64,000 nucleotides of DNA, taken from NCBI GenBank assembly GCA_023511455.1, contig JAIMBJ010000003.1, positions 62,001 to 126,000 of the forward strand, given 5' to 3'. The position numbers and the translations under genes were made by a program. Under the pieces are notes generated by a model. That model searched no databases and was not told where the DNA came from. It saw only the letters and a list, made by a program, of their open reading frames with translations. Source of the stretch: Bacillota bacterium (lineage in GTDB: Bacteria > Armatimonadota > HRBIN16). This document shows, in pieces, positions 1-64,000 of this stretch. Position 1 is the stretch's first letter; the number at the start of each line of letters is the position of its first letter.

Positions 1-438
1 TGGCGCAATGTCACGCTCGTTTTGCTCATTGCCGGGTTCATCGGTGGACTGGGGGCATACTTCACGGGCGAAGCGGCGGAAGAGTTCGGCGAAGGTAACG
101 CCAGAGTGGAGCAGTTTGAAAAGCAGCACGAGAGCTTAGCGCTATTGACGCTGGTGGCGGCGTGGCTTGCGTTGTTTGTGCTTTCGGCGTACACCGGCGC
201 GTATGTCCGACGCTTGCCGACAGGAACGAATGACAAGGACATGATAGCGGTGCGTGTGATTGTTACTGTGCTGGTGCTGGTAGCGGCAGTGCTGGTGGGG
301 CGTACCGGGCACTTGGGAGGGTTAATGGTCTGGGGGCAACCCGCAGGTGGCGTCTCCGCAACGCCCTCAGGAGAGCAAACCCGTGAGATGCCGGCGCAGC
401 GGGGGGGAGAACACGAACGGGAGGGAGACCGCGAATGA
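1..438 (+). CDS. DUF2231-like membrane protein, 5'-truncated by the window edge
   Basis: The reading frame is open from base 1 (W-R-N-V-T-L-V before the first Leu codon at 22), so the gene begins upstream and only its last 145 codons are visible. The sequence has a glycine-rich hydrophobic segment at the start, a GAYFTGEAAEE stretch, a second hydrophobic helix (LLTLVAAWLALFVLSAYTGAY) and a third (VIVTVLVLVAAVLVG), followed by a polar Gly/Glu/Arg-rich tail. TM packing with a TG-E-A-E motif after the first helix is what DUF2231 predicted membrane proteins show. Function is unknown. The call is from overall pattern only. Confidence 0.5.
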   Translation, partial: WRNVTLVLLIAGFIGGLGAYFTGEAAEEFGEGNARVEQFEKQHESLALLTLVAAWLALFVLSAYTGAYVRRLPTGTNDKDMIAVRVIVTVLVLVAAVLVGRTGHLGGLMVWGQPAGGVSATPSGEQTREMPAQRGGEHEREGDRE

Positions 439-446
439 ACAAAAAA

Positions 447-523
447 TGGTCGGGGTGGGCGGACTTGAACCGCCGACCTCACGGACCCGAACCGTGCGCG
501 CTACCAAACTGCGCCACACCCCG
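447..523 (-). tRNA. tRNA-Pro (anticodon CGG)
   Basis: Read on the minus strand, a 77-nt cloverleaf runs from CGGGGTG to CACCCCG, followed by discriminator A and an encoded CCA. The D-arm contains AGTTTGGTAGCG. The anticodon stem is CACGG/CCGTG around loop TTCGGGT, giving anticodon CGG with G37, as expected for proline. The T-arm has GGTTCAAGTCC. Confidence 0.95.
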
Positions 524-538
524 ACCGTCGGCAAGATT

Positions 539-568
539 ATTATAGCAACAATGTGGCGCGGTTGTCAA
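539..568 (-). promoter_or_regulatory. Promoter of tRNA-Pro
   Basis: On the minus strand TTGACA (563-568) is followed by an 18-nt spacer and TATAAT (539-544), ending 16 nt before the mature 5' end of tRNA-Pro. Both hexamers match the sigma-70 consensus exactly. Confidence 0.8.
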
Positions 569-581
569 CAGACCGGGGGGA

Positions 582-610
582 TTGACGCTGCCGGTGTTTC
601 GTGTTAATAT
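582..610 (+). promoter_or_regulatory. Promoter of the aldo/keto reductase gene
   Basis: TTGACG (582-587), a 17-nt spacer and TAATAT (605-610) lie 43 nt before the start codon. It is divergent from the tRNA-Pro promoter. Confidence 0.6.
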
Positions 611-652
611 ACAGCCGTCTTAAACGTTTCAGAACCTGCTGGAGGAGGAAAG

Positions 653-1618
653 ATGCAGTACCGCAAGCTGGGAAAATGGGGTGTGAAGGTCAGCGAAGTC
701 AGTCTGGGCTCGTGGCTGACCTTCGGGCACGCGACCGATGAGGAATCCGCAGCGCAGTGTATCTACCGGGCGTACGAGCTGGGGATTAATCTCTTCGACA
801 CCGCCAACGTCTATGCGGCGGGGCGGGCAGAAGAGGTGATGGGCAAGGCGTTAAAGGCGTTCCGTCGCGATTCCTACGTGCTGGCGACCAAAGTGTACTT
901 CCCGATGGGCGACGGGCCAAACGACCGCGGGCTATCGCGCAAACACATTTTCGAGCAGTGCCATGCCAGCCTGAAGCGGTTGGGCACGGACTATATCGAC
1001 CTGTATCAGTGCCACCGTTACGATGTCCACACACCGCTGGAGGAGACGGTGCGCGCCATGGGCGACCTCATCCGCCAGGGCAAAATCCTCTACTGGGGTG
1101 TCAGCGAGTGGTCGGCATCGCAGATACTGGATGCCATTCACCTGTGCCGGCAGATGAACATCGACCCGCCTGTATCCAATCAGCCCCACTACAACATGCT
1201 GGGGCGGGAGATTGAGAAAGAAGTGTTGCCAATGTGCGAGCGTGTGGGTATGGGCAACATCGTTTACTCGCCGCTGGCGCAGGGAGTGTTGACGGGCAAG
1301 TATCAGCCGGGCTCACCGCCGCCGCCCGACACGCGCGCCGCAGACGAAAGTTCCAACATGTTCATGCGCTGGCTGATGAGCGATGAGGTATTAACCAAGG
1401 TGCAGAAACTGCGTCCGATTGCGGAGCGTAATGGATTGAGCATGGCGCAGCTCGCGCTGGCATGGTGTCTGCGTCAGCCGATGGTGTCCAGCGTGATTAT
1501 CGGGGCGCGCAAGGTCTCGCAGATAGAGGACAATGTCAAGGCTTCAGGGGTGCAGCTGTCGCCCGAAGACCTGCGCGACATCGATATGGCGCTGGGCTTC
1601 GCACAGCCGGAGGGGTAA
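653..1618 (+). CDS. Aldo/keto reductase
   Basis: A 321-residue NAD(P)H-dependent oxidoreductase of the AKR superfamily, probably the potassium-channel-beta/YghZ-like branch. The TIM-barrel catalytic tetrad is recognisable as D49, Y54 (LFDTANVY), K80 (ATKVY) and H121 (YQCHRYD). The cofactor-binding C-terminus is also present (SPLAQGVLTGKY, then VIIGARKVSQIEDN). The ATG follows a strong GGAGGAGG Shine-Dalgarno and an apparent promoter at 582-610, and length is normal for the family. It is a single-gene transcription unit before the tRNA pair. The carbonyl substrate cannot be told from sequence. Confidence 0.93.
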   Translation: MQYRKLGKWGVKVSEVSLGSWLTFGHATDEESAAQCIYRAYELGINLFDTANVYAAGRAEEVMGKALKAFRRDSYVLATKVYFPMGDGPNDRGLSRKHIFEQCHASLKRLGTDYIDLYQCHRYDVHTPLEETVRAMGDLIRQGKILYWGVSEWSASQILDAIHLCRQMNIDPPVSNQPHYNMLGREIEKEVLPMCERVGMGNIVYSPLAQGVLTGKYQPGSPPPPDTRAADESSNMFMRWLMSDEVLTKVQKLRPIAERNGLSMAQLALAWCLRQPMVSSVIIGARKVSQIEDNVKASGVQLSPEDLRDIDMALGFAQPEG

Positions 1619-1664
1619 GGCAGGTTGCTCTGGGGGCGACGGTGCAGATTGCGCCCTAGCCCCC

Positions 1665-1693
1665 TTGACATCTGTGCAAACGTGCCGTATAAT
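1665..1693 (+). promoter_or_regulatory. Consensus promoter of the tRNA-Leu/tRNA-Gly unit
   Basis: TTGACA (1665-1670), exactly 17 nt, then TATAAT (1688-1693), 20 nt before tRNA-Leu. Both boxes are perfect consensus, as expected for a strong stable-RNA promoter. Confidence 0.9.
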
Positions 1694-1713
1694 AATAATG
1701 CAAACGTCCGAGC

Positions 1714-1798
1714 GGGCGAGTGGTGAAATCGGTAGACACGCCAGACTTAGGATCTGGTGCCGTAAGGCGTAGGAGTTCGAGTCTCCTCTCGCCCACCA
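1714..1798 (+). tRNA. tRNA-Leu (anticodon TAG)
   Basis: An 85-nt class II tRNA with acceptor stem GGGCGAG/CTCGCCC, discriminator A and encoded CCA. The anticodon stem is CCAGA/TCTGG with loop CTTAGGA, anticodon TAG. A long variable arm (TGCCGTAAGGCGT) and AGTTCGAGTCT T-arm complete the leucine signature. Confidence 0.96.
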
Positions 1799-1817
1799 CT
1801 AACCCGACAGCGAACGA

Positions 1818-1893
1818 GCGGGAGTAGCTCAGTTGGTAGAGCGTCTGCTTGCCATGCAGAAGGTCGCGGGTTCGAATCCCGTCTCCCGCTCCA
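1818..1893 (+). tRNA. tRNA-Gly (anticodon GCC)
   Basis: A 76-nt cloverleaf with acceptor stem GCGGGAG/CTCCCGC, discriminator T and encoded CCA. The anticodon loop TTGCCAT gives GCC. It lies 19 nt after tRNA-Leu and is followed by a run of T, which may end the transcript. Confidence 0.96.
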
Positions 1894-1913
1894 TTTTTTT
1901 GTGAGGTCATCCC

Positions 1914-2690
1914 GTGAGCTCCCCCACAGTCACTGCGGTTGTGCTGGCGGGTGGTAAAAGCAAGCCTGACCTGCTCGCCGCCACGGGCGTGTCCAACCGT
2001 GCTCTGCTGCAGGTGGAAGGGGAAACCCTGCTCGCGCGGGTGGTGCGTGCTCTGCAGGAGAGTGGGGTAACGTCGCAGGTTATCATTGTGGGTGATGTGG
2101 GGGCTCCGGAAGGTTGCCCTGTCCTGCCCGATACCGGCGATTTCGTCGAGAACGTGCTGCAGGCGGCTGCTTCCGTCGCTGCGGAGCAATACATCCTGTA
2201 TGCCACCGCCGATACTCCCTTCCTGACCCCTGAATCGGTGGCGGACTTCGTGGCTCGCGGCGTGCAATCGGGGGCGGATATGTGTTATCCCATAATCCCA
2301 CTGGAGCTGTGCCGCCAGAGGTTCCCGAACATGCCCCGCACCGCACTGAGCCTGCGCGAGGGCACTTTCACCGGTGGCAATTTGCTGCTTATCCGGGCGG
2401 GCACAGTTCGCAGGCAGGCAGGTCTACTGCGCCGCGCATTCGCTGCGCGTAAGTCGGTATGGGCGATGGCGCAGATACTGGGTGCGGGTATCATCCTCCG
2501 TGCGGTGCTGGCAAGGCTGATTTCGCCAAACCTGCTTTCCATTGCACACATCAAAAGCCGCGTCCAGCATCTCATGGGTGCTACCGCTCAGGAAATCGTC
2601 ACCGAATATGCCGAGATCGGCGTGGATATCGACAGGCTGGAGCATGTGCAGACCCTGCGGGAATCGGGGTACCGCGTGGGCAGCGCGTGA
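1914..2690 (+). CDS. MobA-like NTP transferase domain protein (paralog of 23476-24288)
   Basis: A 258-residue protein starting with GTG. It opens with VVLAGGKS (residues 9-16), the N-terminus of MobA/IspD-type nucleotidyltransferases, and has TADTPF at 98-103, whose Asp normally binds metal. The usual RMGxxK continuation of the glycine loop is not visible; it reads KSKPDLLAAT instead. The C-terminal third has R-K-S-V-W-A-M-A and a conserved DID-hhh-h segment also seen in the second copy, so the two form a family of their own. It lies 20 nt after tRNA-Gly and just before tilS. Members of this fold activate sugars or cofactors with NTP; the substrate here is unknown. Confidence 0.75.
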   Translation: MSSPTVTAVVLAGGKSKPDLLAATGVSNRALLQVEGETLLARVVRALQESGVTSQVIIVGDVGAPEGCPVLPDTGDFVENVLQAAASVAAEQYILYATADTPFLTPESVADFVARGVQSGADMCYPIIPLELCRQRFPNMPRTALSLREGTFTGGNLLLIRAGTVRRQAGLLRRAFAARKSVWAMAQILGAGIILRAVLARLISPNLLSIAHIKSRVQHLMGATAQEIVTEYAEIGVDIDRLEHVQTLRESGYRVGSA

Positions 2691-2704
2691 AGACCGGAGA
2701 CGAC

Positions 2705-4102
2705 ATGGAACTGCTTCCCTTAGTGGAGGATACCTTGCGCACACGCTCCCTGCTGCAGCCGGGACAGAAAGTACTGGTTGCCTTTTCGGGAGGAGCCGAC
2801 TCCACCGCGTTACTGCATCTTTTTTCACGTTTGCGCGAGAGCTGGTCGCTGGAGATTGCCGCAGCACACCTGAACCACGCCCTGCGAGGGGAGCAAAGCG
2901 ACGCCGATGAAAGCCATTGTCGACAGGTATGCTCCGCGTGGCATGTGCCTTTCTTCTCCCGCAAGGTGGAAGTGGCACAAGAAGCAAAGCGACAGCGTCT
3001 CAGCATCGAGGTGGCGGCTCGCCAGGTGCGCTATGCCTTTCTGGAGGAAGTTGCAGATGCCATTGAGGCGGATGTGATAGCCCTGGGACACACGCGGGAT
3101 GACCAGGTGGAAACCGTCTTGCTGAACCTGACACGCGGGACTGGGACAGCCGGTCTGGCTGGGATGCCTATCCGTCGGGGCAGGTTTATCCGTCCTCTGT
3201 TGCCTGTCAGTCGTTCGCAGGTGCGGGCGTACTGTGCGCTGCACGGGTTATCTTTTGTGGAAGACGCCTCGAACATGGACACCCGCTATAGCCGCAACCG
3301 TATCCGCCACCAGGTGTTGCCGGAACTGCGCCTGATTAACCCACGGGCGGACGAGGCGATCGAGCGATTGGCACTGGTGATGCGGGATGAGGAGGACTGG
3401 TGGCGAACCTACCTGCAGGCTCTGGAACCACAGTTCACGTTGTGCCGAACGCAGGACGAGTGGCAGTTGTCCCTCGAGTGGCTGACCCGGCAGCCTGAGG
3501 CGATTCAGAGGCGGGTGATTCGATACGCCGTGCAGAACCTTTCTCCTGAAGGCGGGGAAGCGGAGTTCGAGCAGGTGGAGCGTTTGCGAGAGGCGATTCG
3601 CACCGGCAGGCGTGCAGGCATAACCGTGCACGGTGGGCGATTGCATGCCTCTGTTGGGCAGCGTGCGCTGAGGGTTTGGGGGAAACATGAATCTGCGCCG
3701 CCGGCGTATGAAATAGTGGTGCAGATACCCGGTGAGACACCTGTTCCCGAGGCGGGCGTTACCCTGTTCGCCGAATATTCACCGTTACCGGATGCCCAGT
3801 CATGGCGTCAAGATAACTGGGAAGTGTGGTGTGATACCTCGCGCATCTGCGGGCAGGTGAGAGTCCGGAACTGGCGGCGAGGTGACAGGGTTCAGCCTCT
3901 GGGGCTGTCGGGACATCGAAAACTTTCCGATATCTTTATTGACAGGAAAGTGCCTCTTTCTCTGCGCCAGAGAATACCCGTCGTTTGCGACGCAGAGGGT
4001 ATAATCTGGATAGTGGGAATATGCCTGGCGCACCGGGTGCGCTGCACATCCGAAACGAGGCAAGCACTCCATCTGTGGGTGCAGCCTCAAGGTGGGTGGT
4101 AA
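2705..4102 (+). CDS. tilS: tRNA(Ile)-lysidine synthase
   Basis: A 465-residue enzyme that attaches lysine to C34 of tRNA-Ile(CAU), so that it reads AUA and is charged with isoleucine. The N-terminal PP-loop ATPase has the motif SGGADS at residues 28-33, followed by HLNHALRG and the LGHTRDDQVETVL block. RNRIRHQVLPEL and a C-terminal TilS domain (RNWRRGDRVQPLG and KLSDIFIDRKVP) complete the full-length architecture. The frame is open well upstream, but ATG 2705 is chosen because GGAG lies just before it and because MELLPLVEDTL is where homologous proteins begin. It follows the nucleotidyltransferase by 14 nt and is probably co-transcribed. Confidence 0.95.
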   Translation: MELLPLVEDTLRTRSLLQPGQKVLVAFSGGADSTALLHLFSRLRESWSLEIAAAHLNHALRGEQSDADESHCRQVCSAWHVPFFSRKVEVAQEAKRQRLSIEVAARQVRYAFLEEVADAIEADVIALGHTRDDQVETVLLNLTRGTGTAGLAGMPIRRGRFIRPLLPVSRSQVRAYCALHGLSFVEDASNMDTRYSRNRIRHQVLPELRLINPRADEAIERLALVMRDEEDWWRTYLQALEPQFTLCRTQDEWQLSLEWLTRQPEAIQRRVIRYAVQNLSPEGGEAEFEQVERLREAIRTGRRAGITVHGGRLHASVGQRALRVWGKHESAPPAYEIVVQIPGETPVPEAGVTLFAEYSPLPDAQSWRQDNWEVWCDTSRICGQVRVRNWRRGDRVQPLGLSGHRKLSDIFIDRKVPLSLRQRIPVVCDAEGIIWIVGICLAHRVRCTSETRQALHLWVQPQGGW

Positions 4103-4108
4103 GGAGAG

Positions 4109-4137
4109 TTCATACAAATATGTCGATATGGTATAAT
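4109..4137 (+). promoter_or_regulatory. Promoter of ftsH
   Basis: A weak -35 (TTCATA, 4109-4114), a 17-nt spacer and a perfect TATAAT (4132-4137), 50 nt before the TTG start of ftsH. Confidence 0.6.
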
Positions 4138-4186
4138 ACCAACGTCGCCAGCGCTACATCAGGCAACGCGCTGAGAGGAGGAAGAC

Positions 4187-6124
4187 TTGAACCGCAGTCT
4201 GCGTAACGTATTGGTGTTTGTTTTTCTGGGCCTGGCATTCTATCTCGTCGTGCGGGGCGGTCCCTTCCGCCCGTTCGACGCACCGCAGGAAGTGAAATAT
4301 AAGCGTTTGCTCGACCTGCTCGAGGAAGACCGCGTGCTTCAGGGCGAGTTCGATAAGGATACCTTCCAGTTTCAAACCGATGACGGCGCCCGTTACTACG
4401 TCGTCCTGCCAGATACGCCCGAATCACGCACCGACCTGCACCGCAAGCTCGAGCAGAAGCGGGTGAACTTCACCTTCCGTAAGTCGGTGTTCTCGGATGC
4501 CCTGCAGGGCTTGCTGCCGATGGTTCTGCCGCTGGTACTGGTGGTTTTTTTCTGGTTCCTGATTCTGCGGCAGATGCAGGCAGGCAGCAATCAGGCACTC
4601 TCCTTCGGGCGCAGCCGCGCCAAGCGGGCGTCCGAAAACGTGCCTAAGGTCACCTTCGACGACGTGGCGGGCATTGAGGAGGCAAAGGAAGAGCTTCAGG
4701 AGATTGTGGAGTTCCTGAAGAACCCGAAGAAGTTTCAGGCGCTGGGCGCGAAAATCCCCAAAGGCGTGCTGTTGCTGGGGCCGCCCGGCTGCGGCAAGAC
4801 GCTGCTGGCGCGTGCCATTGCCGGCGAGGCGGGTGTGCCCTTCTTCCACATCAGCGGTTCGGACTTTGTGGAGATGTTCGTCGGGGTGGGCGCATCGCGC
4901 GTGCGCGACCTCTTCGATACCGCTAAGGCAAACCGCCCCTGTCTGGTGTTCATCGACGAAATAGACGCGGTGGGACGCCAGCGCGGCGCAGGGCTGGGCG
5001 GCGGACACGATGAACGCGAACAAACCCTGAACCAGCTGCTGGTGGAGATGGATGGCTTCGACCCCAACACGGGCGTTATCCTGCTGGCAGCTACCAACCG
5101 CCCGGACGTGCTGGACCCCGCGCTGTTGCGACCGGGGCGATTTGACCGGCGCATCGTGGTGGATACGCCTGACGTGAACGGACGGCGCGACATCTTCAAG
5201 GTGCATCTGAAAGGGAAGCCTCTGGCGGAGGACGTAGACCCTGAAGTGCTGGCACGGCGCACCCCCGGCTTCACCGGCGCGGACATCGCCAACCTCGTGA
5301 ACGAAGCCGCCCTGCTGGCGGCACGGCGCGATAAACAGCGCATCGAGATGTCCGATTTCGAAGAAGCTATCGAGCGAGTCATAGCTGGCCCGGAACGGCG
5401 CAGCAAGCTCATCAGCGAGAAGGAGCGGGAAATGGTGGCATTTCACGAGGTCGGGCACGCCATCGTGGGCGAGCTTCTGCCCAATGCCGACCCCGTGCAG
5501 AAGGTCACCATCCTGCCGCGAGGTCGTGCGCTGGGATACACTCTGCAACTGCCGGAGAAAGACCGTTACCTGCTGACGCGAGCGCAGCTGCTGGATGAGA
5601 TTACCACGCTACTGGGTGGGCGCGCCGCAGAGAAAATCGTCTACAACGAGGCAACCACAGGCGCAAATAACGACCTCGAGCGCGCGACGGAAATCGCCCG
5701 GGCAATGGTGTGCGAGTACGGCATGAGCGAGAAGCTGGGCAACCTCACCTTCGGTAGAAGGCACGGCAACCCCTTCCTGGGGCGCGACATCATGGAAGAC
5801 CGCAACTACAGCGAAGAGATTGCCTACGCGATTGACCAGGAGGTGCGTGCCATTATCGATGAGTGCTTCCGCCGTGCCGTAGACATCCTCACGACCAACC
5901 GCGAGAAGATGGATGAGGTCGTGAGAGTGCTTCTGCAGAAAGAGACTATCGAGCGGGAAGAGTTCCTGGCGCTGATGGAGGGGGCGCAACCGGCCGAGTC
6001 CATCAGCACATGGAACACCTCGCCTCCCGAAAGCCCGGATGTGCAGAAGGAGCCTGCGCAGCCGGAGGTACCTCCTCGTGCGCCGGTAACCAAGCGGTTG
6101 CGCACAGAACCGGGCGTGGCATAG
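4187..6124 (+). CDS. ftsH: ATP-dependent zinc metalloprotease FtsH
   Basis: A 645-residue membrane-anchored AAA+ protease that degrades misfolded and regulatory membrane proteins as a hexamer. In order: TM helix (about 7-22), a short extracytoplasmic domain, a second TM helix (about 110-128), Walker A GPPGCGKT (198-205), Walker B LVFIDEID (253-260), the [19 protein letters not shown] second region of homology, and the zinc site HEVGH (420-424). The start is TTG preceded by GAGGAGGAAG at good spacing. Length and order are typical. The last about 40 residues are Pro/Glu-rich and variable. A hairpin terminator follows at 6156. Confidence 0.98.
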
Positions 6125-6155
6125 AAGTGACCCGTAAAAACGGACAACCAGCGCG

Positions 6156-6180
6156 AGGGGCAGAGGTCCTGCCCCTTCTT
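6156..6180 (+). terminator. Probable terminator after ftsH
   Basis: Stem AGGGGCAG/CTGCCCCT with a 5-nt loop, followed by TCTT. The U-tract is short. Confidence 0.6.
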
Positions 6181-6207
6181 GCGTAGAGCGAGGGGGAGGG
6201 TAAGACG

Positions 6208-7008
6208 ATGCGTTACTCCACCGCGAACAGCGGACATTCGGACGTGTGGCAGCGTGTCATGTTCGTGTTGCTGGGGGCTGCGTGTGTGGTGCTGTGCTAT
6301 TTCATCGGCGCATACTGGTTGGGACCGTGGCTCCAGCGCATGAGCGAGAAACAGCCGTCGGAAACGCCGACACCGGAGCCTTCGGGGGCTGTCGTTGCCG
6401 GTACGCCTGAGGCACCCTCGGTCGCTGCGCCGTTCTCTCCCGTTTCACCAAAGCTGGAAGGAATACAAATTCGGGAGCGCGATGTCCGTACCCTTCCCGA
6501 CACCGTGCGGGTGATACCGTCCTCAGGCGGTGTCGCACCAGATGAGGATACTCCCACGGAGGAACCCCAGCCATCCACCACTCTGGAAGAACAGCCCTCT
6601 GCACCCGCGCCACCGGCGAATCTGTGGACGCCCCCTCCCACACCGTCACCGTCATCCCAATCCCGCCCGGGCGCGTCGGAAGATTTTTCAGGCGGTGTGC
6701 AGGTACCCCAGACACTGGATGGTGAACCCGTACCGGCAGGTGGCGTTTCCAGTGCGCCTGCACCCACGGACGTTCTGTATCGGGTGCGAATGCCGAGTGC
6801 CTTCGAGAACCGTGACGAAGCCGACGCGGCGATGCGCGCCGTTTTGGACAAAGGTCTGCCCGCGGCGGTGGTCACCGACACGGTGGGCGGACGCAAGGTG
6901 TTTCGGGTGCAGCTGGGCGTTTACCGCAACAGGTCCGGCGCAGAGAAACTGGCGGAACAGGCACGCCGTCTGGGGGTCAGGGCGGAGGTCAGTGCGCCTT
7001 CACCATGA
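6208..7008 (+). CDS. Single-pass membrane protein with C-terminal SPOR domain
   Basis: A 266-residue protein. An N-terminal cytoplasmic tail of about 12 residues is followed by one TM helix (VMFVLLGAACVVLCYFIGAYW), then about 150 residues rich in Pro, Ser, Thr and Glu that look disordered. The end is a compact domain of about 75 residues (VLYRVRMPSAFENRDEADA ... VFRVQLGVYRNRSGAEKLA). The repeated beta-alpha pattern and the V-Q-L-G-V-Y element are those of SPOR domains, which bind glycan strands stripped of stem peptides. This implies a periplasmic cell-wall role, perhaps at division sites. A GGGAGGG Shine-Dalgarno precedes the ATG. The next gene follows within 53 nt. Confidence 0.8.
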   Translation: MRYSTANSGHSDVWQRVMFVLLGAACVVLCYFIGAYWLGPWLQRMSEKQPSETPTPEPSGAVVAGTPEAPSVAAPFSPVSPKLEGIQIRERDVRTLPDTVRVIPSSGGVAPDEDTPTEEPQPSTTLEEQPSAPAPPANLWTPPPTPSPSSQSRPGASEDFSGGVQVPQTLDGEPVPAGGVSSAPAPTDVLYRVRMPSAFENRDEADAAMRAVLDKGLPAAVVTDTVGGRKVFRVQLGVYRNRSGAEKLAEQARRLGVRAEVSAPSP

Positions 7009-7061
7009 ACATTGCCGTCTGTCCACGTCACCAGAAGCCACTGATGGAGGAGACAGGTTCC

Positions 7062-10000
7062 ATGCGTTACCCCCTGCTGTCGCTTTTGTTTTCGCTTTTC
7101 ATCATGCTGATACTCACCGCTCCGGTGCATTCCTCCGTGCCCATCATTCGGGTCAAAGAGATAAAGCCCGGGATGAAGGGCTACGGGTTGACTGTATTTC
7201 GTGGGACGAAAGTCGAGCGCTTCGAGGTAGAAGTGCTCGGGGTGCTGCCCAAAGCGAACGTCGGGCGCGACCTCATATTCATCAGGATGACCGGCGGGCC
7301 GCTGAACGCGCGCGGGGTGAACATCGCCGCAGGAATGAGCGGTAGCCCCATCTATATCAACGGGCGACTCGCCGGAGCGGTGTCTATGACCTTCTGGGGC
7401 TTCCCCAAAGAGCCCCAGTGTTTGGTGACACCCATTGAGGACATGCTGGAGGCGCTCGACCCGCGTCTGCCAAAGGAACCGGCGGGCATGGCGCGGGCGC
7501 AGGCAGAACCGCAGACGGTGCTTTACGGGGGCAAGCGCATCATCATCGCACCGGATAACGCACCGCCAGCAGGCGAAGGGGAGCTGGTCTTCACACGCCC
7601 TCCTGTACCAGTCATGGCAAGCGGCCTCTCAGCGAAGAGCGTCCAGCGATTGAATGCCCTTCTGCAGCCATACAATATGTTTGCTATGCCGGGACCCGGA
7701 CGCGCTGAAAAAATGGCGCAGCAGATACCACCTCTGCAGCCCGGCTCGGCTGTGGGCGTCGCTCTGGTAACAGGCGACGTGGACATCAGTGCGATAGGCA
7801 CGGTAACCTATCGGGATGGCGACCGCGTACTGATTTTTGGGCATCCTTTCATGGGCATCGGGGCGATAGAGGCTCCGCTCACCAGTGCCTACGTGTTTGA
7901 TGTGGTGCCCAGTTACTCGCGCTCGGTCAAAATCGCCGCGCCGGTGAGCGTCGTGGGTAAAGCCACCCAGGACAGACTGTTCTCGGTGGCAGGCGAGCTG
8001 GGCAAACGCGCGACCATGGTTCCGGTGACGGTCGATGTGGAAGATACGAGCACGGGACGCAAACGTCGGTTCCAGGCGCAGGTGGTTCAGCATCCGTTGC
8101 TAACCGGTCAGCTGGTGTCGCTGGTGGCATATGAGACTCTGTCGCAGATACGCGGCACGCCCGGCGATTCGCTGGCGAGGGTGCAATTGACCGTGAATGC
8201 CGACGAGGTAGGCACTGTGACCCGCGACAACGTGGTGTTCGATGATGTAGACATCGCGAGCAGTGCAACCGCCGACCTGGATAACCTGATGAGCATCCTC
8301 ACTGCGAACCCGTTCTATCCGCTGGCGATAAAAAGCGTGGACCTGAGCGTGCGCCTCGAAAGCAGACGGCAAACCGCTACTATCGAGCGTGTGTTCGTGC
8401 GCAAAGGGCGCTATGAGCCGGGCGAGACGGTGGAACTGGGAGTGGTGCTGAAACCCTATCGCGGACAGCCGATAACGCGCGAAGTGAACCTTGTCCTGCC
8501 GCAGAGCCTGCGAAGCGGTCGCTACACCCTGCAGGTGCGTGGGGGAATGCAGCCCTCTCTCGCCTTACTGCCGGGGCTGATTATACGACCCGGTATGACC
8601 GAGCAAGCGCCCCCCGCCAGCATCCAGCAGATGGTAAATCGCTTTCTGGAGCGCGAGCGCAATAACGACCTCGTGGTGAGGCTGCTTCTACCGACAACCA
8701 CCGTGAACATCGGCGGGGAGCGCTTCAGCCAGATACCGCCGACCATTGGCACGCTAATGCGTTCGGGCAAGAGCAGCGCCCTGCGCCTGGAACGCGATGA
8801 GATTAAGCTGGTGCTGCCTACCGACTGGGTGCTGAGCGGTTCGCAGACGCTGATACTCAACGTGCAACGCCGCGATTCGTCGGAGACGCGCCCTGTGGAA
8901 CCGCGAATTCCAGCAGGAGAACCGACACCGCCTGAGGGAGTACCCCCCGGCGTACCGCCCGGCATCCCTGCCATGATGGATAGCGTGTGGGGCGATGACG
9001 AAAGCCAAACCTTTGCGGAAAGCATAGTGCTGTCGCAATCGCGGGCAACACCGTCCCGCCCTGCAACGGCTGATGCGAAACTGCCTGCTGCTGCGCCGCA
9101 ACAGACCCCGGATTCCCCTGGGAAGCCAGAGAAGGACGAGAAGCCGATAACGCGCGGGGCGCAGGTATGGACGCAGACCGAGCAGACGGATTTCGCCAGA
9201 GGCTTTTTTGACCGTACCACCGCGACATCGGAGGGAGATGTACGCCTCTCATTCACCCTGTCACGGGCGTTAAGCGTCGGAAAGCCGTTTGTGTGGGCGC
9301 TGGTGCCTGCCGGGGATGGTTCTCTGCTGATGGGCACAGGACATGAGGGAGAGATACTGCGTCTGTCATCTGATAACCGGCTTTCCACATGGTGCCGTCT
9401 GTCGGATATGGAGGTTCACTGGCTGATTGCGGATGGCGATGGCTGGCTGGTGGGAACGTCACCTCGCGGACGCATCTACCGTGTGAACGCCGAAGGCAAG
9501 TTCGAGCAGGTAGCGCAGCTGGAACAGAATTATCCCGTTTGCGCCCTGCGTCGCTCCGGCAACTCGGTGGTAATCGGGGCGGGGGGCAGTGCTGGTGTGG
9601 TCTACGAGTGGCGTGATGGGCAGGTACGCCCGCTGTTGCAAACGGGGCAGAATCATGTAACCGCCCTTGCGCTGGCTGCGGATGGCACCGTATACGTGGG
9701 TACAGGCGACAACGCGATGTTGTGGCGCATTCTTCCGGACAATTCGGCTCAGGTAGTGCGCGATTTTGGAGAGGGAGCGGTCTCCGCATTGACCGTCTGG
9801 CAGGATGGTTCGATACTGGTGGCTCTGCATACACGCTCACAGGTGGTGCGCCTGTATCCCGATGGGCGTACCAAAACGGTCATCGAGCGCACCGAGAACC
9901 CCATCCTTGCCTTTACACCGGCGCCCGATGGTAGTGTGTTCGCATACGGCAGCGGGATTATCTACCAGATATTGCCGAACGACCGCGTGAATCTGGTGGA

Positions 10001-11279
10001 GAACCGGCTGGATGTGGACTTCGCGGCGGGCGTATGGTGGCAGGACGCGCTGTGGCTGGGCACGGTAAACGGCGGCGAGATATACATCGCCCGAACCAAC
10101 GGCGGGGAAGGTGTATACATCTCGCCGGTGCACGATGCGAAGAACCCCGCCCGTTGGGGTGCGCTGTACTGGATGGCGGAGACGCCGGAAGGCACATCAG
10201 TGGAGATAAGCACGCGCAGCGGCAACGTGCCCGAACCGGATGCCAGCTGGAGCGAGTGGAGCAGCCCACTGACCAGCCCGGGCGATACGGTTACCAGCCC
10301 ACCAGCACGCTACGTGCAGTATCGGGCGGTGCTGCGCACGCGGAACCCGCAGGTCAGCCCCATGCTTCAGTCGGTATCGCTTTACTATCGAACACAGAAC
10401 CAGGCACCACGTGTCACATTGAAATCCCCCAAAGGCGGCGTGGTGCTGTCTGGCGAGCAGAACATCGAGTGGCAGGCGGATGACCCGGACAAGGACACCC
10501 TGAGCTACAGGGTCTACTACCGCATGGAGGGCGAGCGGGAATGGCGGGAGGTACAGACACCGAAGAGCGCAACTCCATCGCCCGCACGTCCATCGGAGGA
10601 GAAGAAGTCGTCACTCCAGAAAGCGTCTGAGGGAGATAGCATCCCGACCGTCGAGGAGATGATGGCGGACCTGCGCCGCCAGGTGGAGAACGATCCCAGC
10701 ATCCCCGCTGCGGTGAAAGCGGAGATACTGGCGAGCGCGGAACGGGATTTACCGCAGGTTCGGGCAGCAATGCAACAACAGGCTCCGGCTGCAGCGCAGG
10801 CGCAAAGGTTACCTGACCCCTCGCCCCCCGCCGTGCCGACCACCGCGACCTCGCGCAAGTGGGACACCAAACCGCTGAAGGATGGCGTGTATCGCCTGCG
10901 TGTGGTGGCGTCCGACCGTCCCTCCAATGCTACCGACCCCCTATCTGCGGAGGTAGTTTCCGAGCCGTTTATCGTGTGCAACAGCAAACCGTTCATCGTG
11001 GTGCCGTCGCGGGACGGTGTGCAGGTAGAGGTAGATGGCACAGTGCAGGTATCCGGCTTTGTCTTACAGAAATTAGTGCCGGTGACTGCTGTGCAGGTGC
11101 GCATCGGCGAGGGGGAGTGGCTCGCGGTGGAGGCGGGTGATGGGGTGTTTGATAGCCCTGTGGAGACGTTTCGCTTCCGCTCCGAGAAGCTGTCGCGAGG
11201 TGAACACCAGATTACCGTGAAGGCGTTTAACGCGGCGGGTTTGATCGCCACCTGGCAGAAAAAGATAGCCGTGAAATAG
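7062..11279 (+). CDS. Giant secreted S55 (SpoIVB-type) serine protease with propeller and Fn3-like regions
   Basis: A 1405-residue exported protein. ATG 7062 is chosen over the upstream ATG 7005 because GGAGGAG ends 9 nt before it and because the signal peptide (LLSLLFSLFIMLILTAPVHSS) then starts at the N-terminus. Residues about 25-400 match the SpoIVB peptidase S55 family: IKPGMKGYGLTVF, then GMSGSP at 91-96 containing the likely nucleophile. The phrase VLIFGHPFMGIGAIE is also characteristic. Residues about 690-1020 show repeated W-x-h-G-x-G blades of a beta-propeller. The next part has a PxVTLKSPKGG Fn3/Ig-like segment and C-terminal Ig-like repeats. In Bacillus SpoIVB is a short PDZ-S55 sporulation signalling protease; nothing sporulation-related is nearby, and the fusion is far longer. 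Its substrate is unknown. Confidence 0.85.
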   Translation: MRYPLLSLLFSLFIMLILTAPVHSSVPIIRVKEIKPGMKGYGLTVFRGTKVERFEVEVLGVLPKANVGRDLIFIRMTGGPLNARGVNIAAGMSGSPIYINGRLAGAVSMTFWGFPKEPQCLVTPIEDMLEALDPRLPKEPAGMARAQAEPQTVLYGGKRIIIAPDNAPPAGEGELVFTRPPVPVMASGLSAKSVQRLNALLQPYNMFAMPGPGRAEKMAQQIPPLQPGSAVGVALVTGDVDISAIGTVTYRDGDRVLIFGHPFMGIGAIEAPLTSAYVFDVVPSYSRSVKIAAPVSVVGKATQDRLFSVAGELGKRATMVPVTVDVEDTSTGRKRRFQAQVVQHPLLTGQLVSLVAYETLSQIRGTPGDSLARVQLTVNADEVGTVTRDNVVFDDVDIASSATADLDNLMSILTANPFYPLAIKSVDLSVRLESRRQTATIERVFVRKGRYEPGETVELGVVLKPYRGQPITREVNLVLPQSLRSGRYTLQVRGGMQPSLALLPGLIIRPGMTEQAPPASIQQMVNRFLERERNNDLVVRLLLPTTTVNIGGERFSQIPPTIGTLMRSGKSSALRLERDEIKLVLPTDWVLSGSQTLILNVQRRDSSETRPVEPRIPAGEPTPPEGVPPGVPPGIPAMMDSVWGDDESQTFAESIVLSQSRATPSRPATADAKLPAAAPQQTPDSPGKPEKDEKPITRGAQVWTQTEQTDFARGFFDRTTATSEGDVRLSFTLSRALSVGKPFVWALVPAGDGSLLMGTGHEGEILRLSSDNRLSTWCRLSDMEVHWLIADGDGWLVGTSPRGRIYRVNAEGKFEQVAQLEQNYPVCALRRSGNSVVIGAGGSAGVVYEWRDGQVRPLLQTGQNHVTALALAADGTVYVGTGDNAMLWRILPDNSAQVVRDFGEGAVSALTVWQDGSILVALHTRSQVVRLYPDGRTKTVIERTENPILAFTPAPDGSVFAYGSGIIYQILPNDRVNLVENRLDVDFAAGVWWQDALWLGTVNGGEIYIARTNGGEGVYISPVHDAKNPARWGALYWMAETPEGTSVEISTRSGNVPEPDASWSEWSSPLTSPGDTVTSPPARYVQYRAVLRTRNPQVSPMLQSVSLYYRTQNQAPRVTLKSPKGGVVLSGEQNIEWQADDPDKDTLSYRVYYRMEGEREWREVQTPKSATPSPARPSEEKKSSLQKASEGDSIPTVEEMMADLRRQVENDPSIPAAVKAEILASAERDLPQVRAAMQQQAPAAAQAQRLPDPSPPAVPTTATSRKWDTKPLKDGVYRLRVVASDRPSNATDPLSAEVVSEPFIVCNSKPFIVVPSRDGVQVEVDGTVQVSGFVLQKLVPVTAVQVRIGEGEWLAVEAGDGVFDSPVETFRFRSEKLSRGEHQITVKAFNAAGLIATWQKKIAVK

Positions 11280-11298
11280 ACTTCTCAGGAGGTCAACA

Positions 11299-12138
11299 AT
11301 GAAACTCTCTGTCATTACCGATGAGATATCGCAGGATCTGGAGCACGCTGTTCGGGTGATGCAGGAGTACGGCGTTACCGGCGTGGAGCTGCGCGGGCTG
11401 TGGAACGTGAACATCGCCGACATCGACGACGCCACTGCCCGGCGTGCGAAGAAGCTGCTGGACGCCAACGGAATCAAAGTGTCCAGTATCGCCTCGCCTT
11501 TCTACAAGTGTGACCTGTTTGAGGAAAGCACTGAGGCGAAAGGTCCCATGCATCTCGCGACGCCGCGCGATCTCAGCGAACAAATAGATATGCTGCAGCG
11601 TTGTATCGATCTGGCGCACTTCTTCGAGACGCCGATTATCCGCGTCTTCTCGTTCTGGAAACGCGGCGAGTTGACACCGGAGATCGAGAAGCGCATTGCC
11701 GACTCCTATGCCGAGCCGGTAAAGATAGCGGAGCAAGAGGGGATTATCCTCGCCCTCGAAAATGAGCACTCCTGCTATCTGGGGACAGGCGCGGAAGTGG
11801 CGCGAGTGGCACGGGCCATCGATTCGCCACACCTGGGTATCTGCTGGGACCCGGGCAACGCCCTGTGCGCCGGTGAGACGCCCTATCCTGATGGCTACGA
11901 AGCGGTGCGCGACCTGGTAGCACATGTACACGTCAAAGACGGCGTACTGGAAGACGGCAAGGTGCGCTTCGTGGTGGTCGGTGAGGGGGCTATCGACTAC
12001 GCCGGTCAGTTCGGTGCGCTGCGCCGCGATGGTTACACAGGCTGGATTTCTCTGGAGACTCACGCGCGCATAGACGGTGATGCAGAGCGCGCCTCACGCC
12101 TGTGCCTGCAGGCGCTCAGACAATGGATGGAGGAGTAG
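11299..12138 (+). CDS. Sugar phosphate isomerase/epimerase family protein
   Basis: A 279-residue TIM-barrel protein of the AP-endonuclease-2 superfamily. Diagnostic elements are the start KLSVITDEI, GVELRG, LALENEHSCY, the metal-site block LGICWDPGNAL, VHVKDG and WISLETH at the end. Relatives isomerise or epimerise sugars and inositols using a divalent metal held by Glu/Asp/His. It starts 20 nt after the protease gene with AGGAGG before its ATG. Its end nearly abuts the PpiC gene, so it may share a transcript. The exact sugar cannot be predicted. Confidence 0.88.
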   Translation: MKLSVITDEISQDLEHAVRVMQEYGVTGVELRGLWNVNIADIDDATARRAKKLLDANGIKVSSIASPFYKCDLFEESTEAKGPMHLATPRDLSEQIDMLQRCIDLAHFFETPIIRVFSFWKRGELTPEIEKRIADSYAEPVKIAEQEGIILALENEHSCYLGTGAEVARVARAIDSPHLGICWDPGNALCAGETPYPDGYEAVRDLVAHVHVKDGVLEDGKVRFVVVGEGAIDYAGQFGALRRDGYTGWISLETHARIDGDAERASRLCLQALRQWMEE

Positions 12139-12145
12139 AGTTGCC

Positions 12146-13783
12146 ATGGCAAGACGTAATGATATTCCCAGATACACTGCTGGTCGCGAAGACGAGTTTC
12201 TCTCCTTGCGCAGTATCCGCGAGGGCTTCTCGAAAAGGCTGCGAGCGTTCTCCCTCGCGCTTGTGTTTGTCTTCGCGGCTGGGTTGATTACTTATTTTTC
12301 GATGGGACCAACCGGCGATTCGGCAGGAGGCGACCCTTCCCGTCAGTCGGTCGCGACCGTTAACGGCGAACCCATCAAGCGCGACCAGTTCGAAATGATG
12401 GTGAGTGAAACCTCGCGCGAGAGGGCGATGATGTCCGGGGATGCGCTGGCGTCCATCGGCGTGCGGCGACAGGTATTTGACGAGCAGGTTCAGCAGATAC
12501 TCATCGCTCAGGCAGCCGAGAAAGAGGGGGTCCGAATCTCCGACAGGGACCTCGACCGTGAAATCGATAAACTGGTAGACCAGCAGGTGAAGCAGGAGCG
12601 CGAGCGCGCGGCTCAGGGCAAAGAGATGACCGACCAGCAGTTCGAGATGGTCATCCGCAGCGCGATGGGCAAGAGCGTCGCCGAGTGGCGCGAGGAACTG
12701 AAACAGAACTGGGAACCGCGCAAACCTCTCCTGCGTCAGGCTCTGCTGCAGCAGAAGCTGATGGAGAAGGTGGCAAATGTGCCCAACCCGTCGGATGAAG
12801 ATCTCAAACGCAGCTTTGACCTGCTGACCGTAAGGCATATCCTGATAAGCACGGGCAAGCGCACCGAAGAACAGGCGCGCAAGCGTGCGGAAGAGATACT
12901 GCAGAAGGTGCGCTCTGGCGCGGACTTCGCTAAGCTCGCGAAGGAGTTCTCCGACGACCCCGGCAGCAAGCAAAACGGGGGTAGCCTCGGTGATATTCCG
13001 CGCTCGCAGATTGCCATGCTGTTTGTGCCCGAGTTTGCGAAAGCAGTAGAAGCATTGCAGCCGGGGCAGGTCAGTGACCTGGTGAAGACGGAGTACGGTT
13101 TTCACATTATCCGGCTCGATGGGGTGAAGCCCAACGTACCTGCCGATTTCGAAAAGAAAAAGGCGGACTACCAAAGGCAATATGTGGAGACCCTGCGCAA
13201 TGCGAAGTGGCAGCAGTATCTGACACAGCTTCGTCGCACGGCGAAGGTGGAGATACTCGACCCCGAAATCCAAGCCTATGAGGTGCTAGATGAGCTGGGG
13301 CGCAAAGCAGGCACTCCGGAGTATGCGGCTGCGCTGGACAAGGCGATAGCTGCCTTCGAGAAGGCAACGCAGGAGATGCCCTCTGCCGAGGCGATGGTGG
13401 TACTGGGCGAACTGTACCGTGCGCAGTCCGAGATGCCGGGTCTGGCAGAGCCTGCTCGCCAAAAAGCGCGGGAGAACGCCATCACTGCCTGGCAGAATGC
13501 CCTGCAACGCATTGAGAGCGTGCAACTGCGCATGAGGCTGGCGGAGCTGTATCGCAAAAACAAACAGACCGACCTCGCCATCAAACAGTACGAGGAGGTC
13601 GGCAAGATTGCGTGGGACCGCCCCGATATCCATGCGCAGCTCAAGAGCATTTACAAGCAGATGGGCAGGCAGGACCTGGTGCAAAAGGAGATCGAGTGGG
13701 AGAAGAAGTATCAGGAGCGCATGAAGGCGGAGAGGGTACCCCCACCCTCTTCTGCCCAACCTGCTCCCTCGCGCAAACCCTGA
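12146..13783 (+). CDS. Membrane-anchored PpiC/SurA-type peptidyl-prolyl isomerase with TPR tail
   Basis: A 545-residue foldase. ATG 12146 is supported by GGAGGAG at 12129-12135. The order is a basic cytoplasmic start, one TM helix (about 34-51), a SurA-like helical domain with VNGEPIKRDQFE (72-83), the parvulin PPIC domain (about 229-326: VRHILIST, GGSLGDIPR, YGFHIIRLDGVKP), and about 200 residues of helical TPR-like repeats. The last 20 residues are Pro-rich. It should act on exported polypeptides outside the membrane. It lies 7 nt after the isomerase gene and ends at a bidirectional hairpin facing kdgK. Confidence 0.92.
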   Translation: MARRNDIPRYTAGREDEFLSLRSIREGFSKRLRAFSLALVFVFAAGLITYFSMGPTGDSAGGDPSRQSVATVNGEPIKRDQFEMMVSETSRERAMMSGDALASIGVRRQVFDEQVQQILIAQAAEKEGVRISDRDLDREIDKLVDQQVKQERERAAQGKEMTDQQFEMVIRSAMGKSVAEWREELKQNWEPRKPLLRQALLQQKLMEKVANVPNPSDEDLKRSFDLLTVRHILISTGKRTEEQARKRAEEILQKVRSGADFAKLAKEFSDDPGSKQNGGSLGDIPRSQIAMLFVPEFAKAVEALQPGQVSDLVKTEYGFHIIRLDGVKPNVPADFEKKKADYQRQYVETLRNAKWQQYLTQLRRTAKVEILDPEIQAYEVLDELGRKAGTPEYAAALDKAIAAFEKATQEMPSAEAMVVLGELYRAQSEMPGLAEPARQKARENAITAWQNALQRIESVQLRMRLAELYRKNKQTDLAIKQYEEVGKIAWDRPDIHAQLKSIYKQMGRQDLVQKEIEWEKKYQERMKAERVPPPSSAQPAPSRKP

Positions 13784-13806
13784 TGCAGGTAGGCAGCGTA
13801 GCCTGC

Positions 13807-13830
13807 AGGGGCGCATCGCAGTGCGCCCCT
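13807..13830. terminator. Hairpin between convergent genes
   Basis: Perfect stem AGGGGCGCA/TGCGCCCCT with a 6-nt loop between the ppiC-like gene and the convergent kinase. It could serve both directions, although no long U-tract follows on either strand. Confidence 0.55.
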
Positions 13831-13831
13831 G

Positions 13832-14809
13832 TTACCGTACGATACCTCGTGGGATACCCTGTAATAACTGCTGAAGCTCGTCGGGCGAGGTAAACAGTAC
13901 ATCGCCGGGCACCGTGTGCTTGAGCGCAGAGAGAGCATCAGCGCAGCGCATCGCCAGTTCGATATCCCCCTGCAGATAACCGTACAGCAGCCCCGCATCG
14001 TAGGCGTCGCCGCTGCCGATGGGGTCTATCACCTCGAAAGGACATCCCTCTGAACGCCATACATTCTCTGCCGTTGCCACCACGCTGTAACGCCGTCCTA
14101 CTGTTGCCGATTGCTGGTCGCGTAACGGGGTGGCAACCACCGGAACCCTGTAGCGTCGTTGTATCTGGACGGCGATGTCCATATCCTCGCCGTCTACTGC
14201 GAGCACCGTGCGTGCATCGGCGGGAGAAACTATCAGCAAATCCACCAGCGGGAGAAGCGATTCTATCACCCGGCGCGCCTCGTCGGGAGACCACAACAGC
14301 GACCGGTAGTTCAGGTCAAATGAAACGGATATGTTCATCTCCCGGGCGACTTGCAACGCCTCCCAGGTGGCTTCCCGGCAGCCTTCGCTCAGTGCAGGCG
14401 TGATACCTGTTGCGTGAAGCAGGCTCGCACCGCGAAGCAGGTCGTACCAGTCCCATTCTCCAGGTCGCCAGCGGCTCATCGCCGAGCCTTTGCGGTCGTA
14501 ATACACACGGGTAGGACGCGGCGTCACGCCGGGTTCCACGAAGTACAGCCCCAATCGGCTATCGCTGTCCCACGAGACGTGTTGCACATCCACCCCAAGC
14601 GACCTCAGCCGTTGTGCAACCAGGTGCCCCAATGGGTTATCGGGCAGGCGCGATAGCCAGACGGTTTGTACACCCAGCTGCGCCAGCACCGCTGCCGTGT
14701 TGCTCTCGGTGCCGGCAATGGCGATTTCAAACCGCTCCGCCTGAGTAATGCGTTGATAGCCGGGCGGAGATAAACGAAGCATCGTCTCTCCAAAGGTAAC
14801 GACACGCAT
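13832..14809 (-). CDS. kdgK: 2-keto-3-deoxygluconate kinase-like PfkB family sugar kinase
   Basis: A 325-residue ribokinase-fold kinase. It starts VVTFGETMLRLSPPG, the usual opening of KDG kinases. It has GTESNTAAVLAQLG (substrate-binding Gly/Asn region), TRVYYDRKGSA, SFDLNYRSLLW and the C-terminal PfkB signature GSGDAYDAG (265-273) with catalytic base D268. The likely reaction is ATP-dependent phosphorylation of 2-keto-3-deoxygluconate to KDPG, as in pectin or alginate catabolism. Fructokinase or another ketose kinase is possible. AAGGAAG precedes the ATG. The dehydrogenase gene diverges from it 255 nt away, so the two could be co-regulated for sugar use. Confidence 0.85.
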   Translation of the reverse strand: MRVVTFGETMLRLSPPGYQRITQAERFEIAIAGTESNTAAVLAQLGVQTVWLSRLPDNPLGHLVAQRLRSLGVDVQHVSWDSDSRLGLYFVEPGVTPRPTRVYYDRKGSAMSRWRPGEWDWYDLLRGASLLHATGITPALSEGCREATWEALQVAREMNISVSFDLNYRSLLWSPDEARRVIESLLPLVDLLIVSPADARTVLAVDGEDMDIAVQIQRRYRVPVVATPLRDQQSATVGRRYSVVATAENVWRSEGCPFEVIDPIGSGDAYDAGLLYGYLQGDIELAMRCADALSALKHTVPGDVLFTSPDELQQLLQGIPRGIVR

Positions 14810-15064
14810 CTTCCTTCGCCCCTTTTTCCAGTTCGCGGGCGGATGCAGGCACTCCTGTTACCATTAGGCGACAACCGTTATCCGGTGTGCGAACGTCATT
14901 TCACAGCACAATATGCCCAGGAAGCGGGAACTGAGGGGGACAATGGCGAAATAAGTAAACAGTTGATGCATACCTGATTTCGCAGGCTTCCATGCCCTCA
15001 TTAGCCGGAGCAGATGGTGCAAGGAGCCTGGGTAATACGGCGGAGACAAAGGAGGTAATTCAGC
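14810..15064. other. Divergent intergenic region, no clear element
   Basis: 255 nt between the divergent kinase and dehydrogenase genes. It must hold both promoters, but I see no convincing -35/-10 pair, palindrome or hairpin. A AAAGGAGGT Shine-Dalgarno ends it on the plus strand. Confidence 0.6.
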
Positions 15065-16033
15065 GTGAGTAACCGAAAACTTCGCGTTGGCTTGATAGGT
15101 GCGGGAGGTATCGGACGGACGCACCTCTCCAGTTACGAGCGCGTGCGGGAAGCGCAGATTGTGGCGGTCACCGACATCAATGAGGAAGTGGCACGCGCGG
15201 CGGCTCAGCAGGTAGGAGCAGAGGTATTCCGCAGTGTGGAGCAAATGCTGGAGCGGAGCGAACTGGACGCGGTGGACATCTGCACGCCTCCCGTCACCCA
15301 TTTGGACGCGGCGTTGCCAGCGATAGAAAAGGGGTTGCATGTCCTGTGTGAGAAACCTCTGGCTCATCATCCCGACGCCGCACGAAAGATGGTACAGGCA
15401 GCGGACGCCAAAGGGGTCAAACTCATGACCGCTTTCTGCCACCGCTTCCATCCCCCAATAGTGGCTCTCAAGCGGCTGATTGATGCCGGCGAGCTGGGAG
15501 AAGTGGTGATGTTCCGCAACCGCTTTGCGGGCCCGTTCAAAGGGGTGGAAGAGCGATGGTTCTCGGACAAGGAGGTGGCTGGAGGCGGTGTGTTGATGGA
15601 TACCAGTGTGCATAGCATTGACCTGTTCCGCTTCCTGGTGGGAGAAGTTGCCCGCGTGCAGGCAGTAACTCGTCAGACGAACCCCGCCATTGGCGAGGTC
15701 GAGGATACCGCTATCGCGCTGCTGTCCTCCAGCGATAAGCGGATGGGTGTGGTGGAAGCCAGCTGGGTGCTTGCTGCCGGGTTTAACGTGGTGGAGGTAT
15801 ACGGCACGGAAGGGGCAGCGATGGTGCACTACTGGGACGGTTTCAAGAGCCGCTACAAGACGAACAAGATGGACGACTGGCAACTGCTGGAAGAGGTTGG
15901 TCCCGACCGGTTCGTTGGGGAGATACAGCACTTCGTGGACGCCTGCCTGGGCAGAACCGAGCTGCAGGTCACCGGATACGATGGCTTGCGCGCGGTGGAA
16001 ATCGTGTACGAAGCCTACGCTTCGCAGGGATAG
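15065..16033 (+). CDS. Gfo/Idh/MocA family oxidoreductase
   Basis: A 322-residue NAD(P)-dependent sugar or inositol dehydrogenase. The Rossmann motif GAGGIG is at 12-17, followed by DICTPPVTH and the family hallmark CEKPLA at 95-100, whose Lys is catalytic. The C-terminal alpha/beta domain has GGGVLMDTSVHSIDL with the active-site His. The start is GTG with AAAGGAGG 8 nt upstream. It is a monocistronic gene, divergent from the KDG kinase and convergent with yhhQ, with a shared hairpin at its 3' end. The substrate is not determinable. Confidence 0.93.
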   Translation: MSNRKLRVGLIGAGGIGRTHLSSYERVREAQIVAVTDINEEVARAAAQQVGAEVFRSVEQMLERSELDAVDICTPPVTHLDAALPAIEKGLHVLCEKPLAHHPDAARKMVQAADAKGVKLMTAFCHRFHPPIVALKRLIDAGELGEVVMFRNRFAGPFKGVEERWFSDKEVAGGGVLMDTSVHSIDLFRFLVGEVARVQAVTRQTNPAIGEVEDTAIALLSSSDKRMGVVEASWVLAAGFNVVEVYGTEGAAMVHYWDGFKSRYKTNKMDDWQLLEEVGPDRFVGEIQHFVDACLGRTELQVTGYDGLRAVEIVYEAYASQG

Positions 16034-16046
16034 CGAAGCATTCCGC

Positions 16047-16069
16047 AGGGGCAACCCGCGGTTGCCCCT
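16047..16069. terminator. Bidirectional hairpin between convergent genes
   Basis: Stem AGGGGCAACC/GGTTGCCCCT with a 3-nt loop. It overlaps the stop codon of the minus-strand transporter by 2 nt. Confidence 0.6.
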
Positions 16070-16751
16070 ACGCTTTCAATGCAAACGGGTTGAAATCGGT
16101 GTCGTAGTCGTAGTAATCTTCCTGCTCCGCCTTCTTCAGGAACCCAACCACTGCGTAGGTGAGTGGTGTAGCCAGCGCTTCATACAGCACTTTCGCCGTG
16201 TAGTTCCAGGCGATCACCCGCAGCAGCAGCCCCGTGTCCCACACACCAGCGAAGGCTATCGTCTGAAACAGTACCGTATCTACGGCTTGTCCCACCATCG
16301 TACTGCTAATCGTGCGCGTCCACAGGTACCGTCCCCCAGTCCATATCTTCATCTTCGCCATCACGTAGGAGTTGACAAACTCGCCGCACCAGAAAGCGAT
16401 CAGACTCCCCACCACAATACGGGGCGTCTGACCCAGTATCATGGCGAAGGCTTCCTGCATTTGCCATTCCGGCGATGGCGGCAGCATCACGATTACCCAG
16501 AAGAGCAATGCCGCCAGCAGGTTAAAGCCGAAACCCATCCAGATGACCCTTCGGGAGCGAGCGTAGCCATACACCTCTACCAGTACATCGCCAAAGATGT
16601 AGGAAATCGGGAACAGTAGCGTGCCGCTGTCCAAATCCAGGCGCAGGAAGTCCAATATGCGTACGGGCTTCACCGCCACAATGTTGGACAGCAACAGCAC
16701 CACCACGAAGCTCACCGTAATGACATCCAGGTATCGGTAAGAGCGGTTCAA
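16068..16751 (-). CDS. yhhQ: Queuosine precursor transporter, YhhQ/VUT family
   Basis: A 227-residue integral membrane protein with about six TM helices. Family landmarks are LLLSNIVAVKPV near the start, the ISYIFGDVLVEVYGYARSR block with conserved acidic residues, FWCGEFVNSYVMAKMKIWTGG, and ISSTMVGQAVDTVLFQTIAF. YhhQ proteins take up queuine or preQ0/preQ1 for tRNA modification. Its ATG overlaps the argH stop by 4 nt (ATGA), so it is translationally coupled to argH, an unexpected partner. The C-terminus ends in a short acidic YYDYDTD tail. Confidence 0.9.
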   Translation of the reverse strand: MNRSYRYLDVITVSFVVVLLLSNIVAVKPVRILDFLRLDLDSGTLLFPISYIFGDVLVEVYGYARSRRVIWMGFGFNLLAALLFWVIVMLPPSPEWQMQEAFAMILGQTPRIVVGSLIAFWCGEFVNSYVMAKMKIWTGGRYLWTRTISSTMVGQAVDTVLFQTIAFAGVWDTGLLLRVIAWNYTAKVLYEALATPLTYAVVGFLKKAEQEDYYDYDTDFNPFALKA

Positions 16752-18136
16752 CGGATGTCCTCACCTCCAAGAACTTTCTCTGCCAGCTCGATTTGCTGCT
16801 GAACCGCGTCGGGGGCGGTACCTCCACGCGATCGTCTTGCCTGCATCACCGCTTCGGGTTGCAGTAGTTGCACTGCCTCTTCGTCGAACAGGTCGCTGAA
16901 GGTGCGCAGCTGTGCTACGTCCAAATCCTCCAGCGCCAACCCTTGCTTCAGGCAATACTGCACCACACGCCCCACCACCTCATGTGCCTGTCGGAACGGC
17001 ATTCCCCTGCGCACCAGATAGTCGGCGAGGTCGGTGGCATTGGAGAAGTCGCCGCGCACCGCCTGACGCATCCGTTCGGTGCGAAACTGCGCCCTCGTTA
17101 GCATCAATTGCATCAGGGGCACACTGGAAAGCACCGTATCCAGCGCATCGAACAGGAAACCTTTGTCCTCCTGCAGGTCGCGGTTGTAGGACAGGGGTAA
17201 CGCTTTCAGCATGACCAGCGCGCCCGTCAAATCCGCCACCGTGCGTGCCGTGCGCCCGCGGATCAGCTCCGCCACGTCGGGGTTCTTCTTCTGCGGCATG
17301 ATGCTGCTGCCGGTGGTGACGCTATCGTCCAGCTCCACGAAGCCGAACTCGGGCGTGCTCCACAGAATCAGCTCCTCTGCCAGACGCGACAGATGCGTCA
17401 TGATTAGTGCGGCGCACGACAGGAACTCCACCACGAAGTCGCGGTCGGACACGGCGTCGAGACTGTTCTCGCACAGCCCGTCGAAGCCCAGCTCCTGCGC
17501 CACCATCTCGCGGTCAAGGGGAAAGGAGGTGCCTGCCAGCGCTGCGCTGCCCAGCGGCAGGAGGTTTACCCGCTTGCGACAGTCGCTCAGCCGCTCGCGG
17601 TCGCGCTGAAACATCCAGAAGTATGCCATCAGGTGATGGGCAAGGCTCACCGGTTGCGCGTGCTGCAGATGGGTGAGGCCGGGCAGGATGGTGTGCAGGT
17701 GGTTCCGTGCCGTTTGCAGCAGCCATTCCTGCAGATGGCGTATCTGTTCACCCAGAGTGTCTATGCCTTCGCGCAGGTAGAGGCGGGTGTCGGTTGCCAC
17801 CTGGTCGTTGCGGCTGCGGGCGGTGTGCAGTTTGCCTGCCACCGCGCCGATGCGCTCGGTGAGCAGGCGTTCGATCTCGGAGTGAATGTCTTCTGCCTTC
17901 GGGTCAAAAGCTATCCTGCCTGCCGCGATGTCCTCACGTAGCGCGTTTAATCCGGCAATGATGGCGTCCGCTTCCTCCGGTGTCAGCACGCCGGTTTTGC
18001 TCAGCATCCGTGCATGCGCGATGCTGCCCCGAATATCCACCTCCCACAACCGCGCATCGACACCGATAGAGGCGGTGAATACCTCCACCGCCTCATCGGT
18101 CTGCTTCTCGAAACGTCCTCCCCACAGCTTGCTCAT
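16748..18136 (-). CDS. argH: Argininosuccinate lyase
   Basis: A 462-residue enzyme cleaving argininosuccinate to arginine and fumarate, the last step of arginine synthesis. It begins MSKLWGGRFEK, the near-universal ArgH start. It contains LHTARSRNDQVATDTRLYLR, LQHAQPVSLAHHLMAY and the fumarase/lyase signature GSSIMPQKKNP with the catalytic-loop serine. The frame is open 79 codons upstream, but that extension reads like argG in another frame and is rejected. The ATG overlaps the argG stop by 4 nt. Confidence 0.98.
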   Translation of the reverse strand: MSKLWGGRFEKQTDEAVEVFTASIGVDARLWEVDIRGSIAHARMLSKTGVLTPEEADAIIAGLNALREDIAAGRIAFDPKAEDIHSEIERLLTERIGAVAGKLHTARSRNDQVATDTRLYLREGIDTLGEQIRHLQEWLLQTARNHLHTILPGLTHLQHAQPVSLAHHLMAYFWMFQRDRERLSDCRKRVNLLPLGSAALAGTSFPLDREMVAQELGFDGLCENSLDAVSDRDFVVEFLSCAALIMTHLSRLAEELILWSTPEFGFVELDDSVTTGSSIMPQKKNPDVAELIRGRTARTVADLTGALVMLKALPLSYNRDLQEDKGFLFDALDTVLSSVPLMQLMLTRAQFRTERMRQAVRGDFSNATDLADYLVRRGMPFRQAHEVVGRVVQYCLKQGLALEDLDVAQLRTFSDLFDEEAVQLLQPEAVMQARRSRGGTAPDAVQQQIELAEKVLGGEDIR

Positions 18137-19341
18137 GGTGTGCCGCTGCCTTCTCGCTTCTGCTTCAGGGCGTGGTACATCCGCGCCTGCAAGCCGAAAA
18201 TCTTCACCATACCGGTGCTTTCGCGCTGGTCGAAGGTGGTGGTGTCGAACGACGCCAGCTCCTCCGAGTACAGCGCCCACGGACTGCTTCGTCCGATGAC
18301 CTGCAGGCTGCCTTTGTACAGGCGCAGCCATACGGTGCCGGTTACCCGTTTTTGCGTCTGGCGGATGAAGCACTCCAAATCCTCCTTGAAGGGGTCAAAC
18401 CACAGCCCATAGTATGCCAGCTGCGCCCACTCCGCGTCTACCAGCGATTTAAACCGCAACTCCTCGCGCGTTAGTGCCAGCGCTTCCAGCGCCTGATGCG
18501 CGGTCAGAATGGTGACGGCGGCTGGGCATTCATAGTTCTCACGCACCTTCAGCCCCAGCATCCGGTCTTCCATGATGTCGATACGCCCCACGCCGTTCTC
18601 GCCCGCGATGCGATTCAGTTTGGCAATCAGCTCCGCGGGGGAGAGCGGTTCGCCGTCGATGGCGACGGGCACGCCGTTCTCAAACTCCAGCTTCACCTCG
18701 CGCGGCGCATCGGGTGCGTCCTGCGGGTTGCGTGTCCAGCGGTAAATCTCCTCGGGCGGGGCATAGTCGGGTTCCTCCAGCCTTCCGCCCTCGACGGAGC
18801 GTCCCCACAGGTTCTCGTCGATGCTCCAGATTTTCTCCACGCTCTGAGTGATAGGCACGCCGCGCGATTTGGCGTATTCTATCTCCCACGAGCGGGTGAG
18901 GTTGCGTTCGCGGATGGGTGCGTGGATGACCGCATCGGGCATGAGCGCACGGAGAGTGAACTCGATACGGAACTGGTCGTTGCCCTTGCCCGTGCAGCCG
19001 TGCGCGAACGCCGTAGCACCCACCTGCTTTGCGACTTCCACCGCTTTGGCGGCAATCAGCGGGCGGGCAATCGAGGTGCTGACCGGGTAGCCCTCGTAAC
19101 TGGCGTTTGCCTGCACCGCCGCGAAGCAGTAATCGCGGGCGAACTCCTCTCTGGCAGGCACGGTGTAATGCTCTGTGCCCAACGTCCGCGCTTTGCTTTC
19201 CGCTTCGCGGATGTCCTCCTCGGGCTGACCCACATCCACCGTAACGGTAATCACGTGGTCATACCCATACTCTTCCCGCATCAGCGGAATACAAACCGAG
19301 GTGTCCAGCCCCCCGGAATAGACTAGAACCACTTTCTTCAT
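18133..19341 (-). CDS. argG: Argininosuccinate synthase
   Basis: A 402-residue enzyme condensing citrulline and aspartate at the cost of ATP. The N-terminal PP-loop is YSGGLDTS (8-15), followed by VDVGQPEED, GCTGKGNDQFRIE and the DENLWGRSVEGG block. ATG 19341 is chosen over ATG 19356 because GGGAG sits 8 nt upstream of it and overlaps the earlier ATG, and because MKKVVLVYSGG is the usual start. First gene of argG-argH-yhhQ, with a promoter at 19374-19402. Confidence 0.98.
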   Translation of the reverse strand: MKKVVLVYSGGLDTSVCIPLMREEYGYDHVITVTVDVGQPEEDIREAESKARTLGTEHYTVPAREEFARDYCFAAVQANASYEGYPVSTSIARPLIAAKAVEVAKQVGATAFAHGCTGKGNDQFRIEFTLRALMPDAVIHAPIRERNLTRSWEIEYAKSRGVPITQSVEKIWSIDENLWGRSVEGGRLEEPDYAPPEEIYRWTRNPQDAPDAPREVKLEFENGVPVAIDGEPLSPAELIAKLNRIAGENGVGRIDIMEDRMLGLKVRENYECPAAVTILTAHQALEALALTREELRFKSLVDAEWAQLAYYGLWFDPFKEDLECFIRQTQKRVTGTVWLRLYKGSLQVIGRSSPWALYSEELASFDTTTFDQRESTGMVKIFGLQARMYHALKQKREGSGTP

Positions 19342-19373
19342 CGCCTGTGCTCCCATAATGGTTAACGATTTAG

Positions 19374-19402
19374 ATTATACGCAAAAGGAGCGGGTAACGC
19401 AA
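19374..19402 (-). promoter_or_regulatory. Promoter of argG-argH-yhhQ
   Basis: Minus strand: TTGCGT (19397-19402), 17-nt spacer, perfect TATAAT (19374-19379), 32 nt before the argG ATG. It is divergent from the lacI promoter, only 24 nt away. No ArgR box is evident. Confidence 0.7.
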
Positions 19403-19425
19403 GCGAGAGGAATCCCCTGTTCCCG

Positions 19426-19454
19426 TTGACAAATTCGCAGGGCAGGGGTATAAT
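19426..19454 (+). promoter_or_regulatory. Promoter of LacI/prepilin module 1
   Basis: Perfect TTGACA (19426-19431), a 17-nt spacer and perfect TATAAT (19449-19454). Transcription should start near 19461, at the edge of the operator below. Confidence 0.85.
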
Positions 19455-19464
19455 GAAGCCATCT

Positions 19465-19480
19465 ATGCAAACGTTTGCAT
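19465..19480 (+). promoter_or_regulatory. LacI-family operator, perfect 16-bp palindrome
   Basis: ATGCAAACGTTTGCAT is an exact inverted repeat with the central CG typical of LacI/CcpA operators. It lies 10 nt after the -10 box and 11 nt before the repressor ATG, so bound repressor would block its own promoter. Confidence 0.85.
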
Positions 19481-19491
19481 AACCGAAGACG

Positions 19492-20481
19492 ATGAAAGTC
19501 ACCATCAAGCAGATAGCAGAATGTGTGGGGGTATCACCTTCCACGGTGTCGCGAGTGCTCAGCGGTAGAGGAGAACGCCTGATTTCGGAGCAGACGCGGC
19601 AGCGTGTGCTGCGCGCAGCGGAAGAACTGGGTTATCAGCCCCACCTGGCGGCGCGCTCGCTGGTTACAGGGCGCACCGGTACAGTAGCTCTGTGGATGTA
19701 TCATCTGTATACTGCGTTCCACGCGCAAGTGGTGCATCTGGTGGAAACCGCCCTGTGGCGGTCGGGATACGAGATGCTGATTCGGCAGGTGGGTCACCAG
19801 AGCGAGCCACCCCGACATGGCTGGGGGCGCGTGGACGGGATTATCGGCTTCGAGTGCGTCGGGGCGCTGCGCTTTGTGCAGAAGCACTCCCGTCGTCGGC
19901 CGGTGCCGGTGGTCAGTATGGGTGCATACTATCTGGCGGATGTAGACCATGTGGGCGTAGACCTTTATACAGGAGCTGTACAGGCGGTGCAGCACCTGAT
20001 CGAGCAGGGCTGTCATCGAGTCGCTTATTTGGTCAACGCTGAGTCGCGCCATCCAGGCGATGCACGTCGTGATGCTTACGATGCGGTGATGCAGGAGGCG
20101 GGCTTGCGGCGGGAGTACATCGTTAGCGTGGACCAGTCGCGTGCAGCCGCGGCGGCGTCAGTGGCAGCGCATGTGGAACAGTTCGGTCTTCCCGATGCTA
20201 TCTTCTGCCACAACGACGAGATGGCTCTGGGCGCGTATCGCAGCTTGCGTTTACTGGGCGTGCGTGTTCCCGACGAGGTGGCTCTCGTCGGCTGTGACGG
20301 CATTGAGGATACCGAGTATCTGGAAGTCCCTCTCAGCACCATCCGGCAGCCGCTGGAGGAGATGTGTCAGCTGGCGTGCCAGTTCTTGCAGAGGCGCATG
20401 GCGCAGCCGGATATCCCTCTGCAGTCGGCGGTGTTGTTGCCGCAGCTGGTGGTGCGGGAGTCTTCCTTACGGAGGAGGTGA
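19492..20481 (+). CDS. LacI-family transcriptional regulator, module 1
   Basis: A 329-residue repressor. The N-terminal helix-turn-helix TIKQIAECVGVSPSTVSRVL (4-23) is followed by the hinge helix (LGYQPHLAARSL) and a periplasmic-binding-protein-like ligand domain. That domain includes the DGIIGFE strand, GCHRVAYLVN, DAIFCHNDEMALGAYRSL, VALVGCDGIED and STIRQPLEEM. The last are standard sugar-sensing LacI landmarks, so the ligand is probably a saccharide or nucleoside. The perfect palindrome ahead of its own ATG argues for autoregulation. It is followed on the same strand by a prepilin gene 94 nt downstream with no terminator between, so both are likely in one regulated transcript. Confidence 0.93.
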   Translation: MKVTIKQIAECVGVSPSTVSRVLSGRGERLISEQTRQRVLRAAEELGYQPHLAARSLVTGRTGTVALWMYHLYTAFHAQVVHLVETALWRSGYEMLIRQVGHQSEPPRHGWGRVDGIIGFECVGALRFVQKHSRRRPVPVVSMGAYYLADVDHVGVDLYTGAVQAVQHLIEQGCHRVAYLVNAESRHPGDARRDAYDAVMQEAGLRREYIVSVDQSRAAAAASVAAHVEQFGLPDAIFCHNDEMALGAYRSLRLLGVRVPDEVALVGCDGIEDTEYLEVPLSTIRQPLEEMCQLACQFLQRRMAQPDIPLQSAVLLPQLVVRESSLRRR

Positions 20482-20575
20482 TGTGGAACAGCGGTCAGTG
20501 GACAGTTCTTCCGTGTTTGCGTATGCTACTCAGATTCCAGGTTCAAAGTAACTTTCAGAACGAGGAGGGACAACG

Positions 20576-21358
20576 ATGAAACGGTTTGGCTTTACGCTCA
20601 TCGAGCTGCTGGTGGTTATCGCCATTATCGCGATACTGGCAGCCATTCTGTTCCCGGTGTTCAGCCAGGCGCGTACCAAAGCCCGCCAGGCTTCCGACAT
20701 CAGCAACATGAAGCAGCAGGGTCTGGCGCTGATGATGTACTCGCAGGACTACGACGAGAAGCTGCTGGGCTTTGGTCTGCCCTATGAGGGAGACCCTCGC
20801 TGTTCACCCGGTCCTTGGGTCTACTGGCCCGCGCTGTTACAGCCCTACGTGAAGAACACGCGGGTATTCCTCTCGCCGCAGCTGGAGGCGGCGTATGATG
20901 CCAACGCACCATGGGTCTGTAAGGCACTGAATATCAACCTCAGCCCCGATGGCAACACGCTTTACTTCTCTTACATGCTGAACGGGGTGGGGGATTGGTA
21001 CTACACCCGCTGGAAAGACAACAACCCGGGCGCGCACTGGGGCATCGTGTGGTGGCGCTATCCCAGCCAGGGGGTGTTACAGGAGCCTGCAGGCACCATC
21101 TACGTGGTGAACGGGCACTGCCCGGACTCGTGGCAGGATGGTCACCTCGATTATCCGCTGCGGCTGGGATGGAACACCTGGACGTGTACCGGCACCGACT
21201 GGAGCTCGCGTGACCCCAACGTGCAGGGCTTCTTCAACGGTATGCAAAACATCATCTGGACGGATGGGCACGTCTCTCCGCGCAAGTGGGGACATACCTT
21301 CCCGCATGAGTGGACGGTGCAGGCAGACCGTGACGCGGACCCTGTGCTGAACCCGTAA
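20576..21358 (+). CDS. Prepilin-like protein (DUF1559/H-X9-DG family), module 1
   Basis: A 260-residue type IV pilin-like protein. The leader MKRFG ends in Gly, followed by [20 protein letters not shown], giving the standard prepilin peptidase site and Glu at mature position 5. The next part, [27 protein letters not shown], is the extended N-terminal helix of pseudopilins of the DUF1559 type. The tail contains [15 protein letters not shown], the H-X9-DG block with Phe in place of the first His. A GAGGAGGG Shine-Dalgarno precedes the ATG. Such proteins are matured in the inner membrane and may form pseudopili or act as surface binding proteins. The soluble domain is rich in Trp, Tyr and Pro. 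Confidence 0.9.
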
Positions 21359-21373
21359 ACACGTCAAATCAAA

Positions 21374-21398
21374 CGACCTCCGGCAGTGCCGGAGGTCG
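21374..21398 (+). promoter_or_regulatory. Intra-module hairpin
   Basis: A perfect stem CGACCTCCGGCA/TGCCGGAGGTCG between the prepilin and small membrane protein genes. There is no U-tract, and it is 7 nt before the next Shine-Dalgarno. It looks like an RNA-stability or partial-termination element setting the ratio of the two products. Confidence 0.6.
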
Positions 21399-21415
21399 CT
21401 ATCTGGAGGTGTAAG

Positions 21416-21625
21416 ATGAGACGCGAGATCCCGCCCTGGGTGGCGGTGCTGGTGATCGTGGTGGTGTTAGCCATTGCAGGTTTCTTTTACGCGCGGCAGT
21501 GGTTCGAGGGGCCAAAGCGCATCTCCGGAACCCCTCCGCCCGGCGTGAATCTGGCACCACCCATGCCGGGGCAGTCCGGCACGCCGATGGCAGCGCCACC
21601 CCCATCCGGCGGTTACGGAAGGTAA
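21416..21625 (+). CDS. Small single-pass membrane protein, module 1
   Basis: A 69-residue protein. ATG 21416 has GGAGGT 5 nt upstream. The sequence reads MRREIPPWVAVLVIVVVLAI, then a short charged stretch and a Pro/Gly-rich tail of about 35 residues. This is one TM helix, basic side inside, with a flexible outside tail. It is clearly homologous to the 68-residue protein at 58092 (RE-h-x-P-x-VAV-V-hVVVL), which also follows a prepilin. No family name known to me. It may be an assembly partner or minor component for the adjacent prepilin. Confidence 0.8.
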   Translation: MRREIPPWVAVLVIVVVLAIAGFFYARQWFEGPKRISGTPPPGVNLAPPMPGQSGTPMAAPPPSGGYGR

Positions 21626-21636
21626 GGTCGTCTCCT

Positions 21637-21745
21637 GTGGAGGGCGAGGCTCCCGCCGAGGCGTTTGGTGCGTTTTTCGGCTCACCCGGAGGTTCGCCCT
21701 CCGCGTACGCAGGTTGAAGCCTGCGGCTACAGAAGCCTCTACAGA
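21637..21745 (+). repeat. Dispersed intergenic repeat, copy A
   Basis: Segments GAGGGCGAGGCTCC, GAGGTTCGCC, GTACGCAG and TGAAGCCTGCGGCTACAGAAG occur in the same order in copy B at 31497-31620 on the opposite strand. Neither copy encodes a protein. Origin unknown; it resembles a palindrome-rich dispersed element. Confidence 0.7.
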
Positions 21746-21777
21746 AGCCTGCTGCCGAGGCGTTCAGCATCTTCGCC

Positions 21778-21806
21778 TTGCAACCGGTCTGCTTTCGCCA
21801 TATAAT
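21778..21806 (+). promoter_or_regulatory. Promoter of the diguanylate cyclase gene
   Basis: TTGCAA (21778-21783), 17-nt spacer, perfect TATAAT (21801-21806), 33 nt before the start codon. Confidence 0.7.
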
Positions 21807-21838
21807 ATCCACAAGAGCTCGCAGCAGGAGAAATCGCT

Positions 21839-23479
21839 TTGGTGCGCGGTCTGCAACGGAAGCAACAGGTCTTATGGGGTGTAGCCCTCACGGGTCTGCC
21901 CGTGTGCTGGTGGCTGCAGCCCGTTCAGGTGGTGCACCCATTCCCCCTGCCTCTGCTAATCCTGCTCACGGTGCTGACGATGGCGGTGCCCGTAGGGCGG
22001 CTGAGGACTCGCAGGGTACGCTTCGGCGGTGCGGTGGTTTTCTTCGCGAGCTTGCTGTACGGCGCAGCCGTAGGCGGGGCGATGAGCCTCGTCGCGGGGT
22101 GGGTAGCACAGCGCATCGTGCGTGATCGCCAAAACACGTTGTTGTACGCCTCCGCGGTCGCACTCTCGGCGATGTGCAGCGGTCTCCTGTTTCATCCTTC
22201 CAGTAGCCTTTCGGCGGTAACATGGCAGTTCTTGTTGCGAGTACTGGCCGCGGCGCTGTTGTTTGGCGCGGTACGGGTGCTTTTGCTGTGGTGGGGTGAA
22301 GGCTGGCGAAAAGTGTCCGTCTGGTCTGCAGCACGCGCGGAGATGTTCGTGGATGCTGTGGCTTTCCCCACGGTGATGGCAACGTTATCCATACAGAGCA
22401 CGTGGGGGTGGTTGTCCGTCGTGCTGTTCTGCGTGATGGGCGCTATAGGGTTGTTGTCCGCGCGGGCGTTTATTCAGGCGCATCTGGCGCAGCGACAAAT
22501 CCGCGCCCTGCGAACCATGCACCAGCGACTGATAGCCCATTTGCACCCCGACCACCTGATGCAAGATCTGGGTAACGAACTGCGCCGTCTGTTGCCCTTT
22601 GACCGGCTGACACTGTGGAGCTACGCCCGTCAGGAGGCGCATCTGCAAAACGTTGGGGTCTACCCGCAGCAAAGTCGGGATGTGTTCCCTGCCTACCTCG
22701 AAGCGAGCGGGACGCTGGGCAAAGCGTTGGACCACCGAAAACCGATGGTGCTTGCGCATCCACTTTCCGAACGCCTGCCCGACCTGCAGGAGCATTTTCA
22801 GGGGCATTTGCTGCTTGTTCCGCTGTGCGTCCACGACTACCCCTGGGGGCTGCTTGTGCTGGAGCGTGAGCCACAGCGGGAACCTTTTGTACGCGCGGAT
22901 TACGAGACCATACAGGTGCTGGTGGAGCATCTGACGATTTTACTGGAGAACTTGCGGTTATATCGGCAGACCGCAGAGCTCGCAGTACGCGACGGCTTGA
23001 CGGGTTTATTGAACCACCGCCGGTTTCACGAGCGGCTTCAGGAGGAGCTGTCCCGCTCACTGCGCTATCACCATCCCTTGACCCTGTTGATGATTGACGT
23101 GGACTACTTCAAGCGCTACAACGACACCTATGGTCATCAGCAAGGGGACGAACTTCTGCGTAAGCTGGCAGAGATATTGCGGCAAAACATCCGTCAGAGC
23201 GACATCGCGGGCAGGTACGGTGGCGAGGAGTTCGCGGTGATTCTGCCGGAAACCGATAAAGAATCGGCTGTCGTGCTGGCTCAGAGGTTGTGCGAGGTGG
23301 TAGCGCGCACACCGTTTCCGGGGTATCCGGGCGGTCCGCCGGTGCGCTGCACCGTGAGCATCGGCGTGGCGAGTTATCCTGAGGATGCGCTCACCGTTTC
23401 CGACCTGATTGCTGCCGCAGATACCGCGCTCTACCGGGCGAAGCGATTTGGCAAGAACCGGGTGGTGATAGCGCCTTGA
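21839..23479 (+). CDS. Membrane diguanylate cyclase (TM sensor, GAF, GGDEF)
   Basis: A 546-residue c-di-GMP synthase. Residues about 10-215 hold six or more TM helices. Residues about 230-375 form a GAF-like domain (LRRLLPFDRLTLW, GTLGKALDHRKPMVL, VPLCVHDYPWGLLVLER). The C-terminal GGDEF domain has DGLTGLLNHRRF, the signature GGEEF (461-465), and the product-inhibition I-site RQSD (452-455) nine residues earlier. It is therefore predicted active and feedback inhibited. The start is TTG with GGAG 8 nt upstream; GTG 21842 is an alternative. Its stop codon overlaps the TTG start of the next gene. Confidence 0.93.
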   Translation: MVRGLQRKQQVLWGVALTGLPVCWWLQPVQVVHPFPLPLLILLTVLTMAVPVGRLRTRRVRFGGAVVFFASLLYGAAVGGAMSLVAGWVAQRIVRDRQNTLLYASAVALSAMCSGLLFHPSSSLSAVTWQFLLRVLAAALLFGAVRVLLLWWGEGWRKVSVWSAARAEMFVDAVAFPTVMATLSIQSTWGWLSVVLFCVMGAIGLLSARAFIQAHLAQRQIRALRTMHQRLIAHLHPDHLMQDLGNELRRLLPFDRLTLWSYARQEAHLQNVGVYPQQSRDVFPAYLEASGTLGKALDHRKPMVLAHPLSERLPDLQEHFQGHLLLVPLCVHDYPWGLLVLEREPQREPFVRADYETIQVLVEHLTILLENLRLYRQTAELAVRDGLTGLLNHRRFHERLQEELSRSLRYHHPLTLLMIDVDYFKRYNDTYGHQQGDELLRKLAEILRQNIRQSDIAGRYGGEEFAVILPETDKESAVVLAQRLCEVVARTPFPGYPGGPPVRCTVSIGVASYPEDALTVSDLIAAADTALYRAKRFGKNRVVIAP

Positions 23480-24288
23480 GGACGAATCTTGCGGTAGTCG
23501 TCACGGCAGGCGGGCGTATTGCCAGAGCGGATTTTCTCTCCAGCAGTCTACCCGAAGCCTCTGCCGCCGCGGAGGACTACGCCGGTGAAGGCAGGCATGT
23601 TCTCATCAAGGCTCTCCTCAAGACAGGAAGGCGCGCTCTGCTCGAAATCGTTTTGGATGCGGTGCGGGCGACTGGTCTGGCAGAACGGACGGTCATTGTC
23701 GGTAGTGCGGAACTGCAACACTGGTTGAATCCTCCGCATGAAACCCTCGTGCCCGAGCTCTCGGAAGCGCACGAAAACCTGATTGCCGGTTTGGAGGCGG
23801 TGAAGGAGTATCCCCGCGCGCTTTACCTCACGTCTGACCTGCCCTTTGTAACGGCTGATGCAATCAAACGTTTCGTGGATGCCTGTCCGCCCGATGCACA
23901 GCTCTGCTACGCGATAGCCCGGCGTGAAGCGTTCGACGCGCGTTTTCCCGACTCGCCCAGCACCTACGCCCGGTTGAGGGACGGTGAGTTTGTGGCGGGG
24001 TGTGCAATGATGGTGGAACCCGCTGCACTGCTGGCGCGTGCCGAATGGATACGGCAGGTCGCCCAACGGCGCAAGAGCCTCTGGCGGCTGGCTCTGCTGG
24101 CAGGTTGGCATGTTCTGTGGAAGTACGCTACCCGACAGCTGAGGGTGGCGGATGTGGAACGCCGTGCAGAACAACTTTTGGGGATGCGCTGTCGGGCGGT
24201 GGAGTGCGACCCGGAACTGGCTTACGATATAGACACCCCGCAGGAGTATGAGTACGCGTGGAGGTTCGCCAATGACAGAGCTGGCTAA
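23476..24288 (+). CDS. MobA-like NTP transferase domain protein (second copy)
   Basis: A 270-residue paralog of the protein at 1914. It begins LAVVVTAGGR (5-13), keeps TSDLPF (119-124) at the metal-binding strand, and shares RRKSLWRLA and a DIDTPQEYE ending. The glycine loop again lacks the normal SxRMGxxK, and an insert of about 25 residues follows it. Start TTG overlaps the cyclase stop by 4 nt, and its 3' end overlaps cdsA by 17 nt, so it is firmly in this operon. The position beside CDP-diglyceride synthase suggests a nucleotide-activated lipid or sugar head group, which is inference. Confidence 0.75.
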   Translation: MRTNLAVVVTAGGRIARADFLSSSLPEASAAAEDYAGEGRHVLIKALLKTGRRALLEIVLDAVRATGLAERTVIVGSAELQHWLNPPHETLVPELSEAHENLIAGLEAVKEYPRALYLTSDLPFVTADAIKRFVDACPPDAQLCYAIARREAFDARFPDSPSTYARLRDGEFVAGCAMMVEPAALLARAEWIRQVAQRRKSLWRLALLAGWHVLWKYATRQLRVADVERRAEQLLGMRCRAVECDPELAYDIDTPQEYEYAWRFANDRAG

Positions 24289-25156
24289 GCGCGTGCTCAC
24301 TGCGCTGATTGGTATCCCTGTGTTTCTACTCGCGCTGGTGGGACCACCGGCGGCGGTGATGCCTGCAGGAAGTACCTGGGTGGTACTGGTGATGCTGATA
24401 GCGCTGATGGGTATGCTGGAGATGCTGTCGGCGGTGGAGAAACGGTATCCGCAGGTGCGGGTGAACCGCCCGCTGGCGATGTTATCGGTGTATCTGCCCT
24501 TTGATGCGTGGCTGGGTTCGCAGCCGCAGGCGACCTTTCTGGGGAGCGTTCGTTTGGTGGTTGCCGCCATCATGCTGGTCGCTCTGGCGTGGGAGGTGTG
24601 GCAGGCGGAGAGGCTGGGGAAGCTGAGTGTATGGCGGAATGTCGGCACCGCTGCGCTCGTTGTTCTGTATCCCGGACTGTTGTTGAGCATGTGGGTGAGA
24701 CTGCAATTGATAGATGCGGGCTGCACCGGGGAGGGGGTATGGTTTTCGGACGGCGTGCGCCTGATATTATTGACGTGCGTTTCGATGTGGGTGTGTGACT
24801 CCGCCGCCTACTTTGTGGGTAATCGCTTCGGCAAGCGGCGAATGTCGCCCCGGCTCAGCCCGCGCAAGAGCTGGGAAGGGGCGGCAGCGGGTACACTGTT
24901 TGGGACGGTTGCCGCCAGCCTGACCGCTCTGGGGATGGGTTTGGCTCCCTGGACAGCGGCGTTGCTGGTGCTGGTAGCGGTCGTTATGGGGCAGATAGGC
25001 GACCTGTTTGAAAGCGCATTGAAGCGCGAACTGGAGATAAAGGACTTTGGCGGTTTTCTGCCCGGGCATGGTGGGGTAATGGACCGGTTTGATAGCCTGC
25101 TGTTCGCTTTACCGGTTGTTTATCTGCTCAGCCACTTCTTGCCCATTTGCTCGTAG
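24272..25156 (+). CDS. cdsA: Phosphatidate cytidylyltransferase (CDP-diglyceride synthase)
   Basis: A 294-residue membrane enzyme making CDP-diacylglycerol from CTP and phosphatidate, the branch point of phospholipid synthesis. There are about seven to eight TM helices. The C-terminal family signature is complete: SALKRELEIKDFG, then LPGHGGVMDRFDS. ATG 24272 is picked because GGAGG lies 7 nt upstream and the product starts with the usual KRVLTALIGIP; the overlap with the previous gene is 17 nt. Confidence 0.96.
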   Translation: MTELAKRVLTALIGIPVFLLALVGPPAAVMPAGSTWVVLVMLIALMGMLEMLSAVEKRYPQVRVNRPLAMLSVYLPFDAWLGSQPQATFLGSVRLVVAAIMLVALAWEVWQAERLGKLSVWRNVGTAALVVLYPGLLLSMWVRLQLIDAGCTGEGVWFSDGVRLILLTCVSMWVCDSAAYFVGNRFGKRRMSPRLSPRKSWEGAAAGTLFGTVAASLTALGMGLAPWTAALLVLVAVVMGQIGDLFESALKRELEIKDFGGFLPGHGGVMDRFDSLLFALPVVYLLSHFLPICS

Positions 25157-25226
25157 CTGTACCAGAACGCAAATCCTCTCCGGTGTGGAAGGAACTCGTT
25201 GAGGATTAACAAGGAGAGGATTGCTC

Positions 25227-26120
25227 ATGGTTGTTGTATTGGCGGAGAGCGCTTTGGTGAGCCGCCCTTCGGCGTGGTGGCAGCGTGCTCTTGTAGCCGA
25301 TGGACAGTCATGGATATGGGTGGGCACGCTGGTTATTAGCCTCGTGCTGATTGCTATCCTCGCTTTGCGCTACCTGTGGTACCTCTGGTGGCTACATCGC
25401 ATTCGCCTTCTACGCGGACAGGGGTTGATATCTTCCTCGGAGTTGCGAAGAGGGCAATGTGCTTACCTGCAATTGCTGGACGGTTCCGAGGAGGAGCGTT
25501 TGCGCCGGTGGCGTACGATGGTGCGCGCCGTTCACCCCAGCACAGTAGATGTGGACATGCCCATGCTGGCAGAGGGTGAGCGTTTCGTGCCAGGGGCACG
25601 GGTCGCCCTGGCGGTGAACGCAATAGACAGCCTGTATGTGATGGAAACCGAGGTTGTCGGTGTGGAAAGCGGTGAACCATGTGTTTTGCGGTTACGCCGA
25701 CAGCCTTTACTCCATCGTCTGCAGAGGAGACAGTTTGCGCGGGTGGAGCTCATGGCACCGGCTACCATCGAGATAGTGGGGGGAAAGAGTATTGGTCGGT
25801 ATACCGGTGTGATTCTGGACATCGGCGGAGGCGGTGTGTGTGTGCAGGCACCCGTGGCTCCAGTGGTGGGAAGCACGGTGTGTCTGGAGGTGCCGACGTT
25901 GTCTGAGGTTTTGCCTGCTTCAACCCGCCTGACAGTGGTGGGAGTGTCGGAGACCGTGGTGGACGGGCATCTGGAATATCGCCTGCATTGCGCCTTTGCC
26001 GACCTGAGCGCGGAACAACATGAGCGCGTGGCGCGGTATGTGCACCGAAAGCAGCATGAATCTGTCACTGAGCGACGCTGGCGCACACCGCAAGAGGTGG
26101 GGACTCAGCATTATTCCTGA
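25227..26120 (+). CDS. PilZ-domain c-di-GMP-binding protein with N-terminal TM helix
   Basis: A 297-residue protein. AAGGAGAGG precedes ATG 25227. One strong TM helix (WIWVGTLVISLVLIAILALRYLWYLWW) is followed by a YcgR-like N-terminal domain and a PilZ domain at about 165-290. The c-di-GMP motif appears as RRQFARV (RxxxR), then DIGGGGV where the usual DxSxxG has Gly for Ser. It lies in the same direction as a diguanylate cyclase and before a second PilZ gene. YcgR-type proteins adjust motility or surface machinery in response to c-di-GMP. Confidence 0.85.
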   Translation: MVVVLAESALVSRPSAWWQRALVADGQSWIWVGTLVISLVLIAILALRYLWYLWWLHRIRLLRGQGLISSSELRRGQCAYLQLLDGSEEERLRRWRTMVRAVHPSTVDVDMPMLAEGERFVPGARVALAVNAIDSLYVMETEVVGVESGEPCVLRLRRQPLLHRLQRRQFARVELMAPATIEIVGGKSIGRYTGVILDIGGGGVCVQAPVAPVVGSTVCLEVPTLSEVLPASTRLTVVGVSETVVDGHLEYRLHCAFADLSAEQHERVARYVHRKQHESVTERRWRTPQEVGTQHYS

Positions 26121-26187
26121 CCTGAACTCTGTTGCCTTCGTAGCCGATAATGGACATGGATAGAGCGATGGCAGGAGCGATAGGTCC

Positions 26188-26820
26188 GTGTTTCAGACAG
26201 GGGACCCGGTAGAGATACATTTCAGGACAGGTAACACCCTGGTGGCTTTGCACGGGACGCTGGTGCAGATGGTGCGTCCACTGATGGAGATACATCTGAA
26301 CAGCCAACCGCTTCACGACGGTCTGGTGAGGTCGGGCATCAACGTGCTGGTGGTCATCAGCGCGGGAACAGGGATTTACACCACCGAGGCAGTCATCCAG
26401 CGGTACCATCCTGCAGCCGGTCAGATTGTCGTTTGCGTCAACGGCTCCTTCCGCTTCCAGCAGAGGCGACAGCATGAGCGTTACCGGTGCAATATGCAGG
26501 TGCGCCTGCGTGCGGTTGGGGATACGGAGTGGATTACCGGAGAATGTCGGGACATCTCGGCAGGGGGTGCTCGCATCTACCTCGCGCAGGAGCTGGTTTT
26601 GCGCTCCAACACTCTGGAGTTGCTCTTTATCTCTCCGGGCAACCAGCAGGCGGTGCGTGCGGTAGCAGAAATCGTGCGGACGGGCAAGCTGCTGGACCAG
26701 GACGGTTGGGAAATCGGGGTGCGCTTTACCGAGATGAGCCGTATGGAGAAAATCCAGTTCGCGCGCTTGCTGCAACTGTGGGCAGACCCCCAGGACCGCG
26801 AGCCAGTGAGGCCTGATTAG
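26188..26820 (+). CDS. Soluble YcgR-like PilZ protein
   Basis: A 210-residue protein starting at GTG. It has an N-terminal beta-barrel-like domain (about 1-90) and a PilZ domain (about 90-200) with canonical motifs RRQHERYRC (RxxxR) and DISAGG (DxSxxG), so c-di-GMP binding is predicted. No TM helix. It is 67 nt after the TM PilZ gene. Its stop overlaps the stop of the convergent lipoprotein gene. Probable role: flagellar, pilus or exopolysaccharide control, not resolvable here. Confidence 0.88.
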   Translation: MFQTGDPVEIHFRTGNTLVALHGTLVQMVRPLMEIHLNSQPLHDGLVRSGINVLVVISAGTGIYTTEAVIQRYHPAAGQIVVCVNGSFRFQQRRQHERYRCNMQVRLRAVGDTEWITGECRDISAGGARIYLAQELVLRSNTLELLFISPGNQQAVRAVAEIVRTGKLLDQDGWEIGVRFTEMSRMEKIQFARLLQLWADPQDREPVRPD

Positions 26821-27581
26821 CTCCGCATGAGGTCTGCCAGCCTGTCCACCAGAACCGCTCCCTCAAACATCAGCGTTCCCTCGCCGATAGCCACCCGTTC
26901 GATGCGAACGGGCGCCCGGATACCGGAGAGGTCTATTAGTGGACGGTTCAGGAACAGCTCGGAAAGCAGCTCCCGAACCTTCTCGGGCACGGAAAGCCCT
27001 ACCACTTTCAGCTCCGTGTCCTCGAACCACACCTGCGAGCCTTCTTTAAGGCGCAGTCTGCCGCTCAACTCAGCCGAAAGCTTCACGCCCAGACGGGTAT
27101 ACACGTCGATGGATAAACGCATTTCGCCAGCGCGACTGCGGATCAGCAAATTGTCCAGACGAGATACCACCAGATTCCACGGCGAGCGCACAGGCGGTAA
27201 CAGACTGCTCAGGTAGGACTGCAGAACCTCGTCGTCCATGCTGGCATGGAAGGATCCCTGCTTTGCCTGGAGCGGGGCGTCCTTCCGGTATTCGATGTCT
27301 TCCAGTTCCACCACCAGTTCGCGCAGGATAAGCCCTTGCTGAATCTCCACCCCCTCGCCGACAATGCGTGCTGCCCTCACTTTTCCCTGAAACATCTTTT
27401 CGTGCCTCCCCAGAAGGTATACGCGGTATCGTTTTGCCGGGGCGATGAGATGGGGCAGCTGTGCCTCCACGCGCTTTTCCGCTAAACGACGCGGGTTCAC
27501 TCCACAGCCGCTCACCGCTATCGCTACAACAAGAGCGATGACAGCTATCGCCTCTCTTTTCTTGCTTTCGGTGTTTTTCAT
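26817..27581 (-). CDS. DUF2993 (LmeA-like) lipoprotein
   Basis: A 254-residue exported protein. A basic start (MKNTESKKRE) and a hydrophobic helix end in the lipobox AVSGCG, so it should be lipid-anchored. The remainder is a beta-rich domain with alternating strands (RAARIVGEGVEIQQGLILRELVVELEDIEY ...) and the segment INRP-like FLNRPLIDLSGI, as seen in DUF2993 proteins. LmeA-like members bind phospholipids in the periplasm. Divergent from DUF2089 gene, convergent with PilZ. Confidence 0.72.
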   Translation of the reverse strand: MKNTESKKREAIAVIALVVAIAVSGCGVNPRRLAEKRVEAQLPHLIAPAKRYRVYLLGRHEKMFQGKVRAARIVGEGVEIQQGLILRELVVELEDIEYRKDAPLQAKQGSFHASMDDEVLQSYLSSLLPPVRSPWNLVVSRLDNLLIRSRAGEMRLSIDVYTRLGVKLSAELSGRLRLKEGSQVWFEDTELKVVGLSVPEKVRELLSELFLNRPLIDLSGIRAPVRIERVAIGEGTLMFEGAVLVDRLADLMRS

Positions 27582-27693
27582 GGTAAGCCGATATCAGTAT
27601 ACCCAATATTCAGTTGGTAGCAGGGGGCTTCCTTTTTCCTGGTCAGGCGATTGATTATTTTCATAAAAATCTTGAAAATTTTTTCATAGACAC

Positions 27694-27722
27694 TTGATTT
27701 TTTGAATATGAGCGTGTATAAT
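27694..27722 (+). promoter_or_regulatory. Promoter of the DUF2089-DUF4097 operon
   Basis: TTGATT (27694-27699), 17-nt spacer, perfect TATAAT (27717-27722). The region 27650-27725 is strikingly AT-rich compared with its surroundings, which would help melting. Confidence 0.75.
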
Positions 27723-27745
27723 CTAAAACAGTGGAGGTGATAGAC

Positions 27746-28138
27746 ATGTACTCCGTTCCTGCAAGATGTCCGGTGTGCGGTGGCAATCTGCAGATACGCG
27801 AAGTGGTATGCGAAAGCTGCGGCACGCAGATGCGCGGTCAATTCGCGGCGTCTACCTGCCGGTATTGCGGGCTGGACCCGGAGCAGCAGCAGTTTTTGGA
27901 GGTGTTTTTGCGTTGCCGCGGAGTGTATAACTGCGTCGAGCGCGAGTTGAATATCTCGTATCCGACGGTGAAAGCCCGACTGGAGTCCCTGTTGCAGGCA
28001 CTCGGGTTATCGGCCGTGGGCGAGGAGAAGGCAGAAGAGATGGATGTGCAGGAGCGCCGGAAGGCGATTCTGGATGCTCTGGAGCGTGGCGAAATCACCG
28101 CAGAAGAGGCGGCGGATGCGTTGCGCCAGTTGCGGTAG
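27746..28138 (+). CDS. DUF2089 zinc-ribbon regulator-like protein
   Basis: A 130-residue protein. ATG 27746 has GGAGGTGA 5 nt upstream. Four Cys pairs (CPVCGG, CESCG, then CRYCG) form zinc ribbons, followed by a helix-turn-helix-like part (LEVFLRCRGVYNCVERELNISYPTVKARLE). The end is a short helical module with GEITAEEAADALRQL. DUF2089 proteins are predicted transcription factors and often precede DUF4097 genes, as here (12 nt apart). It is probably the regulator of its own operon. Confidence 0.88.
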   Translation: MYSVPARCPVCGGNLQIREVVCESCGTQMRGQFAASTCRYCGLDPEQQQFLEVFLRCRGVYNCVERELNISYPTVKARLESLLQALGLSAVGEEKAEEMDVQERRKAILDALERGEITAEEAADALRQLR

Positions 28139-28150
28139 GAGGTGTATCCC

Positions 28151-29329
28151 ATGAACGAGGAACTGCAGCGAATCTTGCGCATGGTGCGCGAGGGCAAACT
28201 CACCCCGGAGCAAGCGCAGATGCTCATCGAGGCGCTGATGACCAAGCCGGGCGGTGAAAAAACAAAGCGCAAGGAAGAAGCTGCCTTCGAGGAGGCGATG
28301 GAGCAGCTGCGCAAAGCCTTTCAGGGCGTGGACTGGAAACGCATTCAACAGGAGTGGCGACGTATCAGCGAGGAAATCCGCGAGCAGACCCGCCGCGGCT
28401 GGGAAGAGGCACAGCGTGCTTTTCGTGGCATGGGACGCTGGGATATCGACCTGCGGCTGGGCACGGTGCAGGACATAGAGTTTGAGCAGACCGTGGATAT
28501 CCCTGCGGGCGCACGCCTCATTGTGCAAAACGTGCTCGGTGACGTGCGAGTGCGCGGACAGGAAGGCGCGACGCAGATGCGTGTGCACGCCGAAGGTGCC
28601 ATTCGCGCTGAAGGCACGGAGCAAGCCGAGCAGGGTGCGGGAGCGTGGGCACCGGTCATCGAGCAGCGCGGCGATGTGGTGTTCGTGCGCCTGGCACGAG
28701 CGGGGAAGTTCGCCTCTGCCGACGTGGATATCACTGTGCCAACAGGCGTCTCTTTAGAGATACAGTCTACAGCCGGTGACGTGTTGGTGGAAGGTACAGG
28801 GTCACCCGTGAGCGTGGAGAGCGCAAGCGGCGACATCACCATACGCGAGGCGAGCGGCAAAGTGCGCCTGATTTCCGCCAGTGGCGACGTCACGCTGGAG
28901 AGGAGTGAAACAGAGAGCGCGCACCTTGAGGCGCAAAGCGGAGACATTCATTGTGTGGCATGCGCCTGCACAGGGGCAGAGGGCTTGCGTGCTCGCACCG
29001 CCAGCGGCGATATCGTCGTGCAGCAGCTGCGCGCAAAACAGGTATCTCTGGCTTCCGCCAGCGGTGACATCCGTCTGGAGTTTGGCGAGCCGTTCTGCGG
29101 AGAGGCAAACCTGCAGACCGCCAGCGGTGATGTGACGATAGGGTTGCCACAGGGTTCGGCGTGCACCGTGCGCGTCATCTCTACCGACGGCGATGTGCAG
29201 AACCAGCTGGGAATCACTCTTGCGCGCAACGAACGTGGCGAATGGGAGGGCACCTTTGGCACAGGCGCGGAGGTCGGCACACTGGTGGCTCGCACGATCC
29301 GCGGAGACGTGATACTGCGCGCTCTGTAA
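28151..29329 (+). CDS. DUF4097 beta-helix-like protein
   Basis: A 392-residue protein. TAGGAGGT lies 7 nt before ATG 28151. The first about 35 residues form a helical module with GKLTPEQAQMLIEAL, the same type as at the end of the DUF2089 protein. A charged helical linker follows (to about 100). Residues about 160-390 are the DUF4097 repeat, with at least six S-G-D turns (ASGDITI, ASGDVTL, QSGDIH, ASGDIVV, ASGDIRL, ASGDVTI), forming a right-handed parallel beta structure. No signal peptide, so probably cytosolic. Function not established for the family. Confidence 0.85.
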   Translation: MNEELQRILRMVREGKLTPEQAQMLIEALMTKPGGEKTKRKEEAAFEEAMEQLRKAFQGVDWKRIQQEWRRISEEIREQTRRGWEEAQRAFRGMGRWDIDLRLGTVQDIEFEQTVDIPAGARLIVQNVLGDVRVRGQEGATQMRVHAEGAIRAEGTEQAEQGAGAWAPVIEQRGDVVFVRLARAGKFASADVDITVPTGVSLEIQSTAGDVLVEGTGSPVSVESASGDITIREASGKVRLISASGDVTLERSETESAHLEAQSGDIHCVACACTGAEGLRARTASGDIVVQQLRAKQVSLASASGDIRLEFGEPFCGEANLQTASGDVTIGLPQGSACTVRVISTDGDVQNQLGITLARNERGEWEGTFGTGAEVGTLVARTIRGDVILRAL

Positions 29330-29373
29330 GCCTTTATCGCAACAACAAAAAAAGAAGATACCCCCTGACCTTG

Positions 29374-29403
29374 GACGCTGGGAAATAACCAGCGTCTTTT
29401 TTT
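29374..29403 (+). terminator. Intrinsic terminator of the DUF2089-DUF4097 operon
   Basis: Perfect stem GACGCTGG/CCAGCGTC with a 7-nt loop followed by seven or more T. Confidence 0.92.
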
Positions 29404-29411
29404 CGCGACGG

Positions 29412-29441
29412 TTGACAGCACGCGGGTGGTCGTGTTATCTT
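29412..29441 (+). promoter_or_regulatory. Promoter before the zinc-ribbon membrane protein, with inverted repeat
   Basis: TTGACA (29412-29417), an 18-nt spacer and TATCTT (29436-29441). An inverted repeat CGTGTT/AACACG (29431-29448) overlaps the -10 region and could be an operator. Confidence 0.6.
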
Positions 29442-29473
29442 AAACACGATAATCCGCAAAAGGGGGTCTAGCC

Positions 29474-30232
29474 ATGGCACAGCCGACCCGTGCCGAAGTG
29501 ATAGAGGCGGAGTTACAACGCATCATCCCCATCGTCATTACGGGGATTGTGGTGCTCCTCGTCGGGCTGTTCTTGCTGTATCTGTCCACTATTGCTGCGT
29601 GGATGCCGTTCATCATCGGGGTAATTGTCACCCTAGCAGGCGTGGGCATCGCCGGGTACGGCGGCTGGCAATATATGCAGGTGAACAACTTGCCTGCGTA
29701 TCGCGCGCTATGTCCGTACTGTGAGAAGCCTACTCTGTTCGTGGCTCCGCCTACAGAAGACTACACCTGTGAACACTGCCACCGGGTGGTGGCAATAGAG
29801 GGTGGACAGGTAGTGCCTCCGCTGGTACTGGTGTGCCGGCACTGCGGCACGCCGCAGAAGGTGTCGCCTCGTGCGAAAATGTTCATCTGCGACAACTGCA
29901 ACGGGCAGAACGACCTGAAACCCGCTGCCCGACCTGGTGTCGCAACGGCGCCTGTGGGCGCGGCAGAAGAGAGCCTCGAGTACACTACCTACGACCTAGT
30001 GCTGGTGGATGCCGGGCATGATACGGAAGAGGTGCTGGATATACTGTGCACCATTCTGGCTGCGCCGCGCGACCATTGTCGGGGTATTCTGAAGGACCTG
30101 CCGATGGTGATTCTGGTAGACCTGCCCCGACGCAAGGCAGATTCCTACCGCAGGATGCTGCGCGAGGCGGGGGCAACCGCAGAGGTGCATCCTACGGGAC
30201 AGTACCGTCCGCCCGCCAGGCACGACATGTAG
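29474..30232 (+). CDS. Two-helix membrane protein with zinc ribbons and L7/L12-like C-terminal domain
   Basis: A 252-residue protein. Two TM helices (about 18-67) are followed by CPYCEKP ... CEHCHR and CRHCG ... CDNCN ribbons (about 76-150). The last about 75 residues (YDLVLVDAGHDTEEVLDIL, DHCRGILKDLPMVILVDL, ADSYRRMLREAGATAEV) follow the beta-alpha-alpha-beta-alpha order of the ribosomal L7/L12 C-terminal (ClpS-like) fold. The ending EAGATAEV parallels the end of L12. The combination is unusual. Function unknown; a membrane-tethered partner binding role is possible. ATG is preceded by a GGGG-type weak site. Confidence 0.75.
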   Translation: MAQPTRAEVIEAELQRIIPIVITGIVVLLVGLFLLYLSTIAAWMPFIIGVIVTLAGVGIAGYGGWQYMQVNNLPAYRALCPYCEKPTLFVAPPTEDYTCEHCHRVVAIEGGQVVPPLVLVCRHCGTPQKVSPRAKMFICDNCNGQNDLKPAARPGVATAPVGAAEESLEYTTYDLVLVDAGHDTEEVLDILCTILAAPRDHCRGILKDLPMVILVDLPRRKADSYRRMLREAGATAEVHPTGQYRPPARHDM

Positions 30233-30235
30233 CCG

Positions 30236-30264
30236 AAAAAGTCCCCCCTTCTGCTGAAGGGGGG
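30236..30264 (-). terminator. Intrinsic terminator of the riboswitch-controlled prepilin gene
   Basis: On the minus strand, stem CCCCCCTT/AAGGGGGG with a 6-nt loop is followed by ACTTTTT. It can also act on the plus-strand gene that ends just upstream, though without a T-run. Confidence 0.8.
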
Positions 30265-30308
30265 ATATAGCAATTCAACGCACGTTAAGCAGGAGGAACT
30301 CGTAAGCC

Positions 30309-31058
30309 TTAATCGCGGGTGAAGTGAGCGTCGGTCATCTGCGTTTGGGTCATGGGTTTGACATGTCCGTCGCAAAAGACCACGTTCGCGAACCCGCGAT
30401 GTTTTACAACCTGTGCGGTAGCGTCCACATCCTTCCGGTTATCGATGTGCCGGAAGTCCACCGTGGGGTTGTCCCACCACATGGAGGGCGGGTCGATGTA
30501 GGGCGTCTCCCACATGGTGCCGTCGCCGCCGTACCACGGCACGTTATAAAAGCCGCTATCCGCGAACATTACCTTCTCTGCAGGGCGCGGGAGCGATCCT
30601 TCCGATGCAGGGTTCTGCAGGTTGGGCCAGGTGCCCCAGTTGAAGCTGATGTAGATGTCCGACCCGATGTAACCCCAGTTGTAGCCGTAACCGTTGCCAT
30701 CGCCGAACCGGGTGCGCCCGCCCCAGCTGGGACATCGCTGAATCTGCCCGTTTTTCATATAGGGGTAGAGCAGACTCTGGTTTTTGTCCCAGACGTTGGA
30801 TTGCACCTCCCGCCCGAACCAGCACTGCCGCAGCGAGCCGCTATAGGCGTACTGGGCGATGGGGTAGGTCTGGTCGTAGTCCTGAACATACATCAGCGTT
30901 GCCAGACCGAGTTGCTTCATGTTGCTGAGGCAGCTGGTTTGACGGGCTTTTTCGCGCGCCTGCGCGAAGACGGGGAAGAGGATGGCTGCCAGTATCGCGA
31001 TAATCGCGATAACTACCAGCAGCTCAATCAGCGTAAAGGCGTTGCGTTTGTCAGGCAT
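30309..31058 (-). CDS. Prepilin-like protein (DUF1559/H-X9-DG family), riboswitch-linked
   Basis: A 249-residue type IV pilin-like protein. The leader is MPDKRNA, so position -1 is Ala instead of the usual Gly, followed by [20 protein letters not shown] with Glu at mature position 5. [21 protein letters not shown] and DYDQTYP follow. Near the end, [13 protein letters not shown] is an exact H-X9-DG motif. GGAGGG precedes ATG 31058. It is the only gene downstream of the cobalamin riboswitch at 31258-31379 and has its own terminator, so the transcript is monocistronic. It has no LacI gene beside it, unlike the other two prepilins. Confidence 0.9.
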
Positions 31059-31143
31059 GTTTCCCTCCTCACGAAAAAATAATCACCGCTGACGACGTGC
31101 GGAGGGAAACGTCGCCGCGCGGTGGTGGCGTACGGCGCGTCAA

Positions 31144-31174
31144 CAAAAAACCTGATGCCCTTTCGCACCAGGTT
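31144..31174 (-). terminator. Riboswitch expression-platform terminator
   Basis: On the minus strand, stem AACCTG/CAGGTT with loop GTGCGAAAGGGCAT (partly paired) is followed by TTTTTTG. It lies 84 nt downstream of the aptamer's P1 stem and 86 nt before the prepilin ATG, so it is placed to control the gene. Confidence 0.75.
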
Positions 31175-31257
31175 GGTTGAAACGCGCCCGATATTCACCT
31201 TCGGGTCACGTCCCCCTCCCTCCGCGAAGGGGTACCCTGCGATTGCAGGGAGTGACC

Positions 31258-31379
31258 AGCCGTCGCCGGGCATTCGGGCTCGCCTCCTGAACGGAGACAC
31301 ACCGCAGCGGGCCTGCGCCGGATTCTCACCGGACTTCCCCCGATATTTCAGCCTCAATGCGATTGAGGCGCAGACGGCT
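31258..31379 (-). ncRNA. Cobalamin riboswitch aptamer
   Basis: Minus strand. The core GGTGAGAATCCGGCGC (31315-31330) is followed by AGGCCCGCTGCGGTGTG, the hallmark of adenosylcobalamin aptamers. AGCCCGAATGCCCGGC (31265-31280) matches the B12 box. Closing P1 arms AGCCGTC (31373-31379 on the complement) and GACGGCT (31258-31264) pair perfectly. A promoter at 31402-31430 fires into it, a terminator follows at 31144-31174, and the next gene is a prepilin. Known relatives control B12 synthesis and uptake or B12-independent isozymes. Confidence 0.92.
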
Positions 31380-31401
31380 TACCCTTATTGGTTTTAGTGA
31401 T

Positions 31402-31430
31402 AGTGTATCACGCTTGTGTCCGGTTGTCAA
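31402..31430 (-). promoter_or_regulatory. Promoter of the riboswitch-prepilin transcript
   Basis: Minus strand: perfect TTGACA (31425-31430), 17-nt spacer, TACACT (31402-31407). Predicted start is about 15 nt before the aptamer P1 stem. Confidence 0.8.
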
Positions 31431-31496
31431 CGGTCATCGAGGGTGTTCGATAAAATCTCACTAAAGTCGCCTGCAAAAAAAACTGCGCCTCGAGGA

Positions 31497-31620
31497 GCCT
31501 TCTGTAGCCGCAGGCTTCAGACTGCGTACCTGGAAGGCGAACCTCTCGTGAGCCGAACCCCCACCCGACCTCCCCGCGGACGGGGAGGTGGCAACGGCTT
31601 GGCAGGAGCCTCGCCCTCTC
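31497..31620 (-). repeat. Dispersed intergenic repeat, copy B
   Basis: The reverse complement carries GAGGGCGAGGCTCC, GAGGTTCGCC, GTACGCAG and TGAAGCCTGCGGCTACAGAAG in the same order as copy A. It includes an extra hairpin ACCTCCCCGTCCGCGGGGAGGT in its middle. It fills the otherwise empty stretch between the riboswitch promoter and the subtilisin gene. Confidence 0.7.
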
Positions 31621-31624
31621 CAGC

Positions 31625-31654
31625 TTGACGCCAGTATGCCACGTGGCGTAAGAT
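31625..31654 (+). promoter_or_regulatory. Putative promoter of the subtilisin gene
   Basis: TTGACG (31625-31630), 18-nt spacer, TAAGAT (31649-31654), 45 nt before the ATG. Confidence 0.5.
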
Positions 31655-31698
31655 AGATACTGGCTGTTTGTTTCGTTTTAAGGAAGGGGAGGCAAAAA

Positions 31699-33735
31699 AT
31701 GAGGCGTCTTTTCTTGCTGATATTGCTCCTGTTCTGTGTGCCACTGGGTGCAGAACACTCGAAGGAACCGATTCTGACCTCGCAAACTCGTGTGCTTGCC
31801 TCGCCGGACCGCATTATTGTGCGTTTTGCGCACCCGGCGGCGCAGAAAGCAGTGCAGCAGCTGGGATACCGCACGCTGCGTCAAATCCCACAGCTGGGCT
31901 ACGCGGTGCTGAACGTGCCATACGGGCAGGTGGACGAGACCATCGCCCTGCTGAAGGCAAAAGGGCTGGTGCGCGAGGCGTATCCCGACCGCGCCTACCG
32001 CATGGCGTACATCCCCAATGACCCCCTGGTGCCGAACCAGTGGAACCTGTTCCGGATGAACGTGCCCGCTGCATGGGACATCACGCAGGGTAATCAGGAT
32101 GTGGTGGTGGCGGTGCTGGATACCGGTGTGGACTACACTCACCTCGAACTGGTTCCCAACATCTGGCGCAACCCGGGCGAAATCCCCGAGAACGGCATCG
32201 ACGATGAACACAACGGCTTTGTGGACGACGACCTCGGCTGGGATTTCGCCTACGGCGATCGCGACCCGATGGACGACCACGGACACGGCACCGCCTGCGC
32301 AGGCATTATCGCGGCAGCGGGAGATAACGGCTATCAAATGGCAGGCATCGCCTATCGATGCCGTATCATGTGCGTGAAAATCGGGCTTTCGAACGGTTAC
32401 TCATACGACTCGATGTTCGCCCCCGGCGTGGTATACGCGGCGGATATGGGGGCGAAGGTGCAAAGCATCAGCTACTTCAGCGACGACCTCACGCCGCTGC
32501 TTCGTGCCGCCGTTGATTACGCCTGGAGCAAAGGCTGTCTGGTCATCGCGGCGGCGGGCAACTTCGACGAGCCGTACCCCATCTACCCCGCCGGTTATGA
32601 TAAAGCAGTGGCTGTGGCGGCGACCACCTCCGCCGACCGCAAGGCGAGTTTCTCTAACTACGGCACGTGGGTGGATGTCAGCGCGCCGGGTGTGGGCATC
32701 GTGGCAACTACGTGGGGCGGGGGATATACCGGGCGCTTCGCAGGAACTTCTGCGGCGACACCGAACGCGGCGGGCGTCGCGGCGTTGCTGTGGTCTCTCC
32801 AGCCGAACGCCCCTGTGCAGAGCATCCGCATGGCGCTGGAATACTCCTCTCTACCGCTGAATGACCCTGTGGTGGGCTATTTCTCGAACTACGGGCGAGT
32901 GGATGCCTGGTCTGCCCTTCGTCTGCTGCCCTCACTGAACCCCTGGTACCCGACCTCGCCGACCATTCACTGGATCAGCCCGCACCGTTTGCCTGTTACC
33001 GGTGGGGTGGTCACCATTTTCGGACGCGGCTTCGGGTGGGACGCGAACGCAGGAGCGGTGCTGCTGCAAGGCAGACAGCTGGTGACGTTATCATCCCGTC
33101 CTGTCCCTCGCCCGCGACAGGGTCTGCGCGTGCTGGAATGGAGCGACTCACGCATCGTGGTTCAGGTACCGAATGGGGCGATATCGGGGTGGCTACAGGT
33201 GCGCGTGCATGGCAGAACCTCCAATCGCCGCTGGCTGGCGTTGGATCCGTCATCTACTGCCTGCGCCACCGCGCCGAGCGACGCGGGCATCGCTGGGCGC
33301 TACGGACAGGGGGCACAGCTCAGCGGCGGCTACGCAGAGCTGCTGGAAGCGGACGGTAAAGCTCTGGTTGCCCGTCCCCGCACGGACAACAGCAAGACCA
33401 TCGAGCTGAGACTGCTGGTGCGTGGGCTGGACAGAAACGGCGTGTCCTCTATTTCCTGTGAATACCTGCGCCAGTATGTCGGCGTGGGAGACAGCGTGGT
33501 GGAGAGCGTGCAGCTGTACGACTTCAGCACTGGCAGCTATCCGTATGGCGTATGGGTAGAGGTGTACAGCGCTCGCGCAAACGCGCACGCTGGCGAGACG
33601 CTGCGCTTCAGCCTGCCTGCGCCCGCGAGCCGGTGGGTCTCCTATGAAGGCGACCTGTTCGTCAGGATTGTGGTGAACACCGGCAACGCGGACGCCCGGC
33701 TGCTCATCGATAAGCTATGGTTTCTCTGGCAGTAG
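31699..33735 (+). CDS. Secreted subtilisin-like (S8) serine protease with IPT/TIG domain
   Basis: A 678-residue exported protease. The signal peptide is LFLLILLLFCVPLGA. An inhibitor-like propeptide spans about 30-110 (RIIVRFAHPAAQKAVQQLG). The catalytic triad is visible: D141 (AVLDTGVDYTHLE), H196 (DHGHGTACAG) and S351 (GTSAATPNAAG), with oxyanion N288 (AAAGN). After the catalytic domain an IPT/TIG domain is evident (PTIHWISPHRLPVTGG, VTIFGRGFG). The rest is a beta-rich C-terminal region. It is convergent with the metallopeptidase gene and overlaps its 3' end by 21 nt. Confidence 0.93.
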   Translation: MRRLFLLILLLFCVPLGAEHSKEPILTSQTRVLASPDRIIVRFAHPAAQKAVQQLGYRTLRQIPQLGYAVLNVPYGQVDETIALLKAKGLVREAYPDRAYRMAYIPNDPLVPNQWNLFRMNVPAAWDITQGNQDVVVAVLDTGVDYTHLELVPNIWRNPGEIPENGIDDEHNGFVDDDLGWDFAYGDRDPMDDHGHGTACAGIIAAAGDNGYQMAGIAYRCRIMCVKIGLSNGYSYDSMFAPGVVYAADMGAKVQSISYFSDDLTPLLRAAVDYAWSKGCLVIAAAGNFDEPYPIYPAGYDKAVAVAATTSADRKASFSNYGTWVDVSAPGVGIVATTWGGGYTGRFAGTSAATPNAAGVAALLWSLQPNAPVQSIRMALEYSSLPLNDPVVGYFSNYGRVDAWSALRLLPSLNPWYPTSPTIHWISPHRLPVTGGVVTIFGRGFGWDANAGAVLLQGRQLVTLSSRPVPRPRQGLRVLEWSDSRIVVQVPNGAISGWLQVRVHGRTSNRRWLALDPSSTACATAPSDAGIAGRYGQGAQLSGGYAELLEADGKALVARPRTDNSKTIELRLLVRGLDRNGVSSISCEYLRQYVGVGDSVVESVQLYDFSTGSYPYGVWVEVYSARANAHAGETLRFSLPAPASRWVSYEGDLFVRIVVNTGNADARLLIDKLWFLWQ

Positions 33736-35775
33736 CGTCTCTACCAGCTCGCTCTCTACCGACAGCTCGCCAATCGTGGAGACGGCAAAACGATTCGCCT
33801 GTGAGAACCAGTACACGTCCTCCGGACGCTGGCGGAGGTCCACTACGCACTCGAACGTGTCGGGACCTACCGTTGCCACCGGGAACCAGGGGCGGTCGTT
33901 CAATCCGTCGCTGGAGACGCGGCGGTACACCCGGTAGCCGATGGCTCGATCGAGATACTGCATCTCCCGCAGAACCGCCGGCTTCTCCCATCGCACACGG
34001 ACGTGGTGTTCGTCGATGCGCTCGACCGTGACATTGCGCGGCGGCAGCGGCGAATCCACCGAGCCATACGGCGTTCTGAGCGTGATAGTGAAGTGTTCCT
34101 TCTGCCCGCGGAACCACGCGGTGATAAAGTCGGTAATCTCCAGCCAGTAGTAGCAGGGACGGTTGTACTTCGTGACCTTCGCCAGCATCAACCCGCGCCC
34201 GCCCACCACGTTGATATTGCCGAAGGGGTTGGGGCGGCGGTGGAAGCCGTTGAGCGTGCGCACTTCTTTGACGGGGCGGTTCGGCAGGCGTAGCATTCCC
34301 TCGTCGTCGGTTTCTCCCACAATCACGGGGTCTTTGGAGACGGGATGGTCAAAGTTGCCGTCCTCGATCACGGGGAAGTATTTGACCCCCGCCTCTTCTC
34401 CGGGTTGACCGTTTGGGTCTACCACACAGCCGCGCTGGAAAATCTCCACCTTCGCGCCGGGCACCGGCTTGCCGTTCACGTCCACCACCCGCAAGAAGTT
34501 CCCGGCAGGGATGGCAAAGTAGTGGTCACCGAAATGCCCGCGCGGTTTATCCCACGTCATGTTCAGGTAGCCCGCATCCGCCTCCGAGAACACGTGCGGA
34601 CCATGCCAGTGCATCATCGTCACGGGGTGCGTCATGAAGTGCGCCACGAGGTCGCCGTTATCGGGCATTTTATGATGCTCGTGCCCTGCGTAGTCCAGCG
34701 CATACCAGTCGGTCAAACCCAGCTGGTGCCCCAGCTCGTGGGGCAGTGACCATTCGGTGTTCCGCCGCCACTCCTTCGTGGGAGGTTCCCATTTGCCCGC
34801 TTTCTCCTCGGGGCTATCGTGCCATATCCAGCCACCCTGGTGGTAAGCGATGCCGTCCTCCGCGACAAGCCCCTGTACCGCTTTATCCACATCGTCGGTA
34901 TAGATGATGCGGTCCAGGCGCACCCGTGCCTTGATGCCCTCGGGAGCGGCGGGGAAAATGCTGTGCGCAAACAGCAGATTCATGATGTCGATATGCCAGC
35001 GGTAGTAGTCTTCGAAGCAGAAGGTTCCCGCCGCGCTGCGGAAGGTGTGCCACATCTGCACCCGCTTGTTGCTGACGATGTAGAAAAAGCCCCAGCCCCA
35101 CAGTGGGTCGGTGACCTCATTGTTGATGGTAGCTATCTCTTTCTGGTTCGTGATGATGCGGAAGGTAACGTGGTGGAAGCCTTCCTGCCAGTTCCACTTG
35201 AGCGTGAAGGTGGCTTCCTCCATCTCACGCAGCCGTTGCCGGTATCTGCCCCGGCTCACCTCTTTGCCATCGACCAGCCACACGTAGTCGAACGGTTGCG
35301 CGGTGGCAAAGCCCACGTTCTTCACGTGTGCGGTGAGGGTTACCGGCTCGCCCGGCTGGTATTTCAGCTTCAGCCCTTTGACAATCTCTTCCGGTTTGAG
35401 GTAGCTCTCTTCGCCCAGGTCCGGTAACACGGGGGCACCGGCGATTTTGGGACGGCCCCACTGGTCATAATGTACTCTGCCGTGTAGTCCCGCCAGTTTG
35501 GGGTTCAGCTCGATGAAGGTCACCGTCAGGTCGGGCAGGTTGGGTCGGGCATCCCAGCTGTCGTCGCGTTCCACCCTGAACTGTTTGACCATGCTGCGGG
35601 GATACACTTTCGCAGGCCCACCGACCTGTTGCATGTTCTCCCACACCAGCAGACGTACGCCCTCATCCCGGATGAAACATCCTTGAAGCACTGTGCCGTC
35701 CATCAGCTCCAGTGTATCTGCATGTGCGGACAGCAGCAGCGCGCATAGTGTCACTACGGTAAGCAGGCGTGTCAT
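33715..35775 (-). CDS. Secreted zinc metallopeptidase with HExxHxxGxxD site and Fn3-like C-terminus
   Basis: A 686-residue exported protein. ATG 35775 is preferred over upstream in-frame starts because GGAGGT lies 8 nt before it and the signal peptide (LLTVVTLCALLLSAHA) then begins the protein. The N-terminal region has LMDGTVLQGCF and a CARDB-like domain (GEPVTLTAHVKNVGFATA). The motif HELGHQLGLTD (346-356) fits HExxHxxGxxD, the metzincin-like form with Asp as third zinc ligand; FMTHPVTMMH could supply the Met-turn. A carboxypeptidase-regulatory-like insert (VDVNGKPVPGAKVEIF) and an Fn3-like end (PPRNVTVERIDEHHVRVRWEKP) follow. Substrate unknown. Confidence 0.8.
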   Translation of the reverse strand: MTRLLTVVTLCALLLSAHADTLELMDGTVLQGCFIRDEGVRLLVWENMQQVGGPAKVYPRSMVKQFRVERDDSWDARPNLPDLTVTFIELNPKLAGLHGRVHYDQWGRPKIAGAPVLPDLGEESYLKPEEIVKGLKLKYQPGEPVTLTAHVKNVGFATAQPFDYVWLVDGKEVSRGRYRQRLREMEEATFTLKWNWQEGFHHVTFRIITNQKEIATINNEVTDPLWGWGFFYIVSNKRVQMWHTFRSAAGTFCFEDYYRWHIDIMNLLFAHSIFPAAPEGIKARVRLDRIIYTDDVDKAVQGLVAEDGIAYHQGGWIWHDSPEEKAGKWEPPTKEWRRNTEWSLPHELGHQLGLTDWYALDYAGHEHHKMPDNGDLVAHFMTHPVTMMHWHGPHVFSEADAGYLNMTWDKPRGHFGDHYFAIPAGNFLRVVDVNGKPVPGAKVEIFQRGCVVDPNGQPGEEAGVKYFPVIEDGNFDHPVSKDPVIVGETDDEGMLRLPNRPVKEVRTLNGFHRRPNPFGNINVVGGRGLMLAKVTKYNRPCYYWLEITDFITAWFRGQKEHFTITLRTPYGSVDSPLPPRNVTVERIDEHHVRVRWEKPAVLREMQYLDRAIGYRVYRRVSSDGLNDRPWFPVATVGPDTFECVVDLRQRPEDVYWFSQANRFAVSTIGELSVESELVETLLPEKP

Positions 35776-35844
35776 CAGCGAATACCTCCTGAAACTCTTG
35801 CCGATGTAGCCAATTCTGTGCACGCCTGCCGAAAGCCTGCATGT

Positions 35845-35873
35845 AAAAAAAACGGCAGCCCAAAGGGCTGCCG
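35845..35873 (-). terminator. Intrinsic terminator of the Spy/CpxP-like gene
   Basis: Minus strand: perfect 9-bp stem CGGCAGCCC/GGGCTGCCG with a 3-nt loop, followed by eight T. Confidence 0.95.
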
Positions 35874-35885
35874 GGTGTTTGCGCC

Positions 35886-36389
35886 TTATCGCGCGTTCAC
35901 GAAGGGGCAATTCGGGTTGGCTCCGCGCATCTGTGCCCGCGCTCGGTTGCCGTAGCCGTTCCCTGCGCCGCCGAAGCCCTTGCCACCGCGATTCTGCTGC
36001 ATGATTCTCTGGTGCAGCTCACGGTTGCTGACCTGCAGCTGATGCAGCTGCTCGCGCAGGGCGTTAATCTCTGCCTGCTTTGCCTCGATCGCCTTCGCGT
36101 CTGCCTTATTTGCCTGCATCTGCGCCAGCTCGAATTGCTTCTGCCGAATCTGGTCATGCAAAGCCTTCACCTGCTCCACAAACTGCTTCTCCTGCGGGTC
36201 GGTGGGGTTCACGCGCGTCCACCAGCCGCCGGCGTTCGGGTTGGGCTGGGTGTAGCCATAGGGACAGGGTTGCCCCTTCGCCCCGTAAGCGTTCCCGCGT
36301 CCCGCGCCACGTCCCTGCGCGAAGGCAGGGCTTATCACCATCGCTGCCAGCAAAGTGGTTACCGCGATCCATGTCCATGCTCGTTTCAT
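35886..36389 (-). CDS. Spy/CpxP/ZraP-like periplasmic protein
   Basis: A 167-residue exported protein. A signal peptide (WIAVTTLLAAMVISPAFA) is followed by a Gly/Pro/Asn-rich stretch. Then comes a long amphipathic helical region (about 70-135), rich in Gln, Glu, Lys and Leu with heptad spacing: EQVKALHDQIRQKQFELAQ, then EAKQAEINALREQLHQLQ. The tail is Gly/Arg/Asn-rich with RGANPNCPF at the end. The helical hairpin followed by a flexible tail is the pattern of Spy, CpxP and ZraP, which act as periplasmic chaperones or metal sensors. Divergent from glmS. Confidence 0.75.
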   Translation of the reverse strand: MKRAWTWIAVTTLLAAMVISPAFAQGRGAGRGNAYGAKGQPCPYGYTQPNPNAGGWWTRVNPTDPQEKQFVEQVKALHDQIRQKQFELAQMQANKADAKAIEAKQAEINALREQLHQLQVSNRELHQRIMQQNRGGKGFGGAGNGYGNRARAQMRGANPNCPFVNAR

Positions 36390-36451
36390 CTTCTGACACC
36401 TCCTTTAGGGTTCACAGGTGATAAGACGGTGCAAAGGGTAAGCCGATTCCC

Positions 36452-36480
36452 TTGTTTTTTGCGAGAAACTATCTTACAAT
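36452..36480 (+). promoter_or_regulatory. Promoter of glmS
   Basis: TTGTTT (36452-36457), 17-nt spacer, TACAAT (36475-36480), 56 nt before the ATG. The leader is too short for a glmS ribozyme. Confidence 0.65.
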
Positions 36481-36535
36481 GGTTGCGCTTTGCCGAAAAT
36501 AGAATCAAGTAGTTCGCAAGGAGGTGCGCCCCTCG

Positions 36536-38365
36536 ATGTGTGGTATTACCGGCTATATCGGCCCGCGCAACGGTATTGAGCTGGCAATCGACCAGCTGCA
36601 TCGGCTGGAGTATCGCGGCTACGACAGCGCGGGCATCGCTTTTCCGCAGAACGGCAGCCTGCGCGTGATCAAGAGCGAAGGCAAAATCGCCCGGCTGGAA
36701 AGCCTCCTGGAAGGAGAGAAGACCGCCGCTTTCACTGCGGTGGCGCACACCCGCTGGGCAACGCACGGCAAGCCTTCGCACGACAACGCCCACCCTCATA
36801 CCGACTGCACGGGCAGAGTGGCAGTCGTACATAACGGAATTATCGAGAACTATCTGGAACTGCGCCATGCGTTGCAGGAGCGTGGACACGCCTTCTCCTC
36901 CGAGACCGATACGGAGGTCATCGCGCATCTGATTGAGGAGCAGCTGGAGCAGGATTTGGCGGAAGCGGTGCGCAAAGTGTTGCCTCAGCTGCGCGGGTCT
37001 TATGCCATAGCGGTGTTAAGCACGGTGGACAAAGACAAGATTGTGGTCGCGCGGAAGGACTCGCCGCTTATCATTGGGCTGGGCGAGGGCGAGAACTTTG
37101 TGGCATCCGACATCCCTGCCGTCATGCGCTACACCCGTCGGGTGATTGTGCTGGAAGATGGCGAGATGGCTATCGTGACCCGCGACAGTGTGCAGGTGAT
37201 GCAGGCGGACGGAACGCCTGTCGTGCGCGAGCCGATGGAGGTTACCTGGGACGAGGCGTCAGCGGAGAAGGGTGGCTATCCGCACTTCATGCTCAAAGAG
37301 ATTCACGAGGAGCCCCGCACCCTGCGTGATACGCTGCGAGGCAGGATTTCGCAAGATGGGCTGGTGGCTTTCTCTGATTTGAGCATTTCGCCCGACGAAC
37401 TGCGCCGGTTCAAGCGTATCCTGATTACCGCCTGTGGCACCGCGCTGCACGCAGGCATCGTGGGCAAAATCTTCTTCGAGAAACTGTTGCGCCGACCGGT
37501 AGACATCTGGTTCGCTTCAGAGTTCCGGTATGGAGACCCCATTGTCGACGAGGAGACGCTCGCCATTATCATCAGCCAGTCGGGAGAAACCGCGGACACG
37601 CTTGCCGCTCTGCGGGCGTGCAAGGAACACGGGGCGACCACGCTGGGCATCGTGAACGTGGTGGGCAGCAGTATCGCCCGCGAAGCGCATCATGTGCTAT
37701 ACACCTACGCGGGTCCAGAAATCTGCGTGGCTTCCACGAAGGCGTATATCACCCAGCTGGCAGTGCTGTACATGCTGGGCATCTATCTGGCGCAGCTGGA
37801 AGGCCGATTGAGCGACGATGAAGCCCGCGCTCTGGTGCGCGAGATGCAGTCGCTCTCGGACAGGGTGGAAGAGGTCATTCACAGTGAGGAGCAGATTATC
37901 CATCTGGCGAAGAGGCTCGCGCCATCTACCTGCTTCTTCTATCTGGGGCGGGGATACGACTATGCGGTGTCGCTGGAGGCTGCGCTGAAGCTGAAGGAAA
38001 TCAGCTATATCCACGCGGAGGCGTATCCTGCTGGCGAGATGAAGCATGGGCCGCTGGCTCTGGTGGAGCCGGGGGTGACGGTAGTCGCTTTCGCCACACA
38101 GCCTCACACCTTCGAGAAGATGATAAGCAACATGAAGGAGGTGAAGGCGCGCGAGGGCTTTGTGCTGGCGGTCGCTCCCGAAGGGCATGAGGAGGTGCTG
38201 CGTCAGGTGGCGGATGAAATCATCCTGTTACCTGCAGTGCATCCGACCTTTGCGCCGGTAGTGGCTATCGTGCCGATGCAGTTGCTGGCGTACTACATCG
38301 CGCGAGAGCGGGGATGCGAGATCGACCAGCCGCGCAACCTGGCGAAGAGTGTGACGGTGGAGTAG
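36536..38365 (+). CDS. glmS: Glutamine--fructose-6-phosphate aminotransferase (isomerizing)
   Basis: A 609-residue enzyme making glucosamine-6-phosphate, the first step to peptidoglycan amino sugars. ATG 36536 gives MCGITGYIG with the N-terminal nucleophile Cys2 exposed after Met removal; GGAGGTG lies upstream. The class II amidotransferase domain has HTRWATHG and HNGIIENY. Two SIS isomerase domains follow (ITACGTALHAG; ISQSGETADTLAAL; FLGRGYDYAVSLEAALKLKE). It ends in NLAKSVTVE as GlmS does. The neighbours PBP1A and PBP2, 8-12 kb away, use its pathway product. Confidence 0.98.
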   Translation: MCGITGYIGPRNGIELAIDQLHRLEYRGYDSAGIAFPQNGSLRVIKSEGKIARLESLLEGEKTAAFTAVAHTRWATHGKPSHDNAHPHTDCTGRVAVVHNGIIENYLELRHALQERGHAFSSETDTEVIAHLIEEQLEQDLAEAVRKVLPQLRGSYAIAVLSTVDKDKIVVARKDSPLIIGLGEGENFVASDIPAVMRYTRRVIVLEDGEMAIVTRDSVQVMQADGTPVVREPMEVTWDEASAEKGGYPHFMLKEIHEEPRTLRDTLRGRISQDGLVAFSDLSISPDELRRFKRILITACGTALHAGIVGKIFFEKLLRRPVDIWFASEFRYGDPIVDEETLAIIISQSGETADTLAALRACKEHGATTLGIVNVVGSSIAREAHHVLYTYAGPEICVASTKAYITQLAVLYMLGIYLAQLEGRLSDDEARALVREMQSLSDRVEEVIHSEEQIIHLAKRLAPSTCFFYLGRGYDYAVSLEAALKLKEISYIHAEAYPAGEMKHGPLALVEPGVTVVAFATQPHTFEKMISNMKEVKAREGFVLAVAPEGHEEVLRQVADEIILLPAVHPTFAPVVAIVPMQLLAYYIARERGCEIDQPRNLAKSVTVE

Positions 38366-38374
38366 TGGTGTTTA

Positions 38375-40354
38375 TCACAGACTCTGTTCCAGTGTCACCG
38401 TTTTTACTCCGCCTGCACCGACCTTCAGCGGCACCCGCCACTGCAGCTGCTTGAAGTAGCAGAGTGCCTCCTTGCCGTCCTGACAGTAGTAAATGTCGGC
38501 TGTAACCTGCAGCTCGCCGTCCGCTTGCACGGTCAGCGGCACACGCAGGGGCAGTTGCGTGAGCGCAACGGTCTTTGCCGATGCGCTATCAGGGGGATTA
38601 GCCGCCACCGACACCCGCGAGTTGGCTAGCGGGTTCAACTTGTAGCCCACTGGCAGCGTGACGTTCAACACCAGCTCCACATCGCCTGTCTGCACGCTTT
38701 GCGCGGGTAGGGTGGTCACTTCGGCACGCAGCAACGCCTGTGGCGGACGTAGTTTCTCCAGTCCGCGGATGGTCAGCGTCTCCACCCGTCGGGTCTTCAG
38801 GTCGGCGATGCGGATGGCATGGTTATTGGTATCGGCGATGTACAGCCTGTCACCAGCGATACTAACCCCGCCCGGCTCATCGAAGGCAGGGCGTTCGCCG
38901 TCGCGCAAGCCCGCCGTGCCGTCGCCCAGAAAGGTCTCGATGCGCCCCGTCGCAAGGTCATAACGCTTGATTTTGTTATTGTAGGTATCCGCGACGTAGA
39001 TAACGCCTCTGTGGTAGACCACCCCCAGCGGATGTTGCAGGCGGGCGCGTCGTCCCTCACCGTCGATGTCGCCGAAGTCGAACAGGTCGCCGCCAACCAG
39101 CGTGTCAACCCGTCCATTCGGGTCGATATCCGCGGCGCGGAGGGAGCTGCTCTCGCTGTCGGCAAAGTAAAGCCGCTTGCCGTCAGTGGTGATGCCTGAG
39201 GGTTGAGCTAAAGCCGCCTGTCTAAGAGAGGCATCGAACCGCGCTTCACGCCCGCTGCCCGCGTGCGGTTCCACCACACCGCGGCGCAGGTCGAGCCGCC
39301 ACAGCTGATGCACCCCCGCCATGGCGATATACAGCACATCCCCCACCAGCACCACATCCCACGGCGAGCTGAGCTCGGTCTCCTTGGCGAGACCGCCTTC
39401 GCTCCAGAAGCGCATCTGTTTGCCAGTGCCCGCGATGGTGCTGACGGCGCGCTTCTCGAAATCGATCAGGCGGATGGCATGGTTTTCGGTATCCGCCACG
39501 TAAAGGCGATTATCGCGGTATGCCATGCCCTGCGGATGGCGGAACTGCGCCTCGTCAAAGCCTCCGTCTTTGTAGCCTTCCTCGCCCGAACCGATGACCT
39601 CTTTCAGCGTGCCGTCTTTGAGGGACACCACCACGATGCGGTTGTTGCCCGAGTCGGCGATAAAGAGTTGCCCGCTACGCTCGTCTGCCAGCACCTTGCC
39701 AGGAAACTCGAGAATGCCCCTTGGCGTCTTCTCGCGCTCCAGCTTCAGCTGGAGAGGGGTGCGGTCTATCTCGCCGCGCGGGTCGTGCTTGGCAATCAGC
39801 TCCTGAATGGCGCGGTCGAACGGCTCGTAGATGCCTTCACCCGACATTGCGCCCACCACTTTGCCGTTGGGGTCGATCAATACCACCGTCGGCCACGCGC
39901 GTGCGCCATACATGCTCCAGATGACCATATCGCGGTCGTTCACCACGGGATGCTCGATGCGGTAGCGCAGGATAGCCTGGCGGATGTTCTCGCTCTCCTT
40001 CTCGGTGGTGAACTTGGCGGAGTGGACGCCAATGACCACCAGCTCGTTGGGATATTTCTTTTCCAACCGCTTCAGGTCAGGGATGATATGCATACAGTTG
40101 ATGCAGCAATAGGTCCAGAAGTCCAGCATCACGATTTTGCCCCGCAGGTCTTTCAGGCGAAGGGGGCGGTCGGTGTTCAGCCATTCAAGCCCTTCGGGAA
40201 ACTCCGGTGCGTTGACAGACGGCTGGTAGACCGGCATGACGGCACTCTCCTGTGGAACGGTGTTGCGCAGCTGGCTCAAGCCAAGCACGCTCAGGCTACC
40301 AATCACCAGCAGCCAGAACAGCGGTTTGACCGAGATGGCGCTCGTCGGGTTCAT
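38375..40354 (-). CDS. Thioredoxin-domain/NHL-repeat protein (NHLRC2-like)
   Basis: A 659-residue protein. One N-terminal TM or signal segment (PLFWLLVIGSLSVLGL) is followed by a thioredoxin-like domain with WTYCCINCMH, the CxxC being C84-C87, and YGARAWPTVVLIDPNG. Six or so NHL propeller blades occupy about 215-540, with repeating GIAYRDN-LYVADTENHAIR type segments and GSG-x-x-G-x-x-DG turns. The C-terminal domain is DsbD-like (TLPVGYKLNPLANSRV, IYYCQDGKEALCYFKQLQWRVPL). The start at ATG 40354 is uncertain; no clear Shine-Dalgarno is seen, and the frame is open further up. Its function is unknown; a redox role in the envelope is plausible. Confidence 0.85.
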   Translation of the reverse strand: MNPTSAISVKPLFWLLVIGSLSVLGLSQLRNTVPQESAVMPVYQPSVNAPEFPEGLEWLNTDRPLRLKDLRGKIVMLDFWTYCCINCMHIIPDLKRLEKKYPNELVVIGVHSAKFTTEKESENIRQAILRYRIEHPVVNDRDMVIWSMYGARAWPTVVLIDPNGKVVGAMSGEGIYEPFDRAIQELIAKHDPRGEIDRTPLQLKLEREKTPRGILEFPGKVLADERSGQLFIADSGNNRIVVVSLKDGTLKEVIGSGEEGYKDGGFDEAQFRHPQGMAYRDNRLYVADTENHAIRLIDFEKRAVSTIAGTGKQMRFWSEGGLAKETELSSPWDVVLVGDVLYIAMAGVHQLWRLDLRRGVVEPHAGSGREARFDASLRQAALAQPSGITTDGKRLYFADSESSSLRAADIDPNGRVDTLVGGDLFDFGDIDGEGRRARLQHPLGVVYHRGVIYVADTYNNKIKRYDLATGRIETFLGDGTAGLRDGERPAFDEPGGVSIAGDRLYIADTNNHAIRIADLKTRRVETLTIRGLEKLRPPQALLRAEVTTLPAQSVQTGDVELVLNVTLPVGYKLNPLANSRVSVAANPPDSASAKTVALTQLPLRVPLTVQADGELQVTADIYYCQDGKEALCYFKQLQWRVPLKVGAGGVKTVTLEQSL

Positions 40355-40427
40355 ACTTTTAGTACCGTTAAAAGTAGCCGCAAAGTTCCCGTATTTTTCT
40401 TGGAGAACTCTGTATGCTATGTGGTTC

Positions 40428-40823
40428 TCAGACCGTTTCTGGTGTTCTTCTGCCCTTTGGCGTCCGATCAAAGTCGGTGTCGAAGCTCACAATCTCGAGG
40501 TTAAACTCTTCCGCCACCACGTAGAGGTAGGCGTCGTCGAAGTCAATCCCATGCTGTTGAGATGCTGAGGCGACTCGTTGAAACATGTTTGGCGGCAGGC
40601 TCAACATCTGAAGCCCTGCTCGCTCGAGCATGTCGTGGACAAAGTCCACGAAGACCTGATGCTGTTGCCTGCGGAATAGAACCACGCCCAAAGAGTGAAG
40701 CGTAAAATCTGTCAGGAACATTTCGTGGGCATGAACATTTCTCAGGAGACGGCGTGCCTGCTCTGCACGCTCTTGGTCTAGCAGTATTTCCAGAAAGATG
40801 TTCGTATCAATCAGTAACCTCAC
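40428..40823 (-). CDS. PIN-domain ribonuclease toxin (VapC-like)
   Basis: A 131-residue protein starting at GTG. It begins LLIDTNIFLEILL, with the PIN acidic Asp of DTN, and has a middle Glu in EQARRLLRN and late acidic residues in GIDFDDAYLYVVAEE and VSFDTDFDRTP. These make up the Mg-binding quartet of PIN ribonucleases. Its start overlaps the preceding DUF2281 gene by 17 nt. Toxins of this class cut tRNA or rRNA. Its C-terminus ends shortly before the NHL gene's start on the same strand. Confidence 0.87.
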   Translation of the reverse strand: MRLLIDTNIFLEILLDQERAEQARRLLRNVHAHEMFLTDFTLHSLGVVLFRRQQHQVFVDFVHDMLERAGLQMLSLPPNMFQRVASASQQHGIDFDDAYLYVVAEEFNLEIVSFDTDFDRTPKGRRTPETV

Positions 40824-41034
40824 CGTTGCCTGTTCTCCAGTGGGCGATTTCGTGCTGTAGCTGGACGGAGGTATACTCGTCGCGCAAGTCTGCCAGTGCC
40901 CCAGCCCACGAAAAAGTCGGTGGCTGAGGATGTCGTCGTCGGCGCTTTTGCAGCAAGAAGTCTACAAAATCGGCAACCTCCTGCTGCAGGTCAGGAGGGA
41001 GTTGCTTGATTCGCTCTTCCAGAGAAGGACGCAT
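40807..41034 (-). CDS. DUF2281-type antitoxin
   Basis: A 75-residue protein with the sequence RIKQLPPDLQQEVADFVDF, the core of DUF2281 antitoxins, then a basic LLQKRRRRHPQP and a Trp-containing tail (FSWAGALADLRDEYTS) that fits a toxin-binding segment. It is partner to the overlapping PIN gene. Only 16 nt separate it from the pheT stop codon, so it may be carried on the infC-pheT transcript. Confidence 0.82.
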   Translation of the reverse strand: MRPSLEERIKQLPPDLQQEVADFVDFLLQKRRRRHPQPPTFSWAGALADLRDEYTSVQLQHEIAHWRTGNGEVTD

Positions 41035-41050
41035 TCCAGTTCACCCGCTT

Positions 41051-43093
41051 TCACGTTCTCAACCTCGCGCCGATTTCCTCCAGCGCGCGCACGATTCGGG
41101 CAACGATCTCGTCCACTTCCTCGTCGGTGAGGGTGCGTTCGGGGCTGCGGAAGGTGAGAGACAGCGCGAGGCTGCGTGTGCCCTGCGGGATGCGCTCGCC
41201 GCGATAGACGTCAAACAGCCGCACGCTTTCCAGCAGCACGCCGCCTGCCTCTTTCACCGTGCGCTCGACGGTCTGGTAAGGCACATCCTCTGCCGCCACC
41301 ACCGCCAGATCGCGCAGCACCGCCGGATACTTCGGCAGGGGTTCATAGCGCACGCGCCGCTCCGCTAGCGACCACAGGGTCTGCACATCGAACTCCCCTG
41401 CCAGCACCGTGCGCCGCGTGATGTCCAGTTGCTCCAGCACGTCGGGATGCAGCTCGCCGAAGATGCCCAGCTCGCGTCCGCCCGCCAGCACACGTGCGCT
41501 GCGACCGGGATGGAAACGCGGGTCATCCAGCGCCTCATACTCGGCTTCTGCCACTCCGACCGTTTCCAGCAGGGTCTGCACTACTCCCTTCGCGGTGAAG
41601 AAGTCGGCGGCAGGGTAACGGGCGTCCCATCCGGGCGGAAAGACCGACCCGGTGATAGCAAATCCCGCCTTCAGCGTCTCCGCGTAGTCTCCATCGGCAA
41701 GCTGTGAGAAGACCGCTCCCACCTCAAACAGGAAAATCTCCGTCTGCCGTCGCGCCAGGTTGTGCAGAACCACGTCCATCAGCGACGGGATGAGCGAGTT
41801 GCGCAGGGTGCTGAGCTCCTCGCTGGCAGCGTTACGCACGCGCACGGGGGTGCGGTTGGGGTCATCCAGTGGACCCGGCGCACGCAGGGTGTGCGTATGC
41901 ACCTCGATCAACCCTGCCCGTACGAAAGCCTCCTGCAGAGGGCGGATGAGGCGGGTATTCGGGCTGTCGCCGCCGCGATGGGTATGCCCGAAAGGCAGCC
42001 GCTCTGGAATGTTCTCGTAGCCGTAGACCCGTCCCACCTCCTCCGCCAAATCCTCTTCAATGTTCAGGTCGGGGCGGAAGGTAGGCACGGTGACGTGGAT
42101 GACTCCGTCCCGCATCTCTGCTTGCAGTTGCAGGCGACGCAGGCAATCCAGCATGGTCTGTGCGTCCAGATTCATCCCCAGCAGCAGGTTACAGCGTGCG
42201 GGGCGCAGGGTCACGGTTCGCTCGGAGACGGGACGCGGGTAGACATCCACCACTCCGGAGAGGGTTTCGCCTGCGCCGATTTGCTCCAGCAGTTCGCACG
42301 CCCTATCCAGCGCAGCAACAACACCACCGGGGTCTACCACGCGCTCGAAGCGATAAGAGGCTTCCGTAGAAAGCTGCAGTCGCTGCGAGGTGCGCCGGAT
42401 GGAGGTGGGATTAAAGTGCGCCGACTCCAGCAGCACGTTGCGTGTGCTTGGGGTCACTTCCGTCTCGCTGCCGCCCATCACTCCGGCGACTGCGACCGGG
42501 TGCGTGGCGTCGCAAATCATCAACATATCCGGTTGCAGCTCGCGCTCGACGCCGTCCAGCGTGACGATTTTCTCGCCCGGTCGGGCACGACGTACCACGA
42601 TGCGCCCGTTGGGCAACAGGTCGAGGTCAAAGGCGTGCAACGGCTGCCCCAGCTCCAGCATCACATAGTTGGTCACGTCCACCACGTTGTTGATGGGGCG
42701 CATGCCTGCCGCCAGCAGGCGTTGTTGCATCCACGCGGGGGAGGGGGCGATGCGTACGTTGCGTACCACGCGCGCGGCGTAACGCGGGCACAGGTCGTCA
42801 TCGAGTATTTCCACCTTTGCTACCTGTGCCGCTTCGCCCGGCTCGGTGGTACGTGCGGCAGGCATCGGATGGTGCAGGGGCAGAGCGTACAACGCTGCTA
42901 CCTCCCGGGCGACGCCCACCATAGACAGACAGTCACCGCGGTTGGGAGTGACTTTGACATTGAGCACGGGCTCGCCGGTGTCGTGTTCAATCGCCTCCAC
43001 CTCCAGTCCCGCCATTGTCAGACGGTGAGCGAGCTCTTCCGGCGACGCCTGCACATCCACGTATTCCTTTAACCACTCTATCGGCACACGCAT
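41051..43093 (-). CDS. pheT: Phenylalanine--tRNA ligase beta subunit (lacking the tRNA-binding OB domain)
   Basis: A 680-residue beta subunit. It starts RVPIEWLKEYVDV and moves at about residue 40 straight from EVEAIEHDTGEPVL into VTPNRGDCLSMVGVAREVAALY. In most bacterial PheT proteins a tRNA-binding OB domain of about 110 residues lies in between, so this protein is a natural short form. B3/B4 editing, B5 and C-terminal anticodon-binding (FDX-ACB) domains follow (YPAVLRDLAVV, VRLFDVYRGERIPQGTRSLALSLTFRSPERTL). It lies 3 nt after pheS and has normal operon position. Confidence 0.97.
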   Translation of the reverse strand: MRVPIEWLKEYVDVQASPEELAHRLTMAGLEVEAIEHDTGEPVLNVKVTPNRGDCLSMVGVAREVAALYALPLHHPMPAARTTEPGEAAQVAKVEILDDDLCPRYAARVVRNVRIAPSPAWMQQRLLAAGMRPINNVVDVTNYVMLELGQPLHAFDLDLLPNGRIVVRRARPGEKIVTLDGVERELQPDMLMICDATHPVAVAGVMGGSETEVTPSTRNVLLESAHFNPTSIRRTSQRLQLSTEASYRFERVVDPGGVVAALDRACELLEQIGAGETLSGVVDVYPRPVSERTVTLRPARCNLLLGMNLDAQTMLDCLRRLQLQAEMRDGVIHVTVPTFRPDLNIEEDLAEEVGRVYGYENIPERLPFGHTHRGGDSPNTRLIRPLQEAFVRAGLIEVHTHTLRAPGPLDDPNRTPVRVRNAASEELSTLRNSLIPSLMDVVLHNLARRQTEIFLFEVGAVFSQLADGDYAETLKAGFAITGSVFPPGWDARYPAADFFTAKGVVQTLLETVGVAEAEYEALDDPRFHPGRSARVLAGGRELGIFGELHPDVLEQLDITRRTVLAGEFDVQTLWSLAERRVRYEPLPKYPAVLRDLAVVAAEDVPYQTVERTVKEAGGVLLESVRLFDVYRGERIPQGTRSLALSLTFRSPERTLTDEEVDEIVARIVRALEEIGARLRT

Positions 43094-43096
43094 GGC

Positions 43097-44086
43097 TTAC
43101 GCCCCATATCGCTGTAAAAATCGCAAATCGTTCTCCAAAAACAGCCGCAGGTCATCGATCTGATATTGAATCATGGGGATACGCTCGATGCCCAGCCCGA
43201 ACGCGAAGCCCGTCCACTCTTCGGGGTCGATACCGTGCGCACGCAGGATGTTGGGATGTATCAGCCCCGCGCCGCCCAGTTCCAGCCATCCACCCTGCCA
43301 GTAGATGGCGTAATCCACGCCCGGCTCCACGAAGGGGAAGAAATCGGGACGGAAGCGCACCTGCACGTCTTCACCGAACATCTGCCGCGCGAACGCCGCC
43401 AGCACTCCCTTCAAATCCGCCATGCTGATGCCTTTGTCTACCATAAAGGCATCCACCTGATGGAAGGTATGGTGATGGGTAGCATCTACCGTTTCGTTGC
43501 GGAAGCACCGCCCGATGACCGCGATGCGGAACGGCGGCTGGCGTTTCTCCATCACGCGCCCCTGCACGCTGGTGGTCTGCGTGCGCAGCAGGCGGGTATC
43601 CGAGATATAGAAGGACATCTGCTCGTCCATCGCCGGGTGGTCATCGGGATAGTTGAGTGCAGCGAAGTTGTAGCGATAGTCGTCCAGCTCGGGGCTGTCC
43701 ACGAACTCGAAGCCCAGTCCAATGAGCGCGGCGCGCACCCGCTCCATCGTTTGGGTCAATGGGTGTTTGAGACCCACGCGCAGGGGGCGAGGCGGCAGGG
43801 TAATATCTATTCGCTCGGCGCGCAGACGTTCTTCACGTTCACGCCTTTGCAGCTCCGCGCGGCGCTGGTCAATCTGTGTCTGGAGTTGCGCCTTAACGGA
43901 GTTGAGCATCTGCCCGAAGCGTGGACGTTCCTCCGGGGGCAGGGTGGGCAGGGCGCGTAACAGTTCGGTTACCTGCCCTTTGCGCCCCAGAAAGCGTGTT
44001 TCCACTGCTTCTAGTTCCGTTGTACTGCTGGCGGACAGGATGGCTTGTGTTGCTTCCTCTATCAGCGTACGGATACGCTCTTCCAC
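43097..44086 (-). CDS. pheS: Phenylalanine--tRNA ligase alpha subunit
   Basis: A 329-residue catalytic subunit. The N-terminal coiled-coil (IRTLIEEATQAIL ... FLGRKGQVTELLR) binds tRNA-Phe. Class II motifs follow: HPLTQTMERVRAALIGLGFEF, THHHTFHQVDAFMVDKG and the motif-3 region GWLELGGAGLIHPNIL with GFAFGLGIERIPM. Length is standard. 2 nt after rplT, and TTG/GTG choices were not needed since the GTG-type start at 44086 gives the usual MEERIRTLIEEA. Confidence 0.97.
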   Translation of the reverse strand: MEERIRTLIEEATQAILSASSTTELEAVETRFLGRKGQVTELLRALPTLPPEERPRFGQMLNSVKAQLQTQIDQRRAELQRREREERLRAERIDITLPPRPLRVGLKHPLTQTMERVRAALIGLGFEFVDSPELDDYRYNFAALNYPDDHPAMDEQMSFYISDTRLLRTQTTSVQGRVMEKRQPPFRIAVIGRCFRNETVDATHHHTFHQVDAFMVDKGISMADLKGVLAAFARQMFGEDVQVRFRPDFFPFVEPGVDYAIYWQGGWLELGGAGLIHPNILRAHGIDPEEWTGFAFGLGIERIPMIQYQIDDLRLFLENDLRFLQRYGA

Positions 44087-44088
44087 CG

Positions 44089-44460
44089 CTACCCCACCGC
44101 TGCTAACGTGGCGTGTTGTCGTGCTATCTCTATCAGTTCGCGGAAAGCCTCGGGCTGGTTCACCGCCATGTCTGCCATCACCTTGCGGTCCAGTGCGACA
44201 CCTGCCTTTGCCAGCCCTTCGATGAAGCGGCTATAGGGCAAGCCTTCGGCACGGCAGGCAGCGGAGATGCGGGTAATCCACAGCCTGCGGAACTGCCGTT
44301 TGCGCACGCGACGGTCGCGGTAGGCGTATTGCAGGCTTTTCATTACCTGTTCGTTGGCACGGCGGAAGACGTTTTTCTTTCGCCCCCAGTAACCTTCCGC
44401 CCGTTCGATAATCTTCTTATGCCGTTTATGGGTTATTGTGCCGCGTTTGACACGAGGCAT
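44089..44460 (-). CDS. rplT: 50S ribosomal protein L20
   Basis: A 123-residue ribosomal protein starting [19 protein letters not shown], the near-universal L20 opening, with [23 protein letters not shown] and [20 protein letters not shown]. In many bacteria L20 represses its own operon by binding the mRNA leader; no such leader site is obvious here. Confidence 0.98.
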
Positions 44461-44481
44461 AGTTGTTGACCCCCTTCCGTG

Positions 44482-44682
44482 TTAGATTCCCAGCAGACGC
44501 TTCATGCGCCAGCGGTTGCCTTTATCGACCTCTTTCTCGATTTCCAGCCGGCGTTTACGAGAGCCACTCTTGTGCAGGAACATGTGGCTGTTGGCAGCAT
44601 TGAGGCACATCAGTTTGCCCTTACCACTGAGGGCAAACCGCTTCGCCGCCGTTTTATGGGTTTTCATCTTCTGTTTCGGCAT
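44482..44682 (-). CDS. rpmI: 50S ribosomal protein L35
   Basis: A 66-residue protein: MPKQKMKTHKTAAKRF, then LMCLNAANSHMFLHKSGSRKRR. AAGGAG lies 7 nt before ATG 44682. The longer in-frame ORF upstream is the shadow of infC and is rejected. Second gene of the infC operon. Confidence 0.97.
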   Translation of the reverse strand: MPKQKMKTHKTAAKRFALSGKGKLMCLNAANSHMFLHKSGSRKRRLEIEKEVDKGNRWRMKRLLGI

Positions 44683-44765
44683 ACGGCTCATCTCCTTAGC
44701 AGAGTAGTGCGTGAAAAATGGGGGAGTTTTCCCCCATTCACATTTACCAGCAATCGGTCTGCTCG

Positions 44766-45284
44766 CTACTTGCCTTTCGGTTTGGGAGCAATCACCATCG
44801 TCATGGTGCGTCCTTCCATGGTGGGAGGTTTTTCCACCACGCCGACCTCGGCACAGCCGTTGGCGAAAAACTCCATCACCTTTTGTCCCATTTCGGGGCG
44901 GGTGATTTCCCGGCTGCGGAAGAGCACCGTGATTTTGACTTTGTCGCCCTCTTTCAAGAACTTGATGCAATTATTCAGCTTGAAGTCCAGGTCGTGGTCG
45001 TCCGTTCCGGGACGCACCCGGATGGCTTTCACTTCCGTGACGTGCTGCTTTTTCTGGGCTTCCTTCTCCCGTTTCGCCTGCTGGTACTTGAACTTCCCGT
45101 AGTCCATGATGCGACACACGGGAGGGTTAGCCTGAGGGGCGACCTCGATAAGGTCCAATCCGCGTTCCTGCGCGATTTGCAGTGCCTCGCGGGTGGGCAA
45201 AATGCCCAGTTGCACGCCGTTCTCGTCCACGACGCGCACCTCGCGTGCCCGGATGCGCTCGTTGATCCGCAGATCCGTTCTGAT
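44766..45284 (-). CDS. infC: Translation initiation factor IF-3, AUC start codon
   Basis: A 172-residue factor that keeps ribosomal subunits apart and proofreads the start codon. The N-domain (RINERIRAREVRVVDENG), the linker (YGKFKYQQAKREKEAQKKQ) and the C-domain (KAIRVRPGTDDHDLDFKLNN) are complete. No ATG, GTG or TTG gives a complete N-domain: the first GTG (45239) would cut off RINERIRARE. ATC at 45284-45282 is 6 nt after GAGGTGA and 3 codons after an in-frame TGA. It gives M-R-T-D-L-R-I-N-E-R. Start codons AUU or AUC are the known autoregulatory device of infC. The promoter is at 45329-45358. Confidence 0.93.
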   Translation of the reverse strand: MRTDLRINERIRAREVRVVDENGVQLGILPTREALQIAQERGLDLIEVAPQANPPVCRIMDYGKFKYQQAKREKEAQKKQHVTEVKAIRVRPGTDDHDLDFKLNNCIKFLKEGDKVKITVLFRSREITRPEMGQKVMEFFANGCAEVGVVEKPPTMEGRTMTMVIAPKPKGK

Positions 45285-45328
45285 GTTTCCTCACCTCAGA
45301 CCAAGTTTTGCGCAAACCAACGCAATAC

Positions 45329-45358
45329 ATTGTATCGGCAAAAGGCTGTTGTTGTCAA
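45329..45358 (-). promoter_or_regulatory. Promoter of the infC-rpmI-rplT-pheS-pheT operon
   Basis: Minus strand: TTGACA (45353-45358), 18-nt spacer, TACAAT (45329-45334). The leader to the AUC start is only about 40 nt, leaving no room for an L20-type attenuator. Confidence 0.75.
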
Positions 45359-45556
45359 GTATCTGCAGGGCGGTGTTCAATAAATCCACCGGACGCCTTC
45401 CTAGGCGGGGGCGAGGTCGGTCAGGGGCGGTTCCACCTCCGGGCGACGCGCCGCGCCTTGCAAACTGTGGGCAGGTTGTGCAATGATATACCCGATACAC
45501 GAGATTGGGATATAATGAGAGCGGGAGAGGCTGAAAGTCGCACCAACGGAGAGACG
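45359..45556. other. Intergenic region between infC and PBP1A
   Basis: About 200 nt with no convincing gene. A perfect TATAAT (45511-45516) lies 40 nt before the PBP1A start, but no matching -35 is visible. The ATG inside it (45515) is in frame with PBP1A but overlaps this -10 and is not taken as the start. Confidence 0.4.
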
Positions 45557-48019
45557 ATGGCTTCAAGACCACGAAAACGTCCGGTAACCCGCCCACTTCG
45601 CAGGCGGCGTCGCCCGATTTGGCAGCGTCTGCTCATCTATCTCCTGCTCCTGGTGTTACTGGGGATTGTGGTAGGCGGCGGGTATCTGGTGGTGCTGCTG
45701 GTGCAGGTGTCGAAGTTGTTGCCCAGCAGTGAACAGATTGCAAACCTCAAGCCGTATGTAGGCACCCGCATTCTCTCACAGGACGGGGTGGTGCTGGCAA
45801 CCCTGACCCACGAACGGCGTGAGCTGGCAAAGATGTCGGAGTTTCCCAAGCCGCTCATAGATGCAGTAGTGGCTATCGAGGACAGCCAGTTCTATCAGCA
45901 CAGAGGCATCAGTCCACGAGCGCTATTCCGCGCGGTTTGGGTGAACTTGCGCGAGGGCAGGTACGCTCAGGGGGGCAGCACCATCACCATGCAGCTAGCA
46001 CGGAACGCCTTCCTGACGCAAAAGAAGACTTTCCACCGCAAGATACAGGAAGCACTTCTTGCTCTCCAGATTGAACAACACCTGACCAAAGAGCAGATTA
46101 TGGAGACCTACCTCAATGAGGTCTACTTCGGTAGCGGAGCATATGGTGCTAAAACAGCTGCCCGTGTGTACTTCAATAAACCTCTTCACAAGCTGACCCT
46201 TGCCGAGTGTGCCCTGCTGGCGGGAGTAATACGTCGCCCATCCGCTTACTCACCCCACGAGAACCCCGAGCTGGCGTTGCGCCGACGGGATAGGGTGCTG
46301 GAAAGGATGCGTATGCTGGGGTTCATCAACGAGCAGGAATATCAGGAAGCGAAGCGCGAGCCGATTCGCGTGGTGCCACTGCGACGGCAGGGAATCAGCT
46401 TTAAAGCGCCTTACTTCGTGTTCCATGTGTTAAAGCAGTTAATGGAGGATTACGGTGAAGACCAGATTTACAGGGAGGGATTGACCGTAGAGACCACCCT
46501 GAACTGGCAAATGCAGCAGGCAGCAGAGCAAGCGTTACGCGAAGGACTGGCGAAGTACGGTAGGGGGAGCGCTACACAGGGCGCGATAATCGCCATCGAC
46601 CCGCAAACCGGCTTCATTCGCGCGATGGTGGGCGGAGTGGACTTTAGCAGGTCACAGTACAACGCCACCACACAGGGCAGAAGACAGCCGGGTTCGGCTT
46701 TCAAACCCATTGTCTACTGCGCGGCAATCGACAGGGGCTTACTGACTCCTGATTCGCGCATTGTGGACGCGCCTGTCAGCTATCCTTCCTATCCAAAGCC
46801 TTACCGTCCCAAGAACGCAGATGGTCGCTACCGCGGCTCGGTAACGGTGCGGCAGGCTATCGCTTACTCTATCAACATTCCGGCAGTGAAGACCATTGCG
46901 ATGGTGGGACCACAGACAGTGATTGATTACGCACGCAAGCTGGGCATTCAGTCACCACTGGAGCCAAACCTTTCCCTCGCGCTGGGGTCGTCGGCGGTGC
47001 GTCCCATCGAGATGGCGGTAGCATACGGCGTGTTTGCATCGGGGGGCAATCGCTGCGAGCCCGTTGCCGTCGTGCGCGTGCGAGATCGCGAAGGCGACAT
47101 CATTCAGGAAAATGCCCCGGAGATAACGTATGGGGTTATCCCTGAATCCACCGCGAAGACGATGGACGACCTGCTGAAGGCACCGGTACGCACGCCCGGC
47201 GGAACCGCCTATCGCGTATTGCATGATTTCCCCGAAGCACGGGGCAAGACGGGCACTACCGATGAAGGACGTGACGCATGGTTCGTTGGCTACACGCCCG
47301 AGCTGGTCACCGCCGTGTGGGTGGCGCGTGAGGTGGAGGACCCCGTCAAGAAGCAGAAGGCGTATTTGCCAATGCCTCGCGTTTTCGGCGGTACGGTGTG
47401 CGCCCCTATCTGGAAGGAGTTCATGAGCAGGGCGGTGCCCCTGCAGAAAGAGTGGCTTCGCAAGCTCGAGCCGGGCGACGTGCCGCAAAAGCCTCAGCAA
47501 CCGGAGAGCGTGGATACTATCACGTTGACCCTGTGCGACGACACCGGCATGATAGCTACGCCCGCTTGCCCGCACACGCATCGCTTTACGTTCCGGCGCG
47601 GTGAGGAGCCTGCACAGCCGTGCACCCTGCACGGTTCACCACAGCCCTCCAGCCCGGACGTTCCTGACAGCACCGCCAGCCCGTCGTCTGAAGGCGAACC
47701 GCCTGCCACCACTGCCCCGCAAACGCCGGAGCCGGTGCCCCCGCCCGCGATGACCGCTCCGGGTAACGTCTCTGGCGGTGAGCCGGCGATGTTGCAGCCC
47801 CGCGTGAGCGAGCCACCGCCGGTGACCGCACCTGTGCAGCCGCGTCTTTCCGAACCCAAGGTGGTTGCTCCACCGGCTGAGGAAAAGGTTCGAATCTGTG
47901 CGGATTCTGGTCTGCTGGCGACGCGCTATTGCCCTGAGGTGGTCATCAAGAGTTTTGCTGCCAGCAAAGCACCCCGGAAGCGGTGTCCTCTACACCGTCC
48001 GCCTCCCGGAGAGGAGTAG
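45557..48019 (+). CDS. Penicillin-binding protein 1A (bifunctional transglycosylase/transpeptidase)
   Basis: An 820-residue class A PBP that polymerises and crosslinks peptidoglycan. ATG 45557 has GGAG 5 nt upstream. Basic cytoplasmic tail, TM helix (about 22-50), GT51 domain with EDSQFYQHRG (108-117, catalytic Glu108), GGSTITMQLARN and the CALLAGVIRRPS block. The transpeptidase has SAFK (380-383, nucleophile S380), SIN (438-440) and KTGT (564-567). About 170 C-terminal residues are Pro/Thr-rich with a Cys pair and CPEVV, of unclear role. PBP2 starts 2 nt later. Confidence 0.96.
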   Translation: MASRPRKRPVTRPLRRRRRPIWQRLLIYLLLLVLLGIVVGGGYLVVLLVQVSKLLPSSEQIANLKPYVGTRILSQDGVVLATLTHERRELAKMSEFPKPLIDAVVAIEDSQFYQHRGISPRALFRAVWVNLREGRYAQGGSTITMQLARNAFLTQKKTFHRKIQEALLALQIEQHLTKEQIMETYLNEVYFGSGAYGAKTAARVYFNKPLHKLTLAECALLAGVIRRPSAYSPHENPELALRRRDRVLERMRMLGFINEQEYQEAKREPIRVVPLRRQGISFKAPYFVFHVLKQLMEDYGEDQIYREGLTVETTLNWQMQQAAEQALREGLAKYGRGSATQGAIIAIDPQTGFIRAMVGGVDFSRSQYNATTQGRRQPGSAFKPIVYCAAIDRGLLTPDSRIVDAPVSYPSYPKPYRPKNADGRYRGSVTVRQAIAYSINIPAVKTIAMVGPQTVIDYARKLGIQSPLEPNLSLALGSSAVRPIEMAVAYGVFASGGNRCEPVAVVRVRDREGDIIQENAPEITYGVIPESTAKTMDDLLKAPVRTPGGTAYRVLHDFPEARGKTGTTDEGRDAWFVGYTPELVTAVWVAREVEDPVKKQKAYLPMPRVFGGTVCAPIWKEFMSRAVPLQKEWLRKLEPGDVPQKPQQPESVDTITLTLCDDTGMIATPACPHTHRFTFRRGEEPAQPCTLHGSPQPSSPDVPDSTASPSSEGEPPATTAPQTPEPVPPPAMTAPGNVSGGEPAMLQPRVSEPPPVTAPVQPRLSEPKVVAPPAEEKVRICADSGLLATRYCPEVVIKSFAASKAPRKRCPLHRPPPGEE

Positions 48020-48021
48020 CC

Positions 48022-49833
48022 ATGCGCGGGCGTTTTGGGGTGGAGATACCTGCATCTCCTCAGGTGCCCCACTTCAAGCTGTACCTGGCGGTCATCGTTC
48101 TGGGCTTCGCGGCGCTGGTTCTGCGCCTGTGGTATCTGCAGATAGCGATGGGCGAGCAGCTGCTGGCGCAGTCGGAGAGCAACCGCAAGCGGTTTATCCG
48201 GCTGTTTGCGCCCAGAGGAATGATTGTTGACCGCGCCGGACGCACGCTGGCGATGAACCGCCCCGAGTTTGTTGTCAGCATCATCCCGGCGGAGGTGGGA
48301 AACGACGACTCGGTGCTGTATCGCTTAAGCCGGATTCTGGAGATGCCTCTGGAGGACATCCTGCAGGTGGTGGGCAACGCCAAACAGCGCGCCCAGCGGC
48401 TGTATCCCGTTCCTCTGGCAACAGGCATCTCTCTGGAAGTAGTGACGCGCATCGAGGAGAACCGCCTGTGGTTGCGCGGGGTGGATGTTAGCCCACAGCC
48501 GGTACGGTGGTACCCCGATGGCAAGCTGGCGTCGCACCTGCTGGGGATGCTGGGAGAGGTAGATGCTAAGGAACTGCAAACCCTGCGCGAAGTAGGAGTG
48601 TCACCCGGGGAGTACGTGGGAAAGATGGGGGTGGAACGGGTGCAGGAGGTGTGGCTGCACGGCAAGGCGGGGGGCAAGTGGGTGGAGGTGGACGCGCGAG
48701 GACGGCAGCGGCGTGAAATAGAAGAGGTGCCTGCCGAGCAGGGCGCGACGGTCATGCTTACCATCGACAAACAGTTGCAGCGAGCCGCTGAAGAGGCTTT
48801 TGGGAACAGAGTGGGGGCAGTGGTCGCTGTGGACCCCCGCACGGGCGAGGTTTTGTTGCTGGCGAGCTTTCCGCGCTTTGACCCCAACGCCTTTGCGCGC
48901 GGGGTGAAACCGCACGTTTGGCGTGAGATAGCGAACAACCCACTGCACCCCCTGCAGAACCGCGCCATCGGCAGCCGTTATCCGCCCGGCTCCACCTTCA
49001 AGATTGTGACGGCAGCGGCGGGGCTCCATTTCGGGGCGATTACGCCTTATACGGGCTTCTACTGCCCCGGCGCTCTGCAGCTGGGAAAGTGGCGGTTCCG
49101 CTGCCATCGCCGGCACAATGCCACAGACTTTATCAAGGCGATTGCTGCGTCGTGTGATGTCTACTTCTATCAAACGGGATTGCGGCTGGGCATGCCCAAA
49201 CTGGCGGAGATGTCGCACGCCTTCGGCTTGGGGGAGCTGACCGGCATCGACCTCGTCGGCGAGAGCAAGGGCAACATCCCCACGCCGGAGTGGAAGAAAA
49301 AACGCTACAAGGAAGGCTGGTACGACGGCGACACGGTGAACGCCTCCATCGGGCAGGGCTTTGTGCAAACCACCCCGTTGCAGATGGCGCTGGTGGCAGC
49401 GGCGGTGGCGAACCGAGGGACGGTGATGAAGCCCTTTGTGGTGAAGCGTATCGTGCGACCGGACGGCACAACGATAGATACCCCGCCTACCGTGCTGAAA
49501 CAGATACCGCTGACACCGGAGCAGTGGCGCTGGATTGAAGAAGGCATGAGGGCGGCGGTGGCGGGTCGAGGGGGCACGGCTCATGCGGCGAATCTGCCGG
49601 GCATTGCCGTGGCGGGCAAGACGGGAACCGCTGAAGACCCGCCCCGTCGCGAGCCGCACGCCTGGTTCATCTGCTACGCCCCGATGGACAACCCGCGCAT
49701 CGCATTGGCGGTGGTGGTGGAACAGGGTGGACACGGCGGTGCAGTGGCGGCACCCATTGCACGGCACATTCTGGAGACCTTCTTCGGCATCACCCACACC
49801 CACACCCGCGCCGACGCCAGCGCCACGGATTAG
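48022..49833 (+). CDS. mrdA: Penicillin-binding protein 2 (class B transpeptidase)
   Basis: A 603-residue monofunctional transpeptidase required for elongation. GGAGAGGAG lies 6 nt before ATG 48022. One TM helix (about 19-41), a PBP dimer/pedestal domain (FAPRGMIVDRAGRTLAMNRP), then the catalytic motifs STFK (324-327, S324), SCD (377-379) and KTGT (533-536). DYLV-like and RodA-partner features suggest the elongasome PBP2, but MreB and RodA genes are not in the window. Its last residues are His/Thr-rich. Tandem with PBP1A and probably co-transcribed. Confidence 0.94.
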   Translation: MRGRFGVEIPASPQVPHFKLYLAVIVLGFAALVLRLWYLQIAMGEQLLAQSESNRKRFIRLFAPRGMIVDRAGRTLAMNRPEFVVSIIPAEVGNDDSVLYRLSRILEMPLEDILQVVGNAKQRAQRLYPVPLATGISLEVVTRIEENRLWLRGVDVSPQPVRWYPDGKLASHLLGMLGEVDAKELQTLREVGVSPGEYVGKMGVERVQEVWLHGKAGGKWVEVDARGRQRREIEEVPAEQGATVMLTIDKQLQRAAEEAFGNRVGAVVAVDPRTGEVLLLASFPRFDPNAFARGVKPHVWREIANNPLHPLQNRAIGSRYPPGSTFKIVTAAAGLHFGAITPYTGFYCPGALQLGKWRFRCHRRHNATDFIKAIAASCDVYFYQTGLRLGMPKLAEMSHAFGLGELTGIDLVGESKGNIPTPEWKKKRYKEGWYDGDTVNASIGQGFVQTTPLQMALVAAAVANRGTVMKPFVVKRIVRPDGTTIDTPPTVLKQIPLTPEQWRWIEEGMRAAVAGRGGTAHAANLPGIAVAGKTGTAEDPPRREPHAWFICYAPMDNPRIALAVVVEQGGHGGAVAAPIARHILETFFGITHTHTRADASATD

Positions 49834-49854
49834 CCGCACGGGGCGTATCCCGCT

Positions 49855-50799
49855 TCAGCAGCAGGGGATAGGATACTTTCGCGCCAGTTCGGGATGACTG
49901 AAAAACCGCTTGCCGATGACCAGTGGGAAGACCAGGTTCGGCTGGCGTCGTACCGTCTCCAACAGGTCACTCCGCCTGTGGTTCCTGCCCCCATGCCGCC
50001 AAGCGATGCCCGCGCGGTCGAAGGCATCGTACACGCGGTGCCAGCGCAACCAGACTGTCTCAATGTATCGGACCTTAATCACTTCGTGTATCTGACCATC
50101 GCTCATTGCCATCAAGAGTGCCAGCTGCAACATTTCCATCTGTTCGCGGCGTAGCTGCAGCGCGGGAGCTGTGTGCGAGAATAAGTGATGCAGGAACGTG
50201 CCGGGTTGAGCCGGGGTGTCGTGACGGTCTACACCGATGAGATAGCCCTCCCGCCTTTGTGTCCGCAACGAAACCGCCTGCGTCTGGTGGAACAGCCGAA
50301 AGCCCATGCGCAGGTGCACCTGCAGCGCCTGTTCACCGTATACCTCCTTGGTGATAGAGCGTAGATGAAGCCCCTGATGCAGATGCAGGAAGCTGGCGAT
50401 TAGCGGTCGATGCAGCTGTTCCAGCTGGCTCTCACTGAGGTCTTCTCGCCAGCCGTAGAAGGCGATGAGGCCGACCCCATGACCGCGGTGCGCCCGGATG
50501 AACTCGCTGGGGTAAAAAGCGGTGTCAGGGTAACGAAACACGGCACGGACAATGGTTCCCCTGTCATTACGCACGTGTTGGACAAACCCTTCCGATACCG
50601 CTGCACTCAATCCGAAGGCGACCACATGATCCTGCTCATCTACCACCACCGCACTGATTGCCCGCCCCTGTTGCAGCCACTGCTGCCATATCTGCGAGAG
50701 ATACTGCTGCATGCCTGGTGTTTCCAGCTGCGCAGCTTGGCAAAGTGCGACGCACACGGGCAAGTCGTCTGGGACTGTGAATCGCACCTGGAAAGGCAT
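49855..50799 (-). CDS. GNAT-like/LuxR-type HTH protein, putative regulator
   Basis: A 314-residue protein. ATG 50799 has GGAGGTGA upstream, and the longer in-frame start is not supported. The first about 170 residues (FTVPDDLPVCVALCQAAQLETPG ... VVVDEQDHVVAFGLSAAV ... YGEQALQVHLRMGFRL) follow an acetyltransferase-like pattern, including the ending -MGFR, without clear acetyl-CoA loop. Around 240-290 a LuxR-like helix-turn-helix is seen (MEMLQLALLMAMSDGQIHEV, then YIETVWLRWHRVYDAF). It could therefore sense a metabolite and bind DNA. It diverges from the copy-1 promoter element beside it. Confidence 0.6.
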   Translation of the reverse strand: MPFQVRFTVPDDLPVCVALCQAAQLETPGMQQYLSQIWQQWLQQGRAISAVVVDEQDHVVAFGLSAAVSEGFVQHVRNDRGTIVRAVFRYPDTAFYPSEFIRAHRGHGVGLIAFYGWREDLSESQLEQLHRPLIASFLHLHQGLHLRSITKEVYGEQALQVHLRMGFRLFHQTQAVSLRTQRREGYLIGVDRHDTPAQPGTFLHHLFSHTAPALQLRREQMEMLQLALLMAMSDGQIHEVIKVRYIETVWLRWHRVYDAFDRAGIAWRHGGRNHRRSDLLETVRRQPNLVFPLVIGKRFFSHPELARKYPIPCC

Positions 50800-50883
50800 G
50801 ATTGTCACCTCCTGTGGTCTGTTACGCCACTCATTGCATGTTTTCCTGCACGGAGGGGCTGTTCTCTGTGCATTATGCAAAGT

Positions 50884-50990
50884 GAAAGTGTACTTATCGG
50901 TTATCAATGGTTAAGGGAAGAAGACGGGTCTGAAACGTATTGACGTTTCTCTGTGTGGTGTTGTACGATGCCAGTACCCGCTGCAAATTA
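50884..50990 (+). promoter_or_regulatory. Duplicated promoter element, copy 1 (before M48 protease)
   Basis: About 65 nt starting GAAAGTGTACTTATCGG, including the direct repeat TTATC-GG-TTATC and GACGGGTCTGAAACGTA, then TTGACG (50940-50945) and an 18-nt spacer to TACGAT. It is nearly identical to copy 2 at 52084-52178. Sequence identity fades after the -10, and the genes behind differ, so it is a shared control region. Confidence 0.75.
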
Positions 50991-51015
50991 AAAGGACCTA
51001 TACGGAGGAGGTAGG

Positions 51016-51819
51016 ATGATGTCCAGCGTTTCGCAAGCGCTCAGTATATCGGCTCTACGCCACCCGAAAGAGCAGACGTACCTCTTGGTGGGAGCGGTGA
51101 TAGGTGCCATCGTGTGGCTGCTTTTGCTCCCGCTTCTTCTTATGTTGATCTGGTTTGTCATTCCATTCGCGATTGTACTGTGGATTGCGGAGCAGTTCTT
51201 CAGGGCGGAGCTACTGGGCAACGCGGTGAAGGTAAGCGACGAGCAGTATCCAGAGATTCATGCGATTGTCAAGAGTCAAGCTGGAGTTTTGAACCTCGCT
51301 AGTATCCCCGAGGTGTTTGTTATAAACAGTCAGGGGGCGATAAATGCACTTGCCGTCAAGTTTGTCTCGAAGAAGTACGTTATCTTGTATTCGTCTCTGA
51401 TCGACGTGATGCTGGCGCATGGTTCCCTCAAGGAGTTGAGTATGGTGATAGGACATGAGCTCGGGCATCATGCCGTGGGGCACCTTGCCTGGTGGAAGAC
51501 CTTCTTGCTGAAGCCAGCCATGTTCATCCCGTTCTTTGGCGCTGCTTACTCTCGAGCATGTGAGCTGACGGCGGACCGAATCGGGTTGTATTTGTGCGGC
51601 GACAGTGAAGCTGCCCGCAGAGGACTAATCGCTCTGGCGTCGGGAAGCATCTATCTGGCACCCAAGACCGCTGTCAAGGCGTTTACCGAGCAGGAGCGGC
51701 AGATGCCACCGCTATTTGGTTTCCTCCATGATTTATATGCGACTCATCCACGAACAACCAGACGGGTTCTCGAACTGGAGGCAGCGAAGTCTCTCATCGG
51801 AGGTACTCAGAATGGCTAA
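51016..51819 (+). CDS. M48-family membrane metalloprotease (HtpX-like)
   Basis: A 267-residue protease. The N-terminus has two closely packed TM segments (about 22-58), followed by a cytoplasmic catalytic domain with HELGH (147-151), and E183 (ACELTAD) as third zinc ligand. The C-terminal ATHPRTTRRVLELE is typical of M48. GGAGGTAG lies just before the tandem ATGs (51016 and 51019). It resembles HtpX, which removes damaged membrane proteins, but is shorter. Overlaps the next small gene by 8 nt. Confidence 0.9.
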   Translation: MMSSVSQALSISALRHPKEQTYLLVGAVIGAIVWLLLLPLLLMLIWFVIPFAIVLWIAEQFFRAELLGNAVKVSDEQYPEIHAIVKSQAGVLNLASIPEVFVINSQGAINALAVKFVSKKYVILYSSLIDVMLAHGSLKELSMVIGHELGHHAVGHLAWWKTFLLKPAMFIPFFGAAYSRACELTADRIGLYLCGDSEAARRGLIALASGSIYLAPKTAVKAFTEQERQMPPLFGFLHDLYATHPRTTRRVLELEAAKSLIGGTQNG

Positions 51820-52003
51820 GAAGAAGATCGGATTAGAAGACAAGGACGGTCATTGGCACGAGGCAACGTACTATCCGGACAGCAGAGAGGTTTACTTGAA
51901 GGGTAGCTACGTGGGGAGAGCCAGCACAGTAGACGACGCAATCACTGTGGTCAGGCAAATACTCAATAAGCAGGTCAAACGCATCGAAATATCGGATGCA
52001 TAG
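51812..52003 (+). CDS. Small uncharacterised protein, coupled to M48 protease
   Basis: A 63-residue soluble protein with GGAGG 8 nt before ATG 51812. The start lies within the end of the protease gene. It reads as beta-beta-beta-alpha: GHWHEATYYPDSREVYLKG, then a helix with DAITVVRQIL and a final strand KRIEISDA. I know of no family. The tight overlap suggests a partner or adaptor of the protease, as inference. Confidence 0.7.
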   Translation: MAKKKIGLEDKDGHWHEATYYPDSREVYLKGSYVGRASTVDDAITVVRQILNKQVKRIEISDA

Positions 52004-52083
52004 CGAGCGCAGATAAATAGCACCAGAGTGAGAGGACGACCCGTCTCTGTTATTTCATTCTTGCGATGATAAACAATCGGACC

Positions 52084-52178
52084 GAAAGTGTACTTATCGG
52101 TTATCAATGGTTAAGGGAAAAGACGGGTCTAAAACGTATTGACGTTCCCTGTGTCGCGCTGTATTCTATAAGCACCTG
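52084..52178 (+). promoter_or_regulatory. Duplicated promoter element, copy 2 (before lipoprotein genes)
   Basis: Nearly identical to copy 1 for about 65 nt up to TTGACG (52139-52144), then a 17-nt spacer and TATTCT. One base is deleted relative to copy 1 in AAGGGAA-AAGACGG. It is about 110 nt upstream of the hydrolase ATG. Confidence 0.75.
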
Positions 52179-52287
52179 CTGCAGTTTAGAGCAACCTTTC
52201 GATTTGTTGACACAAGAGTAGTCGCCGGGCAAGCCGGTTCGCAGTAATCCGAGATGGGTGTTACATTCGATAAGGGAGGGGAGAGAA

Positions 52288-53817
52288 ATGCAAGCGCTGC
52301 GCACTATGGGCAAAGTCTGGGCCGCAAGCGTATTGGTGCTCGCCCTGTGGCTGACTAATGGTTGCGGAGGGGGTGCTGGTATAAACGAACCACCCAAACC
52401 GCTTTGGGAAACCACTCGCGTTGTTGGACCTGAAGGCACCACCATTGAGACCCCCCAACAGTACGGCGCGAAGGTGGAAGTCGCGCCGGGTACATTCGAT
52501 TCCGCCACTCAACTTCGTGTTCAAGTCTACCCACCGGAGGTAGCAGCGGGCAATCTTCCCCAAGGTGTAGCTCCCGCCAGCTACGTTGTCCGGATGGACT
52601 TTGAAGACACCCCTTCTGGTCAACAAGGGAACATATCTATATCATTAACTCTCCAAGCATCACGCCAAAGTGGTGATATGTGGTACTTGTTTTCCACAAT
52701 TCCACAGAACAAAAATACAACTCCTGCCGTTGTGCTCAAGGGCTGGCACACATCAAAAGTTGGTCAGGAATTGAGGATTGACCTCTCCCAAGAAGACATT
52801 AAAAAGCTTCTTGAGCGGCTCTCGCAACCGCCGTATTTGCACTCGTTAACAACAGGAATGTACACGTACAACAGCAAACCTGCCCAAATCAGTCCTCGAG
52901 GACTGGTTAAATACGACCCACCAAGCCATAAATGGCGGGCTGACAATCCAGTTTGGAGCAATAAGCGCATTGCCATCCTTTTGCATGGTATGAAAAATGA
53001 CATTGATAACATGTTAGATCTTGCCAAAGTTCTGCATGGTTACCGTGTCTATGACGAAATTTGGGGGTTTGATTACGACTGGAGTAGACACATTGATGAA
53101 AACGGCGAAGACCTTGGTATCGAAGTTGGTATAGCGTTGAAAAAGGCTGACAGACCGGCTCGGATAGATCTTTACGGACACAGTATGGGAGGCCTAGTAG
53201 CCCGGTGGGCATTAGAAAAGGAGGGTGCTTCACCATTTGTAGAGAGGCTTTTTACTTTCGGAACACCCCACCTTGGGGTGCCTATCGATGACCCAACAAA
53301 TTTGCCAGGAAAGTGGGATTGGTTTCTCTATAACGCTATTCCGTGGCTAAGAGGTCTCAATACGGATGGTGTGAAAGATTTACTGGAACCCGGCAGTTCT
53401 TTCTTGGACAAACTGAATGACCACACTCCCGCTGCTAAGAATACGGTGTACATAGTGTTTGCCGGAACTAAATTTGAGGACTATTTGGGGAAATGTTTTT
53501 CGCGAAGTTGCTACACCGTAGGTATGTGGGCTTCTACACATGTATACAACACGCAGCTGCTGCTTGATGGAATCGTTGCCGTGTACAGCGCAGCGCCATT
53601 AGTATCGCCTAATCCTGTTGACAATGATTGGGCACGCCAAGTGATGCAGAATCAGGGATGGGGTGACATCACAAAACTGAAAGGCGCATACTGGGTGCTG
53701 GGCACACAGAATTTCTTGCTCGACCAAAACCACTCAGAGATCAAAGTGCCGAAGAAGGGCGCAGAAGATGCCCTAGTTCCTAGTGTCATAGATAACACGA
53801 ACATCGTGATACGATAG
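52288..53817 (+). CDS. Lipoprotein alpha/beta hydrolase (lipase/esterase-like), lower GC
   Basis: A 509-residue lipoprotein. GGGAGGGGAG precedes ATG 52288. Lipobox LTNGC with C26. A beta-sandwich region (about 35-190) is followed by an alpha/beta hydrolase: ILLHGM (229-234) supplies the oxyanion strand, and GHSMG (296-300) supplies the nucleophile S298. FGTPHLGV and DALVPS follow with candidate Asp/His. From about 52600 onward the coding sequence is visibly more AT-rich and uses codons such as ATA, TTA and AGA, unlike its neighbours, suggesting acquisition. Substrate unknown. Confidence 0.83.
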   Translation: MQALRTMGKVWAASVLVLALWLTNGCGGGAGINEPPKPLWETTRVVGPEGTTIETPQQYGAKVEVAPGTFDSATQLRVQVYPPEVAAGNLPQGVAPASYVVRMDFEDTPSGQQGNISISLTLQASRQSGDMWYLFSTIPQNKNTTPAVVLKGWHTSKVGQELRIDLSQEDIKKLLERLSQPPYLHSLTTGMYTYNSKPAQISPRGLVKYDPPSHKWRADNPVWSNKRIAILLHGMKNDIDNMLDLAKVLHGYRVYDEIWGFDYDWSRHIDENGEDLGIEVGIALKKADRPARIDLYGHSMGGLVARWALEKEGASPFVERLFTFGTPHLGVPIDDPTNLPGKWDWFLYNAIPWLRGLNTDGVKDLLEPGSSFLDKLNDHTPAAKNTVYIVFAGTKFEDYLGKCFSRSCYTVGMWASTHVYNTQLLLDGIVAVYSAAPLVSPNPVDNDWARQVMQNQGWGDITKLKGAYWVLGTQNFLLDQNHSEIKVPKKGAEDALVPSVIDNTNIVIR

Positions 53818-53832
53818 CGGAGGATGATGGCG

Positions 53833-55161
53833 ATGCAAAACACACTTCGTACTGCCTCGTGGTGGTTGCTCTTGCTCAGTACAGTATTAATCCCTGTCGG
53901 TTGCGGCGGAGGGGGAAAGATTCACTCGCCGACCGATCCCGACACAGAGCAGTTAGGTGCGACTGCTGCTTTCATCATTCGTTGGCCGCGCACGCGGCTG
54001 ATACCGGATGGAACCAATCGCATCATCATATATGCGCACCACCAGCAAGCGAGAACAGCCTTCGCCTATGTGAAGGATCGGAGCGGTTCGGCGACGGAAG
54101 AGCGTATCAGCGTGGCAATCCCCTATGGCCAAGGCATCACCTTCAGCGCGGAAGCACGAAGGGTTCCGACGACCAAATACCACAATGTCCATCGCTTACC
54201 ATTGAACCATCCTGATCTACGGGGGGGCGACCTGCTCGGGAGCGGGCACGATGGAACAGCACATAATGTGATGTATAAAAGTGTAGTCACCGCAACGGTT
54301 GAAATTCAGGCACCAGGAACCCCCGACCCCGGAACCGCTCGCGTAGACATTCGGGTGAACCAGGTCCTAGCCGACTTCTTCCCGCTGGTGCTGGTGTTGG
54401 AGTTGATACGCGACCAAGATGGCAATCCTATTACCAACCTCAATAGAAGCAACTTCGAAATTTGGGAAGACGGCGTGCCAGCCATCATCACGGATGTGCG
54501 CGTGATCACGCAAGGCGCAACAGACCTGTCCGCGTGCCTGGTGCTGGATCGCAGTGGCAGTATGGCGGGCCAACCGAATGCAGACCTTGAGCAAGCCGCA
54601 TCTACTTTCGTGAACCTGATGGGCAATCGCGATTATGGAGCTGTTATCAACTTCTCCTATTACCACTCGATAGAGCTTTCGCAAGACTTCACTCAGGATA
54701 AAAACGCCTTGCTTGCTGCGATAAACGGACGTAGCGCGGCTGGCGCCACAGCGCTCTATTCGGCGATATGGCTCGGTCTAGAGGCTACCGCTCGGCAGCA
54801 GGGAGCAAAGGCTGTGATCGCGATGACCGATGGCAGAGACAATAACAGTGACAAAAGCGTCGATGACCTAATTACTCGCGCCACGCAAACAGGTATCCCT
54901 GTTTTCACGGTTGGCTTGGGTGATGTGGATGCATCCTCTCTGCAACGATTGGCGAATGAAACAGGCGGGCTTTATTTCTTCGCTCCCAGTTCAGACCAGC
55001 TGGAGGTAATTTACCGACGAATCTCGCGTCAGTTGCAGGGAGCGATCCAAATTACCTTCATCAGTCCTGATCCACAACCGGCTGGGAGAACGCGGAATTT
55101 AGTGATCCGGTATCGCTACGGTCAATTCCAGGGGGAAACCACGTCCCAGTACACTTATTAG
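53833..55161 (+). CDS. VWA-domain lipoprotein
   Basis: A 442-residue exported protein. Of three clustered ATGs, 53833 has GGAGG at the best distance (9 nt). Lipobox IPVGC with C24. Residues about 30-180 form an uncharacterised beta-rich region. A von Willebrand A domain follows (about 183-420) with MIDAS DRSGS (239-243), ATALYSAIWLGL and the ITDGRD-like MTDGRDNN. The part before it has NLNRSNFEIWEDG, the VWFA-related phrase found in secreted VWA proteins. It follows the hydrolase by 15 nt, so both are probably made together. Confidence 0.9.
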   Translation: MQNTLRTASWWLLLLSTVLIPVGCGGGGKIHSPTDPDTEQLGATAAFIIRWPRTRLIPDGTNRIIIYAHHQQARTAFAYVKDRSGSATEERISVAIPYGQGITFSAEARRVPTTKYHNVHRLPLNHPDLRGGDLLGSGHDGTAHNVMYKSVVTATVEIQAPGTPDPGTARVDIRVNQVLADFFPLVLVLELIRDQDGNPITNLNRSNFEIWEDGVPAIITDVRVITQGATDLSACLVLDRSGSMAGQPNADLEQAASTFVNLMGNRDYGAVINFSYYHSIELSQDFTQDKNALLAAINGRSAAGATALYSAIWLGLEATARQQGAKAVIAMTDGRDNNSDKSVDDLITRATQTGIPVFTVGLGDVDASSLQRLANETGGLYFFAPSSDQLEVIYRRISRQLQGAIQITFISPDPQPAGRTRNLVIRYRYGQFQGETTSQYTY

Positions 55162-55172
55162 GAGGTTACCAC

Positions 55173-55719
55173 ATGAACACCTGTCCCGTGTGTCACAATC
55201 AGGTGCCCGTTGGGACACGATGATGTCCGCTGTGCCGCGTCAACCTGCTCAACCCGGAGGTGCGACTGGCTCCGCCGAGTAAGCGCCTCGGCGCCTACTT
55301 CTTCGATGTGCTCATACCCACGTTGGTGATTTGGATTATCATCTGCGGCGGCGGTGGGCTGACCCTCGGGTTGGCAGCGGCGTCTTCCGAAACCGTCGGC
55401 AGCGAGACAGCGGCGGGCGTTGCCGTCGGGGTAGGAACGCTGGTCATGCTGTTTTGCATTTTTGGCGCATGTGTTCTGGGCGCTGTGGCTGTTCGCCCAG
55501 CGTACCACCCCAGGTAAACAGGTCTTGAGAATGTACGTTATGAAAGCGGATGGAGACCGCGCCAAGTTTGGGACGATGCTTTTGCGCGCGATAATCGGCA
55601 AGTTTCCCTCGTCCCCGATATTCTACCTCGGCTTTCTCGCTATCATACTGGACAAGGAATGGCAGGGGTGGCCCGATAAGCTGGCGAGTACATTCGTGGT
55701 AGAGGAGTTCGTAACCTAG
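55173..55719 (+). pseudogene. Decayed zinc-ribbon/RDD membrane protein gene
   Basis: ATG 55173 with GGAGGT reads M-N-T-C-P-V-C-H-N-Q-V-P-V-G-T-R, then TGA (55221-55223), then C-P-L-C-R-V. The stop sits exactly where the second CPLC of a zinc ribbon would normally follow an aromatic residue, so it is a nonsense mutation. Past it, the frame continues with RLAPPSKRLGAYFFDVLIPT and two TM helices of an RDD domain. Near 55450-55480 coding switches frame by +1 to WALWLFAQRTTPGK ... GWPDKLAST, the RDD ending, and stops at 55719. Two lesions make it a pseudogene. It follows the VWA gene directly. Confidence 0.85.
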
Positions 55720-56119
55720 GGGGCCAGTGACTGTTCTGTAACCCCGGGGTCCGAGGTAGAGGGCGAATTAGAAGGCGTGCGCGTCGCGTTATTGCCATCA
55801 GACAGGCGTTAACAGCCGCGGGTCTCATGTTAGTGGCGCCGTTCACTGGGAAATCGAGCTTTCGCGGTTGGACGCATACCGAGTGCTGGCACGCCGTATC
55901 GGAGAGACCGAAGGCACGGTTCAGGGGAACCGCATCACGTGGAAGGTTGCAGCTGATGAGACAGTGTGGCGCAGGCTGCCGCTACCGTAACCGAGGTGGG
56001 CGCACTGTGGCTGGCTGGCGCGGTTGCCCGGACGACGGCGAGGGCGTGTGTCCGCCCGCTGCGCGCAGTGCGGTGCGATGGTCGCGGGGGATGAATAACG
56101 CCCACTGGCAGACTGACCC

Positions 56120-56150
56120 ACAGCGGGGCGGAGTAACACCGCCCCGCTGT
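56120..56150. terminator. Perfect 12-bp hairpin, possible terminator
   Basis: ACAGCGGGGCGG/CCGCCCCGCTGT with a 7-nt loop. No T-run follows on either strand, so termination is not certain. Confidence 0.45.
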
Positions 56151-56240
56151 CCTGAATCTCTGTTAGCCCTGCGGAGATCCTGCAAGACAAGATAAGAGTA
56201 TCCAGCGCGAAAATTTTCGTGCCGTTCCCCCAAAAACCCC

Positions 56241-56269
56241 TTGACATGTCTGCGCGGATTATTTATAGT
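56241..56269 (+). promoter_or_regulatory. Promoter of LacI/prepilin module 2
   Basis: Perfect TTGACA (56241-56246), 17-nt spacer and TATAGT (56264-56269), 38 nt before the repressor ATG. Confidence 0.8.
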
Positions 56270-56275
56270 AGATGC

Positions 56276-56287
56276 GTAAACGCTTAC
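56276..56287 (+). promoter_or_regulatory. LacI-type operator, imperfect palindrome
   Basis: GTAAACGCTTAC, a 12-bp inverted repeat with two mismatched bases and a central CG. It sits 6 nt after the -10 box, the same arrangement as the operator of module 1 but with different sequence. Confidence 0.7.
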
Positions 56288-56306
56288 ACAACGAAAAAGG
56301 GCAATT

Positions 56307-57332
56307 ATGACCATTGAGGAGTTCGCACGTAAAATCGGGGTGTCCAGCGCCACCGTTTCGCGGGCAATCCACGGCAAGGGGCGCATCAGTCCGCAGACGC
56401 GCCAGATGGTGCTGCAGCGCATGGAGGAACTGGGCTTTACGCCCAACCTGCACGCGCAGAACCTGGCGCACCGGCGCAGCCGCACCATCGGGCTGGAGTA
56501 TCTGGGGCGCACCGAGGTGCTTTCCGATATGTTCCTGATTGCGCTGGCGCGGGGCATCCAGCGGGTGCTGACCCAACACGGCTATAACCTGCTGCTGAAC
56601 CCTGTGGGAGTGGTGCACGAACGCGAGAGCCTGCTGCGGCGATGGGCGCACTCACGGGCGGTGGATGGCGCCATCGTGGTAGGCGACCCCGATGTGAGCG
56701 TGGACTGGCTGCAGAAGCTGGTCACGCAGAAGACCTTCTGCGTGGTGATTGTGCATCATCCGCCGCCGCCACTGCCCAACGTGGGCTGTGTGACGCTGGA
56801 TTTGTCGCGGGGCATTGCGCAGGTGGCGGAGTTGCTGTGTTCGCTGGGACACTGTCGGGTGGGCTATATCGGCAGTATCGAGCCGGACCCGGTATTGCCC
56901 ATGTTCCAGAAGCAGGTGGCACGGCACGGTGGAGAGGTGCATCCCCAGCACATCGTGTACGCGGGCAGGACGCCGGAGGAGGGTGCGCTGGCAGCCCAAC
57001 AACTGCTGCAGGGGGAACCCCGCCCAACTGCCACCTTCGTGCGAACCGATGTGCTGGCAATTGGGGTGCTTCGTGCGGTGCGGGCGATGGGGCTGCGCGT
57101 GCCGGAGGACGTCTCCCTGGTATCGCACGACGATGTGCCGCTGGCACAGTTTACCGACCCGCCGCTCACCACCGTGCGGGTGGATTACGAGGCGCTTGGC
57201 AAATCGGCGGTGGAGATGTTGCTGGCGATGCTGGAACGCAAGCCGGTGGCGCTGTCGCACACGGTGCACACCACGCTCATCCAGCGCGCCACGGTCGCGC
57301 CGCCTTTGCATCATACACTCTATCGCGATTAG
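56307..57332 (+). CDS. LacI-family transcriptional regulator, module 2
   Basis: A 341-residue repressor. HTH TIEEFARKIGVSSATVSRAI (2-21) and a hinge region (LGFTPNLHAQNLAHRRSRTIGLEY) are followed by the sugar-binding-type ligand domain: AVDGAIVVGD, LGHCRVGYIGS, ATFVRTDVLAIGVLRAV and VSLVSHDDVPLAQFTDPPLTTVRVD. It shares the architecture of the module 1 protein but differs in sequence, so a different ligand and operator are likely. Its prepilin gene starts 12 nt later. The stop is TAG followed by GGAGGG. Confidence 0.93.
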   Translation: MTIEEFARKIGVSSATVSRAIHGKGRISPQTRQMVLQRMEELGFTPNLHAQNLAHRRSRTIGLEYLGRTEVLSDMFLIALARGIQRVLTQHGYNLLLNPVGVVHERESLLRRWAHSRAVDGAIVVGDPDVSVDWLQKLVTQKTFCVVIVHHPPPPLPNVGCVTLDLSRGIAQVAELLCSLGHCRVGYIGSIEPDPVLPMFQKQVARHGGEVHPQHIVYAGRTPEEGALAAQQLLQGEPRPTATFVRTDVLAIGVLRAVRAMGLRVPEDVSLVSHDDVPLAQFTDPPLTTVRVDYEALGKSAVEMLLAMLERKPVALSHTVHTTLIQRATVAPPLHHTLYRD

Positions 57333-57344
57333 GAGGGATACACC

Positions 57345-58082
57345 ATGCGTCACACGTCTCGGAGCAAGGGCTTTACGCTCATCGAACTGCTCGTCGTCAT
57401 CGCGATTATCGCGATACTGGCGGCAATCCTGTTCCCGGTGTTCGCACAGGCGCGCGAGCGCGCGCGGGCGGCAAGCTGTCTGTCCAACATGAAGCAGTTT
57501 GGTCTCGCCATCCAGATGTACAAGCAGGACTATGACGAGACCTACTCCGGGCCGTTCATCTACTACGGTGCCTGGGGCGACTGCAATCAGCTCGTGTGGT
57601 TCCCCGACCTGCACATGCCCTACGTGAAGAACCGCCAGCTGAAAGTATGTCCTTCCGGGCGGGAGTACACGACCTTCGCCGCTCCCAACACGATGGATGA
57701 ACCCGGCACCTGCGGCTGGGGCGACCCCGGCAACGGGCGATACTACTTCAGCTACAAGTGGAACAGCATCTGGGCATGGCCCTGCACCGACCCCAATCCC
57801 AACTGGAGCTGGTCAAAGTTTGGCTTCAAGCACTATCTGTCTGAAGGCGCAGTGGAGGAGCCTGCGGGCACCATCCTGCTGATGGACGGCTCGTGGCCCG
57901 AGACATGGGCGGACTGCGACGCCGACCCCATCTGGAACCATCAGAACGTGTGGTGGGGACCGCCGACCATCGTGTACCGGCACTTTGACGGCTTCAACGC
58001 CACGCACGGCGATGGGCACGCCAAGTACTATCGCAAGGCGTCCACGCGCTGGGGCCAGTGGACGGTGCAGGCGGGCGACTAG
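57345..58082 (+). CDS. Prepilin-like protein (DUF1559/H-X9-DG family), module 2
   Basis: A 245-residue type IV pilin-like protein. Leader MRHTSRSKG ending in Gly, then [20 protein letters not shown] with Glu at mature +5, followed by [31 protein letters not shown] is typical. [13 protein letters not shown] is a complete H-X9-DG motif near the end. The soluble part is Trp-, Tyr- and Pro-rich. AGGAGGG gives good ribosome binding. It is in one operon with the LacI gene and the small membrane protein. Function: probably a pseudopilin-type surface or secretion component. Confidence 0.92.
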
Positions 58083-58091
58083 GAGGACGAG

Positions 58092-58298
58092 ATGGCATCG
58101 CCGTTGAAGCGTGAGGTGTCGCCGGTGGTGGCGGTAGTGGTTGTCGTGGTGGTGCTGGGACTTATCTTCGGAGCGTACTGGTACCTGACCGCGACGAAAG
58201 AGTCTGACCAACCCGCCCGCCCGCTTCAACCTCCACCAAGCGTCACCATGCCACAGGGAGCAGGCGCGGGCAGCGCACCGTCAACTGCACCTCGTTAG
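58092..58298 (+). CDS. Small single-pass membrane protein, module 2
   Basis: A 68-residue protein with AGGAGG 6 nt before the ATG. MASPLKREVSPVVAVVVVVV, one TM helix to about 30, then a Pro/Ser/Ala-rich tail. It aligns with the small protein at 21416 (RE-h-x-P-x-VAV plus Val-rich helix and Pro-rich tail), which also follows a prepilin. Unnamed family; likely partner of the prepilin. Confidence 0.8.
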   Translation: MASPLKREVSPVVAVVVVVVVLGLIFGAYWYLTATKESDQPARPLQPPPSVTMPQGAGAGSAPSTAPR

Positions 58299-58306
58299 CG
58301 ACACAC

Positions 58307-58334
58307 GCGGGCGTATCTTACACGATACGCCCGC
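58307..58334 (+). terminator. Strong hairpin at end of module 2 core
   Basis: Perfect 11-bp stem GCGGGCGTATC/GATACGCCCGC with a 6-nt loop, between the small protein gene and the DUF6785-like gene. It lacks a T-run, so it may be a stabilising stem or partial terminator. Confidence 0.5.
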
Positions 58335-58343
58335 TTACCACGA

Positions 58344-60338
58344 ATGCAGGAAGGGGAAAGGGCTTTTTGGGCGATGGTCTCCCAGCCAGAAATCACCGGT
58401 GCGCTTGAGGAGCGGACGGAGAGGGTGCCTGCCACGCTCCACATCCGCTGGTGGACTATTGGGCTGGGGCTGGTGCTCATCGTGCCCAACAATTACTGGG
58501 TAGTGTACATGGAGAAGGTGCGCACCGGTCCTTATCCCACCACTATCTCCATCTTTGCCAACTGTGTGTTCCTGCTGGTGGTGCTGCTAATAGTCAACGC
58601 GCCGCTGCGCCGGTGGTTTCCCCGCGTTGCGCTCAATCGCGCCGAACTCCTGACGGTATACTCCATGCTCTGCTTGGGTTCGGCACTGGCGGGGCTGGAC
58701 ATGATCCCCGTGCTGGTGCAGATGATGGGGCATCCCTTTCAGTTCAGCAACGAGTCCAACGGCTGGCTGAACACCTTCGGCAAATACCTGCCGCGCGAGC
58801 TGATGGTCACCGACGTAGATGCCCTGCAGGGCTACTACCGGGGCAGCGACACGCTGTATCGCTGGGAGCATCTGCGGGCGTGGCTGCCGCCCGTTCTGCG
58901 GTGGATGGTCTTTATCTTCGCGCTGTTGTTCGTGATGCTGTGCCTCAGCAACCTGCTGCGCAAGCTGTGGGTGGAGCGTGAGCGACTGACCTTCCCCATC
59001 GTCATACTGCCCCTGCAGATGACCGAAGAGCGCGTCCCCTTCTGGCGCAACGGATTGCTGTGGGCGGGTATCCTGCTGGCAGGGGGTATCGACACGCTGA
59101 ACGGGCTGAACTATCTGGTGCCCTCGTTGCCCGCCATCAACGTCAAACATCAGGATTTGCTGCCCTACATCACCCAGAAGCCCTGGAACGCCATCGGCTG
59201 GACGCCCTATTCGTTCTATCCGTTTGTCATCGGGCTGGGCTATCTGCTGCCTCTGGATCTGGTGTTTTCCTGCTGGTTCTTCTATCTGTTCTGGAAGGCG
59301 GAGCTGGTAATCTCGAACGCCATGGCATGGGATACCATCCCCGATTTCCCCTTCATCCGCGAGCAGGCGTTCGGGGGATACATGGCGATCCTGGTGTTCC
59401 TCACGTGGACAGCGCGACACTACCTGAAGGCGGTGTGGCAAAAGGCATGGCACGGCGCTGGCGAGCTGACGGATGAGACGGAAGCCATGTCCTACCGGGC
59501 GACACTGCTGGGGCTGATGGGTGGGCTGGCGTTTCTGGTGGGGTTCCTGTGGTATTATGGGATGTCGCCAGTGTGGGCGGCACTGGCGGTACTTATCTAT
59601 TTTGCGTTGACGCTGGCGGTGATGCGCATGCGGGCGGAGCTGGGTCCGCCCGTGCATGACCTCCACTTCTCGGGACCTGACCATGTGATTACCCGTGCCT
59701 TCGGCACGGGCGCGCTGGATGGGCGCAGTCTGGCGTTGTTGAACTTCTTCTACTGGTTCAACCGCGCCTATCGCAGCCACCCGGTTCCCATCGTCATCGA
59801 GAGCCAGCGCATCGCCGGTTCGGTCAACGCCTCGCAAAAGCGGATGGCGGTCGCATTGATGCTGGCGGTGCTGGTAGGCGGGCTATCTTCGTTCTGGGCG
59901 TTTGTGCATCTGGGCTATCAGCTGGGAACAGCATCCAAGTTCTTTCAGGGCATCTGGTTCGGCAACGAGGCGTACAACCGTCTGGCAACATGGATTTCCA
60001 GCCCCACCGAACCCAACCCGCAGGCGAACTGGGCGATGGCGATTGGCTTTGGCATCTGTTCGTTGCTGATGTTTCTGCGGCTGAAACTGCTGTGGTTCCC
60101 ATTTCATCCCATCGGCTTTGCCATCTCCGGCTCGTGGAGCATGAACCTCGTGTGGCTGCCGCTGTTTATCGCGTGGCTGATTAAGTGGCTGGTGCTGCGC
60201 TACGGCTCGTTGCAGACCTACCGCCGCTTCGAGCCTTTCTTCCTGGGCTTGATGCTGGGTGAGTTTATCGTGGGCAGTATCTGGAGCCTGCTGGGTATGG
60301 TCTACGACCTGCCCACCTACAGCTTCTGGGGCGCGTGA
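58344..60338 (+). CDS. DUF6785-like polytopic membrane protein
   Basis: A 664-residue membrane protein with about 14 hydrophobic helices. After a short polar N-terminus, IRWWTIGLGLVLIVPNNYWVVYMEK begins the membrane part. Long conserved aromatic stretches such as GWTPYSFYPFVIGLGYLLPLDLVFSCWFFY, MRMRAELGPPVHDLHFSGPDH and WFPFHPIGFAISGSWSMNLVWLPLFIAW are what I associate with DUF6784/DUF6785 proteins of Armatimonadota and Planctomycetota, which have an OPT-transporter-like look. The start is uncertain between ATG 58344 and 58374. It follows module 2 by 46 nt across a hairpin. It may transport an oligomer sensed by the LacI, as inference. Confidence 0.72.
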   Translation: MQEGERAFWAMVSQPEITGALEERTERVPATLHIRWWTIGLGLVLIVPNNYWVVYMEKVRTGPYPTTISIFANCVFLLVVLLIVNAPLRRWFPRVALNRAELLTVYSMLCLGSALAGLDMIPVLVQMMGHPFQFSNESNGWLNTFGKYLPRELMVTDVDALQGYYRGSDTLYRWEHLRAWLPPVLRWMVFIFALLFVMLCLSNLLRKLWVERERLTFPIVILPLQMTEERVPFWRNGLLWAGILLAGGIDTLNGLNYLVPSLPAINVKHQDLLPYITQKPWNAIGWTPYSFYPFVIGLGYLLPLDLVFSCWFFYLFWKAELVISNAMAWDTIPDFPFIREQAFGGYMAILVFLTWTARHYLKAVWQKAWHGAGELTDETEAMSYRATLLGLMGGLAFLVGFLWYYGMSPVWAALAVLIYFALTLAVMRMRAELGPPVHDLHFSGPDHVITRAFGTGALDGRSLALLNFFYWFNRAYRSHPVPIVIESQRIAGSVNASQKRMAVALMLAVLVGGLSSFWAFVHLGYQLGTASKFFQGIWFGNEAYNRLATWISSPTEPNPQANWAMAIGFGICSLLMFLRLKLLWFPFHPIGFAISGSWSMNLVWLPLFIAWLIKWLVLRYGSLQTYRRFEPFFLGLMLGEFIVGSIWSLLGMVYDLPTYSFWGA

Positions 60339-60432
60339 GGTAGGGAATATCCCCTGGCAGAGGATTAAAGCTTAGTTAAGCCGTCAGCCCCGCCTCCCCC
60401 GCGGCGAGGTTAATGAAAAACCTCCAAGAGCG

Positions 60433-60461
60433 TTGCGAATTGCCTGTTTTCCAGTTATACT
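60433..60461 (+). promoter_or_regulatory. Promoter of the histidine kinase gene
   Basis: TTGCGA (60433-60438), 17-nt spacer, TATACT (60456-60461), 43 nt before the TTG start. Confidence 0.65.
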
Positions 60462-60503
60462 GATAGGTGCAGATTCAGAGGGTAAAAGGAGCGGTTCGTC
60501 GTT

Positions 60504-62282
60504 TTGAGCAAGCAGCAGCAATACCGACAGGCCTTACAACAGCTGGGCAAGGTGGCACGGCAGGCGGTGTCCCAACCCGATATCGACCGATTTCTGGACT
60601 ACGCGCTGGAAGAGGGCATGAAGCTGGTGGGAGGCTTTCGTGCCTTCATCGCACTCGTAGACGATGACGCGGGCGAACTGGTCATCCACAGCGCGCTGGG
60701 ACCGGGTTGGGATGAGGAGAAACGGCAGCGCCGTTTGCAGGTGGCGCAGGAGGAAGGAAAGGGCATCACTGGCTACGTGGCTGCCACACAACGACCCTAC
60801 TGCACAGGGGATGTGAATCATGACCCGCACTACTTGAAGTTCTTCGAGGATGTGGTCAGCGAGCTGGCGGTGCCCATTGTGGACGCTTACGGGCGCACGC
60901 GCGGTGTCATCAACATCGAGTCCGACCAGCCGGATGCCTTCGACGAGGAGGATGTGAGCTCGGTCGCTCTGCTGGCAGACCTGTGTTTGACGGCTTTAAC
61001 CCTGCACCAGTCCCGCGTGCGACAGGAAGCGCTGGTGCAAATCGGCAACGAGCTGAGCACCTCGGAGGACCTGGACGACCTGATGCGCACGGTGCTGGAT
61101 GTAGCGGCGAAGGTATTGCGCTTTGAAGACTGCTCGGTGTTCCTCATCGATGACGACCAGAAACGTCTGATCCTCGCCGCGTCCAGCGGTGCGCTGAAGG
61201 AGCAGGTGGGCAAGGTGTCTTATCCGCTGGGCGAGGGGCTAACCGGCTGGGTAGCGCAACACGGGGAGGCTGTGCGCACTGCGAACCCGCGCGAAGACCC
61301 CCGCTGGCGGGGCATCGCCATTGAAATGCCGGTGGAGCAAATCGGCGCGTTTCTGGCGGTTCCCGTATGGGGGCGGGAGCGCACGATTGGCGTCATCCGG
61401 GTAGTACGAAGGCGCAGTTTAGCGCCGTGGTTCGATAACTGTTTCACCGACGACGAGCTGGAGGTGCTTTCCGCCATCGGCAGCCAGCTGGGTTCGGCGA
61501 TAGAGAGCCTGAACATGCGGCATCGGCTGGTGCAGACCGAGCGAATGGCAGCGTGGGGGGAGATGTCTGCCAAAGCCGCGCACATGATTGGCAACCGCAC
61601 CTTTGCCATCAAAGGCGACCTGAACGAGGTGGAATACCTGCTGCAGCAGCCCGAGGTGAACCGCGAGGAGCTGACCGAGCTCATCGGCAGTATCCGGCGG
61701 GGGATTTCGCGTCTGGAGGAGATTCTGCATGAGTTTCGCGACTTCGTGATGGCTACCCACCTGAGCACGGGTGTGGACAACGTGAATAACATCATCGCCC
61801 AGACGGTGGCGGAGATATTCCCGCGCCGGGGGCCCGTGGAGCTGAAATTAGAGCTGGACTCCAGGCTGCCGGACATCCGATGCGACGCGGTGAAGCTGAA
61901 GCGTTGCTTCGCGGAGATGATAGAGAACTCGCTCAGTTTCCAGCCGGAGGGTGGAGAGCTGTTCATCCGCACCGGGCTGGTGGACTCGCGCGCCCTCCCC
62001 GTGCGATTGGGCGTGGCGCGCAACAAGCAGTTCGTACATGTACAGTTCTGTGATAAAGGACCGGGCGTGCCTGCCGACATCAAGGAGAAGATTTTCCAGC
62101 CCTTCTTCAGCTCGCGTGTCAAGGGGATGGGGCTGGGGCTGTCTATTGTCAAGGGGATTGTGGAAGCGCATCGCGGTTTCGTATACGAGGATGGCGTGCC
62201 CGGCAAGGGGGCTTGCTTCCATATTCTGCTTCCGGTCAACGGAAAGCCATCAGGTGAGCAAACGGACGTGAAAGAGCGATAG
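60504..62282 (+). CDS. Soluble GAF-GAF sensor histidine kinase
   Basis: A 592-residue cytosolic kinase starting at TTG with AAAGGAG upstream. Two GAF domains (about 20-165 and 175-335) contain TGYVAATQRPYC and LTGWVAQHGEAVRT. The dimerisation/phosphoacceptor helix is ERMAAWGEMSAKAAH with H360, then M-I-G-N instead of the usual E-I-R-N-P. The ATPase domain has an N-box EMIENSLSF, G1 CDKGPGVP and G2 GMGLGLSIVKGIVEAHRG. No TM helix, so it senses an internal signal (ligand of GAF). It is paired with the receiver protein 12 nt downstream. Confidence 0.92.
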   Translation: MSKQQQYRQALQQLGKVARQAVSQPDIDRFLDYALEEGMKLVGGFRAFIALVDDDAGELVIHSALGPGWDEEKRQRRLQVAQEEGKGITGYVAATQRPYCTGDVNHDPHYLKFFEDVVSELAVPIVDAYGRTRGVINIESDQPDAFDEEDVSSVALLADLCLTALTLHQSRVRQEALVQIGNELSTSEDLDDLMRTVLDVAAKVLRFEDCSVFLIDDDQKRLILAASSGALKEQVGKVSYPLGEGLTGWVAQHGEAVRTANPREDPRWRGIAIEMPVEQIGAFLAVPVWGRERTIGVIRVVRRRSLAPWFDNCFTDDELEVLSAIGSQLGSAIESLNMRHRLVQTERMAAWGEMSAKAAHMIGNRTFAIKGDLNEVEYLLQQPEVNREELTELIGSIRRGISRLEEILHEFRDFVMATHLSTGVDNVNNIIAQTVAEIFPRRGPVELKLELDSRLPDIRCDAVKLKRCFAEMIENSLSFQPEGGELFIRTGLVDSRALPVRLGVARNKQFVHVQFCDKGPGVPADIKEKIFQPFFSSRVKGMGLGLSIVKGIVEAHRGFVYEDGVPGKGACFHILLPVNGKPSGEQTDVKER

Positions 62283-62294
62283 CGAGGAGGTGCT

Positions 62295-62753
62295 ATGTAC
62301 CGGATACTGGTGATCGATGACGAAGAAGAGGTGCGCCATGCGTTGCAACGCCGTCTACAGCGCGAAGGTTATCAGGTAGACGTTGCCGAGGGGGAAACCG
62401 ATGGCATCGAGAAGATCAAGCAGGCGTCCCCCGCGTACGACGTGGTTATCACCGATATGGCGATGGAGAACCCCGACAGCGGGGTGCGCATTTTGGAGGC
62501 GGCGCTGGCGCACGACTTGTTCAGCGAGGTGATTGTGCTCACTGCGTACGGCAACGTGGCGAACGCCGTAGAGTGTATGCGCCGCGGCGCGTTCGACTAT
62601 GTGGAGAAGAACATCCCGGGCGTCGATGTATACGAACTGCTGGTGCTCAAGATCGAGCAGGCGCTGGAGCGCCGCCGCTCCGCAGTGAACACCCTCCGCC
62701 GGATGGAAGAGATTACCCGCCGGTTGACCTCCTCCATGAGGCGTGGGGATTAG
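62295..62753 (+). CDS. Response regulator receiver protein with short helical tail
   Basis: A 152-residue protein. Receiver domain with acidic pocket DDE (8-10), phosphoacceptor D54 (VITDMAM), T83-type switch residue in VLTAYG and K in DYVEKN. The C-terminal about 30 residues are a charged helix (KIEQALERRRSAVNTLRRM), with no DNA-binding or enzyme domain, so output is through partner binding. AGGAGG precedes the ATG. It is the cognate partner of the kinase by position. Confidence 0.93.
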   Translation: MYRILVIDDEEEVRHALQRRLQREGYQVDVAEGETDGIEKIKQASPAYDVVITDMAMENPDSGVRILEAALAHDLFSEVIVLTAYGNVANAVECMRRGAFDYVEKNIPGVDVYELLVLKIEQALERRRSAVNTLRRMEEITRRLTSSMRRGD

Positions 62754-62765
62754 AAAATGTGATAC

Positions 62766-62794
62766 GGCGGGTAGAATCAGCGCTTCTACCCGCC
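62766..62794. terminator. Hairpin between convergent genes
   Basis: Perfect 11-bp stem GGCGGGTAGAA/TTCTACCCGCC with a 7-nt loop, 13 nt after the response regulator. Serves as a possible bidirectional terminator, with no T-run. Confidence 0.55.
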
Positions 62795-62820
62795 GGCACG
62801 CGACAGGGATATGCCTCTCA

Positions 62821-63036
62821 TTATGCCGCCTTGCGCATCACGGCGTCTGCGACCTGAATGGAGACCACCTGGTCCAGGCGGATATCCTCGGCGTCGGTTA
62901 TCAGGTATGCACCGTAGAGCGGCACATATCTGGCATCTTCAACAGTAGCCAGCGTCACGTGGGTGTTTCCTATGCGGTCTTTCCACACAATCTCGCAAAG
63001 CGAACCCACGTAAGCCTTGGCATCGTGCACTCCCAT
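62821..63036 (-). CDS. Small uncharacterised protein
   Basis: A 71-residue soluble protein. ATG 63036 is chosen as GGAGGA lies 6 nt upstream; ATG 63042 is too close to it. The longer in-frame ORF overlaps the MoxR gene on the other strand and is not credible. MGVHDAKAYVGSLCEIVWKD is followed by strands (THVTLATVEDARYVPLYGAYLIT) and DIRLDQVVSIQVADAV. A small beta-barrel is possible, but I recognise no family. Confidence 0.65.
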   Translation of the reverse strand: MGVHDAKAYVGSLCEIVWKDRIGNTHVTLATVEDARYVPLYGAYLITDAEDIRLDQVVSIQVADAVMRKAA

Positions 63037-63265
63037 GTGCATTCCTCCCTTGGCTGGTGGGATGCCACCTTCTGTAGAGGATTTTCCATGTTCCTCCTGT
63101 GCGGGTACCTGAAGAGGATACGGGTAGCGCAAAAACCCCGCATTGCTACCGAAATGGAAGCGGAGGCGGGTATACTGGATGCGTAACGAGGGAACACCGG
63201 CGCGCGTCCTTACAGTATAGAGAGGTGTAGGCTGCGCCGGTATTCCAAAAGGAGGAAACTTCGTC

Positions 63266-64000
63266 ATGCCAGAACCCACCGCCGAACTTCTCCGCCGCAT
63301 CGTGGACGAGGTGGAGAAAGCCATTGTGGGCAAACGCCAGGTGGTTGAACTCGCAGTACTCACGCTGTTGTGTGACGGGCATCTTCTCATAGAAGATATC
63401 CCCGGCGTCGGCAAAACCACCCTCGCTAAAGCGCTGGCGCGCTCCATCGGCGGAAAGTTTCGCCGCATCCAGTTTACTCCAGACCTGTTGCCTGCGGATG
63501 TGACCGGCACCAACGTGTTCAATCCCAAGACGCTGGGCTTTGAACTGCACCCTGGGCCGGTCTTCGCCAACGTGGTTCTGGCAGACGAAATCAACCGGGC
63601 GACCCCCAAGACGCAGTCCAGTCTGCTGGAGTGCATGGAAGAGCGACAGGTTACCATCGACGGCGTCTCGCACCCATTGCCTCGCCCCTATTTTGTCATC
63701 GCCACGCAGAACAATGTGGAGATGCTGGGCACGTATCCGCTGCCGGAGGCGCAGATGGACCGCTTCTTCATGCGCCTGTCGCTGGGTTATCCTTCACAGC
63801 AGGATGAAGTGTTCATACTGGACCGCCAGCAGCAAGAGCATCCCCTGCAGCATGTGCAGCAGGTCACCGAGCCGGAGCAGATTGTCGATGCGCAGCAGGC
63901 AGTGCGCACGGTCTTCGTGCATGACGCCGTGCGACATTATATCGTCAGCCTCGTCAACGCCACCCGTCGTCACCCGCATGTGCAACTGGGCGCCAGTCCA
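63266..64000 (+). CDS. MoxR family AAA+ ATPase, 3'-truncated by the window edge
   Basis: The first 245 residues are visible. A GGAGGAAA ribosome-binding site lies 9 nt before ATG 63266. Walker A GVGKTT (47-52), Walker B LADEIN (105-110), FTPDLLPADVTGTNVF and the ATQNNVEMLGTYPLPEAQMDRF sensor block identify MoxR. MoxR proteins are chaperone-like ATPases that help assemble multiprotein complexes, often with VWA and transglutaminase-like partners, which may lie downstream of the window. Confidence 0.95.
   Translation, partial: MPEPTAELLRRIVDEVEKAIVGKRQVVELAVLTLLCDGHLLIEDIPGVGKTTLAKALARSIGGKFRRIQFTPDLLPADVTGTNVFNPKTLGFELHPGPVFANVVLADEINRATPKTQSSLLECMEERQVTIDGVSHPLPRPYFVIATQNNVEMLGTYPLPEAQMDRFFMRLSLGYPSQQDEVFILDRQQQEHPLQHVQQVTEPEQIVDAQQAVRTVFVHDAVRHYIVSLVNATRRHPHVQLGASP

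Follow-up and report, generated by a model that had tools for sequence, protein, structure and literature searches.

A cobalamin riboswitch precedes a dedicated DUF1559 prepilin in Armatimonadota: conserved coupling and a possible role in corrinoid capture

The reported targets of cobalamin riboswitches include genes that serve B12 synthesis, transport of B12 or its precursors and cobalt transport, or that encode alternatives to B12-dependent enzymes (PMC3766115); neither pilin nor pili is mentioned in the main text of that large survey of riboswitch regulons. The prepilin loci of Armatimonadota described here carry the same aptamer family (RF00174) as the known regulons and, as in those regulons, cobalamin riboswitches of this phylum also precede BtuF/BtuC/BtuD, TonB receptors, CobU/CobT/CobS, PduO and a ribonucleotide reductase-like protein. 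The prepilin fills a slot comparable to that of BtuB, in the leading position or positions behind the riboswitch and upstream of BtuF-BtuD-BtuC, but it is a pilin-type protein lacking a beta-barrel, and the two are largely exclusive in riboswitch operons.

The Pfam domain PF07596 (DUF1559, SBP_bac_10) is shared by the prepilin and the DUF1559 proteins of Planctomycetes, which were described as a solute-binding family (PMC2754498); in the literature searched, nothing connected the planctomycete proteins with a vitamin or a riboswitch. The dextran-binding pili-like fibres of Planctomycetes (PMC5394234) are a precedent for surface fibres that bind a nutrient ahead of its uptake, although the ligand in that case is a polysaccharide and not a vitamin, and neither DUF1559 nor pilin is mentioned in that paper. 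Searches of the open-access literature, with subscription papers and most preprints outside their scope, found no link between cobalamin riboswitches and prepilins, between DUF1559 and either cobalamin or riboswitches, or between riboswitches and Armatimonadota. The terms 'cobalamin riboswitch' and 'pilin' do occur together as words in literature on the distant Clostridioides, Corynebacterium, Mycobacterium and Leptospira, the contents of which were not assessed. The aptamer and the pilin are thus of known kinds, and as far as the open-access literature goes their coupling, and the lineages so defined, are likely to be new, as an earlier note on this locus had supposed of a pilin target.

That note, made from the sequence of the window (the whole 64,000-nucleotide stretch of DNA that was analysed), had read a promoter, an aptamer, a terminator, a prepilin gene and a second terminator in this order on the minus strand, and had proposed that a cobalamin riboswitch controls the prepilin. 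The order held when assessed by cmscan, Pfam and sequence elements (Table 1). Two results would have refuted the proposed control, namely the lack of a significant Rfam match and a promoter between the leader terminator and the prepilin ATG, and neither was obtained. The RF00174 match exceeded the gathering cut-off of 31.5 bits (E = 5.1e-8, cmscan of the window) and covered the model end to end (1-189); no sigma-70-like site was found between the terminator and the ATG. The match is the only one to RF00174 in the 3.85 Mb genome to which the window belongs. With regard to the ligand subclass (selective for AdoCbl or for MeCbl/HyCbl), the window's aptamer has the short form and scored best with RF00174, two relatives scored best with RF01689, and one gave a match to RF01482 below cut-off. 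Both a full-length covariance match and a 5' leader with an expression platform, as required of a riboswitch, are present, and the riboswitch and the layout of its leader are established by the sequence; switching itself is not shown.

Table 1. Features of the riboswitch-prepilin locus in the window
Feature	Position	Strand	Basis
Sigma-70-like promoter, TTGACA-N17-TACACT, with TG ahead of TACACT	31402..31430	(-)	sequence pattern; hexamers kept in nine genomes of the genus
Cobalamin riboswitch aptamer, RF00174, short form of ~143 nt	31248..31390	(-)	cmscan, 44.8 bits
Expression platform with hairpins 3' of P1; contains GCGGAGGGAGG (about 31226-31212), possible anti-Shine-Dalgarno partner	31200..31247	(-)	folding, alignment
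Intrinsic terminator, stem 31174-31149 then U-tract	31145..31174	(-)	sequence; conserved in the genus
Anti-Shine-Dalgarno segment GUUUCCCUCC	31101..31110	(-)	predicted duplex with Shine-Dalgarno, -18.1 kcal/mol
Shine-Dalgarno region GAGGAGGGAAAC, almost fully paired by prediction	31059..31070	(-)	folding and genus alignment
Prepilin, 249 aa, PF07963 N_methyl and PF07596 DUF1559, B12-riboswitch lineage	30309..31058	(-)	Pfam, tree
Prepilin terminator, independent of the leader terminator	30242..30265	(-)	sequence

The 342-nt leader had a predicted folding energy of -159.7 kcal/mol (z = -4.0). A feature absent from the earlier note was the anti-Shine-Dalgarno segment GUUUCCCUCC, which is predicted to pair with the Shine-Dalgarno region GAGGAGGGAAAC. 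The segment GCGGAGGGAGG, located 5' of the anti-Shine-Dalgarno, can also pair with it, at a predicted energy of about -24 kcal/mol against that of the anti-Shine-Dalgarno/Shine-Dalgarno duplex (Table 1), and could contend for it. As predicted from these elements, the leader carries two layers, an intrinsic terminator and a hairpin hiding the Shine-Dalgarno, and which layer acts can only be inferred. Antiterminator pairing was sought in the leader, and only weak, broken pairings were found, so that the route by which the terminator would be disarmed is not evident.

Alignment of the leaders from nine genomes of the genus, one of which (G005) ends before the Shine-Dalgarno, revealed that the promoter hexamers, aptamer, terminator and Shine-Dalgarno region are all conserved and that some stem pairs have changed on both sides with pairing retained. 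The upstream gene varies among these genomes, and riboswitch and prepilin remain joined. In one genome of the genus a divergent TonB-dependent receptor directly adjoins the riboswitch-prepilin unit (L037, G006 contig C122).

The extent of this pairing was determined by searching 101 Armatimonadota genomes with RF00174 and inspecting the DNA downstream of each match. Cobalamin riboswitches numbered 129, spread over 91 genomes and 32 families, and a prepilin start motif was present on the same strand within 450 nt downstream of 79 of them (73 genomes, 28 of the 32 families), compared with about 0.4% expected from the density of DUF1559 in the window's genome (67 matches). On the divergent side, used as a control, a prepilin start was found for none of the 129. 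The prepilin is the commonest first gene behind cobalamin riboswitches in the phylum, and the riboswitches linked to it include both short and long aptamers. Two tandem cobalamin riboswitches were observed ahead of a single prepilin gene in one genome (L022/L231, G054 contig C83, 28755-29225). At two loci of family f3 (L237 and L241) the prepilin is the second gene, a secreted-looking protein of about 350 residues intervening after the cobalamin riboswitch. At another locus (L013, G096 contig C310) the riboswitch lies ahead of a ThiC-like protein, which may be a BzaF-type synthase of benzimidazole, a lower ligand.

The converse search, in which GTDB contigs were queried with the C-terminal part of the prepilin alone and the RNA was not used, returned 25 close orthologues, the records of which bear the titles Armatimonadetes, Chthonomonadia, Chthonomonadales, Chthonomonas or just bacterium. 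A cobalamin-clan riboswitch was found just upstream of all 25, above cut-off in 24 and below it in the remaining one (L152; RF01482, 37 bits, E = 5e-5). An alternative view is that the element in the window is a decayed aptamer or an unrelated structure placed before a pilin gene by chance. The modest score of 44.8 bits would be in its favor, but the pairing recurs in 73 genomes, riboswitch scores at the phylum's prepilin-paired loci reach 126 bits, and the entire leader is kept in the genus despite the differing upstream gene; chance placement is therefore all but excluded. The conserved coupling is established, and the comparative genomics makes it very likely that a cobalamin riboswitch regulates a dedicated prepilin in most of the phylum, ligand binding by the RNA being inferred. 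The regulatory part of the earlier proposal is thus strongly supported.

The prepilin is encoded by the only gene between the riboswitch leader and its own terminator. Its PF07963 (N_methyl) and PF07596 (DUF1559; Pfam id SBP_bac_10) matches are both above cut-off, and with an N-terminal methylation motif and a DUF1559 domain it qualifies as a type IV prepilin of the DUF1559 kind; the N-terminus is GspG-like. Structure prediction was poor (mean pLDDT 46) and gave no usable view of a binding pocket, and a PDB sequence search with a profile of the C-terminal part found nothing significant. In the alignment of the tree rows the B12 lineage shows near-constancy at W80, Y126, N127 and R203 (window numbering), positions that vary more in the other prepilins; these residues are possible candidates for mutation, and no more than that.

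Five genomes in which DUF1559 matches were counted held between 7 and 67 each. When 122 prepilins were placed in a tree, those behind B12 riboswitches required only 3 label changes, against a mean of 39.9 when labels were shuffled, and other DUF1559 paralogues, including those from the same genomes, were placed elsewhere. One B12-riboswitch prepilin (L102) is an exception and groups with other DUF1559 proteins. Many forks of this quickly built tree have weak support; the clustering is clear and the exact branching is not.

A parallel was found for another vitamin. In 18 of the phylum's 30 TPP riboswitch loci (L171-L200) a prepilin of a separate DUF1559 lineage lies directly downstream, the divergent side giving none in 30, and in the same tree the TPP-riboswitch members required 2 label changes against 15.2 for shuffled labels. 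The window's genome has one such TPP riboswitch-prepilin locus (L250 1947-3701, contig C41), followed by a second prepilin, and when 20 further prepilin loci of this genome were scanned with Rfam, this TPP riboswitch was the only one found. FMN riboswitches, sought as a comparison in 41 genomes, were not found. That each of the two vitamins has its own riboswitch and its own prepilin lineage argues for ligand-specific proteins rather than general adhesion.

The genes accompanying the prepilin were analyzed next to its riboswitch, with family assignments checked on examples. The prepilin comes first and is followed by BtuF-BtuD-BtuC at two loci (L108, L090), by BtuF-BtuD at two (L105, L247), by BtuF plus CobU, CobT and CobS at three (L056, L110, L111), by CobO-CobU-CobT-CobS at one (L047) and by CobQ-BtuF at one (L089); at L021 it comes after a PduO-type adenosyltransferase. 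This operon company is established, and B12 genes lie beside the prepilin in 14 of the 55 loci with at least 3 kb of downstream sequence. In the remaining loci, among them that of the window, the prepilin either has no companion or lies next to unrelated or unknown genes, which counts against a role in capture. At five loci (L040, L092, L093, L009, L074) small secreted proteins sharing an N-terminal pattern (about GSG.N.A.LVIDF) are encoded downstream of the prepilin; one of them has a PEP-CTERM domain and no Pfam match. It is possible that the small secreted proteins of B12-riboswitch loci are further parts of the same process.

A cobalamin riboswitch was followed by a TonB-dependent receptor at 14 loci, and the prepilin was present in none of these. 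Counted per genome, 4 had both a riboswitch-controlled prepilin and a riboswitch-controlled TonB receptor, 69 the prepilin only, 10 the receptor only and 8 neither (Fisher P = 4.6e-6, uncorrected for shared descent). The two are therefore largely exclusive, with four genomes holding both. TonB receptors are few in the phylum; any Plug match at all was obtained in 58 of 101 genomes, mostly one or two in each. The sole TonB receptor of the window's genome (L249) is not near B12 genes; its neighbours we take to be, by eye from their sequences, a YfiR-like protein and a sensor kinase.

The same genome has full-length MetH, BtuF homologues, BtuC and a PduO-type adenosyltransferase, and the CobO, CobU, CobT and CobS of relatives, the few enzymes used as queries, found no match in it, suggesting, within the limits of this query, that corrinoid is salvaged. 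For processing and assembly of a prepilin it encodes one prepilin peptidase (Peptidase_A24) and gave five secretin matches, which together meet that need; the assembly ATPase was outside the search.

By analogy with known B12 riboswitches, ample cobalamin would most likely turn the prepilin off, a direction that is inferred. When B12 is scarce the prepilin would be made, cleaved by the prepilin peptidase and built into a pilus or pseudopilus; assembly of such a fibre is likewise an inference. The fibre would most likely capture corrinoid at the surface, or aid its passage across the outer membrane, for BtuF-BtuC; a riboswitch-controlled TonB receptor of the BtuB type is missing from most of the genomes concerned. 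The operons with BtuF, BtuD, BtuC or Cob genes, the near-exclusion with TonB receptors and the parallel TPP-prepilin lineage fit such a role, and with it the suggestion of the earlier note that the protein is a pseudopilin used for corrinoid capture or made under B12 limitation; corrinoid binding is not shown. In the absence of binding, transport or expression data, B12 binding and uptake are inferred, and we lean only slightly towards a prepilin that works at the cell surface to capture corrinoid or take it up. The explanation as a whole, a B12-repressed prepilin that captures corrinoid, is favored by a similarly narrow margin.

The main rival to this explanation is that the prepilin forms adhesive pili, made under vitamin starvation, that bind the cell to vitamin-producing neighbours or surfaces without the pilin itself binding a vitamin. 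In support of adhesion, pilin genes are many in Armatimonadota, the pili of Fimbriimonas ginsengisoli were proposed to serve attachment (PMC4072686), and B12 genes share an operon with the prepilin at only a minority of loci. On the other hand, B12 and TPP prepilins form separate lineages, although one adhesin could cover both starvations, and the near-exclusion with riboswitch-controlled TonB receptors together with the prepilin-BtuF-BtuD-BtuC operons indicates uptake. We regard adhesion as unlikely. A still less likely view takes the prepilin for a type II secretion pseudopilin, the system exporting at low B12 a protein that scavenges or releases corrinoid. The GspG-like N-terminus, the secretins encoded in the window's genome and the unknown secreted proteins after the prepilin in L040, L092 and L093, one with the PEP-CTERM domain, would agree with secretion, but separate B12 and TPP versions are not expected of a general secretion system and no exported protein is constant among the loci.

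A bolder form of the corrinoid-capture reading, which we hold to be slightly less likely than not, is that Armatimonadota have a new kind of vitamin acquisition, in which dedicated pilin-type binders of a cobalamin and a thiamin lineage, each with its own riboswitch, would take over vitamin capture at the surface from TonB-dependent receptors. If this were true, the large and mostly unexplained DUF1559 family may consist in part of ligand-specific capture pilins. The riboswitch link offers a testable function for one branch of this family, of which a genome may hold up to tens of copies, and hints at a way for vitamins to cross the outer membrane in bacteria with few TonB receptors.
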